This document shows positions 1 through 64,000 of a stretch of DNA of 64,000 nucleotides, one piece after another. A program made the translations under genes and the position numbers. This DNA is from Liolophura sinensis (lineage: Eukaryota; Mollusca; Polyplacophora; Chitonida; Chitonidae): contig NC_088302.1 in NCBI RefSeq assembly GCF_032854445.1, positions 28,682,330 through 28,746,329 of the forward strand. Direction: 5' to 3'. A model generated the notes under the pieces. That model was not told where the DNA came from and made no database searches. It saw nothing but the letters and a program-made list of their open reading frames with translations. Every line of letters begins with the position of its first letter. Position 1 is the stretch's first letter.

Positions 1-3000
1 CACGTACGTGCATTACACTGAGAATTTATTATCAATGTACGGACTTACAGTTAAGTGCTTGATTGTTTTTGATATTATGCTTTCTTAGACAAAGTTGCTG
101 CTTCGGTTGCGGCTTTCAGCCAAGAGGTTTGTCAGCTACTGCGCCGTCTTTGTCATATACCTAAGAACTAAAGTTTTGAGGAACGGCGTTCGCCACCAGT
201 CAAATATAAACATATTGCTAAAGAAGGTCCGAGAAAAAGAAAAAAAAAAGAAGGAATCAGGCTTAATTAAGATCAAGTTAAATTTGACAAACACCTTTTC
301 AACCACTTAACAAATTCACTAGCCTAGGGAGGTTATACTCCATGATAATTTAAATGCACCTAACCATTGTTAACCTCGTTATATAATAAAGTTTTTCTAA
401 CCCCTTTCTGTGAATACAATTATTTTAAATCGCATTACAAGATCTGCTATAACATACGTGCATGGACAAGCCTGAGGTATCGACTGAAAATAATCAGAAA
501 TTTTGAAAAGCTATTAAAATACATACAATACTAAAACACACCAATATATTTTCGTAATCACCACACAGTTCACCTGTTAATGAGTTTGTAGATCTTTTCT
601 AGAATCAATGTCTATAACGATGTATTCAACATAAATCATATCTAACAAAGCAGACAAATAGGACAGTGCATTGCATTGAGAATACGATGATGTACATTGT
701 CGTAATTTATTTTGGAACTTACTAATCGACTCTACATTCATGGTCGCGAACCTTATAATAAAGGACCTCAGAATATTTCGTCTGAAGCACAAACATGTTT
801 CCCCGGCCTCTCTATATTTATATAGGATCGCATTTATATACCAGATGTGAGCCGGTATTCCTGCATAGACTTGAAATATTGGTTATAATTTTTTCACGTT
901 TTTAAGACAAGTTCATTCATCCAATCGATTTCTACACTGGAGTTGAAACGCATACATATATATACAATACCATTTTACTTATGTGAGTATAGTCAGTTTC
1001 TCACAGAAACTTCACGCAAGACCACATGTAACGGTCCTACACGAGCCTGTCACTGTATACCCGCGAAAGCACGATGTAAAGGAGGCACTGGAGCCCCGTT
1101 CTGCAGGGATTGATTCCCTGTTCGAGGCTTTGGTCAAACCAACAACAACTTGATTTGAGAGATATTAAATTCTTATATTTCTATACAAAATGGTTAGACT
1201 ATTTACGAAGACATTATATACGCACAACTCTGCATGTAATGTCGAATATACTGCACATACATTATAAAATTTGGATCATTCACAATTAGGTAAAAAGCGA
1301 CATTTAAAGGGTTCACTCGTACATTTACCACGTTCACCCACCCCAATAATGCTTTATTTTTTATTTATTTGATTGGCGTTTTACGCCGTGACAATTGCTT
1401 TACATACGTAATGGTATGGTTATCCATAATTCTTAAAGTGAAATACAGCCCCTGACTAATGTTTCACTCCACTGAAAGCCTACCATTCAAAGTATCTTAA
1501 ACCTGCATTAAATAATTCGTTTAAAGTTTTTTTCACCCAGTAAAAGTTTGGTGAGACATCTCCAGCGCGACTCCATTATCGAAACCAAGGTGACGTCACG
1601 TTTACTCTAGCTGTCTAACGTCGAAGGTATTGCCGTATTATAGTCAAAGCAGATGAAAGTTGTGGACTTCGCCGATGAAGTTCCAAGTGATAAATAGCTT
1701 TCTCTGAAATTGGACACACTTGAAGGATATTTCTTCAACTGCTTGAATTGCTGATACAAGTAAGCCCGCTATATCGGTTACAGTTTAAGTAGATTGTATA
1801 GATGCACTGTTGGAGTACTCCTGGTTCAGGTCGTAGCCTCCGGAGGCGTTTTGCTGGTTATTTTGACCCTTGTTAAATGTTTATAAAATTACTTTAGGAT
1901 TGTTGTACAACTAGATTCATGCTCAACAAATTGAAATAAATCTAAGCACCTCTGAGGCTGATCTAGGCATTCGACTGTCGTTGAATTTTATGCTTCGGTT
2001 TTGTGGTGGTGGTATCTAAGATGAGAGCAGTACTGACCTAATCATCGCGGACGTCAGAGAAACCCCCTCGGCTTGAACACTGCGTTTTAATAATTTTACA
2101 ATATTTTATAAAAGAAAACAGGAAAAAAAATTATCCCTTGTATGCGAGAAATACAAAGGAGCAAAATTGATATTCTTCCATTCTAATTAATTTAGAGGGA
2201 AAATATATATATGTCAGAATTAACTTACTTTAAGTATTGTTCGTGAGTTGCCGTTTTCTCAATCCCATAAATGATTAAATCCCTAATGAATTTTTCACTG
2301 ACTGATATTTGTTATTTGGAAACTGCTGACTAAACACTAACATGGACGACAAAAATGTATTTGAATAATTTCAACGGCCTATAGAGTTTACTGGGGAGAT
2401 GAATGCGGTTTTTGGGTCGAGATGGTATGCTGCTGTCTGACATTATTTGTGATACCGTCGTTGAATATTACACGGCTTGTAAATCAACTAATTGTACGTC
2501 TTTGGTGGTCCGTAAATGATACACATCTATTCCACAACTCTGTGTGAAACGGCCCTTCTGCTACACGCAACTAAATCGTAAATTTCAAAATGATGTCCCG
2601 TGCAGTAGCTCATATATGTCACATCATGGAATGAGTGGTTCAAGGCTACGTCACAGCTTTGCCGCGCAATCTGATATAGCAACGTGTTTGACTGTATAAA
2701 ATTCTCAAGATGTCTGCCTCAATTCACACCAACCATTTGTGCAGTATTGTCATTTTGTTCTGCATGTTATTCGGTGAAATCTCACAAAATAGCACAGTAT
2801 GATACTTTTTAGAAAGCTTGAGAATCCTGCTTTCGATTGAAATATGTTTTAGTCAGGTGCTGTCTTGTCTTTTAAAGGGGTTATCTTATATGCCATGAAG
2901 GAAAAGTTGGTAAGCACGACGTCTTATTGCGTTGTATATCTGTGCTTGTCTCGTATGGCCAAAATAGTGTATATCTGGAAATTACCAATATCACTAATAT

Positions 3001-4870
3001 TTGATGTTTTAAACCGGTAATAAATGATACGGGAGTCCCTTTCGGGCAGAGTGAAACGCATGCGCAAGGAAGAATAAAACGGAACTCGTATCCTTTATAA
3101 AGCGTTTTCAGCTTTTTAAATTAATTGCGTGGGCGAAGTGTAACAAGTGCAACAAATCAGATCAAGTTGGGAAAACTACCGGAAAAAGTTTGTAACATGT
3201 TATAATGCAGGTTGCTTTTAAATCCTTATTAAATAGCAAAAGTCAGCAATTCGATCGGTCTCCCACAGCATATATAGCCGAATATATAAACACGGTTAAG
3301 CTAGTCGGCGCCATTCAGTTTTTACTTCTAAATAGACCAACCTTCATTTCTGGTTCTCGTGGCAGTTTACGTGCGTGTTATAGGAGTGAAATGATGTGAC
3401 CATTTTTTCCTTCACATTTTGGATCCATTTGATCATGTTTCCCTCTTTTAAAGACGAATGCAAAATTAGAATTATAAATAACTTAAATCTGACAAAATGC
3501 TGGGAACATTTTTTAGAAACAGTCATAGTAGTCTAGCGCCCACATATTAGAAGGATTAACTGTAACTGAGGGGGATTACCTAGATGTTGTGAATTCTGAG
3601 ATTCTGCTAAATGTCTGTTTTTAACCTATAGAATAAACCACCTCTGCCAAGACAGCATTACGTGGACCCTATATAAATATTGAAAGTGTATGCATGTTCA
3701 AGAAACTATACCGGACATTTTTTGCCAAAACGTCCATATTTGCTAATAAAATCAAATTTTCATGTTTTTACCAAGTAGAGGTCAAATTAATGCCGTTCAG
3801 TGACTATAGGATTGTACCTGTGCTATTTAGTGTGTTAAAATGAAGTTTGAAAAAGTTATAAACAGAAACAGATTATAAATTTTACGAATTTTTTTGAACG
3901 TATAAGCGTATTGATAAATGCACAGGCGAGGTTCCTATTTTGTGAAATGTAATTACTTGCGCATATTATTAAAAATAGCAAAAATTCGAATATTTTTGCG
4001 GTGATCAAGACGGAGAGGCACATTGTGATTAAAAATAATTTCCAAACAAATTATTATGGAGATAAATAGATAAAGGCATTTTATCTATTTTCTCCCATTT
4101 TTTGATTCTTTCTAGTTTGAAAGATTTTGGTTAAAGAAGATCAACGTGTTCAAAAGTTTAGATTTTTTGATGCTTTTAACTTTAAATATTAATTCAGAAA
4201 AATCTATGACAAATATAAAAAAACCTTGGGTCATTGTTTTCTTCAAATGACTTTCAAATGCATTTTGGATGAAAGAAATGCTTTTTAAAATGTTGAAATT
4301 TGGCTACAAAAAGTATTTTACAAAACAATTCAAATAATACAAGTTTTCAAATAATTTTCTGTTATATTTTTAGTAACACAAAAGACATAAAATTTTAAAG
4401 TTTACCTAAACCTGTTTTGAGAAAATATAGGCTTACACATATATGACTATTAGATTAATATTTGCCCCACAAACTGTGCTCGTAGGATTCATTTATTTTA
4501 CTGCATTTATAATTTTGTATTAGAAAAATGTGCAGAAAAATATTAAATAGGCTTATAGATGTTTTTCATGTTTTTTTTCTTTTTTTTTTTTGTTCTGTTC
4601 TTTCTGATGTATTGTTGTTTCAATTTTGAATGGTCGTATATACATTTAGCTGACAAAGTTTCAGTGACGTATGAAAATGTTGAAGTACATGAAATATACA
4701 TGTATTACAATGTAACGGCGGTAAGGTTTAAAGGTGAATGGAGGAAACATCATTTTCAGAGCCCGGGAAAATCAGAGCACTTTGCCAGCCAGGTGTCAGT
4801 CTGTACCAGATGTAAAGCCTCGGCCGATGCAAAGTCTAAGACCTGATCACCCATTAGTATGAAGTCCGAT
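1..4870. other. intergenic, no gene recognised
   Basis: AT-rich sequence with frequent stops in all frames. The few open stretches are under 100 codons, lack recognisable domains and do not join across plausible splice sites. The only element I can name is a SINE tail fragment at 1353-1390. A T-rich run lies near 4567-4590. Confidence 0.6.
1353..1390 (-). repeat. SINE tail fragment (family 1)
   Basis: The stretch reads as the reverse complement of the family-1 SINE 3' end: a run of TTTATTT units followed by 'gattggcgttttacgccg'. Only the tail is recognisable here; the tRNA-like head and body are missing. Confidence 0.6.
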
Positions 4871-5108
4871 AAGGGCCACAGTATGCCTCCAGTAATACCA
4901 AGGGCGATGAGACGAAAGGGCGAAGCTGCGATGCAAAGGGGCGAAGTCACGATGCAAATTCGCCCCTTCGCATCGCAAGGTCGGATTATCGTGTCTTCGT
5001 TTCTTCGCATCGCAGCTTTGCTACTTTGCATCGCAATTAACTTCGCCTCTTCGCATCGCAACTTCGCCCCTTCGCCATTGATATTACTGGAGGCATACTG
5101 TGGTCCTT
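4871..5108. mobile_element. foldback / MITE-like element with 27-bp terminal inverted repeats
   Basis: Positions 4871-4897 and 5082-5108 are reverse complements with a single mismatch; the inner 22 bp (4876-4897 against 5082-5103) are perfect. The interior is made of short repeats of the type 'cttcgcatcgca', present in both orientations, so the whole 238 bp could fold into an imperfect hairpin. No coding capacity is convincing. No target-site duplication is evident outside the arms. It could be a non-autonomous DNA transposon of a foldback type, or an inverted duplication of local repeats. Confidence 0.75.
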
Positions 5109-5329
5109 CAGCCATCATACATTAGGGCGTAAACCATATACACGTATAGTAACTCAGGAACAAGCAATATGGGTCTAAGAGTTGTTTCCCTTGAATAATT
5201 GAACCTGTTGGAAACTGACTGTGGCGCACACAGGGTTCGATTCCAATTTGGGTCTAATCCAAAACCGACAGTTTTGGTACATCCCTGCATGGTATGGCCT
5301 GCATGAAACGGCCTAAACTTGGAACTTAA

Positions 5330-6440
5330 TCGACTTGTAACTTCCTACTTATGGTGAAGCCATGCGTTAATTTCAATTCCATTCAATGACCAATTCGCAA
5401 AATTGTCCGTAAAACTGGTAAAAGCTCAAAAGTGGACAAACACGACAATGGTACAATTTTGAGGCAATATAATAAAAGAATTACGGCATAGGTAGTAAAA
5501 TCAGAGCGGCGATGACAAGGTGATGGTTGGCAAATGGTCACACCTAACTAGTGAATTACGGCCGCTTGTCAATTTACGTCAGGATTTTATTTTAACTGTT
5601 CGTATAAACGCACGAACAGTTAATTTAAACGGCCGAATGCACGAACTTGGTCAGTAACTTGTCATGGTGATGCCATCCATGTAATAATTAAATTTCAATC
5701 TAGTACAATAAGGAAAACTGTCCGGAAAATGACGTGTAATTTGCCTTGGTAAAACAATGTGTACGATAAGATCTAATGCGGATCGACGAGACATTTGGAA
5801 AATAATCCGAAAAACTGTGAAAAGCCCGTAATGAACAAAAACGTGTACGGCCATTATTTTGTAGAAAATGAAAGAACAGGCAAAAAGCACGATCTGTAGC
5901 TTGTCATTGCGATGACACGCATGCGTGTATTAAATTTCAATTCAATTTGTGAAACAATCCAAGGAAACGTTCAAGTCCAAAAGTAGACAGAAAGGCCATA
6001 ATTTTGTCGAAAATGAATGAAAAGGCCAAAAGCACGAACTGTAACTTGTCATTGTGATGCCATGCAGGCATACAAGTATACTAATTAAGTTTCAACCCTT
6101 TGGGAAGATATTCTGGAAGCTGTTCATGAATAAACGTGGACAGAAAAAAACATAATTTTGTCCCCAAAGCATCAAACAGCCCGAAACTAGAAAATAATTT
6201 GTCATTTGCGGGCCTAGTGAAAAATGCATGTAGGCCTATAACAAATTTTAATTCAATTTGATGAACCGTTTGGAAAATAGTCCGAAAAACTGTGAAAAGC
6301 CCTAAATGAACTAAAACGTGTACAGCCACCATTTGGTCGAAAATAAATTAAACGACCGAAGGCGCAAACTTGATCTGTAAATTGTTATGGTGATGCCAGG
6401 TATGAGTGTAGGCCTACTATTAAAATATCCGGTTTTATCA
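5330..6440. repeat. degenerate tandem repeat, about 150-bp units
   Basis: A landmark like 'gcacgaactgtaacttgtca' followed by 'tgatgccatgcatg' recurs near 5333, 5640, 5888, 6033, 6192 and 6363. Spacing is about 145-170 bp, or roughly double where a unit is damaged. Between landmarks recur 'ccgaaaaactgtgaaaagcc' and 'ggccataattttgtcgaaaa'. Minus-strand open frames here are by-products of the repetition. A perfect 12-bp inverted repeat lies at 5592-5603 / 5612-5623. Confidence 0.65.
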
Positions 6441-6953
6441 ATCCATAAAACTGACCGCCGTCGTATGCAGTGAAAAAATCTTGAGTAAATATGGCGATAA
6501 ACAAAACAATTAAATGAACAATCCCAGGGACAAATGTTTATATACACGATTCCAACCGTTTTGAATCCATGCGTTCAACAGCATCTTAGACTTAGAATGC
6601 CTGTGAACTGTTCACAAGTCATTTTCTTTAATCACCTTTGACGTTCCTGTCGCAAGCAGACTTCAGCTCATGGAAGACGTGACTGCATCAAAAAGCTATC
6701 TTACCTCTCCCACCGGAAGGCAACCTCATGTCTCATGGTTCTTTTCATCAACCTGACAAGCATTGCCTGTATACGAAGCCTTATTGCACATGCCTGGAAT
6801 ATACAAGTACATAGTCTCCCTCCGAGAAATAGCCCAAAGCTAAGCTAGACATTCTTACCGTATAACGCCCAGCTTCAGTCATATAGACCTCCACGCGGAC
6901 AATTTCGAAAAACCGGCTCGAACCCTCTCTTATTTTTGCTATCCACCAATTAG

Positions 6954-7024
<71 letters not shown>
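6954..7024. repeat. (TA)n microsatellite
   Basis: About 35 uninterrupted TA units. The open frame of alternating Tyr-Ile on either strand is an artefact of the repeat. Confidence 0.95.
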
Positions 7025-7026
<2 letters not shown>

Positions 7027-7391
7027 CATAGGCAATTTACTATAGTGTTTCTTCCTCCAAACACTTTCTTACTCGGGGGACACATGATTTGTGCACATTT
7101 CGAAGCATAGAGTTGTCCCCTCTTATGGTTTCAATTTCTTGTATGATGTTGTGTGATCTTTAAGTGCTTGTAAAGTTCTTGGTTTGTTAGCATAAATCAC
7201 TGATTTAAAATGTCCCCATAAGAAAAAAATCCAAAGGACTCAGATCCGGAATTCTTAGCTTCTCTGCCATGGGTAACAATCTGAAAGATAATAATTAATC
7301 TGAAATAAATAATAAGTAATAAAATTATACATGATACTTAAATGATGAAAATTATGTTAAAAATAAATGAAAACAAACTCAATAGTAAATT

Positions 7392-7491
<100 letters not shown>

Positions 7492-7870
7492 CTATTCTAG
7501 TATTAAAAAACTAAATGTTACAACCCTTGGACTACGTGCATGCTCAGAGACAATGTTATAAAACAGCGTGACTAGTTTAAAACTGTGTCGTGTGTGCAGC
7601 AAATAAAGGACTACCTTGTTTATCTATTTCCCGATATATAGCCAGCCGTCTATTATGACGTACATAGTACACAGATTTTACTCGTTGTACACGAAACACA
7701 CTTGAGTAAAGCAATATGTCATTGTACAAACAATCTTTGTTTCGCTGTAAAATACTTTACTCAGACCTGCGCGTATACCTATAGGTATATATTGTCACCT
7801 ATGTCCGCCTTATACTGTGTATAATCACTCATACATGTACATACAACGTATATGCTGATGATTTTCAATG

Positions 7871-8161
7871 TCTTCCTTTCTGGTCGTACGTGAGGTCTTC
7901 CAGCAACCTGCGGATGGTGGTTGGTTTTCCTCGTTTTCTGCCGGGTTTCTTCACACCATATACTTTTCTGTATTTTGTTACGACCTGTATTCCCATTTTC
8001 GCACTTTGCAACCCAAAGTTCTACATAGTTTCTTAATATTTTGCCTGCATAAAGAACTGTTTTCAAGAATTGACGTTTACCCTTCTTCTCTAGCCCATGT
8101 GTGCATTCCCTATACGCTGGTCGCCGTCATATAAGTGAGATATTTTTGAGTGCGACATTAA
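7871..8161 (+). mobile_element. SINE (family 1), split by two insertions
   Basis: 7871-7961 matches the SINE body ('cagcaacctgcggatggt' and the 'gggtttc..caccata' segment). 8114-8161 matches the next part ('cgccgtcatataagtgaga', 'gagtgcgacattaa'). Between them lie about 150 bp of unrelated sequence. The SINE tail continues on the other side of the THAP transposon at 10523-10546 ('ttaaacaacaaat...ataaataaa'). The SINE is therefore older than both insertions. Confidence 0.75.
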
Positions 8162-8474
8162 AGGATTAGTCTCCAGATTCATTATTTATTCATAATTAGC
8201 TACCCTTGTATATATTGTTAGACTGAGTCTAAAACAATTTTGAAAAAAAAGGTACATTAATCTTAGTAATATGGCACTTAAAATCACTAGAAAATGGGGC
8301 TGGTTTTATGCATTTTTCCGTCAACAGTCGGTAGTCTCCGCCGAATTACATCATACAAGTCTAACCTTCACGAGCTGTCAGAGCTTCGCCATTTAGTTCC
8401 TTGTTAAAAAAGCTACAAGGGTGACATCAAGCATATCGAATTTCTTCAAGAAATGGTTTGCTGTTCTGCATACG

Positions 8475-8570
8475 TTTGTAAAAACAGATAATCGAAGGAA
8501 CCTGGAGTTAATTTTTCAGTCCATTTTGTACCCACTGAAAACAGCCGTACCTGCTCGGTATCCAGTCATA
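8475..8570 (+). pseudogene. THAP zinc-finger remains (copy A)
   Basis: In one frame the translation contains 'VCKNR', a stop, then 'SKEPGVNFSVHFVP'. This is the start of a THAP domain, whose usual pattern is a Cys pair before K-N-R and an F-x-x-F-P segment. The later part of the domain (Trp, C..H) is not recognisable. An in-frame stop interrupts it, so it is not functional. The parallel stretch in copy B is better preserved. Confidence 0.55.
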
Positions 8571-8586
8571 TCGTCTAACGAATGTA

Positions 8587-8790
8587 GGACATTTCCCCCA
8601 CCCCCCGGACATACCCCCCCGGACATACCCCCCCCCAACATTATCCCCTCTGGACATTTTCTCCTCCAGGATATTTTCCCCCACCCCCCGGACATACCCC
8701 CCCGGACATACCCCCCCCCCCCGCAACATTATCCCCTCTGGACATTTTCTCCTCCAGGACATTTTCCCCTCCAGGACATTTTCCTCTCAC
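8587..8790. repeat. C-rich tandem array, about 85-bp unit
   Basis: Two full units and a partial one. Each contains 'ggacattttcccccacc', two 'ccccccggacata' segments and 'aacattatcccctctggac'. The minus strand carries four or more runs of six to eight G close together. Reverse-complement units lie at about 9268-9368. Confidence 0.85.
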
Positions 8791-9267
8791 TGTGTGTGAA
8801 TAGAACCTTCTGTGGTCCGTCCTCCATTATCCATAGTCAAGAGTCGATCTTAATCATTAAAACATTTACAAATTGGAAAGTTTTGGCAAAAACCTGCAGA
8901 AGTTTTTTTCCATGTGTGGCGTTCAATTCAATTAAATCCACACTTTGTAAAGACAATCTGTTGATACAACGTAGGCCTGATATGGGTCAAGGACAGTAGA
9001 CAAAATAAACGGAAAGCTTATTCATGATAAATAGATGTTTTATTATTTGGAACAACAGGCTGAGAACAAGTATTGTTTCTCAGTTTCTCAGTGAAATACA
9101 TTATAGCACACAGTTCAATATAGCACCATATGAAGATAAATACCTGAATTTTGTTAATATGTAAAATAATTGCTTATTTTGACACCCTGGGCTATTCATT
9201 ACAAGACACCTCACTTAGAAGATCATATTTATATTTCCCACTGATCATATATACATGTAGATATATA

Positions 9268-9368
9268 GGGAGGGGAAAATGTCCGGAGTAATGTCCATGT
9301 TCGAAAATGTCTGGGGATAAAATGTCCGGGGGTGGGGGGATGTGTCCGGGAGAGAAAATGTCCGTACC
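9268..9368. repeat. G-rich array, inverted relative to 8587-8790
   Basis: Repeats of 'aaaatgtccggg' and 'gggggtggggggatgtgtcc' are the reverse complement of the C-rich units at 8587-8790. The two arrays form inverted arms around about 480 bp of spacer. Confidence 0.8.
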
Positions 9369-10546
9369 CCACCTTCTAACAGCTAACTCGTCCAAGTCAA
9401 ATCGTTTAATACCATGGGTCGAATCGTCTTCGGTCTAAGTCAGATCGCCTAACAATATATGTGTTGGATATTTGGGTTACTGGTTCCATGTTATCTGCAT
9501 TTGTTTGCAATGAGACATTGTGATTCATTTTTGATGTCTTTATTTCAGGAAAACTCCATTTTTCCTGAGTTTTTCAAGTTATCTCCCTTTACTTCAGCTT
9601 GCCCAGGATGAAGAAAAAAAAATCCAACAGAGAATAAATTAACATCTGGATATACATACCGTTGTTATTTTCAACAGAATACAATTTTACAAATATATGT
9701 ATCTGTTTAAGCCGCATACGCTTTGGTTCCTAAGGATAAAGCACATTTTAATTCCAGCACCAAAAATATGTTCATACTAATGTGTTTCTTTCGAAACGAT
9801 AGAATTTGAAACAAATGATATAGTAATAATAAGCAATACTTGGAGAAACTGATAGATAGGAAATCTCTGTACACTGTAACGCCAAGGTCCACATCCACCA
9901 GATCGGAATGCCGACAATAACATGCACCGGTAATTGTCATCGCACCCGGGTATGAATTTTGAATCCATTGAGGGACAGAATATTTATTGTGAAGCGGACA
10001 GAGGGAAAGAATAGTAAATAAATATAAAATCTTAAAATAAACACTTGAAATGTACAGAGTAACACAGGGTAAAGCTATAGTTTACTAGTCCGTATATTGT
10101 CAGTGCGGTTGGAAATGCCTAGACATGCAAAGATCAAATTCAAACTCAGAAAACTCTGAATCTGAAGACAGAGATGTCAGTGTCATAAATCGGAACTTCA
10201 ACATCGTCCACTATGGGTTTCAAATTGATATGGTAATATATCTGCTTCTTAGTAGCCATGCAGAATCAATCTCGAAAATGACATCTTGCTGATACGAATC
10301 CGTAGGTTATTTAAGCCAGTAAGGCTTGGGTTGGCCATCTATGACGTCACCCTCTGAGCTGTACCGGGTGAAGATCGGCTAGGGCATTGGCGGGCATCAA
10401 AATCTATTGTTTTTGGAGGATTTAAAGCCATTATTACGTTTCTCAGCAGCCCTCCCCGTACCGGGTAACATACTGTTTAAACAGGTTATAATCTTCATCA
10501 TTAGGGCCTGTAGCTAAATCCTTTAAACAACAAATATATAAATAAA

Positions 10547-11130
10547 GTATATAGACGCTTTGCAACGGCTGCCATATTTACGGTAAGTTTGTCTATTGTT
10601 ATATCATAAGCTGGACAGAGGCCCTTGGGCATACAATGGGCAAAATACACAAACTCCCCTCAAAGATGGCTGCCATTGCAAACCATCTATACATATTGTT
10701 AATTATTATGCACACCTTAGCGAATTAAAATAACCAAAAAACATTCTTCTTCCTTGATGCCAATAATACTGCCGATTGTGGCCTAATGTGTACTATATGA
10801 ATGTTTGAACAATATGTACTATATGCACTAGCCAAACAATAGAGGTGTAATAAAATATATGTATGTACATGTTGTACACGCTGTCGTCTAGTCAGATTCT
10901 AACGTTCAGCTGGTATATTTCCGTTTGATCAGAAGCCCCCCTCAGCCACACACTCCCGATATACAAACATCAAATGTTCAGCGGCCTTTAACCCATGTTT
11001 GGTCCGCTTGTTCATATTGTACGTATGGCTCAATGTAGGATGGCTCGACTGTCACATCGACAAGTTAACTCGCCCCATGTAACCTATTTCGGGCACGTGT
11101 TATTGTCGTCATGAGCACGCATGCGCCGTC
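10547..11130. other. upstream flank of LARP1, no gene recognised
   Basis: No open frame of note and no recognised repeat. Likely promoter-proximal sequence of the gene that follows. Confidence 0.4.
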
Positions 11131-11230
11131 ACCTTCCCTTGTGCAAATGGCGACATGTGCTCTTTGAGAAGCTGCTGTTCTCATGCCATGTTTGTCCATT
11201 TGCACTAAGTTTGACAATTTTATGAGAGCG
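11131..11230 (+). promoter_or_regulatory. candidate LARP1 start region and 5' non-coding exon
   Basis: A pyrimidine run 'CCTTCCCTT' at 11132-11140 is followed by an ATGGCG-containing YY1-like motif at 11147-11152 and, 80 bp on, a consensus splice donor ('gagagcg|gtaagt', GT at 11231). This could be the transcription start and a short non-coding first exon. The matching acceptor may be the 'attag' at 11668-11672 or another AG before the ATG at 11751. There is no transcript evidence, so this is tentative. Confidence 0.3.
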
Positions 11231-11750
11231 GTAAGTTTCGTGACAGTTTCTGAGTAAAGGGGAGCAGCTTTAAACTAGTGATATTGTTACACTGTCTGCC
11301 TTCAGAAGCGAGGAATAAAGATAAATCTGAAGTGGTAACCGACGTGGCTGTGTGCTGATGACCTAGGCTGAGTGAGTGACGGAAACACACCTACTGAACC
11401 GACCAGACCAACTCCGGTATATCAGGAATAGTATTTGATTTTAAAGGCTAGAGAATATTGATGACAAGATGATTTCGTTTGGATGACTTTTTTGCTATCA
11501 CCATATTTCCGGAGGACATTTTGGTACAGCTGTTCACTGCACAGTGTCCTTTTCATCGGACTTTCGTTTGCTTCTTTTAAGAACTTTAGTATTTTTTTGT
11601 TGTAGTGTTTTCTGTCATTGAAACTAAGGGAACAGTCTGTATCCACAAAATCTCTGATTATTTCGTAATTAGGTGGTGTCTGTTTTGTTGTTTGTGTGCC
11701 TTCTATTCGCCCATCTGGCATTGCGGACAACGTCAACATCAGAGTTGGTC

Positions 11751-12111
11751 ATGGCGGCTGCGACAACAGCGCCTCCTGGGCCGTTGGCAAGACCAGCTTC
11801 CAACTCCGTGACCGACACTCACAACGGCATAAACCAACAAACAAAAAACGCAGACGGGACTGTAAACCATTGTTCCACCAGTGAAAATAGGACTAATAGT
11901 GTGAACGACGCTCGCAACTCAACATCACATGTGGACACTTCCACCAAAGAGGGGATAACTCCTGCTGGCAAAGCTGAGGAGAAAGCTGTACCAAAGGTCG
12001 ATCTTAAAATTTTCGATAACAAGACTTTCGTCGAGGCACCGCTTCCTAAAACTAACCCATGGACAAGAGGAAAGGCATCTGCACCTTCACAAACGGCTGA
12101 AAAGCCAAAAG
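11751..12111 (+). CDS. LARP1: LARP1 coding exon 1
   Basis: Starts at ATG in the context 'ttggtcATGGcg' and ends 'caaaag|gtaat'. It encodes residues 1-120, rich in Ser, Thr, Asn and Lys and probably disordered, with the conserved '[10 protein letters not shown]' segment. The reading frame runs on past the donor to 12383, but that part is intron. A longer GTG-initiated frame from 11673 is not a credible start. Confidence 0.88.
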
Positions 12112-15100
12112 GTAATATTTTACATTTTGCGAGAGGATTTTTAATTTCCCATATTGTCAAGCCAGCGTTCCAGATTTCTGGGGCTGGTCTAAAGATTGGA
12201 ATAACACCTAGACAGGACGATATAAAGACCAGATTTGAGAGAGGTCAGCTGCATATAAGTGACTGTAACTCAGAAACTATCGCACAAGCATGGATCAAAT
12301 CAAAGAGATTCAACATGAGCGCATTTCAAGTTATCCTGAAATATGCAGTATCCCGAACTATCATTCTGGCCACTGGATCATGAAGCAATCTTAGACTAGT
12401 CCTTAATCTAGGGATGTTCCTTTCTGTTGTTTTAGCTGAAAATTGTTTTACAATAACTTAACCAGAATTTACGTTGTTGAGCAATACATTGACTTTTTTA
12501 CATTTAAAGTGATTTGAAATTTTGGCTCAGGTCTAAGATCGCTTTGGGATCCCTGGGCCAGGCCTTCTTGCCTTCTTACACCTCTGGGCACATGTCGTTG
12601 TACTGGTGTCTAAAAGTATGACGTAGATGGGATGGTGAACACATTGTCTTAATGATCTAAAAGTTAACACAAAACATTGCAATGTCAGTACAATACAAAC
12701 CTGAGCTTTATTGAGCTTCACATTTTATGTATGATCAGCAGAATGTTTTGTTGTTGCACAAGCTCCAGATATTCATTTTTTGTACTTATATTTGCAGGGA
12801 TGTCATACAAATTACATTGCAGCTGCTCTGGGTCAATCATTCTCTGAACCCTATTTCTTCTAATTTTTGGGATGCCTGGTCTGCTCTTTTTAGCTAATGA
12901 TATACAGGTAGCTGTTGCAGGAATAGTTACTTTTTTTTTCACATGGTTACATCATCTGATGAAGCCCATAATCATATCTTAAATTTTCTAAAAAGCCAGG
13001 AAAGAATCATAATAGTTAAATGTTATGGTTTCTGCACTACTAATACCTGACCCAGAAATAGAAGACTTATGATAGGACTGTACTGGAGGTGTAAACAAAG
13101 TGAATTTGACCCTGGCTTTGAAAAACATTTTACCAGAAAAAAAAATGGAAAATACTGCCTTTAGGCGAGAGTCTCTTTTGAAAAGCAGTTGGAATGGGTA
13201 TCACCTTCAGATATGATAGTTTCAGTTCGCTGTATTACATAGAACTTCAGAAATCTGCAATAATCAGCATTTAGCCCTATGTTATTTATCACCTCCTCCT
13301 GAAAATCCTGGATACTCGAAATTATGAATTACCATTTTCTTGTACTTTGCCATGTTATCTATCACCTATTCTGTTAGTCATTGCGGAAGATGAGTGAAAT
13401 ACATGTACCCAGATGTAATCTATCTGGAATAGATTTGTTGTAGGCTGATGTCACCTGTCTGGCAATCCAGGTTTATGTGACAGTGGGTCATTGTAGCAAA
13501 ATGGTCACAGCCAAGAGCCAAGATTTCTTCGCCAACTCTTTGATCTGTTGGTGTTAATGTTGTATTCCTTCAGTTCATTTTACAAGGTGTAAAATGTTTG
13601 AATTGTGTTTAAATACATTAGATGGGATTTGACATGAAGGGAAATTTTTCAGAGCTATGCGAGGAATTCTAAAATGAGCAACAGTCTGATGAAGTCATTT
13701 GATGTTGGGATTAGATGTTGATGGTAATGATTTGTCTGAATTTGGTGAATAGAAATTAGAGCAGATATCGTAATCAACCTAACAGCATGGTGCAGTTTTA
13801 GTCAGAAGTCATTTAGAACGAAGAGAAGATGTTGCAGATTTTGTTCTAAATGGACTTGCTCAGGAAATAGTTACCCATGGACAAAAAGCACAAAAAGAAG
13901 TGCTTGCATGTATATGAAACAGTTTTTCAGTAAAAATTTATGCAGTATCCTATACCACATGACGAAAACAGCACTATATTAAAACTTATATATAACTTCA
14001 AGAAGAGCTGGTCTTCCCTGAGGCTATCTCATTCACAGGATATTACAGTTTACACCCCGTCCACTCTGATGCTGATGTAAGGATAGAGAGTATAAGATAC
14101 ACATGTGTGGAGAATTGCTGCTCAAGAGAAGAATAGAACCATGTATGTGCAGAAATATTAGGAAGCAAACAGATTAAATGTAAAATAACAGTAAAAAATA
14201 TTAATGTTTGGAATGTGTATGTTCATTTCATATGTGAACGAAAAGATTTGGAAATGTGCCGTTATGTTTGCCGTTGTGATTTTTCTGTATCTTGTTCAGT
14301 GTTTCAAGAGGCTTAATGTTGTGTGTTGTTGATGTTGAAAGATTGTTACAGAGGTAGAAGGAATGAAAGATCTTCCATAGTAATAATAATATAGATCTAA
14401 GTATAAATGAAAACGTGAAAGCACAAAACTAAGTAAGCTAAGTTTTAACATAACAAAATTATAATCTGAACCTACAAACAATTTGGAACCTTTTTAGTTG
14501 TTGAAAAATACATGTAATTTTAAATAATGAAATTGAAAGCTTGAAAAGCAAGGGGCTTAGTTTTACACAGAGAGAGAGAGAGGCATAGTTTGATGCCTGT
14601 ATTTGTAAAACTCTGTAATGTAATTTGTCCTTACTTAGGGTGACAGATATTATCCTTATCATTTAAGCTATAAACAGAAATCAAATTGGAGATAATCTTT
14701 CTTATCCTATTGCTTAAAACAGGATGTAATTTTTATGCTCCACTAAAGCAAGGCACACAGACCTGCTGCTGCAGCTTTGTTGGCCTTTGAAATTACAGTG
14801 AAAGAAAGCTTTTATGTTGAAAGGAAAGCTTATTAACATATGTCATAATTTTCAGTTTATGAAAGGGATGCTTAGGTGTACATGTATTTATTTATTAGAT
14901 TGGTGTTTTACACTGAACTTCAGAATTATTTCACGTAGACGACAGCGGCGAGTATTATGGTGGGAGAAAACCGGGCAGAGTCCACAACCATCCGCAGGAT
15001 GCTGATAGACCTTCCCATATATGCAATTTCATGTATGTCTATAAGAATATTTGCCAAGTTGGCGATTTCTGTATGCAATACTGTTTTGACTTTCATCAGC

Positions 15101-18100
15101 TTGTGGCCTTCAGCTTCTGCCCGTTGTACTCGACTGAATCCATGGCCTCGAGTACATGTAAATCATATTTGTCTGTTGAAGGAGGGTTTTATGTAGTACA
15201 GACATGACAGAACTGGTGTTATATACATTTACATAATGGCCGTGGGCTAGAAAACCACTGTCTGTATTTATGTCATTTCGAATTTAGGATGGTGAGAAAT
15301 GTAATTTTTCAGCTTTCAGCACTAGTAATACACTGTATCTGACTTTAAAAGCAGTGCTATATTACTATCATTCATGTGCAGTGTTAATGTACTAAAACCA
15401 TGTTTTTATAATACATGTACTAAAAAGAAATATGTGTGACCTTATTCAATAATGATCAATCCAATCTAACATACAGGTAATGAATGGTGCGGAAATAAAG
15501 CAGTGAGATGTACATGGGCAGAGAAAACTTCTGCATGACAAAGTCCTTTTAGCTATATGTAAAAATTCTGTACCCTATTTGTTCTAATTTTTGGGACACC
15601 TGGACTGCTCATTTTGGGCAATATATATGTAATTGAAAACTTTTTGTAGCAGGAATATTGTTTCTTTTTTTCTCATATGGTTAGACCATCTAATGACCAA
15701 CATACTCATATCTTTACTTTTCCAAAAGGCTGGTAGTAAAGAAATGTAATATTCTACTTTCAACCCTGCTAATATCTGTTCCAAAAATTAGAAGAATTAG
15801 GGTACTGCTGTCGGATTATTTCAGTCTGTTAGAATGTGGTTAGTGAATGCATGTGATGTCTAGTTACCTACATCAGTGTGGATAGGTTCTTGAACATAAA
15901 GATGAAAATTCTTCTGTTCTCTTCCCAATCTCAAAGGTTTGTGAATAGAAATCTGTCATTTTAGCTGAAAACAGTAAAGACTGCGTTAATTGAGTGCTAT
16001 TGCAGAATCTTGCCAATATAAAGAACACACGTAAGTACAAGTGCATGTATATTTTTATGAACATACATGTTAATTATTTGTGTGCATACTGTACATTACA
16101 TTACATGTCAAAGCATTACATACATGTAGTTACATGAATTAATTTGCGAGTGGTAGAAATGCCAATGCGATAATGCTAAAGCTAATCTGATATGTACATA
16201 CAAGTACAGTAATTACGTCTAAATGAGCGCAACCAGTAATTTTCCACTTTGGATTAAATGACGTGAAATATTTATACTGTAGGAGCTAGACATTCTGAGC
16301 CACGTCATGACTTACTGTGCATATAAAAGTTGCAGACGGTTTGAATGTCAAGGACTGTTATGTATTGTTGACCTGAAAATAGTTTTCCAGCCAGTTCTGG
16401 ATATAAACATGAGCAAATAGAAACTAGTGCAGGAATCTACAGACTTGTGGGAGTTAACTAAGATGTTCAAAAAAAGGATTTTTGTACTATAGTTGCTATG
16501 GTTAAAACTATGAAACCACCTTTTAGCCAGTGCCAATAACAAAAATTTACCTCTGCAGCCAGTTTGTAAACATGGGTGCACTTCTAATTCGATCCCTGAG
16601 TTGATTTAGAGTGTTTGTCAAATTTGTACGGCTAAATAGTTAAGGCACACTTGTTTTTCAGAAGCTAGAATACATGGAGACGCAGGGTGGATTCAATCCT
16701 GGCCTGGGATAGGAACTACGTGGATTCGACCTTCACTCTTCCCTCCAGTTATAAAACTGACTTACTGCATCTAAGTGAAACATTCTTGACTATGGTGTTA
16801 AACACCAATGAAATAAATAGATGGATCACCAGAGTATCCTGTTGAGTTGCTTTCCATAATACTCTCGTTATACACATACTTTGCATCTCTCACTTAAGAA
16901 AGCAGAGAAATTCGGCAAATTCAGAGATCACCATCAGTAAGTACAAACATGCACTAAACTCTTAATGCCAGATGTTAATGTTTGATATTTGATTAATGTA
17001 CATTGTGTGGTTGATGTACATGCATATATTCATTAAGTGTCATGTGAGGCGCCGGGTCATCCTTTGAGGATTTGATTATACTATTTTGGACTAAAGTTAG
17101 CTGAAATTATCTAATTTTGAAGCGTATGTAATTGATAGAAATCAATTTTTGTAACAATCTGACAGAGTTGGCCAGGTGGTGAAAGAGTCCTCCTTATGAG
17201 CAATTGAAATTACATGTATGTGTAGGTGATGTTTAGATGTGTCATCAAAGTTGACATTCCTACTTCATCATTTCTGTTCTCATGTTGAAGTCCTAGTCTC
17301 CTGATGCTGTGGTGCAGGATGGGAGTTAATTTTATATTTGTTTCTCAACTTCTGGGTATGGCATTGTAATGAGGTGGTGCTCAGCTGTATATACCTGATG
17401 TACATATTAAAGCATTAACAACAATAAATAAATACATACACTGTATACATGTTACACTGTAAACTCATGAAGCCAGTCTGCTACAAGGAAATGTTGGTTC
17501 AAAAAGAATATTAACACAAAAATATAATAAAAAGTAAAATAAAATATGAAAGCCATAAATGAAAAATCTACGTGAAAAGTTGAGTGTACTTACATGTATG
17601 ATAAAACTTTTTACGTTGATAAAGTTGTGCAGAACTAAAGTATTTCCCAGTCACAAGGACATGCATTTGCAAAATTAGTGGACCTTTTTACAGTATGTGA
17701 ATATTTAAGTACTTTTCATAGCAACATTGTCTGTAGGCTGTCGCTGTAAAACTTTTTTGAAAAGGAAGACAAGCAAATCTTTTTTAAGCACATTAGGGTT
17801 GTGGTACACTTTAAATAGCAAATTGTGAAATGTCAGTGTTTCCCAAGGATTGCACTTAGCTGTATGCAGTATTGATTGGGGTGTAATAAAGTTGTTGCTA
17901 TTTTCATTTATTTATGCGATACTTTACACATGTTCTAGTAACTAACATACATGTATATGGTAAGTAGTCTGTTGTATTCATTCAAAACTATCTATGGTTT
18001 AAATTGTGTATAACTATTTAAGAAGTAGTTCATCGGATAATGAATTCAATTAATAAAATTACTTTTAGGGAATGTAAAATTATCCAGTTCTACTTGGAAA

Positions 18101-21100
18101 ATGTTAAAGTTCTCTGCTCCAGTTTAGTGCATTGTTTGTCTGCTTATTATCATAATTTCAGATTTCATTTGACATACAGGTACAGTGTGAGGAAATCCTG
18201 CCATAAAGGAACTAATGTTTCATATAAACATACACACATGAGCAATACAGTAATTCTCGTATATGTGCAAGGTGTTTAATTAAGCATATTCAGATGGCAT
18301 TATTGTGTGTAGACTGATAAAATTAGACTTTTTCATGAAGCACTGAAATTGACCAACCTAACCACTGTAGTTTTATCGCCAGAATCACAATAAGATAGTG
18401 AATGAATCCTACTGAAAGTTGTGAAAAGATTGATGAATTCAGATACTGCTATTTAGACCCCAGAAATTGCATTGTATTGTTTATGAGGCATAGGGATATA
18501 AATTCTCTGAATTAGCCTTTGTGTGGTCATGCAGAGCAACCATGGCAGAGCGGACCAGTGGGGTTTAAGAGTCCATCCCCTCTCTGAGTTTAATCCCTTT
18601 AACCTCATAGTCCTGCTGATGTTTGATAAATCAGTGGATATCTGGTAGACAGTGACAGTGCAATGCTGGTATCTAGGTCATGTGATGCACTGGGTTATGT
18701 GAGGTAATGAGGAGGTTATCTGAGACATAGTGGTGAGCATAGTACATGCATGTACATGTAATCTCTTGATGGACAATCAATGGCATGTCTGTCTGTCTGG
18801 CTGTCAGTTACTGTCCAATACATACATTTGTTCTAGCAGACAGTTATGCCACAGTTGGCTTGTGCATTGCTTTGTATTGTGCTGATTTTGTGAAATAATT
18901 ATTATGGCTGCATACATGCGCATGTATACTGTTGTTCTACATATCAGATTACCTTCTTGAAATTAATAGCCACAGTTTTGGTAGAAAGTCTACATCTACC
19001 ATCCAGACAGGGTGAAACAGTGGAAACTTTGTACATTTCAGGACTTCATTGAAAATTCAAACATATTCTATATGTTTAAACATTTAAAGTTTTTTGAAAT
19101 TTTGAAGAGATTGTTTAGATTGGGTTATGGTCGGTATTCTGTTGAAGAGAGCAGTTATTTCAGGATTGGCTATAACTGTTTTCTCTTCATTTGGCTATGA
19201 ACGAGGAAACTGCTGTTACTGCAAGCTTTTTGAATCTGCGAAGTGGTTCATACGAAAGTCTGCGTAGCAGTTTTTTTTTTTTCACATCCCAAGTGAACAT
19301 AGAAAAAGTTAGTCAATCTTTATAATTAAAGTTAAGGAGAAATGCAAATTATTTGCTTGGTAACTTGTTTCACAAACGTCTTCATCTGTGAAAAGGGCAT
19401 GTTTAGTATGTAGAAAGAAGACACAAACAAATGCAATGGAACAATTTTCTTACATGATGGCATGTCAGTTATCAGCTGAAAGTCTTGTTGGTGGCATGCT
19501 GGAGTTTGAATGACTTCACTTCAGTGTTGTACTGAAAACTGTAAGATACACATGTGGAAAGTCAAATGAGCTGCATGAAGCGGGGTCAGGCATAATTGTT
19601 GTGCGTTGAAGACACTGCAGTTTTGATGTGGTGCAAGGAGCCAGGAGAGCAGGCAGGGGAAGGTTGACCTGGCCATATGCATGTGTGATGTGTTTGTGTT
19701 TTCGAAAACATGTGCAGGGATGTGATTATCAGCAGGTTGAATAAAACACGACAGCATAACACTGATGATATTCTTGTGATTTGTGGAGGAAAAAGCAGTG
19801 ATGTTTTATGATGTAGTCTACGCTGTCTTCATCTGTCCGAATTTTAGACATGTGACATCCCGTGCCGATGAAATTTGAGACTGTTTTGCAGAAGTGAATG
19901 AGAGGTCATACCAAACATTAAATTTTAGATGTGCTGGTTCGTTTTAAATTCATGGCAGTTACTAATTTTTACGAAGTAACACACTGACCTCTATCCTGTA
20001 CGAGTTAAATTTTTGCAGGTTAAAGAGTTGAAATATTTTTTGAAATTTACATCTCTCTCTTCTTACATGGAGCCCTGTTGTAGATTTTTAAAAAATCACA
20101 TAAAGGGAAATTGTATTAGATCGAACTATAGTTTTTGTTTTCCAGTTCCGGGTATTAGATGAGTTTTTCAAATTATGGTAGACGGTTCAGTTGTGTTAAT
20201 TTTTTTCACTTTATTGTACAGTGTGAGTGAAGATTGGATGATGGAAAAGCATCGGTGTGCGGAAAATCTGTCTGTGGTAGCCAGGAAATGCTTGTATTGC
20301 ATACATGTAGGTTTGACCTTGTCTAGTTTCGGTGAATGTAGTCTCTGTCAGGGCAGGGTATAAGTATTTTTTAGCTTCATAGAAGTATGAACACAAAATA
20401 TTAACAGATCAAAATACATTTTGTCTCTATGGAGAGAAATATGATATAAATGAAATAAATAAAACATTCAAATCTGGTTGGAATGAAACTAGTCCAAACT
20501 GATATACAGGTAGTGTAAGTGATGCTAACAGAATTCCGGAACAATCTGACGTCGAAAAGGTAACCATGATGGTTGTCGGATGCAAACATATTGACTTGTG
20601 CTACACATAGATAACTGAAATCCAGTACACTATTGTTTGAATTAAATTTTTTGAACAAGGTTTATACCTGCCAGCTTCGATCAATATTAACAATACCTGA
20701 CATGCTTGTACATTTCCGACTCACATGTACATATATTTTAACACTGTATATGCATATGGTATCTGTAATAAAATTGAACGAGAGAAAGTGTCAGTAAAAC
20801 ACACATGTTTATCTGGGTATATGTAGGTGGCAGTACAGGTAGCACTCCCAAGCCAGATGTATAGGCCAGGTAGTTCACAGGGTCTGTGTATTAAAGCATG
20901 GCTGCAGGTAAGTTCTCACACCAGATACTACTGCTACCAGCTGTTACATTACCTAGCAACAATATCGTCCAAGTTCATAGCAAGAAATGCTTTCAGATGA
21001 TTTATGCCACTTTTGCTGGCAAATACTACATGTATTCCAAGTGTTATTTGATGCATTTCAAGATTTCTCAGGATGTGATTGGCGAACAGTAGTACCCCAG

Positions 21101-24100
21101 GTCGCAGGTTTCCCTGTCGTATGACCAGCATAACTTCTCAACGTGTCAACATGGAGTGCCTGCCTGTTTTCCACTTACTGGCATTAATTTGCATATGTCA
21201 ATACATATATCAATACGTTAAACTATTTTTTAAAAAAATGTGCGTGGAATCATTTACCCGTCCACAAGAGATTTCCTGTACATACGCATGCAGTTAAATG
21301 CTCTGACTTTTGCCAAGCCTTTTTGCCTCCGTCAACGTCAAGTTGTTACCGCTGTTGGTGTTTATCTGTCCACAAGTCTGATTCTGTGACCTTTGGCAAT
21401 ATTTTCAAGATCATTGGAATCATTGAAGTTTATAAACGGGATGTTCCATGAACTCTTCATGTACGTTTCTTCGAACTTGAACCACATGTTCACATATATA
21501 CTTACACATGTAGTCCTGTAAAAGAAACAAACAGCTTTTCATTGACAGTTTCATTGCATCACTGGTTTTAGGTTGTGTTTTACGAGTAAGCCGACGCTAA
21601 TAAATCTAAGAATGGAATATAGATTTGGAAATCTACCTTTTTGTTTTGCCCAGTAGATGATTTTCCTTTTTACAGAAACAATTTTTTACAGGAACAGTTG
21701 CTGGAACAGTCCAGATTTCCCACAAATTAGATAATTTTTGAATTTTTTTCTAATTTGTTTTATTTTTATACTCTCCTTTGACATTGAAAAATGATTCATT
21801 CTGCCCGTAAAACAAAATTTTAAATTGGTGTATGACCTAGCAGTAACCTGTTTTTCCAAGGTCTCTGGACCTTTGGCGCCATTTCGTTGAAAACATGCCC
21901 TCTTAGAACTATGCTTGTTACCAAGGGGTATTGGTGCCTCCGTGGCTCAGTTGGTTACCGCGCTAGCGCAGTGTAATGACCCGGGAGCCTCTCACCAATG
22001 CAGTCGCTGTGAGTTCAAGTCCAGCTCATGCTGGCTTCTTCTCCGGCCGTAAGTGGGAAGGTCTCCCAGCAACCTGCGGATGGTCGTGGGTTTCCCCCGG
22101 GCTGTGCCCGGTTTCCACCCACCATAATGCTGGCTGTCGTCGTATAGGTGAAATATTCTTGAGTACGGCGTAAAACACCAATCAAATAAATAAATAAATA
22201 AAACCAAGGGGTATTTAGTGCACTGAGTCCTATTTTTATACCACTTCATTGTTAGTGTGCTGTCTAGGATGTAGAATAAAAAGAAGTCAAACTTGGAGAT
22301 TTACTTACCATTTTCAGAATAGCCAGTCTTGGTGTATCATCACTAATGAATAAAAAGGGAGGGTAGGTGGACTCACAGGGAATTCATTGTTCTTTATTCT
22401 TGATGATGAAAGAGATAAGGATTTACAGAAATTAAATCAAACTTTAAAATGAAAAAACTTATATCAAAGCCCAATAAAATCATTTGTTTGGATGCACCAC
22501 TTTGGTAGGTGTGATATTAAGTTGAAAGCATTACATGTGTGCAGCCTCATTGAAACAAACTAAAAGTGGAAAAATTCCAGGTGTTAACGTGGAGAAAAAG
22601 TTGCAGATGTGTGGCATATAGATGTATAAAAATATGTGTGTCCGTGCCTCTTGCATGACTACTGTAGTGTAAATGCTATATATAGAATAAAAATTAGGGG
22701 TAAAATACAGAGTAATAATTAGTTCTCTTCAATCGCACTACATGTTAGCATATATATCCATGTATGGTTGAATGCCATATGTAATAAAGAAATGTACACG
22801 TATACTGTAGCTTGTAAAAACGTTTACATTAAGTTATGTGCATATCCATGCTGATTACATCTGGCATTCACTATCAGATACAATCAATATCAGTATGTAA
22901 TTTATATTGCTCTGTTGTCATGCGCATCTGAACAGACTGCAGAAACCTGCAGTAGATGTGGTTATATCTTGTTAATTATAAATTGCAGGATTTTTTTAAT
23001 GGCAGGAGTTATTAAGTTATGTAACTTTTTCTGCCCATTATATTATACGTTTAGGTGTCAAAATTACCCACAAAGTGTGACTGGCTGCTAGGACCATTGC
23101 TCTGATACAAATCCACTGGTTCTTCAGTTACATAGACCAAAACATGATTGAACTGCTCTAGTTTTGATTTTCTTCTAAATATAGTGTCTAGTCGAAGCCA
23201 TATTTGTATATGGTTGTTTGTAAATGCATGGATGGTTAATGGTATCAGAATTAAATAAAGATGCTAATGCAATAATTTTTATACTGAAAATGTATGTGAG
23301 TTTGAAGAGAATTTTGTTTTAAAACACCAGTGTAGCAGATATTTTAATGAGTTTGCCTGAAATATAGGGCCATGAAAAACATTGGCTAATGGTGGCCAAA
23401 GGTTAAAGCTGTTTTACAACAAACAATACCCAATACATGTACATGTGTATCCATGAAAAATAACATTGTGATGTTAAGTATGCCAAAGCCATGTGCCATG
23501 AGCGAATTGCATAACACACCACCCATTTATCATCATCATCCAAATACTCGCATTCACAAAATATTCACTACTGTAGCTAATATGAGCATCAAAATATTTA
23601 CCATGCTTGACATAATTTTACACTGTGAAGTATCTAATAATGGTACGTGTGTGTGCCATGACAGTGAGTAAACATATCAGATCCATTGGTCATTTGCCTT
23701 AACATTTTGTTTGTGACCTCAATATAATTGACTACATGTGCATACATTATCAAAGTAATAATACCTTGGCTCAGATGACTTACTGTGACTCACAGGCCCA
23801 TGACCAGTGAGGTTCTATGTTCAAATCCAGCTCTCGCAGCATTGGGTTGTCTTTTTGGTAAGACATTTATGGGGTAACTGGTAAAGGTGGATGATTTACT
23901 CCATGTATGTCTGATGTTCTCCATCCAACACTGACAGTGGTCATTTATAAATTCTTGAGAACAGCATCAAAAACGAACCAGCCAATCAGTTACTCAAAGT
24001 ACATGTAACATCAGTTGACCCGAGACACTTTGGTTTCCTCCACCCATAATCTAATAAATATAAAGCCAAAATACATAGATGAAAAAAGATACATTCTTTG

Positions 24101-27100
24101 TCCATCCAAGGATGGTGTGTTTAATGGAGAATACAACTGGGCTTGGTTTAGAATTTGCATGTTTGCTGGCGGTTCTGCACACTTCAGGCAAGCTGTTTGC
24201 TATCCTTTCTGCCATGCCTGCACACCAGGTGCATTTCAGGCAAGCTGTTTGCTATCCTTTGTGCCATGCCTGTACACCATGTGCATTTCAGGCAAGCTGT
24301 TTTCTATCCTTTCTGCCATGCTTTTGTAACATGTATAACGGAAGTTTGCGCTTTGTTTTATTAGAGAGGACCGTGCCACTGGAGAACAAGGAACTCAAAG
24401 CTAACACAGATGCTAACAAAGGGGAGGTAACTCCACCAGTGATCAAGTCAACCCAGGCTGTTTCTGCTCAACAAACCAGACCTCCAGCTCAGCAGACCAG
24501 GCCGCCAGCTCAGCAGGTGAGGGAGACAACATCATACCCTTGTGAATGATGTTCTCTCTGTCGGTCGGTCGGTCGGTGGTAGGTGGTCAAAGTTTGGACA
24601 TCCATCCTGGTCCACTCACTTAATGAGCACAAGAGGATTTTGTTTTCTTACTAGATATCACTGCTATTCAGTTGCAAATTTGAACTTGTGTTTAAGGATC
24701 TGTCCCCACTGTGACTTTTGAGTACAGTAGAACTAGAGGTTATGGGTATGTCGAGTACGAGGAGGTTTTGTCAGTGACTTGCCAAAAGCTGGTGATTGTC
24801 CCTTAACACCCCTGTTTTCTCCACCCATGAAACTTAAACCTTCATAGAGGTACTGGTGTGGCATTAAACAAATAAATCAAATAAATAAATTAAAAAAATA
24901 TATATGCTGCTTGTCGTAGATCTGTGTACAGTATATATTGATATCGCACACCTGATTACAAGGAGGCAGAGCTAAGGCTTGCTGTATTTTCCTGGTTTCA
25001 TAGCTCAAGATATGCATTGCGTTTCTTTATTGATTGTAGGAAATGCACACACCCTAATTCTTTTAACCACAGTGAGCAATATTTAGAAGCATATTTAAAG
25101 ATTGATTTGGTGCAGAGAAATTATCTGCATAGTTTTATGAAGATTGCATTTTCAGTGACAAACAAATCATTTTTGGTGTCATTTTCATATTGATTGTATG
25201 CACTGGAAAAGGTGTTTAAGAGGTCAAACAGGTTGAAGATTTACCGTGGTTAAGTACGTTTTTACCTGCTTTTTCTTCTGTTTCACAGACCCAGGTGTTG
25301 AACGATGAGGCTAATTGGCCAGCACTAGGGGAACTCGCAGAGGTAAAATACTGTAAACGTTTGTTTATAGGGACACATTCTTGCTTGTCATTTTCCTTCC
25401 TGTAGTCATATGTAGAAGAAGGCAGTTTTCATTGCCTCTAGAAACGCACTTCATTGGGAGTGGCATTTTTAGGGCAAATGCCCCCTAATTGCAGTGCGGA
25501 CCTGACAGCACAAGTAAGACTACAATTCTGTTCTCTGGACATCTACTTGCAGGGGAGGCTTAGTGGTGAACATTTTTTGTTTCTGTTCAAAAATGTAATG
25601 TCGAAGAGTATTGGTGAACTTGAATGCATGTAAGCATTTGAGTTAAGCAACACTGCTAAATTTTGTTAGTATGCCTTTCTGTTTCTAGCCCCAGGTCATT
25701 AAAAAGGGCGTGCGACCCCCAACGAGTTCGGCTGCTCCACAAACATCTGTGCCAGCGACATCAACGGGGTCTCCCAAACAGCAACCTGACACCAGCGCCC
25801 CCTCACAGGCTCACAGTGATTCAGGGGGAGATGACTCCTCCAAGGAAAACAAAGACACTGGAAGTAGTGAGGAGGGACCCAAGGCACCAAAGAAAAAAGG
25901 TGAATTTGATCTTCCCCGAAGCAGCAATAGTATTTACAGCTCATCAGCAAATTTGGAAGGCATGAGTGTTCAGTTGAAGGGATATGGTCAGCTGCATGCT
26001 GCCCAAGTACTGTTATTAAACATAAAGGAACTCATGAGCTTTATAGTTGGATGGAAAAAAAATGACAGTATTTTGTTGCCTCTGGGTATTTTCTGGTGTT
26101 GAAATATTCAGAAGATCCCAGATGAGGGCTTTTGTAAGTCCATAGAATGAAACAAGGTCATGTAATTATATACAAGGAGGTTTACCGGGTTTATTTCCAG
26201 CTTTATGTTTCTTGTGAAACTCTGACCAGACTTTGTTTTCTTGTCCACCTCTCAAGGCAATAAACAGAAATGGGTTCCATTAGAAATCAATCCTCCCAAG
26301 ACTTCAAGGAGAGGAAGAAGAAGCCGCAGTGCTGGGCGATTGTCGCCACATCCTAATAAAGACGCTCGAAATCGACATGAACGCTCTGAGCGGTTTGGTA
26401 AAGGGGAGAAAACTCCAGACAGTGCTGAAATGGCTAAGGGTAATGTCTAGTCTTTGCTCACCATATATTGTGAGTTATTCTCTCACCAGATTGGCTGTGT
26501 CTGGAAGCAGGATCTTTGAAAGTCATTACTGCCTGCAGTAGTTTCATAAACTCAACCTACAAACCTTTCTGTTTTATAAGGAATAGCCTTAAAGTGATAG
26601 AGGATAGAATAATTAAAGTAACGTTTAAAGTGTAAGATTTTCCAGTGAAGACTTAGTGTATACACTATATCCGATGTGATAATTTGCTGTTGTGTAAAGG
26701 ATGTTTTGAAATTACATTTTTAATTTTTTTTTTTTTTCTTGCATGATCATGTGGTAGTAACATTGTGAATTTGTTGTGTTGATTTATGGTTACTATTGTT
26801 TTCTCCCAGGCCCAGATTCTGCCAACTGGCGAGATCACATGAATCCAGTGAGCCCCCGCGAAGGTCGACGGACACCATTCAGAGGCCGTGGGCGAGGCCG
26901 AGGAAGGGGGAGAGGCCGAGGGGGACGGGGTAGAGGAGGTCAGTTTAAAACTTAATTTAAATTCTTACGATATAATTCAGTTTTAACTATTGAAAGAATG
27001 TTTGAGCTTCTCAAAAGAGATGAATGTAACAAGATTTATGTCTACTGAGCTAACATTCGATTATTTCATGATGTTTCAGGAGCAGACCATGGCTTCCACT

Positions 27101-30100
27101 TCAGTGAAGACTTTCATGCTGATAACGGACAAGTGGGTGTTCCACCCATGGGAGCTGTGTATTATACACCTAACTACATTGACCAGGCCACTCTGCAGGA
27201 TTTCGTAAGGAAACAAGTGTAAGTTGTTTACAATGAGACTATGCTTTGTGGAAAATTGGGCTACCTAATATTTTTTGTCCCTAATTAAGTTCCTCATTTT
27301 ACCCTATTCTGAGAGTCTCTGGATCTTAGCTGTTTCTAGAGTTTAGGATGATGTTCTCTGGAAAATGGCAGTTTTACCACTAAAAGTGATATTTTATTTC
27401 CTTTGGACAAAATTTGATGCAAATCCCTGTATGTTGCATTAGGCGTGTCTTGGGCTCATGCCATGACCAAGCATTGTTGTTTCCTTTTGCCCATATATTT
27501 TTATAGCTAACAGATTTCAGGAAACATTATATTTGTCATTGCTTTTTTTGTTCGCTGAATCATGCGTTGTCAATACTGGTAGAGTCCAGGTTTACCTGAT
27601 GTGCATGTTTATCTTGTTCTGTGTGAATTCCAGGGAGTATTACTTCAGTGACGAGAACCTCCAGGGGGACTTCTTCCTCAGACGACGGATGGATAAGGAA
27701 GGCTGGATCCCGATCAGTCTGATTGCCAGCTTCCACAGGGTTCAGGCTTTAACACAGGATGTCTCAGCCATTGTGGAGGTAAACTATTCCTCAGTACTGT
27801 AGCACATGCAAATTAGATGTACCTATCTGACCAGTATAGTAGAAAAATTATTAATGAAATAATCAACTTCATTTAGAGTTGTCCTCCCTTGATGAGTTCA
27901 GTTGCCATCTAAAACTAGTGAAAAGTTTGACAGTCATGCTCTGGTTAATTCCGTCATTTACTTACTTCTGGTAATGATTGTTAGACATGAGAATATAATG
28001 TGGTGGTGCCTTAAATGGAAGGTAGCACATAAAACTGATCAGATAGGTATGGGTAATTTGCATGTTCTACAAGAATGGCATCCTGCTTAGTGGTGGAATA
28101 GGTGTATTCAACACATAGGAAGAAACTACACTCAAAAACACTTCATAGGATGTTAAACTGTGAGTAATTGTGAAGAAACTCTTAATTCCATGGACTGGCA
28201 CCGATGACTCAGTTGGTAAAGCATCCACTTAAGGGGAGGTAGATCCAGGATCAATCCTGGGTTGAGTCACACCTAAGACTTTAAAAAGGGAAGTAATAAC
28301 TTCCTCGCTTCACGTTCAACATTAAGGGGATAGTGCAGCGACTGGTTGACCCGGCTCAGATGGGTGGTTTACTTGCCTTCGGTAAGTCGTCTCCATGGAG
28401 CACCACTGGATAAAAGAGCGGTGGAAATCTGCTCTGCAGCATGGAGCACATTACACGTACATGCTCTCTAAGGACCCCTTCGTCGTCATATGATGGCGAA
28501 GTGACGTTAAGCCCTAAGCACTCACACACACTAATTCTGTGAATTGTTCATGGAGTTAGGAGGCTAACTGCTACTCAAACACTTTCAGTCATATATCAGA
28601 TATCAGAAAGCATTGTAAGGCTTTGTTTTTGTTTATTAATAATATAGTTGATAAAATTTTCATCTTAATACAGTCCATTTCTTGCTAAATTGGTTTGTTC
28701 GCCATCACTTTAATGTAGTGGTAAGTCTTGTGTCATTCTTGAAGGAGAGGCATTTAACAATCATGCTGTTAAGTTCTCCATAATTTTGTTGAACACAGAA
28801 GAAAAATAACTTTCATTAATCATAGTCTTGTACTAACCTTACCAAATCGTTTTTAAATTTTGTCCATGTTGAATCAGTATAGTGCAATGCAGTAAATAGA
28901 TGTCTCATTTTGTGTATGTGAAAGGACAGTGTTGATTACAACATACTAAAGAAGACAGAAAATAGAATAAGGAAGCTCTGATGAGTGGGAAGACTTGGCA
29001 TATTGTTTAGAAAACACAGATCTACATATGATGCAATAACTGAGGTGGCAAGACCGCAAGTATATTGCATCAGAAACAGTGTAAGTGATAAATGTTAAAA
29101 CTGATGGTGCAGATCATGTTGTTTCAGGCATTGAATGACAGCTCATGTACATCAAATATGTGTTTTATTTCAGGCTCTCAAGACAAGCGAAACTGTGACC
29201 ATGTCAGAAGACTTCACTAAAGTTCAGGCAAAAACAGAACCAGAGAAATGGCCTCTTCTGGGCCCTCCAATCATCACGTCCAATCTCCATGCTGATGTAC
29301 CAGAGTTTGTGCCCGGCCGCCCCTTCACAGCAGCCATTGACATCTCCCAGTCTCCGGGATATGGACTGGCCAAGGATAACAGTAAGAAGTGGCTAGAGTT
29401 GTGGGTGGGGGTTGTTTGGGCTAGGGTGGTGTGGTAGTTGGGGGGGGAGTATGAGTAATAATGCAATGGGTTCTGGTCAGTACAGAGTTATGGCGCTGTC
29501 TGTTTACAGGTCCGTATTGTCTACATTTATTTACCAGTAAAGGGTTATGATGATGCCTGTTGACAGTGTAGTACAGGGTTATATACAGTTATTGACCTTC
29601 CATTCGGTTTATACATGGATTTGTGAACCGGAGAGAATTAATATCGATATTTAAACAGTATCAACATCAAAAACAGTGATGATGTGAACGTTTCACAGGT
29701 CCATGTATAAACCAAATGGGTAGTCAACAATTGTTTATTATATATAACGCAAGAACGACAAGAAAATTTCAGATTGAAATGGAATGTGCTGAATTTATTA
29801 ACAAAGAAAACCTCATCATCAGCACAATGAATCTCACTGCATGCTCATATACCCAGCACTGTAAAGTGTCAAATTATAATTTAATTATTATTATAATTAT
29901 TATAATTATTATAATTATTATAATGTATTATAATTTGGTTAGCTCTGTCATGTCATGATCCCACAGTTTCGTAATGTTTATTGTTTAAGTAATGTTTATT
30001 TGACCTAAGTAATGATGACATCATTTTCGGAACTCTATAGTGGGGCTATTTTTTAGCAGAGGTGTATATCACAGTTGGTATAACTGTTGGCTACTTGCCA

Positions 30101-33100
30101 GGTTTATGTTGTTTTTTGTTTTTTTTTTTTCACCAGCACAATCACAGCATTTCTGACACAAACACTGTAGGTTATATAATAATTGTGTGTGTTTCCAGGT
30201 GAGTATAACGAGGAGTACATGGTAGAAGGAAGTGAAAGAGACGGTGACCTGTATGGGGCGGAGTTTGACAGCCTAAGGTTCCACACGTCGCATCAGCTAT
30301 CTTCCAGTGCACCAGACTTACAGGGGGAGTGGAAGGAGGTGCGACGGAAAGAGAAGAAGCCTATCACACCTGTCAAGGACACTAGTCAGGTGAGATACAC
30401 CGGTGTAAAAGTGGAGCTCTGGTAAACTGAACACATTGGATTTATATCAATGATAACAGGACCACACGAAAACAACACTGTTAAACATGTTTCATGACAG
30501 ATCGCCATATAGAGCTGTTAGAGCTGGATTCTGTGTATTGGTTTACAACACTGTTAAACATGTTTCATGACAGATCGCCATATAGAGCCATTAGAGCTGG
30601 AGTCTGTGTATTGTATTACAACACTGTTTAACATGTTTCAGACTGATCCCCACATAGAGCAAGAAGAGCTGGATTCTGTGTATTGTATTACTACACTGTT
30701 AAACATGTTTCAGACTGATCCCCACATAGAGCAAGAAGAGCTGGATTTTATGTTTGATGAGGAGATGGAAAACTTGGAGGTGGGAAGAAAAAACAATTTT
30801 ACAGATTGGTGAGTGGAAAAATTCTCCTCCTGTGCACAGTTGATCAGAATTGGTTTTGGACTAAACACCAGATTTAACTTTAAGTCAAGTCTTCAACTGT
30901 GTACGTGATAAAGACATTGTGCACCAGTGTAAACAAATGAACTAAAACTGCTGCTATTATACTTTGACTTCGCAGAAGTTTGGCAAAAAATTTAGATGTA
31001 AATTTTGTCTGAATACCAGTATTAGCTAATACAGTTTTGATCAACTGGACCCTGATCATGGTACGTGTATTAGCACAATTCCTAGATAAGGACAGAATGC
31101 ATCTGTGAAATCGGAAATACTAGCCTGATCCAAGGTATTTTGTGTTGAAAATATCGTTTGGGATTCAGACAGGTAACTAGGGGAGATAACTTCAGGTTTG
31201 GTATTCCCACAAAATGTTTCATTTTATTACTTACTTCAAAATTCTGTAGGAAAATTAGATTCTTGTGTATACTCAATAATAATAATAATAATGATAATGC
31301 GGTGATGTTTCTCAGAGCCTCAAGCTTGGAACTTAAGACAGGATTCAACTTCTTACAGGTCTGACGACGAATCGGATTATGAGCTACCAGATGAGGAAAT
31401 TAACAAAATTCTGATTATAACTCAAACCCCGCCTTCTCTACGCAAACACCCGCAGGGGGACAGAACTGGGGACCATATGCCCCGAGCCAAGATCAGCTCT
31501 GAGCTGTCTAAAGTCATCAATGATGGACTGTACTACTATGAGCAGGACCTCTGGGAGGATGGTGCTGATGTGAGTAGAACTGGCAAGATATTGTAATTAG
31601 GAATCAGTTGTATTTGTCCCTGTGACTGGAAATTGACATTATCTCAACTTTCGCTGTGAATTTAATTTCTGGCTTTACAACTGGGGTATTTCGCAGTTTT
31701 TTCTGTAAACAAGGTCTTTTTAGGCTTCATGTAAAAACAACCCTAAGGTAACCATCATAGTTTCATGTAAAGGCTAACACATTTTTTTGGCTTATATACC
31801 AGGTCTTACTATTTCAAAAAACTCCTCTGTATTTGGATTAGACTTGTACTACTGTATTTTCCCCAAATATTCTTTTAAAAAATCACTTTTTGAGGCATAT
31901 AGAAGGTTATAAATGTGACTTTTGGTACTGAAAGTGACATTTTCAGTAGGATTTCTCAAAAAGAAAGTAGAAATGACCATTATGAGTAATCAAGTCATGG
32001 TTGAAATTTAGGTCAATAGAACGTTCAGAATTTTCAGAATTAAGAAGCCCGATTTTGATATGCCTACTACATGTGTGTAGTTGTCTGTCTGTTTACAGGA
32101 ATTTAAGACTGTGCAGGTGATAAGCAGGGAGGAATTTGCCAACATTTCACAGGAGCCTCAGCCCCGTGTTGTGGACCAGGTGCCTCCTCCCCCACCCCCG
32201 CCAGCCTCCTCAGGTAAACTAATAGATGCAGGCACTCACCAGTCTAGCAAGCTGTACTGTGTTCACTATGAACAGATTTATAGACTGCTGTCTGCCACTG
32301 AAAATGCAGATTGTTCTAAGCAGATATGCACTTTGATAGATCACAGATTTGCCCATGCTCTGTTTTATTGTTTGCTTTTAGGGCCTCGTGTGCTCCAATA
32401 GTAATGGTGCTGACTTGCTGCGACAGTCAGGCTGTAACCAATGAAGTTGAGTGTTTGAATCCAGCTCTTGCTGCTTCGACTTTGTTTTTAAGTCAGGAGG
32501 TTTGTCAGGCCCCTTATGGTGGTGTATTCTGGAACCTTCCAAGTCAGGAGGTTTGTCAGGCCCCTGATGGTGGTGTATTCTGGAACCTTCCAAGTCAGGA
32601 GATTTGTCAGTCCCCTGATGGTGGTGTATTCTGGAACTTTCAAAGTCAGGAGATTTGTCAGGGCCCTGTTGGTGGTGTATTCTGGAACTTTCCAAATCAT
32701 GAGGTTTGTCAGGCCCCTGATGGTGGTGTATTCTGGAACCTTCTAAGTCAGGAGATTTGTCAGGCCCCTGATGGTGGTGTATTCTGGAACCTTCCAAGTC
32801 AGGAGGTTTGTCAGGCCCCTGATGGTGGTGTATTCTGGAACCTTCCAAGTCAGGAGATTTGTCAGTCCCCTGATGGTGGTGTATTCTGGAACCTTCCAAG
32901 TCAGGAGATTTGTCAGTCCCCTGATGGTGGTGTATTCTGGAACTTTCCAAATCATGAGGTTTGTCAGTCCCCTGATGGTGGTGTATTCTGGAACCTTCCA
33001 AGTCAGGAGATTTGTCAGTCCCCTGATGGTGGTGTATTCTGGAACCTTCCAAGTCAGGAGGTTTGTCAGGTCCCTGATGGTGGTGTATTCTGGAACCTTC

Positions 33101-36100
33101 GAAGTCAGGAGATTTGTCAGTCCCCTGATGGTGGTGTATTCTGGACACTTGTCTTTCCTCCACCCATAAACATGGGTTCAGTCATATAACTGAAACATTC
33201 TTCAGCACTGCATTAAACAACAATTGCTTTATAGACAATTCAGCACTATTTTGCCAATATCGAATGACATGGTCATTGTGATGGTTATGAAAAATGGTTA
33301 TTCATGGTGTGAAAACCCAAACCCATGAACATGTAATGTTTGTCTGTGATGAGGGTCAACCTTTATCTAGTTAAAGTAAATCAGATTTCAAGTGTTTGAC
33401 CCTCATACATGTACATGTGCACAGTGACTTTGGGTAAGTCCTATAAAATAGTCTCTGTTAATCTTAATCCCCGTGTATGGGTAACCAAATCTTTGTTCTT
33501 TAACCTATTAAAACAATACATCTCGCAGAAACAGAGAAGACACATCCCAAAGTGCCATCTCCAGTATGCCAGAAGAACCAGCCTGAAGTGGCACGCTCTC
33601 TGCCAGCGTATGTTCCTGACACGCCTGGCCGACGTCAGTACGACACACCCAGGACGCCGCATCGAAAGGACAACAAAAAGGCGCCTCGATTTTACCCTGT
33701 GGTTAAAGACTCGACAAGGCCTCCTGATCCTCAGGTAGTGCAAACTTTCTGGGCCAGGAACCTTGCTTAGTGAAATGATTGAAATGACTTACAGTTCAGG
33801 GGAATCGTATTCTGATTATGGCAGTAATACTGATTTACGTGTGTAGGTTCATGAAAACGTGAAAGATTAGAATGGCATCTAGAAAATTAGGGCCATCTTT
33901 AAGAAATTTCTATGAGCTTGTAAAATATATGTGAATATACATATCGAAACAATTTAATAAAAAATAAAGTTAGAGATTTTATCTTTGTGTTTATGTATTG
34001 TTTCGTCTTGAACACTGAAAGCCGTGAAAATCCTTGGTATTAGATGCTGGAGATGTTGAACATTAGATCTCCCTGTTTTAATCTGCATGATCTTGATGTA
34101 TATTGATGATGAAATATTGATTTCAGACGCCAAGAAAGAGGAAAACAAAACACAGCAATAATCCGCCTATTGAGGGTCATGTGGGTTGGGTAATGGACAC
34201 AAAGGAGCATCGGCCACGTTCCAGGAATAGCTCTACATCACACAGGTGAGGTGATAGAAGAAACCCTGGCCCTGATTTACCAGGATTTCTCAACCCTTAT
34301 CATTACCCTATTTTTTTTTTAAACTTTTTCACATGTTTGAGGACAATTTCGGATGCAATTCATCCACCTTAATGTTTTGATGATAACAAGGATTTATGTT
34401 TCAGTGGGCTTACCAAAATCAGTGGTTCACGGAAATCATCATGTTTTTAGCCTACATGTAGGCAATGTCCTCAAAATGAACAACACAAATTAAACATGCG
34501 CCAAGTTGATGAAATTTGGTTGCCATTTGAGTTAGTTTGTATTTTGATGCAGGTATATCTGAACTTAAAGATACAGAAGGTTTACAACTTTCATGTCCAT
34601 TAAGAATTGCCTCATGAACATGATTTCCCATGTTTGTACAGTTCAGCGAGTACTTTGTTATTAAGTAAAACACATTTTGCTCTTAATACAAAGCTGAAGG
34701 GTCATGTCAGAGCCTTTATCAATGCCAATCCTAGTTGATTATATAAGTAGAGTTGCTAGGGCTGTTCACTATGCTTGAAAACGGTATTTATATCTATACC
34801 GAAACATCGCTCCCAAATAAAGAGTAGTTGTTATCTATGTATCTCTCTTTATATTATCCAACTCAATTTCTAAATGCCTCTCAAAGATGTAATCCTAGTT
34901 TGTGTGTACATCCTCACTTTACGCTCAGATAACTGGAGAAGTTCCATGGTTTTATGCATGTGCTGTCCATATTTTTACATCCATTCCCCTGGGTGTGGTT
35001 ATATATAACAAACAAATCAAGTATAACTATGTTATTGTTATTAAGTGTAAATACACAAATGACCTGCTCTGTTTTGGGTGTAGTCCTGCTGAGAGCAACC
35101 TGTCGGCCAGCTATGGTAGCTATGGCACCCCTCACAGCTTTCCCCAGTTCCAGCATCCTTCCCATGAACTGCTCAAGGACAATGGCTTTGTCTGGCAGGT
35201 CTACCATAAATATCATGGACGATGTCTCAAAGGTGGGTAATAGCCTCTTATTGATGGGATGAGATCACCTTAATGAACTGTGGGGCTTGTTGCTCCTCCT
35301 CAAAGGGAAACAAATCTTAACACTCACAGCGGCAGTGGCATCTACCTACTTGTAGAGGGACAGTGAACCACATAGAGTTTCTTATGCTTCTGCCCAGTTA
35401 ACGCTGCAAATACCAAAACACTGTATTACACTGTGTTCTAGGTGTCTCTTACACCCAGGCTTTTAGTTCGCCCGGCTCACAGAATAATTGATGGGATGAG
35501 TGATAGGAAATGATACATTAACATGTTTACTCATTTTGGTGGGTTTGGTCTCAAATGTAGATCTACCCTAAATACTTAACTTTTAAATGCAATTTATCCA
35601 CCAGAAAAAAAAATTTGAAGATGAAGATTTTGCTATGGGCTGGGTTGACTAGCATCAGTGCTATTTTGTTAATCTATACAGAAGAGTATTCGTACATTAT
35701 GTGGACGTGAACAGATTGAGGGTTTTGGGTAACTCGTTATCATTATATAGTTAACTATTCTTTAGAAACATCATTAAATTAAATAAGAAAGTTAAGAATT
35801 TAAAACACTCTTAAATACAACCTGGCCTTGTTAATAATGTGGAATTGAAATTAATTTTGAGTTTACATATATGCCTCTTCTCTGCTGAACTGCTGTCATG
35901 GGCCTTTTTTTGTTCAGAGAGGAAGCGTTTGGGCGTCGGCCAGTCACAGGAGATGAACACGCTCTTCAGATTCTGGTCATTCTTTCTGCGCCAACATTAC
36001 AACAAGAAGATGTACCAGGAGTTCCGTCAGCTGGCCGTGGAGGATGCGGAAGCAGGCTACAGGTAATGACATTGGAATGCTAGACAAGCATTGTGACACA

Positions 36101-38511
36101 GACCGGCTGCGAGGGAGTCTGAGACAAACAGTGTAATAGACAGGTTACGAGGGACTTCCAGACAAACAGTGTGATAAGAGACCTGCTAGGAGAGACTGCT
36201 AGACAAGCAGTGTAATAGACAGGTTATGAGAGACTGCTAGACAAACAGTGTGATAGAGACCTGTTAGACAAACAGTGTAATAGACAGTTTATGAGAGACT
36301 GCTAGACAAACAGTGTCATAGAGACCAGCTACGAGGGACTTCTAGACAAGCTGTGTCATAAAGATGAGCTACGAAGGAATGTTTCACAAACAGTGTAATA
36401 GACAGGCTATGAGTGACTGCTAAACAAGCATTATGATTGAGACTGGCAACAAGGGGACTGCTAGACAAGCAGTGTAATAGAGACAGGCTAAGAGGGACAG
36501 CTTGACAAGCAGTGTAATAGAGTTGGGCATAGAGTTGCTTGGTGGGTACCATTTGTATACCTCTCTTGCGGATCCAATGAAGACATTTTGATTTCAACCT
36601 TTCCATTCATGGGTGGGCAAGTGTGTGTAGAAAAAAAGTATGTGCTTTTTCTGTTCTTTCTTTTGTGGATGTTAACATTAAAATAAGGACCTGAAAACAC
36701 GGTTGGTGATAGTTATTTGGCTTAACATCATTCTTTCTTTTGGTAATAAATACAGGGGACTGCTGATCTGGAGTCCAGAGGTGGTGTGAAAGTAGAAAGC
36801 TCTTACATGTGGGGCATGGATTACACTTTTTTATGCACTTTGTACAAATTTCAAATCTTTACTCATGAATCTTCAATGATTGGGTATGAATTGGTGCCCA
36901 ACTTCAAACCAGTTAATCTGCGACTTTGATGTATACTGTTTTCTATGTTTTAATTGCATTTTGCGAGTGGCCGAGTGATTAGTGTAACACAACAGAACAG
37001 TACAGTGACACAGGAGCCTTTGTCGTATGTGCGAAGGTCTACCAGCGACTGGCAGATGGTCAAGTCTTCCCCATGTTCTTCCTCCAACAATAAGAGTGTC
37101 TGCCGTCATATATGTGAAATACTATTGAGTACGGGGTAAAATATCAGTCAAATAGATACATAAATAAATAAAATGATTGTTTGCTAGAACATACTCGTGT
37201 TGTGCAATCTAACTCACTGGTTTTGGCTGTGTGTTGTAGGTATGGCCTGGAGTGTCTGTTTAGGTTTTACAGCTATGGCCTGGAGCAGAGGTTCAGGAAG
37301 GAGCTGTTCCTGGACTTCCAGACGGAGACGATAAGAGACTATGGTCACGGTGAGTTCAGAAGCCTGGGTACAGCAATAGTGGAGATCAGTTTAGCGTTTT
37401 CAGTTGTACTAGTTGGGCAAAGCAATTACCTTCTAAATTCTGAAAGTGCCTTATTAATACCATACTGAAGGTATACTATATGTAGTTGCTCTATGTAGGA
37501 ATTACTGTTTGTTCTGCTTTGAAAGTATCAGGAATTCCTACTTAGAAATAAAGTAGTTTTCTGCCATTATCATGGAGCCCTACAGGTGTTGGCACTATTT
37601 GGATTCTCGCACTGCTAGCACTAGAGCTGTGGTCTGGGTGGGGTGGAAGCAGGGGGATGGGAATGGCTTCCAGTTTGATAAACCCATCTGGTGTTCGCTG
37701 CAGGTCAGCTTTATGGACTGGAGAAATTCTGGGCATTTTTGAAGTACTCACGCAGGGACACCGACATTGACCCCAAACTGAAGGGCTGGCTCTCCAGATT
37801 CAAGAGATAGAAGACTTCAGACTGGAGGTTAGTACCACATTACTTACTATAGACCCAATACAGATTTTCATATCTACAGAAATTTTGAGTTTACATTTAG
37901 CAAACTGTCTACTTGAGATTGACTCCTTCATTTGACATCTTTTATTTATTATTTATGCAGCAAAATGTCTAATAGGATAAAATGCAAAATGTTTTAAACA
38001 TGTCACTTGCTGTGGAAAAACATTCTAGAAGTGTAAAAGCTGGCCAGGTCAAGAGCAGTGCATACTGCAGTATGTTTGCATGGTTGGTATTCTTACACAG
38101 CACAATGACTGAGGAGCCTCTAACCATTATGTTTGCTGTGAGTTCAGGTCAAGGTAATGCAGGTTTCCTTGCTGGTTGTATGTGAAAATGTGGTAGCATC
38201 CTGTTAATGGTGGTTGGTTTCCCTGTTGTGTTTCCAGCCACCACAATGATTGCCATAAGCAAGTTGTATAAGTGAAATATTCCTACGTACTGCCTAAATC
38301 ACGAAGCAGACAAATAAATAGATATTACAATATGATATGTGAATCCATGTTTCAGCCAAGTGATGAAGTCAGCCCTGACCAGACCAGGGTGGTCAGAACA
38401 GGAGCTGAGGGAGGAGCTAAAGCCAAGTCTAGCCAATCACATCAAAGCTCTGGTGACCAGTCACAAACATCTAAACACAAAGATTTCAAGCAAGTGAAGA
38501 GCACTCATTAG
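11751..38511 (+). CDS. LARP1: La-related protein 1 (LARP1), 20 coding exons
   Basis: LARP1 is a cytoplasmic RNA-binding protein that in animals binds 5'TOP mRNAs, recognises the cap through its DM15 region, and controls translation and mRNA stability downstream of mTORC1. Twenty exons with consensus GT-AG introns join in phase. Order in the protein: a '[15 protein letters not shown]' segment (about 90-105); 'NWPALGEL' (exon 3); an RG-rich stretch (about 340-363); the La motif starting '[10 protein letters not shown]' (about 400-470); a PAM2-like motif '[12 protein letters not shown]' (494-505); '[12 protein letters not shown]'; '[12 protein letters not shown]'; then the DM15 repeats (about 863-996). 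The start at 11751 is the first in-frame ATG; an in-frame TAG lies at 11670. A TAG at 37808 would end the protein at 1009 residues, but the shifted frame continues in phase into exon 20. With that base restored the protein would be about 1067 residues, close to vertebrate LARP1. SINEs, MITEs and minisatellites fill the introns. Confidence 0.93.
12849..13076. mobile_element. diverged MITE copy (TACCCTA family)
   Basis: Aligns along its length with the better-kept element at 15573-15802: same start 'ccctattt.ttctaattttt', then 'gcaggaata.t', then 'catatggtta'-like and 'aaaagccagg'-like segments. The right terminal repeat is eroded ('cagaaatagaagac'). Confidence 0.6.
14884..15018 (-). mobile_element. 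SINE (family 1) fragment
   Basis: The stretch is the 3' half of the SINE in reverse orientation: 'tttatttattagattggtg', then 'gacgacagcggcgagtatta', then 'ccatccgcaggatgctgata'. The tRNA-like head is absent, as expected for a 5'-truncated insertion. Confidence 0.8.
15573..15802. mobile_element. MITE with about 25-bp terminal inverted repeats and TA target duplication
   Basis: The left end 'CCCTATTTGTTCTAATTTTT' and the right end 'AAAAATTAGAAGAATTAGGG' are inverted repeats, flanked by TA at 15571-15572 and 15803-15804. The 230-bp element has no coding capacity. TA duplication suggests a Tc1/mariner-type parent transposase, but that is inference. Confidence 0.75.
16640..16825 (+). mobile_element. 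degenerate SINE relative
   Basis: A tRNA B-box-like 'gattcaatcctgg' is followed by 'ccctccagttataaaactga', 'taagtgaaacattcttgac' and the tail 'ttaaacaccaatgaaataaa'. It matches the SINE plan but is strongly diverged. Confidence 0.5.
21933..22202 (+). mobile_element. full-length SINE (family 1) with 13-bp target-site duplication
   Basis: The best copy in the window. The direct repeat ACCAAGGGGTATT flanks it at 21920-21932 and 22203-22215. The head is tRNA-like, with an A box TGGCTCAGTTGG at 21943-21954 and a B box GAGTTCAAGTCC at 22011-22022, both pol III internal promoter elements. The body runs through 'cctgcggatggtcgtggg' and 'cgtataggtgaaatattc' and ends in (AAAT)n. It needs a LINE partner for movement; which one is not evident here. 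The perfect duplication implies a fairly recent insertion into LARP1 intron 1. Confidence 0.93.
23790..23985 (+). mobile_element. degenerate SINE relative
   Basis: 'gttcaaatccagctctcgc' resembles the SINE B box region; 'ttctccatccaacactgaca' and 'attcttgagaacagcatcaa' resemble its 3' half. The copy is old and its limits are uncertain. Confidence 0.35.
24183..24333 (+). repeat. 52-bp tandem repeat, about 3 units
   Basis: Units start at 24183, 24235 and 24287 with 'ttcaggcaagctgttt' and contain 'tatcctttctgccatgcctg'. The array ends about 30 bp before the exon 2 acceptor. Confidence 0.9.
24365..24516 (+). CDS. LARP1: LARP1 coding exon 2
   Basis: Acceptor 'gttttattag|agagg', donor 'cagcag|gtgagg'. 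Residues 121-171, low complexity, with a duplicated 'QQTRPPA' motif. It joins exon 1 in phase 1 (the split codon makes Glu) and ends in phase 0. Confidence 0.85.
24800..24895 (+). mobile_element. degenerate SINE tail
   Basis: 'ttctccacccatgaaactta' and 'ggcattaaacaaataaatca' correspond to the 3' end of the SINE relatives in this window; the 5' part is missing. It lies in intron 2. Confidence 0.4.
25289..25342 (+). CDS. LARP1: LARP1 coding exon 3
   Basis: A 54-nt micro-exon (18 codons, phase 0 to 0) encoding '[11 protein letters not shown]', which matches the conserved N-W-P-x-L-G motif of LARP1. Acceptor 'tttcacag|acc', donor 'cagag|gtaaaa'. Because its length is a multiple of three it could be skipped without a frameshift. 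Confidence 0.9.
25689..25899 (+). CDS. LARP1: LARP1 coding exon 4
   Basis: Acceptor 'tgtttctag|cccc', donor 'aaaaaag|gtgaat'. Residues 190-259, rich in Pro, Ser, Thr, Gln and then Lys; probably disordered. Starts in phase 0 and ends in phase 1. Confidence 0.87.
26257..26439 (+). CDS. LARP1: LARP1 coding exon 5
   Basis: Encodes '[11 protein letters not shown]', a conserved LARP1 segment, followed by an Arg/Ser-rich stretch. Acceptor 'cctctcaag|gc', donor 'ctaagg|gtaatg'. Phase 1 to 1. Confidence 0.9.
26810..26938 (+). CDS. LARP1: LARP1 coding exon 6 (RG-rich)
   Basis: Encodes '[11 protein letters not shown]' and then about 23 residues that are nearly all Arg and Gly (RG/RGG repeats). Such repeats commonly bind RNA and are methylated on Arg. 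Acceptor 'ttctcccag|g', donor 'gaggag|gtcagt'. Phase 1 to 1. Confidence 0.9.
27080..27218 (+). CDS. LARP1: LARP1 coding exon 7 (start of La motif)
   Basis: Ends with 'LQDFVRKQV', the first helix of the La motif. Upstream it encodes an acidic/aromatic linker ('[13 protein letters not shown]'). Acceptor 'tgtttcag|ga', donor 'caagt|gtaagt'. Phase 1 to 2. Confidence 0.92.
27634..27778 (+). CDS. LARP1: LARP1 coding exon 8 (La motif core)
   Basis: Encodes '[19 protein letters not shown]', '[18 protein letters not shown]' and 'DVSAIVE', the diagnostic La motif of the LARP1 branch. It retains the aromatic residues that in La proteins contact RNA 3' ends. Acceptor 'aattccag|gg', donor 'gtggag|gtaaac'. 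Phase 2 to 0. Confidence 0.96.
27799..28070. mobile_element. MITE-like inverted-repeat element in intron 8
   Basis: Positions 27799-27835 and 28034-28070 are inverted copies (31 of 37 positions match by eye), for example 'acatgcaaatta' and 'tacctatctga' in both arms. The 198-bp interior is non-coding. No clear target duplication was found. Confidence 0.6.
28197..28536 (+). mobile_element. second tRNA-derived SINE family, intron 8
   Basis: The head has an A-box-like TGACTCAGTTGG and a B-box-like GGATCAATCC. The body differs from family 1 ('gactggttgacccggctcag', 'gagcaccactggataaaaga') and the 3' end reads 'cgtcgtcatatgatggcgaa', 'gacgttaagccctaagcac' and then a short CA run. It is a distinct SINE family and appears only once in the window. 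Confidence 0.75.
29174..29381 (+). CDS. LARP1: LARP1 coding exon 9 (end of La module, PAM2-like motif)
   Basis: Encodes '[10 protein letters not shown]', '[11 protein letters not shown]' and '[16 protein letters not shown]'. The last fits the PAM2 pattern that binds the MLLE domain of poly(A)-binding protein (residues 494-505). Acceptor 'tttatttcag|gc', donor 'gataaca|gtaaga'. Phase 0 to 1. Confidence 0.93.
29880..29925. repeat. ATT/ATA microsatellite in intron 9
   Basis: Repeats of 'attattata' over about 45 bp. No other function is apparent. Confidence 0.85.
30199..30389 (+). CDS. LARP1: LARP1 coding exon 10
   Basis: Acidic then basic: '[15 protein letters not shown]', '[14 protein letters not shown]', '[13 protein letters not shown]'. 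Residues 528-591. Acceptor 'gtttccag|gt', donor 'actagtcag|gtgaga'. Phase 1 to 0. Confidence 0.88.
30473..30763 (+). repeat. 73-bp tandem duplication including the exon 11 acceptor
   Basis: Four units start at about 30473, 30546, 30619 and 30691. Each holds 'cactgtt.aacatgtttca', an AG acceptor and the beginning of exon 11 ('catagag....gagctgga'). Units 3 and 4 are exactly 72 nt apart at the splice site, so a upstream acceptor would keep the frame. Confidence 0.88.
30714..30808 (+). CDS. LARP1: LARP1 coding exon 11
   Basis: Encodes '[19 protein letters not shown]', the conserved acidic LARP1 segment, and 'NFTDW'. Acceptor 'catgtttcag|act', donor 'gattg|gtgagt'. Phase 0 to 2. An alternative start at 30642, from the tandem duplication, would add 24 codons in frame. 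Confidence 0.92.
31359..31569 (+). CDS. LARP1: LARP1 coding exon 12
   Basis: Encodes '[18 protein letters not shown]', '[14 protein letters not shown]' and '[17 protein letters not shown]', one of the most conserved stretches between LARP1 proteins. Acceptor 'cttcttacag|gt', donor 'gctgat|gtgagt'. Phase 2 to 0. Confidence 0.95.
32099..32213 (+). CDS. LARP1: LARP1 coding exon 13
   Basis: Encodes '[17 protein letters not shown]' and ends in a run of seven Pro ('[11 protein letters not shown]'). The Arg-Glu-x-Phe motif matches vertebrate LARP1. Acceptor 'ctgtttacag|ga', donor 'tcctcag|gtaaac'. Phase 0 to 1. Confidence 0.92.
32420..33232 (+). mobile_element. SINE relative with internal minisatellite expansion, intron 13
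   Basis: 32430-32480 resembles the SINE head ('tgtttgaatccagctcttgc'). 33150-33232 resembles its 3' end ('tttcctccacccataaacat', 'actgaaacattcttcagcac', 'gcattaaacaacaattgc'). Between them lies the 51-bp array, in the position where SINE copies have 'gtcaggaggtt...gatggtgg'-like sequence. Confidence 0.55.
32491..33153 (+). repeat. 51-bp minisatellite, 13 units
   Basis: Each unit reads 'agtcaggag.tttgtcag', 'cccctgatggtggtgta', 'ttctggaacctt'. Because 51 is a multiple of three and the unit lacks stops in several frames, long open frames appear on both strands. Variant units (with 'aaatcatgagg') recur every fifth unit, so a 255-bp block seems to have been duplicated. It lies wholly within intron 13. 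Confidence 0.95.
33529..33734 (+). CDS. LARP1: LARP1 coding exon 14
   Basis: Encodes '[18 protein letters not shown]', '[10 protein letters not shown]' and '[10 protein letters not shown]', matching vertebrate LARP1. The TP-repeats resemble the phosphorylated linker before DM15. Acceptor 'catctcgcag|aa', donor 'cctcag|gtagtg'. Phase 1 to 0. Confidence 0.94.
34127..34245 (+). CDS. LARP1: LARP1 coding exon 15
   Basis: Encodes '[20 protein letters not shown]' followed by '[16 protein letters not shown]', the strongly conserved segment before DM15. Acceptor 'gatttcag|ac', donor 'tcacacag|gtgagg'. Phase 0 to 2. Confidence 0.94.
35084..35232 (+). CDS. LARP1: LARP1 coding exon 16 (first DM15 repeat)
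   Basis: Encodes '[20 protein letters not shown]' and '[20 protein letters not shown]', the start of the DM15 region that in LARP1 binds the m7G cap and adjacent TOP nucleotides. Acceptor 'tgggtgtag|tc', donor 'ctcaaag|gtgggt'. Phase 2 to 1. Confidence 0.95.
35918..36062 (+). CDS. LARP1: LARP1 coding exon 17 (DM15)
   Basis: Encodes '[20 protein letters not shown]' and '[20 protein letters not shown]', near-identical to the vertebrate DM15 core. Acceptor 'tttgttcag|ag', donor 'ctacag|gtaatg'. Phase 1 to 2. Confidence 0.97.
36073..36525 (+). repeat. imperfect tandem repeat, about 38-bp unit, intron 17
   Basis: About eleven degenerate units of 'gactgctagacaaacagtgt' followed by 'aatagacaggttatgaga'. 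The array starts about 10 bp after the exon 17 donor. Confidence 0.85.
36962..37172 (+). mobile_element. SINE (family 1), diverged, intron 17
   Basis: Head 'gagtggccgagtgattagtg', body 'gaaggtctaccagcgactgg', '3' part 'gccgtcatatatgtgaaata' and 'gagtacggggtaaaat', then an AAATAAATAAA tail. It ends about 70 bp before exon 18. Confidence 0.8.
37240..37349 (+). CDS. LARP1: LARP1 coding exon 18 (DM15)
   Basis: Encodes '[19 protein letters not shown]' and '[13 protein letters not shown]', the second to third DM15 repeats. Acceptor 'gtgttgtag|g', donor 'gtcacg|gtgagt'. Phase 2 to 1. Confidence 0.96.
37704..37827 (+). CDS. LARP1: LARP1 coding exon 19, with apparent one-base deletion
   Basis: Encodes '[16 protein letters not shown]' and '[15 protein letters not shown]', the end of DM15, then TAG at 37808-37810. 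If one base were present after 37807 the frame would read Leu and then 'EDFRLE', matching vertebrate LARP1, and would reach the donor 'ctggag|gttagt' in phase 0. As given, the protein stops here at about 1009 residues. Confidence 0.9.
38095..38325 (+). mobile_element. SINE (family 1), diverged, intron 19
   Basis: 'ctgaggagcctctaaccat', 'ctgtgagttcaggtcaagg', 'ataagtgaaatattcctacg' and the tail 'gacaaataaatagat' follow the SINE plan. It ends about 30 bp before the exon 20 acceptor. Confidence 0.7.
38356..38511 (+). CDS. LARP1: LARP1 coding exon 20 (C-terminal tail)
   Basis: Acceptor 'ccatgtttcag|cca'. Starts in phase 0 and encodes 51 residues of Ser/Gln/Lys-rich tail, then TAG at 38509-38511. 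It fits only the shifted frame of exon 19. The tail is not conserved in detail, so support comes from splice phase, composition and the family's length. Confidence 0.7.
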   Translation, partial: PSDEVSPDQTRVVRTGAEGGAKAKSSQSHQSSGDQSQTSKHKDFKQVKSTH

Positions 38512-39384
38512 ATGATGAAGACTTGACAGGAACAGTGTTTGGAAGCCAACTGATGCAGGTTTCATCAGTGCCAAGGATGCTGATTTTACAAAACTTAAAT
38601 AATGACAATATGAAAAAAAAAATGGTTTGATCAATTGATTTCTTATCCTGTTGGCAGAATCGTGATGATCACTGGAGGCTTGAATTCCAGCCTGAGGCTG
38701 TGTTGAAGGTTGTTATTTTACTCGATCAGAACTGTTGAAGATTTGAACAGAATGAAGAGATACCTGATGACACCGACAAAACTGTCAGATGATTACAAGT
38801 GAATATCTGAAGGAAATCCCTCATTGATCAGCAGATATACTGAAACTTTATGAAGATTTCAGAACATTTTAAAGGTTGATTTCAGTAATGGTCAGAAGAT
38901 TTTACAAACAATGATCAAACAATGTATTACCTTGTAACCATGGGTTTGTGAGCAGTGCATATTCTAGTTGTGATCAGAATTCTTTGGACTGGATTTACTC
39001 ATTATTTCAGGGGACATTTAGAGACTCGGCCTACTATATGTATGCTTAGTATTGTCAGTTACCAATATCTCCTCCTTTTAGCTACGTTTCATTTTATTTT
39101 CAAAATTTTACATACAGTGTATGGTTACCATCTGTGAAAAGTTTTAGTAGAATGTTAGGTTACCAAATTTTACCAATTTAGCTTGAATTCTTAGTCATTT
39201 TTGATTGGAGACTTTTTATTAGGACAGTGTTTCGACTTTTACAGCATGTTGTGTTATATTATCGAATAATCTCTGATCATGCAACAGTTGATATCTGTCA
39301 CATGTGGTGGGTGTCACAAAATATTTCAACTTGAATTGATCAGATTTTAACAAACACATGTACCAAGGGATTCAGGCCAGTCTC

Positions 39385-39447
39385 CAGTCTACTAGGGTTT
39401 AAGGTCAGTCTACTAGGGTTCAAGGTCATTCTACTAGTGTTCAAGGT
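39385..39447 (+). repeat. 21-bp tandem repeat, 3 units
   Basis: Three units of 'cagtctactagggttcaaggt' type with small differences, within the probable 3' UTR. Confidence 0.85.
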
Positions 39448-42046
39448 CAATTTTTGTACCCTTGGGCTAAAACCTCTTCCTGTACCCAAAAGTCATCATG
39501 CCCTGGTGATTGAGGCCAAGTTAATACTCTCGATCCGAAATCAACTCTGTGTAGTTAGAAGACTTACAAGAGCATAAAAATCAACAATATGCATTTGAGA
39601 TCTTAAGAATTTATCTGGTCAGAGATCATTGTTTTTTTTTTGCTGAGGCAGAATATCAGCATGTATTCGTGTGGGTGATATATACATAGTTAAGGTGAAA
39701 TTGTGCTATACCCTGGCCAGGACTCTGAGTGTCAACATTGCTTTACCTGTACATTTATTTGGGTGATGGGGATAATACAAAACTTATATTACTATGTGAA
39801 CATCAGGATATATTGTGTATGCCAGTGTTATTCTGAATCATACTACTTGTTGCATTGCACATTTCATTTGAATATCACAGAATTTGGTTATTTAATTTAT
39901 AGTAAAGAGCAGGCTTTTGTTTATATATCACTTCAAGTGAGCTTAATAATCGCGGTATATACCCTGGACTATAGAAATATATCAGTATGTATTGTTAAAC
40001 CATACTATTGTATCAATGCCATATGCAAAATACTGTATATTGTGAGTTACAACATGTGTATTGTTAAACCTGTGCAGTTTATCTGCTTCCTTTGATGGTC
40101 TCGCTGTGTACAAGTAAATGTGTAGATGACGAGTGTGTATGTCCCTAACACCAGTAGATATGTCTCCTTTTATACCCAATCAACCAAGTTCGATACCGGT
40201 TCTAAGGTATTGTTTTGTGTGGAGTTGGCCACATTTTGTCAGCGTGTGCATTGATATGAACAGATTTCAGTTGTCTCTCTAAGTTGGTGCTCTATGAGGA
40301 ATTGGTTATATCATTCCTCTCTTATACTGCGACATTGTCCTTAAGCGTTGGGTCACCATTGAGTGAATGTAATTTGACATCTACAAGTACTTAAGTTTCT
40401 CACCAACCATGCTACACAACAAACATCCAAGAAAGTAAATTTCTTTCGAGCTATAGGAATGGTGTCCATTTGAACAGGGACCAGGAGGAAAACTAAGGTA
40501 TCTGGGTCAAGATTGGTCTTGTGCTTGATGCTAAGCTGTTTAAAGTATTGGTAAGATCAAGTTTACACAGTCTGTTTGATACCATTGATGAACTTCCTGA
40601 TGTGATCAGAAAGAAACAACCATTTTCAGATATTTTCTTTGAACATTAGGACTTATTTTATGTTTTTCTTGGTTTTTTTGGGTCAGTTTCAATGATCATG
40701 CGATTCTATCTGGTAGGTTGGTCAAGATATTTTGGTCAGCAGTGTGATTTAAGGTTTCTAGCTGCCATGATTGCCTATTCCTGATGGAGCTGGCAGAATA
40801 GGAAGTGCTCCTGGTTGGCAGGATAGTTGAGTGTTCTCCAGATGTAAGGAATGTGCTTTCCTAATGAAACTGGCAGGATAGGAAGTCTTGGTTTTGATGA
40901 ATTGTCATTGTTCCAAAATGCCCAAGATGTCCTTTCATCTTGAATTTATCTTTGGAAGTGCTCGTAGTTTGCAGTGTTAACTGCCATTATGGGCCGGTTG
41001 TAGGGGCAGAATGGGGCTTACAAGTTAGCTGTATCCTGCAAATATAGCAGGATGCCCAGTGATGCCGTAATGTTTGGATGCTCATGTTGTCATAGCACAG
41101 CAGTTTGCCTCTGAAACGTCTCTGAGATAGTTGACTGGTTGGTCATATCTTGTTGAATGATAAACAAGGCTTGGGTGATTTGCGGGACACTGCGGGGATG
41201 TTTGGATGGAATGATCACCAAGACTTTGTAGTAGACAGATTTTTTGGCAGGTGATCCAAACTTGGTCCTTGACAGATAGCATACCGATATGCCAACATTT
41301 TGGGGAATAGTCCAATCTGGTATCCCTATTTCAGTACATGGCCTGGTAACTTCATTATAACAAAAGGAACAGACAGCCGTCCACACTCAGATAACTGTAC
41401 ATGTACATGTATGTGTGTTTAACAGAGATATTCACAAGTGTGTTTTACCTAGAAGACCTACTCTATGTACGTGTTGATGTTCATGCATCTGGTTGGTACT
41501 TGGGAGTGAATAGGTTGTAGGTCATCTGTAGCAAGAAGATTGGAACAGTCATCTCACTCATGCTTCAGACAAAGAAACACTGATTTGATCTACAGAGGAA
41601 GTAGTAGTGCTGATCTTGCAGATTAAACGTTTATCTATGCTTGTATATAGCCACTTAGTACTATTGGCTCATTCTGTTTTCATAACGTTCATATCTTACC
41701 CAGTATACCTGTAGCTTTACTTTAGTGTGTTTATTGTTTACTTGATTTTCCCCAATATCACAGCATTACCATAATAAGGAGCACTGCTGGGATTGGTGGA
41801 TCTATTACTTGTATATTATGCTTTGCCATTTTATTACGAGGTCTCAAAAGAAGAAAAAATCAATCAACGAACTGGTGAAGGTTTTTGTAACACACTTAAT
41901 GATTGTGCCATTCCGAAGTTGTGCAAAACCAGGTTTGATTCTATTTTGTTATTGATTCATTTTTAATGTGAATGACTTAACTAAGTCACTGTCGTAAACC
42001 AGTTGTTTCCGGTTAGACCAGCTGCTGGGCAATCATCACTGTAAAC

Positions 42047-42095
42047 CTTTTTTTTTCTTTCTTTCTTTCTTTCTGCTTTTTTTTTTTTTTTTTTT
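42047..42095. repeat. CTTT / poly-T tract
   Basis: T run, then several CTTT units, then a longer T run. The Lys/Glu-rich minus-strand frame across it is an artefact. Confidence 0.9.
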
Positions 42096-42713
42096 GACTT
42101 TTTCTTTGCAAGACATTTTACCTTTACGGACTGATGGAGGAATCTTGTCTGGCACCGTCTCGCCTTATTTGTTCCCCCAGACACATTGCTGGATGTGTAA
42201 AAGAGATGCTTGGCATTAATTTTAAGTTTAACCTGCTGAAAAAGTGGTTTTTCTTGTTTATTTTATGTCCTATTTTTGTCTGTACATAGAGATAATATAC
42301 ATGTAAGATTGTGATTGCACATTATATGACATTTAACAAAACCTGCTCAGGTCTAATTTACAGATTGTTGGCAATTTAGGTTCAGGTGGTTCTTTAGTTT
42401 TAATCAGCTTCATTGATTTAGGTGTCTTATTGAGCAGATATCATTATTCAAACTCTTAATTTTGTCTCAAACCTCGTAATGTACATCTTTTTTTATTAGT
42501 CTGTTTTGTTGGCATACACGCTGAAAAATACCTGGTTGTGAGAAAATGACATTTAAAAAAAAAATTGTTCTATTGATTAGGTCTTAAATTGTTGAGGAAA
42601 CATTTTTTAAAGTTAGACTTTCTATTTCTAAAACTCGCTTATACGAAATTACGGGCTGATCTTTACTTCACCATGCAAATTCTCTATCTATTAATTGTAA
42701 ATCAGCTATTGTA

Positions 42714-42760
42714 AATAAACTTCTTGTTTGTTAAATATTGTCATTGTGTGTGTTTGATGA
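42714..42760 (+). terminator. LARP1: candidate LARP1 polyadenylation site
   Basis: AATAAA at 42714-42719, followed about 25 bp later by a GT-rich stretch ('attgtgtgtgtttgatg'). It overlaps a TGTAAATA Pumilio-type motif at 42710-42717. It is the first canonical signal I noticed after the stop codon. Confidence 0.5.
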
Positions 42761-43354
42761 TTGGATATCATGGCTGTAAAGATTCTTATCATTTGACGAG
42801 TTTGAAAAGAGCCTATCTCTCCATACCAAATTAGCTTTGTTAGTGGTTTAGACGAGCTTCTTGTTGAAGTTTGGACGCGTCTGATTTGCAGTTGGCCGTG
42901 GGCGGTACTGTAGGATACTATAGATGCACTGTCGTGAGGCCAAGGATACATGAAACGCTTGGGTTCTTTTCTTAATAGGGAGCATGCAGTCTGGCCTAAC
43001 ATGTGAATATACAGATAAGCTTCTCAGCTTTATACTTGGTACGTGAAAAATGGCTTTAAACATTACCAGCTGTTGTAACGATAACTGTGGTCGATGTGAA
43101 AAGAACTTCGTTGGGACACCAGGCTGGTCCCTAGGTTCCTAGTATGTTCATCGATGACATCATTTTCGAATATTTTCGACCACTGTCGGAAAATATGCAT
43201 AAAATACTGGGGTTAAGAAATATAAAATGTATATCTAAAATGATTTTTTATTTTACATGTTTTTCTTTATTTTCCTTAAAACCAACTCACTACACACTGG
43301 TGTTAGTTTAGTTTTAACGCTGGATACGGAATCCGCAGGAGTAATCTATTTCTT
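42760..43354. other. intergenic, no feature seen
   Basis: Unique-looking AT-rich sequence with no convincing reading frame or named repeat. Confidence 0.4.
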
Positions 43355-43488
43355 AACATGCAGAGGACTGCTGGATTTCCTGGGGCCCTGCCTGGTTTCC
43401 TCCCACCATAATGTTGGCTACCGTGGTAAAAGTGAATTCTTGAGTACGGTGTAAAACAGTAATCAAATAAATAAATCAGGGTTGAACA
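43355..43488 (+). mobile_element. SINE (family 1), 5'-truncated
   Basis: 'ggactgctggatttcctggg', 'ctcccaccataatgttggct', 'gaattcttgagtacggtgta' and the tail 'aatcaaataaataaat' match the SINE 3' half. Confidence 0.8.
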
Positions 43489-43532
43489 GATAAATTTGGG
43501 ATGTATATATCTGGGAAGGATCCCATTACATC

Positions 43533-45290
43533 AGGCCAGCTGGATGGCTCAAGATTGCTCCTGTCTAACCAGATTGCCCTTGGCTCATTGCTGGATCACC
43601 CATTATTCCTGATTAGCAGCATCACCATTGTTTCTGACAACAAGATGGCCCATTGTTCTTGACCAGGACAATCCATTGCTCCTGACCAGCTGGATTGCCC
43701 ATTACTCACTTTTGGATCGTCCATTGCTCCTGACCAGCATGATGACCAATTTCTCCTGACCAGGAGGATTACCTGTTGTTCCTGACTAGTAGGATAACTC
43801 ATTGTTCCGGACCAGCAGGATTACCCATTGTTCGGGACTTGTAGGATGACATCAAGATAACCCATTGCCCTTGACTAGCGGGAGTGCAAATTACTCCGGA
43901 CTAACCAAATTGTCCCTTTACTCCTGACTAGCTGAATTACCCATTACTCTGAACTAATCAGATCACCCATTACAACTGACAAGCTGGATAACCTAATGCT
44001 CCTGACTAGCATGATAACCCATTGGCCCTGACTAGTAGGATAACCCAATGCTCCAGATTAGTAGGATAACTCATGGCTCCTGACTAGCAGGATAACCATT
44101 GCTCCTGACAAGTAGGATAACCATTGCTCCTGACTAGTAGGATAACCCATTGCTCCTGACTAGTAGGATAACCCATTGCTCCTGACTAGTAGGATAACCT
44201 AATGCTCCTGACTAGTAGGATAACCATTGCTCCTGACTAGTAGGATAATCCATTGCTCCTGACTAGTAGGATAACCCATTGCTCCTGACTAGTGGGATAA
44301 CCCATTGCTCTTGACTAGCATGATAACCCATTGGTCCTGACTAGTATGATAACCATTGCTCCCGACTAGTAGGATAACCCATTGCTCCTGACTAGTAGGA
44401 TAACCGATGCTCTTGACTAGTAGGATAACCATTGCTCCTGACTAGTGGGATAACCCATTGCTCTTGACTAGCATGATAACCCTTGGTCCTGACTAGTATG
44501 ATAACCCATTGCTCCTGACTAGTAGGATAACCTAATGCTCCTGACTAGTAGGATAATCCATTGCTCCTGACTAGTGGGATAACCCATTGCTCTTGACTAG
44601 CATGATAACCCATTGCTCCTGACTAGTAGGATAACCCATTGCTCCTGACTAGTAGGATAACCTAATGCTCCTGACTAGTAGGATAACCCATTGCTCTTGA
44701 CTAGCATGATAACCCATTGGTCCTGACTAGTATGATAACCAGTGCTCCTGACTAGTAGGATAACCCAATGTTCCCGACCTGCTTAAAAAACAATTGTTCC
44801 TGACTAGAAGGATAATCTAATGCTTCTGACTAGCAGGATAACGCATTGTTCCTGACCAGTATGATTACCCCTTGTTTCCGAGCAGCAGGATGGCCATTGC
44901 TCCAGACTAACGGAATGACCCGATTGTTCCTGACTAACAGGATGACCCATTGTTCCGACCAGCAGGATGATCCATTGTTCCTGACGAGCAAGATGACCCA
45001 TTGTTCCAAACCTGCAGGGTGGCTCATTTTTTCCTCACTAGTAGGATTGTGCATTGTTCCTTACCAGTAGAATGAACCATTGCTCCTAACCAGCAGAATA
45101 TCCCATTGCTCCTAACCATTAGAATGACACGTTGTTCTTCACCAGCAGGAAACTCTATTCTTCCTGTCCATCAAGGTGACCCATTGTTCCAATCAGTAGG
45201 TTGACCGATTGTTCCTGACTAGTAGGATAACCTCTTGCTGCTGCCAGCTGATGACCAGTAGGATGACCCATTGCTCCTGGTCAGCAGGAT
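43533..45290. repeat. 26-bp minisatellite (about 65 units)
   Basis: The unit is 'ctcctgactagtaggataac' plus 'ccattg'. The centre (44090-44760) is homogeneous. Both edges are diverged ('ttcctgaccagcaggatgac'). The same family reappears at 47205-47385. Minus-strand open frames come from the repeat. Confidence 0.93.
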
Positions 45291-45914
45291 AGACACTAGC
45301 TCCCGATTAACCTTGCTAACAGATGGAGGATGGGACACTGCGTTGTGTTCTTAACTTACTGCATAATAAGGAGAATCCGTTTACGAATGCTAGCGCTGTA
45401 ATAACTAGGGTTCCCGGTTGTGTAGGACAGCCAGTTAGATTTACGACTTTCGGCATTCCATTCATTTAAAATTACTCACGTCAAAACAAAACCATAACGT
45501 GCATGATAGTGCTGTCAGGATAGCTACTCGAAGTAGACTAAGGCATCAAAACCTAAACTTTCTGAATTACACAGCTAAATTAGAATCACACAGAGGAGAA
45601 TCTAGGCCAAGCAAAAGCAAAAATAAGTTCACGAGAAAGAGAATGAAACAGAAAGGCAAAAACAAGTTGAAAGTTATCAAAATATCTAAAACGAAACTAA
45701 CGCTATACAAATGGGGAATCTCGGAGTTTACCGAACAGAGAAAGGTGCATGAAAGGAAAAGCTAAAACATGTGGCAACATAAAGTATATTTTTTTGAAAT
45801 GCTTGGAACACTTTTTGAACATTTCTATAGTTTCCTTCGGGGAAAAAATGAATCACATAATTTACATATGCGGAGGTTTGAATCAAATGGAATATCCAAT
45901 TTACTTTTATTATT
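45291..45914. other. unassigned spacer between minisatellite and SINE
   Basis: A Lys-rich open frame of 88 codons at 45499-45765 has no recognisable domain. Nothing else is supported. Confidence 0.4.
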
Positions 45915-46188
45915 TTTCTTTTTTTTATTTTATTTATTTGATCGGCCTTTTACGCCGTACTCAAGAATATTTCACTTATACGACAGCGGCTAGCATTATG
46001 GTGGGAGGAAACTAGGCAGAGCCCGGGGGAAACCAACGACACCCGTAGGTTGCTGGCGACCAGCCCACGTGCGGTCGGAGAGGAAACCAGCATGAGCTGG
46101 ACTTGAACTCACAGCGATCGCAATGGTGAGAGGCTCCTGGATCATTACGCTGCGCTAGCGCGCTAACCAACTGAGACACGGAGGCCCC
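45915..46188 (-). mobile_element. full-length SINE (family 1)
   Basis: Reverse orientation: T-rich tail and 'tttgatcggccttttacgcc' on the left, then 'ttcacttatacgacagcggc', 'gagctggacttgaactcaca' (B box) and 'aaccaactgagacacggagg' (A box region) on the right. Confidence 0.9.
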
Positions 46189-46537
46189 TACGACAGACTG
46201 AGAGCTTGAGAGCAGAAACTGCTCACTGGGGTAATAAATGTGATAAATCTCCTCTAAGGGAGTTAGCGGATGACATTCACTGAGATAATGGAATTTTATC
46301 CCTTCCCTCTTGACGGATAAATATGACTAAATTGCGGATAAATACGTTATAAATGAAGGAAAGCTGCGCTACATCAGCGGATAGTTATCTGTCAATTCAA
46401 TTGAAGCGGAAGGGTCAGTTTTAACGGTTGAAACCCGAACACGGAAATTTATTTTGTATTTCTGTAATTTTTACTCTTGCAAATGCATAAAATTTCCAAA
46501 TAGCAACTATTAAAACTGGTGTTTTTAAAAAATTTAG

Positions 46538-46679
46538 GCAATACGCTTGGTACAAGGTGGTCTCATGTTTGCTGAGAACAGCACCCACGTGTACAAAGTG
46601 AGAAAAGTGAAGCCGGAGCGTTGGCTATTTAAAAAATGTTACGGTAATTGTTATGGCTGGTATCGTAAAAATACTGCAG
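46538..46679 (+). other. candidate orphan exon, function unknown
   Basis: Bounded by 'aaaaaatttag|gca' and a strong donor 'actgcag|gtaaga'. The 47-codon frame contains 'STHVYKVRKVKPERW' and 'KKCYGNCYGWYRKNT', which looks protein-like (mixed charge, Cys and Trp). I do not recognise a family, and no partner exons are found nearby. It may be chance. Confidence 0.2.
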
Positions 46680-47204
46680 GTAAGAAGCCCAGGTTTTTCA
46701 AACATCTAAGGCTTACGAATACAATGAGGATCATCCATCGTCGATGTCCTTCAGGCGTATTAAATGCCGTAAATTACAAACTTTACCACTTAACTTCCTG
46801 TTAATTTGAATTAATGTTAATATAAATGTTTGCTTGGGGCTTTACGTCATACTTACCAATTTCTTAGTCATTTGACGACGAGGATCATCTGGTGTGTGTA
46901 CATTTATTCTGTCCTCCTGTGGCAGGGCGAATCCAAAGCCGAAATGCTGCCGCCACTGAAGCATCATGCCACGAGACACCAGACATGACACTCCACCCCA
47001 ATATAACGCCACCGGGCCAACCAGTCAACCAACCTGTTTCCTTGCTCTAGCCTCTCAATGCTGAGTGTCAAGCGAGGCAGCAACAAGTATCATTTTCTAA
47101 AGCCTTTGGAATGACCAGACCCGGGCTTGATCCTGGGGCCTCCCGGCTTCGAAGCGGACGCTCTAAGTAAAAGTTTAAGGTGCCATCTCAAAAGTACTGC
47201 ATGC
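46680..47204. other. unassigned
   Basis: No gene or repeat recognised. 47120-47170 has 'cttgatcctggggcctcccg', slightly tRNA/SINE-like but too short to call. Confidence 0.35.
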
Positions 47205-47385
47205 ACCCATTGTTCCTGATCAGTAGGACAGTCCATTTTTCCTGACCTGCACGATGACCCTTTGTTCCTGAAGTGCAGAATGATCCATTGTTCCTGACCA
47301 GTTGGATGGCCCTTTGTTTCTAACCTGCAAGATGACCCAGTGTTCCTGACTATTTGGATGACACAGTCTTCCTGCTACGGAGATG
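47205..47385. repeat. 26-bp minisatellite family, second block
   Basis: About six diverged units ('cccattgttcctgatcagta', 'ttcctgaccagttggatggc') related to 43533-45290 in the same orientation. Confidence 0.8.
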
Positions 47386-48025
47386 GTATATCCAGCGGCC
47401 TGATAGTATTCAGGCATTTGTCTGGCACGGAGATGGTGTACCCATCGGCCTGATAGTAGACATGTATTTGTCTGGTGCGGAAATGGGGTATCCATCGGCC
47501 TGATAGTAAACGCATTTTGCCTGATACGGAGATGGTGTACCCATGGGCCTGATAGTAGACATGTATTTGTCTGGTACGGAGATGGAGTATCCATCGGCCT
47601 GGTAGTGGACATGCATTTGTCTGGTGCGGAAATGGGGTATCCCATCAGCCTGATAGTGGACATGCATTTGTCTGGTATAGAGATAGTGTACCCAGTGGCT
47701 TGACAGCAGATATACATTTATCTGGTACGGAGATGGTGTACCCATTGGCATGGTGGTAGACATGGTATTTTTCTGGTACACAGATGGTGTACCCATCGGC
47801 CTGATGGCAGACATGCATTTATCTGGTACGGAGATGGTGTACCCATCGGTCTAATAGTAGACATGCATTTGTGTGGTATGGAGATAGTGTACCCGGCAGC
47901 CTGATAGTAGACATACATTTATCTGGTGCGGAAATGGGGTATCCATCGTCCTGATAGTGGGCGCATTTTGTCTGATATGGAGATGACGTATCCATCGGCT
48001 TGACAGTGGACATACACTTGTCTGT
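47386..48025. repeat. 50-bp minisatellite, about 13 units
   Basis: The unit is 'gtgtacccatcggcctgata', 'gtagacatgcatttgtctgg' and 'tacggagatg'. Fifty is not a multiple of three, so overlapping minus-strand frames repeat related peptides in successive frames. Confidence 0.93.
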
Positions 48026-49309
48026 TTCGTGAGTGCATTGTATCTGGTCAACGCTTTTCGGCTTATCATCATTATTTATTCAGAAATCTTACTGTTTCCA
48101 AGTTAGAGGGATTCAGTTAATGCTAACAGGCACATGGATCATATTCCTTGTATCAGGTTGACTATTAATGGTTAATGGAGTGATTTTCAGCTCACAAGCA
48201 ACGCACATGGAACCACCGAGCCTTCAAGCGGAGTTAAGGGTTTAGATTTTGCGGAGCTGCTCGACAAAGGTATCACTGGCTACATCATGTAGGAATAGTG
48301 ATTTTCTGAGCACCATTAATCAGACGATGACCTAACCTTGGGGAATCTAATCGGCAGAGTGCTTAATATGGGGTGTTACACTTATCGCCCAATTTAACCT
48401 TTGAAAACGGCAAATTAACGTGCGCATACCTTTTCGAGCTGCAAGGAAGTTTGAAACGGTTATTAACGCAGCCTCACTGAAAAAAGAAAAAAAAATTGAA
48501 ATGTGAAAAGAAATGAACAAATAAATGAAACAAAAAATGAAAGTTTTACACTAATTATGCAAAAAAAATGATTTTGCCTAGCTGTAAAAGCTATATCCCA
48601 CACTTCCATTTGTAAGTGTTTTGTAACCGACAAATACGTAGATGTACATATAATTACGTGATTATCTGTACATACATACATATGTATGTACACAGAAGAT
48701 AAATCTTACATTTGTGTGCTTGGAGAACTCGGTATATACAGATTTGTTTTAGACTGAGACTGCTGACCAATTAGATTAGACTAGACAGTCGTGTCGTGTC
48801 AAAATCCCTGTGGATTTGGAGACATACGGATAGACGAGAGCCGTAAACACGATTAGCTATAAGGTAGCAAATAAAACGCCTTTAGCAAACACAGATCTCA
48901 AAGGATACATACACTTTGCTTTCACATGAGCTTACATTATGCATTAGCAGAGATGGAACGCGGCTTATTCTATTCATTGGCCGCAATGGTTATAGACGAT
49001 GAAAATTTCATAGCTTATAACGACTAAAGCTTATATTCTGATTTTCTGTCCCACATTTCTATAAATTATTCACTTCAATTTCCCTAAAATACGAACTACT
49101 CCTAATAAGAATATAAATCTCGGTGCGTGTAGCCCTATATGTCTGGAGTCCAAGTGACGCAAAGCTTGGACTTTCTTGTACAACAGCGATCTAGGCAAAT
49201 GTCACTTGATTCTTGATCAAAGAAAGTAATTTAAAACTTAGACTTGCTTCTCGAGTCTCTCGAGTTAAGCCGACACCAGTCAAATGACACCGAGTCAAAC
49301 TAGTCTTGT

Positions 49310-49310
<1 letters not shown>
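48026..49310. other. intergenic, no feature seen
   Basis: AT-rich, no convincing coding frame or named repeat. Confidence 0.4.

Positions 49311-49311
<1 letters not shown>

Positions 49312-49402
<91 letters not shown>
49312..49402. repeat. (TA)n microsatellite
   Basis: About 44 uninterrupted TA units. Confidence 0.95.
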
Positions 49403-49403
<1 letters not shown>

Positions 49404-49430
49404 TGTGATGGTGCATGAGGTTTACATCCT

Positions 49431-49460
49431 ACACGAGAATATTTCACTTATACACCGCGG
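49431..49460 (-). repeat. SINE fragment (family 1)
   Basis: 'gagaatatttcacttataca' followed by 'ccgcgg' matches the 3' part of the SINE in reverse. No head or tail is recognisable. Confidence 0.45.
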
Positions 49461-49530
49461 GTCATCTGTATCTCCGGAGGAAACCCAACAGGGTTCAATG
49501 GAAACAACCACGCCAGGGAAGGGCCCATGT

Positions 49531-49830
49531 GCACGAAGTCCTCTAATCGTAACGACCACGTATCACTGCCCTAGCGATGTGCAGTAGGATGACTTTCATG
49601 AACCCATCTTAACGTTACGGCCACGTACACGTTACTCCCATGACAATACATGTAATGCTAACAACGGAACCACTCACACGAAGCTAATTTAACGTTACGG
49701 CCAAGTTACACGTTACTGCCATGACAATACATGTAATGCTAACAATGGAACCACTTACACGAAACTAATTTAACGTCACGACCACGAACACGTTACTGCT
49801 AAGGCGATAGATGTAATACCTACATGGTCA
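49531..49830 (+). repeat. 80-bp tandem repeat, about 3.5 units
   Basis: Units start near 49556 (a shortened one), 49621, 49701 and 49782. They contain 'acacgttactgccatgacaa', 'tacatgtaatgctaacaa' and 'ttaacgttacggcca'. Related units lie at 56345-56500, beyond the retroelement block. Confidence 0.88.
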
Positions 49831-50012
49831 CGGCAGCAATGTCGTGTTCTAGCATCCCAAGATACATCAGTTACTCAGGTCTGGAAACAGGTTAAGGCCA
49901 GAGTAAAGGTTTCTCGATTCCAGCTCTTGTTAAGGGTAACGTCAAAGCTATTACGAACGAGCAAAAAAGTGACATTTTGCTGCGGTTAGCAGTGACGCTA
50001 AATATAACCCTG

Positions 50013-51162
50013 AATTTCTTGAACATAAGAGTAAATTTGAGATAGATAATGACCATATATATCAAAACGTTTGCTTCGATGAATTGCCTATTAATGATGA
50101 ATTTTCTCTTCAGGAACTTAAGGGGGCACTTCGGCAGACAAAAGAGTCATCCCCTGGCCTGAATGGAATTGGGTACACCATGTTGAAAAATATGCCAGAT
50201 AATCTTTTAAGTCTTATTTTAATGCTTATTAATTGTGTGTGGATGAAGATGACTTTACCATTGTCATGGAAACATTAGTAGTACCAGTGTGTAAACCCGG
50301 TAAGCCCGCGTCACAGCCATCTTCTTACCGTCCCATTGCACTGACGTTCTGTATTTGTAAGATAATGGAGAAGATGGTTAACTACAGGCTGCTATGGTAT
50401 TTAGAAAGTAAAAATATAATATCATCGGTTCAGATGATAAGTTCTGCAGAAAAGGTAGGAGAACCTTAGACCACTTAGTTCATCTAGAACATTCAGTTAA
50501 GTGTGCGTTAGCTAACAAAGAACACCTTGTGGCTGTTTTCTTAGATGTAGAAAAAGCATACGACATGGTTTGGAGGAAAGCATTGTTGTTTAAACTGAGT
50601 AAAATTGGTATTGGTGGACGTATGTTTGTGTGGATCAAAAGTTTCTTATCGAACAGAGTTATCCAAGTGAGAATTGGTTCTTGTCTATCCAACAAAGTAG
50701 CTATCACAAACGGAAAACCCCAAGGCAGCGTTATATCACCTACACTGTTTAATGTTATGATAAATGACCTTCCTGAGCCTGTACCATTCATTGTCAACAA
50801 GTCCTTATTTGCAGATGATAAGGCCGTCTGGTTTGCGAAAAGGAATCTGAAACATGTAGTCAAAGTCATTAATATCACCGTATCAAATATTTTTCAGTGG
50901 GGAAAGCTATGGGGTTTTAAATTTTCCTCTTCTAAGTCAGAAGCCCTCTTATTTACTAAAAGGATGAAAAGTGTGTCTGGCACTTCTTGGGGGGGGGGGA
51001 GGGGGGGGGGCGGACAGAAATGCATTGGGTAAACTGTATAAATCTTTGATTAGATCGAGGTTGGATTATGGAGCGGAGGTGTACAAATCTGCCTCTCGTA
51101 CACTGAAGATGAGGCTTGACTCTATACAGGGACAGGCTTACGTATATGTACTGGGTACATGA
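50013..51162 (+). pseudogene. reverse transcriptase of the LINE, frameshifted
   Basis: Visible motifs in order: 'ESSPGLNGIGYTMLKN'; 'PVCKPGKPASQPSSYRPIAL'; 'AVFLDVEKAYDMVW' (motif A, catalytic Asp); 'GKPQGSVISPTLFNVMINDL' (motif B); 'LFADDKAVW' (motif C, two catalytic Asp intact); 'LIRSRLDYGAEVY'. Frame changes occur near 50276, between 50430 and 50470, and at the G-rich tract near 51000. The active-site residues survive, so decay is moderate. Confidence 0.87.
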
Positions 51163-51539
51163 GGACTACCCCATCACAGGCACTGCAGGTAACAACAGGT
51201 GAACTCCCATTATGGATTAGACGGAAAATGACAAGTTTTAAGTATTATTTGTCTCTGTTAACAAGTCATAATAATCCTGCCTCATGTTTTAACTGTGACT
51301 TGGCATTCTGAACTATTAGAAAAATTGAAACTCAAAGACCAAGAAACATTTAGTGTTCGCTCTCAATCCGCTCGAGATGAATTGCAACTTGCTGAGTCAA
51401 TTGTCCAAAAGGAAATAAGATTTCCATTCCCTCCATGGAAGCTGAGGCTTCCTTTTATATCTACATAACTCCATTCGAAAGTAAGGAAATCTGACCCTAT
51501 CAAAAATACAGAATTGTCTGCTAAAGATCATATTTGATC

Positions 51540-52058
51540 AAACTGGTATGATTATCTCCACATTTACACAGATGAGTCGAAATGTCCAGAATCTGGAAGA
51601 AAATCCACACCTTCTGTGTCCCTGAAATCAAGTATAAAAAGTCTTTCCGTCTATCTGATCATGTTACTGTCTTCACCTCTGAATTGGTTGCTATCTTGAT
51701 GGCGTTAAAATTCGTAGAAGAATTTCGTCCCTTAAAATGTGTAATATTTACTGACTCTCTAAGTACGTTATTTGCTCTGATCAACCATGCTGGGAGAAAT
51801 GCTAACCATGTTGTTCTTGAGATACTATACTGTTTTACTTATCTTTTCTATCAGAACATTCACGTATGCCTTGAGTGGATTCCAGGCCACAAAAATATTG
51901 AAGGGAACGAGAGGGCGGATCGGCTGGCGAAAGCAGCGTGTACGAAAAGTGGTATAGGTATCCGTGTAAATATGTCTGTCTCGGAAATGTTTAGTGTTTA
52001 TCGAAAACAGTTTTATGAAATGTGGCAGCAGGAATGGGAAATAGTGCCAAAGGTTTGA
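51540..52058 (+). pseudogene. RNase H domain of the LINE
   Basis: 'HIYTDESK' (first Asp), 'FTSELVAILMAL' (Glu), 'CVIFTDSLSTLFAL' (Asp) and 'LEWIPGHKNIEGNERADRLA' (last Asp) give the full D-E-D-D set. The first Asp lies in a different frame from the rest (shift near 51590), so no single frame spans the domain. Downstream sequence to about 52250 encodes a Cys/His pattern usual after RNase H in this group, with in-frame stops. Confidence 0.83.
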
Positions 52059-52441
52059 GTTTACTACAGTAAGAAATGTTTGGGTGTCAGTGAAGGGAAG
52101 GTTACAACAAGTGTTTTTGATGAGATTGCAGTTGTGCACGTTCCCTTGAATTTTTATGTCTGTAGAATTTGAAAGCATCCCACTGGATTTTGTAACCACT
52201 GCAATGTTTTAGAAACTATTGATCATTTCTTACTTCAGAGTACATATCATGGACAGATTCGTAATGGCACATTAAGACGGCTTTCGATTTTAGGTGTACC
52301 ACAACCATCAGTGGCGAATTTTTTTAAGTCCACAAACCAACAAAGCTCATATAGTTAATTTGATAATATATATAATAGCTATATAATTTATAGCTATTAT
52401 GGCACCTGAATATGCCAATATTTTCTATTAGTAGTAGTAGC

Positions 52442-52827
52442 AGGGGCTTCAACCCACGGGATCTCCGGGAATGTGCGTGCCCGGCCAGGGAGATCGTAGA
52501 GCCGTGGAAACTTTCCAACAAAAGGTCCATGTTTGGGCAATGAGGGTTTTGGGAGAAGGTAACCTGCGAGGAAGGGATGTGTATGCGGACTTGGGGAGAG
52601 ACCTGCATGATAGGGCCATATTTTTTCATTAACTTTCTGTTATTGTACCTCTGTTAACTTTTGTATCTATTTTGGGTAGACGCTTTCTGTAAAATTCGTT
52701 AATCACTAAAACCATTTTGTTTAAACTCGCGTCCCTGGTGGACAAATCCTTTACTTGCGGCCCGGTTTCCTCGTGATCCTTGACGAACTTGGTCAGGGAC
52801 GGCTATTTACAAAGCCGTTCCGTTACA
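52442..52827 (+). repeat. 5' LTR
   Basis: Begins 'aggggcttcaaccca' (TG changed to AG compared with the other LTR) and ends 'ccgttaca'. Shared blocks with the 3' LTR include 'ttaactttctgttattgtac', 'tattttgggtagacgctttc' and 'cggcccggtttcctcgtgat'. Confidence 0.82.
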
Positions 52828-52830
52828 TAA

Positions 52831-52848
52831 TGGTGCCGTGACCAGGAT
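52831..52848 (+). other. primer-binding site
   Basis: 'TGGTGCCGTGACCAGGAT' starts three bases after the LTR end. TGG complements the CCA end of a tRNA. I could not assign the tRNA species with confidence. Confidence 0.7.
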
Positions 52849-53289
52849 CACGAAGATGGCAACCGGGCTGTGTACCAGGCTATTCATCTAGGACACCTCG
52901 GAAAACCTGTTCCCAGAACTACCGTCGAGGGAGGGGAGAGGGGATACCAAACCAAAAAAAGTTGTCTTTTCGGAAACTACTCCCCAAAATAGTGGTAACT
53001 GGGAAACTAAAAAGAACTCTGCGTCATATACCCTCACAGATAGAGAGTTTGGCATGTTGGAGACTGTGCTGGGAAGGGAGGTTCAGAACCTGGAAGCCAG
53101 AGTTGATCGTTCCCTGTCCTTGCAGCGGTCGCGGCGGGTAACGGAAACTGAACCCCGGTTCTTGACAGACAAGTACGCCAATGAGACAGAAACCACGCTG
53201 CATTAGTATGGTTAGGAGATAGAAGGAACCAGAGAAATTTGATGGCAAATCCGTCGACTGGAAAGACTTTACAGTACACTTCGACTAGG

Positions 53290-53960
53290 TAGCCTGTTGG
53301 AATGGCTGGGGTGCAACCGAAAAGGCACAACAATTAAAGCTACTCGGCGAGTTAACCGAAGAGCAGTTAAGCAAGTACGAGATTTGATTGTAGTGCTAAA
53401 GAAAAATTTCGACCCCACGGAGCGGGAAATAGTTTATCGATGTGAATTCGGGGCCCGAGGGGGAGCAGTAGTCGAGTCCGCAGCGGATTTTCGGTACGCC
53501 CTGCGGCGGTTGATTTGCTTACCCTTCCCTGAAATGCCGACAGAGCATAGGGAAATTAATGCATTAGAACAATATATTGTAGGGATAGGTGGTGACTTGA
53601 GGGAACATTTCATGTTCAAGAGACCGGAAATACTCGAAGCGGCAATGTCGTATGCAGTCGAGTTTGAGACAGTGAGGGGGCTGAGGTAATCTGATGTTAC
53701 CAAACCAAAAGCGTCGACAATATCGAGGGGTTTGGACTGTTGGAGGAACCCATAAGGGTGAGGAAGAGCTAAGTTTGGAACCACTGTAGTCACAGATTGA
53801 TCAATTATCCCTCTCTTTGGATAGTCGACTGGAGAAGTTAGCCACTGAGTTCAGAAGGATGACTGCTACGTCAGGTCGGAGAGGGCCGCCAGAATGTTTT
53901 GTCTGCCATCAACCTGGTCATGTATCTTATGCCAGTCCTCAACGGAAGTCCGGTTATGTC
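53290..53960 (+). pseudogene. gag remains of the LTR element
   Basis: A 130-codon open frame (53297-53689) includes 'NFDPTEREIVYRCEF', 'ADFRYALRRLICLPFPEMPT' and 'LREHFMFKRPEILEAAMSYA', resembling a retrotransposon capsid. In another frame, about 53893-53930 gives 'PECFVCHQPGHVSYAS', a zinc knuckle (C-x2-C-x4-H) whose last Cys is replaced by Ser. Frameshifts and stops separate the parts. Confidence 0.7.
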
Positions 53961-54070
53961 GCAGGGAAGTCTCATCAGAATTTAAACTAGATGGGGCTAT
54001 TTCTGAGGCCGAAGAGATGGTGATGATAGGCCAGCAAGTAATGTAGCAGCGATTAGGTAATCGTGCTTCT

Positions 54071-54352
54071 TTGTGGAAGTCCAAATTTCGTACAGGAAAG
54101 TCGAAATATTGGTTGATACCTGTTCAGTGGGTAAGCTTGTTGTCTACCGACGTGTACAAGCAATTAGCGTTCGCATTGTCGTCACTAGAGAGGTTTGATA
54201 GTAATCTCACCAATGCAGATGGAAGTGAGTTGATGGTCCATGGAAGGGTTAAGCTGGAGTTAGTAATGGATGATGAGACACTTCGCCACAACTTTGTGGT
54301 TGCCGAGCTTGGCTTAAAAGGGATTATCGGGATAGACTCAGCTTCTTTTACA
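54071..54352 (+). pseudogene. retropepsin (protease) fragment of the LTR element
   Basis: The open frame encodes 'VSLLSTDVYKQLA', 'LTNADGSELMVHGRVKLEL', 'HNFVVAELGLKGIIGID', the pattern of an aspartic protease after its active site. The active-site region just upstream is out of frame by one base and the usual Gly is changed, so it would be inactive. The frame runs on into the 3' LTR. Confidence 0.7.
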
Positions 54353-54779
54353 TGGGGTTTCTACCTACGTGATCTCCGGAAAGGTGCCTACTCAGCCTGC
54401 GAGAACGTAGAACCGCGGAAACTTTCCCAACAAAAGTTCCATGTTTGCCTGACTGGTCAGTGGGTTTTTTGGGGAAGGTAACCTGTGAGGAATGGCATGC
54501 GCACTGGGGGAGAGACCTGCAGATGGGGCCACATTTTTTTTCGTTAACTTTCTGTTATTGTACCTCTGTTAACTTTTGTATTTATTTTGGGTAGACGCTT
54601 TCTGTAATATTCGTGAATCACTAAAACCATTTTGTTTAAACCCATCAGCTGTGTTGTGTCTTCTCGTCGTGTGTCTCCTCGCTTCCCTGGTGGACAAATC
54701 CTGCACTTGCGGCCCGGTTTCCTCGTGATCCTTGACGAACTTGGTCTGGGACGGCTATTTACAAAGCTCTCCCGTTACA
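54353..54779 (+). repeat. 3' LTR
   Basis: Begins 'tggggtttctacct' and ends 'cccgttaca'. About 40 bp longer than the 5' LTR, partly from an extra CT/GT-rich segment ('tgtgttgtgtcttctcgtcg'). The substitutions between the LTRs suggest an old insertion. Confidence 0.82.
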
Positions 54780-55710
54780 CAGGTATATACCACCCATACA
54801 CAAAAAAACAAAAAACAAAAGGGTTTGTGTAGTAGGGCCTACTCGGCACCCATACAGAATTCCGTGAAAATCCAATAAAGTCATGCCTATGCAAAACAAA
54901 CGTATTTTCGAAATGTGGACAACCATTCAAGACTGCGTCGGTGAAGTCAAATTGTGGCTATCTGCTATCAGGCTACCTGCTATACGTTAACCATCTAGAT
55001 CCAGCTGTCCTTTTGGAATTGCTACAACTTCTGATCAGCTAACATCTGCCCTGCGACATTTCCAATATCTGCATAGAGTGTTCCATGAAGGCAGGTATGA
55101 TCGTCGGTACTACGCGTACAATGTTGTTATGAGGGGACTTCAGTGGCTAATCGGGGAAAGCAAAACTCCGCCACAAGTGCAGTAGATCTAAGTAGGCCTG
55201 GTGTTCGTGGTGTTCGTTCCATATTTTGTAAACAGGTGTAGAAATGTCTACTACAGAAATCGCAATCATTTTGGAGATGACAATCATTTAAGAGATGCTA
55301 ACCGTTTAAGAGATGCCAACCATTTAGAGATGCCAACCATTTAGAGGTCTCTGCATCTCCTCTTTTGGGTCTGGTCTGACAAAATGGGAGAGCCTGGGTC
55401 GAGTTGCTTTATATAGATTCAACGCCTAACAATTGCGGTATCAAAACTAACGCCTTTACGTGGTGTGGCGCACCACGAAGCTCAAATGTTAGAGCATAAG
55501 AAATGTTCATTGTTCATTAAAATATCTTTATCGATTGTTAGCGTGTGTCTTCTTTCCATCCAAAGAATTAACTCTGAAAAATACACGTGGGGACAAATTA
55601 AAAATCTCTTGTACTTGCATTGCACACAGCTCTTGCCGTCAATCGGGATGGAGGTGAAAAGCATGAGGCATATCCCGTTAACTTCCTTTGCAGGTGAGAG
55701 TAAATATCTG
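54780..55710. other. unassigned spacer
   Basis: No gene recognised. Short direct repeats of 'gagatgccaaccattta' occur near 55290-55345. Confidence 0.45.
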
Positions 55711-56285
55711 TGCACGTTGTTGAGACGGAATCACCTAGTACATAATAGTGGTGATATAGCCCCCCACACAGACTTCGCATTTCTATTGTATACACCCTCG
55801 AAAAAGTAACCACGCCCTCTTTTCAATCCACAATAGGCCCCCAAAAAACCCTTTGATGAAGGTTTGCACGTTGTTGAGAAAGAATCACCTACTATATATT
55901 AGTCGTGATATAGCCCTGACAGACTGCGCATTTCCTTTGTATATACCCCCCCCCCGAAAAAGTAACTATGCCCCTTTTTTGATCCGCAATAGCGCTCCCC
56001 CCCCCCCCCCGAACCTTTTGAAGAATGTTTGCATGTCGTTGAGACGGAAGCACCTCCTATATATTTGTTGTGATATAGCCATAGCCATATAGCCATAATA
56101 TTGTCGTGATATAAATGCACAGACTGTGCATTTCTTTTGTATCCCCCCCTCCGAAAAAGTCACTATGCCCTAAATATTAGATACTAAATATTAGTCGTGA
56201 CATATACACCTCCCCCCTCCCGACTGTGCATTTCTTTTGTATATACCCCCCAAAAATTTACTATGCCCCTTTTTCGATCCACGTA
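55711..56285. repeat. tandem repeat, about 155-165-bp unit, with C-tracts
   Basis: Units start near 55711, 55865 and 56030 with 'tgcacgttgttgaga.ggaa', continue 'tcgtgatatagcc', 'actgcgcatttcttttgtat' and a C run (up to 14 C near 55997), then 'cgaaaaagtaactatgcccc'. The third unit is internally rearranged. Confidence 0.85.
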
Positions 56286-56344
56286 GAATAGGCAGGCGCT
56301 GGGCGCAGGCATGACTAATCGGGGAAAAATACGTGGGGTGCTAT

Positions 56345-56500
56345 AACACGATATTGCCGTCAAGGACACGTTACTGCCATGGCGATACATGTGATGCCTA
56401 CAGTGGGATCACGTACACGAAGTCCTGTTAATGCCACTTCCACATACACGTTACGGTACTGTCATGGCGATGTACACGTAACTATGGTGACCTAATGCAG
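56345..56500 (+). repeat. 80-bp repeat family, right-hand block
   Basis: 'gacacgttactgccatggcg', 'atacatgtgatgcctacagt' and 'acgtacacgaagtcctgtta' correspond to the repeat at 49531-49830 in the same orientation. Confidence 0.75.
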
Positions 56501-56892
56501 TACTACTGCGTGGCCTTCATATAATCACGTGGTACTGTAACAGAAACCCGAGTGACAGTCAAAGCCGAATCAGGCAGAACTGAAGTTTAACACGCAACCT
56601 CCCACTGGTCGATTGGTACCGTCGACTTCCGACGGAAGCTATTCTAGGGTCCTTAAAGGATTAGTTTCCAGACTGGTTTTTTATTTCTAATTAGCTACCC
56701 CTATATAGGCTACATTGTTAAGTTGGGTGTAAAAAATAATGATAAAAGGTACATTAATCTGAGTATTACTATGGCATTAAAATCACTAGATAATGAGGCT
56801 GGGGTTATGCATTTTGCCGCCAACACTCGGTAGTCTTCGCCGGATGACGTCATACAAGTCCAACTTCTACGAGCTGTCAGAGCTTCGCCATT

Positions 56893-57055
56893 TAGTGCAG
56901 TGTTGTAAAAAACAGGTGGTCGAAGAGCCCTGAAATTAGTTTTTTCAAGTTTCCAGACGATTCGACCCTCAAGAAAGAGTGAATTCACAGCACAAGACAG
57001 AAGGGTTTTATACCCATCAAACACAATCGTATCTGCGCTCGCCATTTTCCCTCAG
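56893..57055 (+). pseudogene. THAP zinc-finger domain remains (copy B)
   Basis: The frame reads 'CSVVKNRWSKSPEISFFKFP', then 'DDSTLKKE', a TGA where the invariant Trp is expected, then 'IHSTRQKGFIPIKHNR' and 'ICARHF'. This follows the THAP plan: Cys, K-N-R, F-x-F-P, Trp, and C-x-x-H-F. The second Cys seems lost with one or two codons after 'SVV'. THAP domains bind DNA at transposon ends or promoters. Decay makes this a relic. Confidence 0.72.
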
Positions 57056-57694
57056 AGAGCCGCGAGAGCCATACAGATGAACTCGAAAGATTTGGCTACT
57101 GTAGGGGCAGCAGTCGACAGTAGTCCCCACGGTGACAGACACAACCCAGGACGTCTTTACTGGGATAATTTTGCCCGAAACCCCCAAGGTTGACCTATGC
57201 ACGATGATTGGCCCTCCTCGAAGGCTTTCCTCCCAGCTTCGCTAACTTCTACACAACAGACTTTCCAATTCCGTCGGCATCGCTAGGCAATTTTCACAAC
57301 GACACCTGCACACAGTGGTTATAAAATACAATTACAGTGTACTAAAGTGAATAGAAAACTGAGAGCAACTCTCTGTACACTATAGGCTATTCCGAATGAG
57401 GACAGGAACATGTACCAGTAATTGTCATCGCATACGCGTATGAATTTTCAATCAATCGGGGAATAGAATGATTATTTGAAGCTGACAGAAGGAAATAATA
57501 GTAAATATCAAATCTGATATACACACGAAATGAAGGTCCACGGTGTAAGACAAGATAAAGCTATTGCTTACCAGTCGGTATTGCAAGTTCCGTTGGGAAT
57601 GCCTGGACATGGATCAAATTCACCGTATGAAAAGTCAAATCTGAAGTCTAACCAGAGATGTCAGTGTCATAAATCGGAACTTAAAAGTCGTCAA

Positions 57695-57881
57695 TCAAGA
57701 CCAGCCTATGCTGGCTTCCTCTCCGGCCGTACGCCGTACGTGGGAAGGTCTGTCAGCAGCCTGCCGATGGTCGTGGGTTTCCCCCGGGTTCTGCCCGGTT
57801 TCCACTAACCATAAAGCTGACCGCCGTCGTATAAGTGAAATATTCTTGAGTACGGCGTAAAGAACCAATCAAAAAAAAATC
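57695..57881 (+). mobile_element. 5'-truncated SINE (family 1) nested in copy B
   Basis: Body and tail only, from 'tatgctggcttcctctccgg' to 'gagtacggcgtaaagaacca' and an A-rich end. Flanked by near-identical 'aaaagtcgtcaa' (57683-57694) and 'aaaatcgtcaa' (57882-57892). Copy A lacks the insertion at the same place. Confidence 0.9.
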
Positions 57882-58197
57882 AAAATCGTCAACTAGGGTT
57901 CAAATTGATACGACTGTGTAATTGCTTCTGTGTAGCTAAAATCCATCTCGAAAATGGCATCGTGTTCGAATTCCCACGTCATTTTGGCCAGCGAGACTTG
58001 AGTTGGCCATCTGTGACGTCACCCGCTGAGCTTTACAGGGCGGCCGGCTGGAGATCGGCTGGGGGGTGGTAGACCTGTTTTGATGGATTTTAGGTCATAA
58101 TTACGTTTCTCGGAGGCCCTCTCGGTAACATACTGTTTAACATGTTGTGGTCTTCATAATTTGGACAAGTAGCTAAATCTGGACACTCATCCTTTAA

Positions 58198-61100
58198 CGA
58201 GCAAAAGCTAGTGTATCCAAAAGACATCACATGCGAACACGCGTACTGGACATGCGCAGGTGTGCTCCTAATTTGTAACCATAGAGAGGTGACGTTACGA
58301 AACACAAATTACAAGGGAATTGGAAACGACGTCGCCACGATTTAATACCATGATTTATATTTATCATATAAATTTATTTCTTTATTTGATTGGTGTTTTA
58401 CGCCGTACTCTATCATATTATATAGGAACGGCTCTTTTGTAAAACAGTTTGCCGGCAGAAAGCCTGAGTCATGTCATCATATAAGCTTACTCTCAGCACA
58501 CGGATAGGTAACTAATTCTCCAAGGTGCCTGCATGCTGGCATCAAAGATGTCACAACCAATTCTTTCATATCGGCTGCTGCTGCAAGGTATATTACCAAA
58601 TACATGTGCATGGCCTAACACTGAGCTGAATTTAATGTCAGGTCTGGTATCAGGGTTTGTCAGCTGCCTACTTACGACATGATGTGGTCTGTGTGCTCAG
58701 TACAAGGACCCGTTAATGCAACAGCCCAAACAGCAATTAAAATGGTTGGGTCTTAAATTTTATCAGTAATTTACGAGTGTATAAAACAACGCCCAAACTG
58801 CATTTCATTATCACACCTAGACTATTATATATCATGCATGTTTTTCCCCCAGTTGTTTGTCACATGCCTTGTGTGGTTTATGTTCTCATATTTGTGCGCA
58901 GGCCTATTGATCGTGTTCTATAGCGAAAGTCTGATTTTCCGCTGACATGAAACATTATGAGCCTACCGGATACAATCTCCACAATTCATGTAAGGATTGA
59001 TACAAAAATACGGTTTTGGCACTTGAGAATCATGTAGAAAAACGATTATGGTCATTTATTTGCTGTTTCTCAATAACAACCTGATTAGCCCACCGGGATT
59101 GGACAGTCAGTGGAAATCAGCCAAACAAGCCTACACCTTTTACGCCCAGCACACAACGGCGTTTTTATTGTTGGGAGCAATGGGCAAAATTCCACACAGC
59201 CAGTTTCGACTTAAAAGACAAAATTTGAAATGCGATTCAACCCTTATTTTAGACCACAGAAGTTAACATTTCTCGTTGAAGAAGTTTTATGTTCAACCAA
59301 ATATATCAAAATTTAAACCCCTTCGATGTTGGTCACACAGAAAGAACTGCCATTCTGATGCGAACCATGCTATTTAGCCTTGTGATTGGACATGTCTATG
59401 AAGAAATCCGGATATATTTATTGATTGACTAAATTGATAGGCTCTTAAAGCCATGTAGTATATTAGGATATTATACACAACGGTGACTATGCAGTTTCAT
59501 TTGTGAGTATGATTAATCTTCTTAAAGCTTAAAGCATTAAAGGCGGTGACTGGTTTCGATCCGTCGGCTGCATAGGTGGAAAGCCTGTTGGTCGCAGCGC
59601 CTGTCAAACCAAACCGTGGTGCGAATCTCTTTATATTGCCCTAAATGTGGTTATCTGTTTCTACCTTCATCTCGTGTACAATATTTGGGATAGACGTATA
59701 CATGTTCAATACCCCAAAACATTTGCTGTGATTTGAACCTGACAAAGGGCTGTGGTTTCTATACATACACCACACTCTGGTTTCCTCCACCCATAAACCG
59801 GACTACCGGCATGTATAAGCACGGTACATAAAACAATTTTGAGCATACGAAGGTAAACGTCTATTAGAAGAATAAATTTATAGATTTGTTAGCAAATCTA
59901 TGCGTCGAAACAGACATTCGTATACCAGCCGTCAACCATGACCATAAGGTCATTCCAGATCAATAATCCCAAGGCTAATTCCCAAAACGACAAGCCACAA
60001 AAGAACTAAGAAAGTATATAAAGTCTATAAGCACGAAGTTTGCTCTAGACGACTGAGTGAAATCATTATTCAAATGATGTAGCATACTATAGAATATAAG
60101 TTGTCGATAACAAAATTTCAGTTGCGCTTTGATTGCAACTGTTCATATATCCAAGGCTGCCAAAGAGATCGCCAGTAAGAGACACATGTATGGATGCAAA
60201 TCTTCACATCAGTACATGCAATATACTGAAATATGGAACAGTTGCAACACCTTCCTGTTACTGTGCTTTACACATATGCAAGCCGGAGCTAAAGACATTT
60301 AGTATTTTTTGAGATACCACGTCTAACATTTACCTTACGTTGATTTTAATACACAAAACACAAAGTTGTGAATTTTGCAATTTAGACGGTAACTAATATG
60401 TAGACAGAGCAGGTTATTGTGCTCTGTACGAAAAACCTGAGCTCAATATTTTAGTTAGATACCATCCCTAACATTTTATACATTTACCTTAACATCGCTT
60501 TCCCTGTTACTGGACATTTATGCAGGTTCTGTATATTATATTATATTATACATGTATTATATTCATTATCTATCAAATCCCTGGGTGAGCAAAGGATTTA
60601 TCGAGCAACTGACGTAACGGTCATCCATATACGCCTTAACAATCACGAGCTGTTAAATGCATAGTTCTAGTACACATACCGCCGAGGTTAAATGTATGAA
60701 TATAATTAAGAAAGAATAGTGAGAAAAACAAAGCAGCTAGGACAGTGTGATATACCTAGCAAACTGTCAAAGGTACAACCGGTGAAATAATGCGATGTCT
60801 TTTTAATTTACCTCAATTAGGGTTTTATTCTAACTGTTCATGTAACAGAATTTGGCTATAAAAAGGCAGTGATGTTAGATTCATTTTATTAGACATCACT
60901 CATCTAGATAAATACCCACTTTTTAAAACAGCGGCAAATCAACGGCTGTGTGAGAAGAAAAAAAATTGGCAGAACGAGAATAGACTGGTTAGTCACACCA
61001 TTTAGTGATCAACGGATGTTTGGAACTGCGTGAGTTAAACTTGCACCACATAAATCCGTCTTTAGAAACTGGATGACCGTCTGGAAAATGACAGATAATG

Positions 61101-62034
61101 TCATGCAAACGTAAATTACGGCTAAACTTTGACAGGAAATCGGAAGCTGGGCAGTCTATACTCCCAAAACACATCTTCGATGCTGTGGTAACATGACCGT
61201 AAAGGAGTATGAGCCGGAGATACATTTCTACATTGGCCTATTGGCTCAGTCACAAGATAGTGATCTAAGACGGCGTCGTACACATGTTATAAGATCAAAT
61301 GCTATATTTTGACCAAACGGGGCCAGTATTGGAATCTAGGCTCTGCCGACTCAGCTGCACTTTAACGTTTCTCGAGGGTATGTTAGACTGATTCCTCAAA
61401 ACGCTTTTTCCCCTTTAAAACTGATGTCAAAATTTAAGTTTCAAAATTGACCGAAGTCAAAACCAGCTTTGTTGAATCGGGCCTTGAAGAATTTGGGAAC
61501 TGCAGGCCATACTGAGTTCGCTTCGGGTCAGCGTACAACACGTATATTTTTGTCTAGATGGAGTAGCTACAGATGCAGATCTTGGAGGTAATTTTTCACT
61601 TTCCTTATCTGTTTATGGAGATTGTCAATAACTGTTCACAGATCGAAAATTCAAGCATTAACTGATTTGACACGCATTTATTTTACCTCCCGCAGACCAT
61701 TGTCATCTTCTACTGAGTATCATTTTCATGCGGGTTCGGCTGTGTGACTAGATAGAAAGTTTGTCTAGTACCTGACTTTCTCCACAGTCGTATAACGCCA
61801 ACTTGGAAATAAATTTACTGCGGGTACATCTCAAAATACCCGCACGACTGCTTACGTACAGATATACTTCGGGTCGTCCTTCAAACCTAATTCGTCAAGT
61901 TGTCATCAGTGCATTCACCCTACTCGACATGTCTGACAACAGCCCTGTGCATATATCCCCTCTTCACTCTCCCTCGTTTTACAGCCCGAATCATCGGCGT
62001 ACACTCAATCTATGCAGTTTACATTCTCTTTCAG
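58198..62034. other. intergenic, mostly unassigned
   Basis: Apart from a SINE tail at 58371-58410 and a weak SINE-like stretch near 59760-59835 ('ctggtttcctccacccataa') I see no gene, long frame or clear repeat. Confidence 0.45.
58371..58410 (-). repeat. SINE tail fragment (family 1)
   Basis: 'tttctttatttgattggtgt' followed by 'tttacgccgtactc', the reverse of the SINE 3' end. Confidence 0.7.
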
Positions 62035-62208
62035 GTCAATAAAAGAAATGGGACAAAAAGACTCGAAGTGCATTTTAGATGGGTTCGAAATGAAAGTTGT
62101 TATTATCCCGTCGTTCCGGGACAAGAAAGCCGTATTGTTCAGAAAGCTGTTGCTAAATGGATTGGATTGAACAATCCGAAATTCGCCTGGCCACTCGCAT
62201 CCAATTGA
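62035..62208 (+). other. candidate terminal exon, function unknown
   Basis: Acceptor-like 'cattctctttcag|gtc' and then 57 codons ending in TGA, including 'KRLEVHFRWVRNESCYYP' and 'ESRIVQKAVAKWIG'. The composition looks protein-like but I recognise no family and see no upstream exon. It could be the last exon of an unmapped gene, or chance. Confidence 0.22.
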
Positions 62209-62307
62209 TCTTCCCGCCTCTCCGGAAGATTGATCGAGAACGGCTCAGACGGCTGGCAGTCCTAACCAACATCTGTCACTTGATCACTTCCCCTTAACTA
62301 CCTCGGT

Positions 62308-62315
62308 GTGTGTGT

Positions 62316-62346
<31 letters not shown>

Positions 62347-62361
62347 GGGGGGAGGGAGAGA
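62308..62361. repeat. (TG)n followed by a G tract and GA run
   Basis: About 11 TG units, then about 22 G, then 'agggagagaga'. G-quadruplex potential on the + strand. Confidence 0.93.
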
Positions 62362-62551
62362 GATTCAGGGATGGGACAGGAGAGTATTTGTGGGGATTTA
62401 ACTAGGGTGTGTGTGACCGATTAAACTGAGTGAATATAATACAGCATTGGCTGCACCAATCACCTGCTGCTAGACATGTGACTACAGGCACAACTGGCTA
62501 CAATACCCGGGTAACATGAGCAAAACGGTGGTCATGCAACAAAGCTAACTG

Positions 62552-62735
62552 TAAAGCCTCCATGCTCGAGTGGTTAGCGGGCTAGTACAGCTCAAGACCC
62601 TCTCACCAATGTGGTCGATGTGAATTCAAGTCCAGCTCTTGCTGGCTCCCTCTCCGGCCGTATGTGGGAAAGCCTGCGAATGGTCATGGGTTCCCAAAAA
62701 CTGGTTCCCTCCCACCATAATCCTGACATAAAACT
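62552..62735 (+). mobile_element. SINE (family 1), 3'-truncated
   Basis: Head 'gcctccatgctcgagtggtt', B box 'gaattcaagtcc', body 'gctggctccctctccggccg' and 'ctcccaccataatcctgaca'. It stops before the usual tail. Confidence 0.8.
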
Positions 62736-63027
62736 AACCTAATGGAACTCAGTTGTTCAAGATTTAATTTCACTTTCCACATTATTCTGGTCATATATGA
62801 TCACATCTCTTTTTGTATACAGCATCTCCACTGTGCATGATGCTGTCTCAATGAAGTGTAAAGACACCATACATGACACCAAATACAGTCACAATATGAG
62901 TGAACACATACATACAGATGATCAATCCATGTTCTCTGCCTTAAATGCTGGGCATCAAGAAAGCATGGCACTGTAACAGTTTTGAATATTTTTAGTATGG
63001 CAGATATTCGAATAAGTAGACCTGTAA
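62736..63027. other. no feature seen
   Basis: Short unassigned spacer between two SINEs. Confidence 0.4.
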
Positions 63028-63283
63028 TTTGATTGGTGTTTTACACCGTACTCAAGAAAATTTCACTTATACGACGGCGGCCAGCATTATGGTGGGTGGA
63101 AACCGGGCCAGAGCATGGGGGAAAACCCAAGACCATCCGCAGGTTGCTGACAGACCTTCTCACTTACGGCCGGAGAGGAAGCCAGAATGAGCTGGACTTG
63201 AACTCACAGCGACTACATTGGTGAGAGGCTTCTGGGTCATTACGCTGCGCTAGCGCGCTAACCAACTGAGCCACGGAGGCCCC
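63028..63283 (-). mobile_element. near full-length SINE (family 1)
   Basis: Reverse orientation from 'tttgattggtgttttacacc' through 'ccagcattatggtgggtgga', 'gagctggacttgaactcaca' to 'aaccaactgagccacggagg'. The tRNA-like head is well conserved; the A-rich tail is short. Confidence 0.92.
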
Positions 63284-64000
63284 TTATAACGAAATGACTG
63301 AATATAGCAGGCTTGTATTAATTAAAGCCAGTGAGCACAGTAAAACAACTCATAAAGCAATTCTCAGCAAAATATGAAATTCCACTAATTATCCTCTGAG
63401 TAACACTTAAGTGACAAAACAGGGAATTTGCTTCACCTTGTGGAGAATACAGAGAGTGTGTGCAAGAAAACGGCACCACCTTGTCAGGTTTCATGAAAAC
63501 TCTTCTGTCTTTATATCGCAGTTTTGCTAACAGAAGCTTGTGTTAAACATGTTATGTTACCATAGAATTTCCGGTTAAGTCAACTGGAAAAGAACTGAAA
63601 ATTAACATGGCAAAATTAACATTCGTTTTTGCTTTAGATACCGTTACCTAAAAAAAATTTGCATTTATTTAATAGAACTGTAGGTTTAATACCTATATCT
63701 ACATGCTAAGACAACTGTGTTAAAATGATATTGTATTTTAAACCAATCACAATGCACCAATTTCATTTTGTTTCATCATGGTGAGCATATCTGTATGTGA
63801 TATGTGAGAATGATTGGCAGTAGTTTGCCAACAGCTGGTGGTGTACCCCAGGCACTCTAGTTTCCTCCAGCCACTTCAACTCACTTCAATTGCATATAAA
63901 GTGAACAATTCCTGGTGTTAAACGGAAGTCGAATAAATAAATAAAAAAAAATTCAGACCCGTTCCAGATAACACAAACAAATTACAAGTACAAATGGTTT
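63284..64000. other. unassigned, with a degenerate SINE-like tail
   Basis: 63850-63945 has 'ctagtttcctccagccactt', 'aagtgaacaattcctggtgt' and 'aataaataaataaaa', consistent with an old SINE 3' end. Otherwise nothing is recognised. Confidence 0.4.

What the first reader, a model, noticed from the sequence alone, without database searches (positions are those of the whole stretch)
8158..10546. DNA transposon caught inside a SINE: the empty site can be read directly
The sequence left of copy A ends as a SINE body ('gagtgcgacaTTAA') and the sequence right of it resumes as the SINE tail ('TTAAacaacaaat..ataaataaa'). Removing 8162-10522 and one TTAA restores a normal SINE 3' end like 'gcattaaacaacaattgc' at about 33215. 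This fixes the element boundaries and the TTAA target without needing another genome.
Basis: partly seen in the sequence, partly recalled or inferred. Interest (0 to 1): 0.75.

Follow-up and report, generated by a model that had tools for sequence, protein, structure and literature searches.

The report
Jumping gene inserted inside another
A dead DNA transposon landed at a TTAA inside an older short retroposed repeat, the original site can be read straight from the sequence, and at least two unrelated transposons hit the same spot in other copies; a clear but ordinary case of nested mobile DNA.

Summary
Confirmed. Removing 8162-10526 rejoins a worn SINE with no base gained or lost. The 20 bases right of the TTAA match an intact SINE tail at 16 of 20; of 884 TTAA starts in the window (both strands) one scores higher, itself a SINE tail. 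Of 53 other distinct places of the family, 10 match at 8150 but 43 at 8175, and 38 at 10500 but 1 at 10530. The consensus end TTAA-AGGATTAGTGTCCAGATT occurs 478 times at up to 1 mismatch; reversed control 0.

The element is an old, non-autonomous Kolobok-type transposon: TTAA duplication, AG...CT ends, remnant of a THAP exon (above Pfam cut-off in 4 of 5 copies). No transposase core was found near it.

Corrections: TTAA is a minority variant of this SINE (4 of 33 tails at that column, 3 one base off). Copy A lost 12 bp of its right inverted repeat. The host SINE carries a second insert of about 154 bp, not found elsewhere.

Extra: two elements unrelated by BLAST sit at the same SINE base elsewhere (L073, L075), and SINEs lie inside five copies of this family. 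Preference is not shown. New members of known kinds.

The parts
7870..7960 (+). host SINE, 5' remaining part (worn; 77% over 95 aligned columns to the intact SINE at 21933-22202)
7961..8114 (.). insert of about 154 bp in the host SINE; TATAC stands at both edges (7959-7963 and 8111-8115, read by eye)
   Evidence: the genome search found only itself (that search can miss common repeats)
8115..8157 (+). host SINE, 3' part up to the target site (33 of 44 bases, counted from 8114)
8158..8161 (.). TTAA, left copy of the target site duplication
8162..10522 (+). non-autonomous Kolobok-type DNA transposon, copy A (AGGATTAGTCTCCAG...CCTGTAGCTAAATCCT; 12 bp of the family's right inverted repeat lost)
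8453..8556 (+). remnant of a THAP zinc-finger exon (MVCCSAYVCKNR*SKEPG...), broken in copy A
   Evidence: THAP was scored in other copies, not in copy A itself
8587..9369 (.). nested repeat with inverted GGACATTTTCCCC-type ends, found elsewhere in the genome at roughly 80-90% identity
9370..9840 (.). stretch inside copy A with no match in the 65 loci compared
10523..10526 (.). TTAA, right copy of the target site duplication
10527..10546 (+). host SINE tail resumed (16 of 20 bases)
21933..22202 (+). intact reference SINE with A box (21943), B box (22013), ATAA-rich tail and 13-bp target site duplication ACCAAGGGGTATT at 21920 and 22203
56653..58197 (+). copy B of the same transposon family, TTAA at both ends included
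57697..57880 (+). 5'-truncated SINE inserted inside copy B, flanked by AAAAGTCGTCAA / AAAATCGTCAA (reciprocal nesting; edges by eye)
1433..2875 (-). copy of the TTAA element family that in L075 sits in the same SINE position; TTAA at both ends

Best explanation
An old tRNA-type SINE copy carried a TTAA near its 3' end. A transposase supplied from elsewhere moved a non-autonomous Kolobok-superfamily element into it by cut-and-paste, duplicating the TTAA. The element derives from a full-length Kolobok by internal deletion: it keeps both ends and the first coding exon (THAP DNA-binding domain). Afterwards copy A decayed, gained a second repeat in its middle and lost 12 bp of its right inverted repeat. 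Shown: insertion site, duplication, ends, family, THAP remnant in the family. Inferred: Kolobok transposase as the mover, cut-and-paste, internal deletion as origin, and the order of the later events.
For: Gap-free SINE empty site, 16 of 20 on the right. Sharp edges across 53 other distinct places. TIR ends in the loci with up to 3 mismatches: 54 of 83 preceded by exact TTAA; without the 8 ends of L040, which holds a tandem array, 47 of 75. 478 TIR sites genome-wide, reversed control 0. THAP (PF05485) above its cut-off in 4 of 5 copies scanned: L046 4.3e-9, L021 1.4e-7, L067 2.2e-5, L064 3.8e-5; below it in L025, 0.056. The THAP start is recognisable in 36 of 53 other places and in copy A, not in copy B, though the genome search finds a THAP remnant at window 56905-57075 in copy B. 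Published Kolobok traits: TTAA duplication and RR...YY ends (PMC9587614, passages); THAP, DDE and H2CH usual in the transposase (PMC6004289, passages).
Against: No DDE transposase with these ends was found. The 150 THAP matches scored (of 513 candidates) lie in open frames of at most 180 aa, and none of the 117 PF20700 matches lies within 10 kb of one of them (lists compared by eye; both lists are capped). 29 of 83 ends do not have an exact TTAA, which I read as mutation. The host SINE has no recognisable target site duplication of its own (no shared 7-mer).
Confidence: 0.92

Rival explanations
1. The element belongs to piggyBac, the other common TTAA superfamily.
For: TTAA duplication.
Against: Ends are AGG...CCT; piggyBac ends with CCY...RGG (recalled). 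The family carries a THAP remnant, which piggyBac transposases lack (recalled).
Confidence: 0.03
2. The SINE pieces on the two sides are unrelated, or the right side is only AT-rich DNA that looks like a SINE tail.
For: The tail is AT-rich and only 20 bases are informative; the host SINE is worn and split by a second insert.
Against: Rank 2 of 884 TTAA starts, rank 1 being a real SINE tail; of 5129 TTAA starts in all held DNA (overlapping loci not removed) 14 reach 16 of 20.
Confidence: 0.03
3. SINE tails with TTAA are a preferred, recurrent docking site for TTAA transposons.
For: Three elements unrelated by BLAST (copy A, L073, L075) sit at the same SINE base.
Against: 3 clean cases among the 10 places examined of the 12 listed (copy A and the 9 fetched; 2 not examined); 0 clean cases among 14 fetched of the 321 found from the other side. 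About 4 million TTAAs exist in the genome (my extrapolation from window density), so a few hits in an abundant SINE are expected by chance. Among 53 other places of copy A's family I saw none with SINE cleanly on both sides (flanks only partly held).
Confidence: 0.1

Closest known systems
Kolobok superfamily, non-autonomous members
   Same: TTAA duplication, AG...CT ends, inverted repeats, THAP-type coding remnant
   Different: no DDE transposase found with these ends in this genome
T2-MITE family of Xenopus (PMC6004289, passages read)
   Same: TTAA target and AGG start; long-lived
   Different: published motif is AGGRR; this family reads AGGAT, so it misses at the fifth base. The other element in L073 (AGGAG) fits
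KolobokP (PMC9587614, passages read)
   Same: Kolobok found in molluscs; that paper also restores prior-insertion sequences
   Different: KolobokP has long terminal direct repeats and duplications of 3-4 or 4-5 bp; this element has short inverted ends and dissimilar left and right subterminal parts
Transposition-in-transposition (nested repeat) records
   Same: relative order of activity read from nesting
   Different: here both directions of nesting occur between the same two families

Membership tests
Kolobok superfamily | TTAA target site duplication | tested here: met
   54 of 83 ends exact, 47 of 75 without L040
Kolobok superfamily | 5'-RR ... YY-3' termini | tested here: met
   AGG...CCT in copies A and B and the 478 pattern sites; trait from PMC9587614
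Kolobok superfamily | THAP domain in the encoded protein | tested here: met
   4 of 5 copies above Pfam cut-off; trait from PMC6004289. Remnant only, broken in copy A
Kolobok superfamily | DDE catalytic and H2CH domains | tested here: inconclusive
   not found; open frames at most 180 aa in 150 scored; PF20700 matches not near them
T2-MITE | terminal AGGRR motif | tested here: not met
   family consensus AGGAT
piggyBac | CCY...RGG termini (recalled) | tested here: not met
   AGG...CCT
P element | 8-bp target duplication (recalled) | tested here: not met
   4-bp TTAA
KolobokP | long terminal direct repeats | tested here: not met
   5' and 3' end probes do not cross-match in the loci
tRNA-derived SINE (host repeat) | A and B boxes of the RNA polymerase III promoter | tested here: met
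   exact TRGCNNAGYNGG at 21943 and GTTCRANNCC at 22013 in the intact copy; box consensuses recalled
tRNA-derived SINE (host repeat) | variable-length target site duplication of retroposition | tested here: met
   ACCAAGGGGTATT at 21920 and 22203; none found for the host copy of A
tRNA-derived SINE (host repeat) | head recognisable as a tRNA | tested here: inconclusive
   no ARAGORN gene in the window, no Rfam match at E up to 1 for 21900-22250

The most novel reading that the evidence does not exclude
The 3' end of this SINE acts as a dispersed landing pad: TTAA-bearing SINE copies are recurrent targets of several Kolobok-type families, so SINE spread seeds later transposon spread and gives hundreds of internal empty sites that calibrate both.
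Probability: 0.12. Interest if true: 0.5.

Novelty: new member of a known kind. Interest (0 to 1): 0.33.

Why it matters
It gives exact ends and target site of a large Kolobok-type family (which I could not name) without a second genome, ties it to a superfamily by a coding remnant, and, with SINEs nested in the transposon and the transposon nested in a SINE, lets the two families be ordered in time. The same SINE position hit by three elements that share no sequence beyond their ends makes target preference testable by a simple genome count.

Tried and rejected
One search read the loci without turning minus-strand matches; redone. One search joined the flanks with both TTAAs by my slip; keep one. 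One search counted matches, not places; recounted by place.

Idea that the L040 array is repeated self-insertion into the internal TTAA: rejected, because only one 3' end was found in L070, which reaches about 2.6 kb beyond it; tandem duplication is more likely.

Idea that 7961-8114 is a mobile element: not supported, only itself found (that search can miss common repeats).

Candidate junctions dropped after reading: L071, L072, L078 read as SINE variants; L074 has no SINE to the left; L077 and L079 have no right-hand SINE; L076 has a TTAA element but no clear tail; L066 and L042 have SINE on one side only; L085 is ambiguous and the other 13 of the 14 fetched show no clean pair within the 1.6 kb held. 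Two of the 12 places were not fetched.

Autonomous partner: not found. Open frames in the loci gave an intact-looking Tc1/mariner-like frame in L033, not a Kolobok. The DNA shared by L033 and L035 upstream of the 3' end is largely the L075 family and broken in all frames read. PF20700 was chosen from memory as a possible Kolobok model; no co-location with the THAP remnants (by eye). L025 also hit PF05980 weakly (E 0.03, below its cut-off), which I take as chance.

Literature: the listings (titles and starts of abstracts) showed nothing on TTAA elements recurrently hitting one SINE position; this covers only those searches of that library.

Full report
OBSERVATION. TTAA stands at 8158-8161 and 10523-10526. 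With the DNA between removed and one TTAA kept, the flanks read ...atatttttgagtgcgacaTTAAacaacaaatatataaataaag.... Against the intact SINE at 21933-22202 the left 44 bases agree at 33 and the right 20 at 16, with no gap. Of 884 TTAA starts in the window on both strands, one scores higher on the right side (18 of 20, at 16801, itself a SINE tail), and copy A is the only one at 16. In all held DNA, overlapping loci not removed, 14 of 5129 TTAA starts reach 16; I did not sort these into SINE tails and chance. Shuffling the same 20 letters reached 16 in 125 of 100,000 trials.

THE HOST REPEAT. The intact copy has an A box, a B box, an ATAA-rich tail and a 13-bp target duplication, so it is a retroposed SINE with a tRNA-type promoter; ARAGORN and Rfam do not recognise it. 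In 33 distinct SINE tails found in the window and loci the usual letters at the target column are GTAAA (22 of 33); 4 carry TTAA exactly there and 3 more one base off. Genome-wide, the exact 21-mer TTGAGTACGGCGTTAAACACC occurs 207 times, reversed control 0. So the TTAA of this host is a minority variant. The host is also split by about 7961-8114, for which the genome search found only itself.

THE ELEMENT. and the end-specific searches gave 53 other distinct places as loci, besides copy B; only the best 40 candidates per search are scored and 30 loci returned, so copy number is a lower bound. By place, 10 of 53 match at 8150 (the SINE side) and 43 at 8175; 38 match at 10500, 33 at 10515 and 1 at 10530. 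The family consensus end is TTAA-AGGATTAGTGTCCAGATT at both sides; 478 places in the genome match within one mismatch, reversed control 0. Of 83 ends found in the loci, 54 are preceded by exact TTAA; leaving out the 8 ends of L040, 47 of 75. Copy A's right end lacks 12 bp, TGGACACTAATC, between two ATC triplets; other copies end at the same TTAA. Median divergence of 42 copies (chosen by similarity to copy A) from their majority sequence over about 255 bases is 0.108 (range 0.070-0.168; copy A 0.075, copy B 0.108): an old family.

WHAT IT ENCODED. In 36 of 53 other places and in copy A the start ATGGTTTGCTGTTCTGCATA is recognisable within 4 differences; many of the remaining places do not hold that part. 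It opens peptides such as MVCCSSYGCKNRSLNNPRVSFFKFPDD in L021; in copy A, from 8453, a stop follows after 12 residues. Pfam THAP scores above its cut-off in 4 of 5 copies and below it in L025. A genome search with the L046 stretch scored 150 of 513 candidates, copy B among them, in open frames of at most 180 aa. TTAA duplication, RR...YY ends (PMC9587614, passages read) and a THAP domain (PMC6004289, passages read) together point to Kolobok; piggyBac and P do not fit (their traits recalled). The DDE part was not found. PF20700, tried from memory, gave 117 matches, many in long open frames, but none within 10 kb of the listed THAP remnants (compared by eye).

RECURRENCE. A junction pattern (SINE, TTAA, transposon end; up to 3 mismatches) gave 12 places, reversed control 1. 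I fetched 9 of these besides copy A and left 2. Two are clean and independent: L073, a 492-bp element with ends AGGAGAAGAAAA (the published T2 motif AGGRR), and L075, a 1165-bp element with ends AGGACAAGACTGCACC / AGTGAAAAACAGCACC. Both sit between GCG or GCC and ACACC of the SINE, as copy A does, with left sides of 37 and 33 of 44 and right sides of 16 and 17 of 20. Neither has a BLAST match to copies A or B in the window. A search from the opposite side gave 321 places, reversed control 16; of those listed I fetched 14, none is clean and L085 is ambiguous. This shows recurrence, not preference.

ORDER OF EVENTS. SINEs lie inside copy B and inside L007, L034, L038 and L036, where a truncated SINE sits in the right inverted repeat between two copies of TTTAAATCTGG. 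The host SINE of copy A is more worn (77% to the reference) than the SINEs in copy B (85%), L034 (89%) and L038 (82%), though L007's is 72% (L036 not measured there). Both families were therefore probably active over overlapping times; this sample is not random.

VERDICT. It is a well-preserved example of an ordinary process, with a family that I could not name beyond superfamily. Interest is modest; the recurrence at one SINE base is the part worth a genome-wide count. That the organism is a mollusc is only my recollection of similar SINE ends and was not tested.

Noticed in passing
L040 (G000:C1:51950799-51951734, minus): Seven tandem units of the element's own left end, one diverged 93-bp unit and six 118-bp units differing by 0-2 bases from each other, joined GGCAC|TTAAAGGATTAG at the internal TTAA: birth of a satellite from a TTAA-to-TTAA segment.
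   Followed up: partly
G000:C9:31864581-31878122 and C12:29087401-29092292: PF20700 transposase matches with nearly equal top scores, 24 of the 117 in a 689-aa open frame (identity not measured), some in tandem with a fixed spacing of 4132 bp (four copies) or 3746 bp (two), which recalls the multimers described for KolobokP; apparently young.
   Followed up: no
window 8587-9369: Repeat with inverted, internally repetitive GGACATTTTCCCC ends, nested in copy A and found elsewhere at roughly 80-90% identity.
   Followed up: partly
L036, right end of the element: A 5'-truncated SINE inserted in the element's right inverted repeat, flanked by TTTAAATCTGG on both sides.
   Followed up: partly
L033:180-1307: Open frame of 376 aa that looks like an intact Tc1/mariner transposase (by eye, not scanned).
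   Followed up: no
window 43652-45232 and 32337-33299: Tandem arrays with units of about 26 bp and 51 bp.
   Followed up: no
window 1433-2875: Another copy of the L075-type TTAA element, 73% identical, TTAA at both ends.
   Followed up: partly
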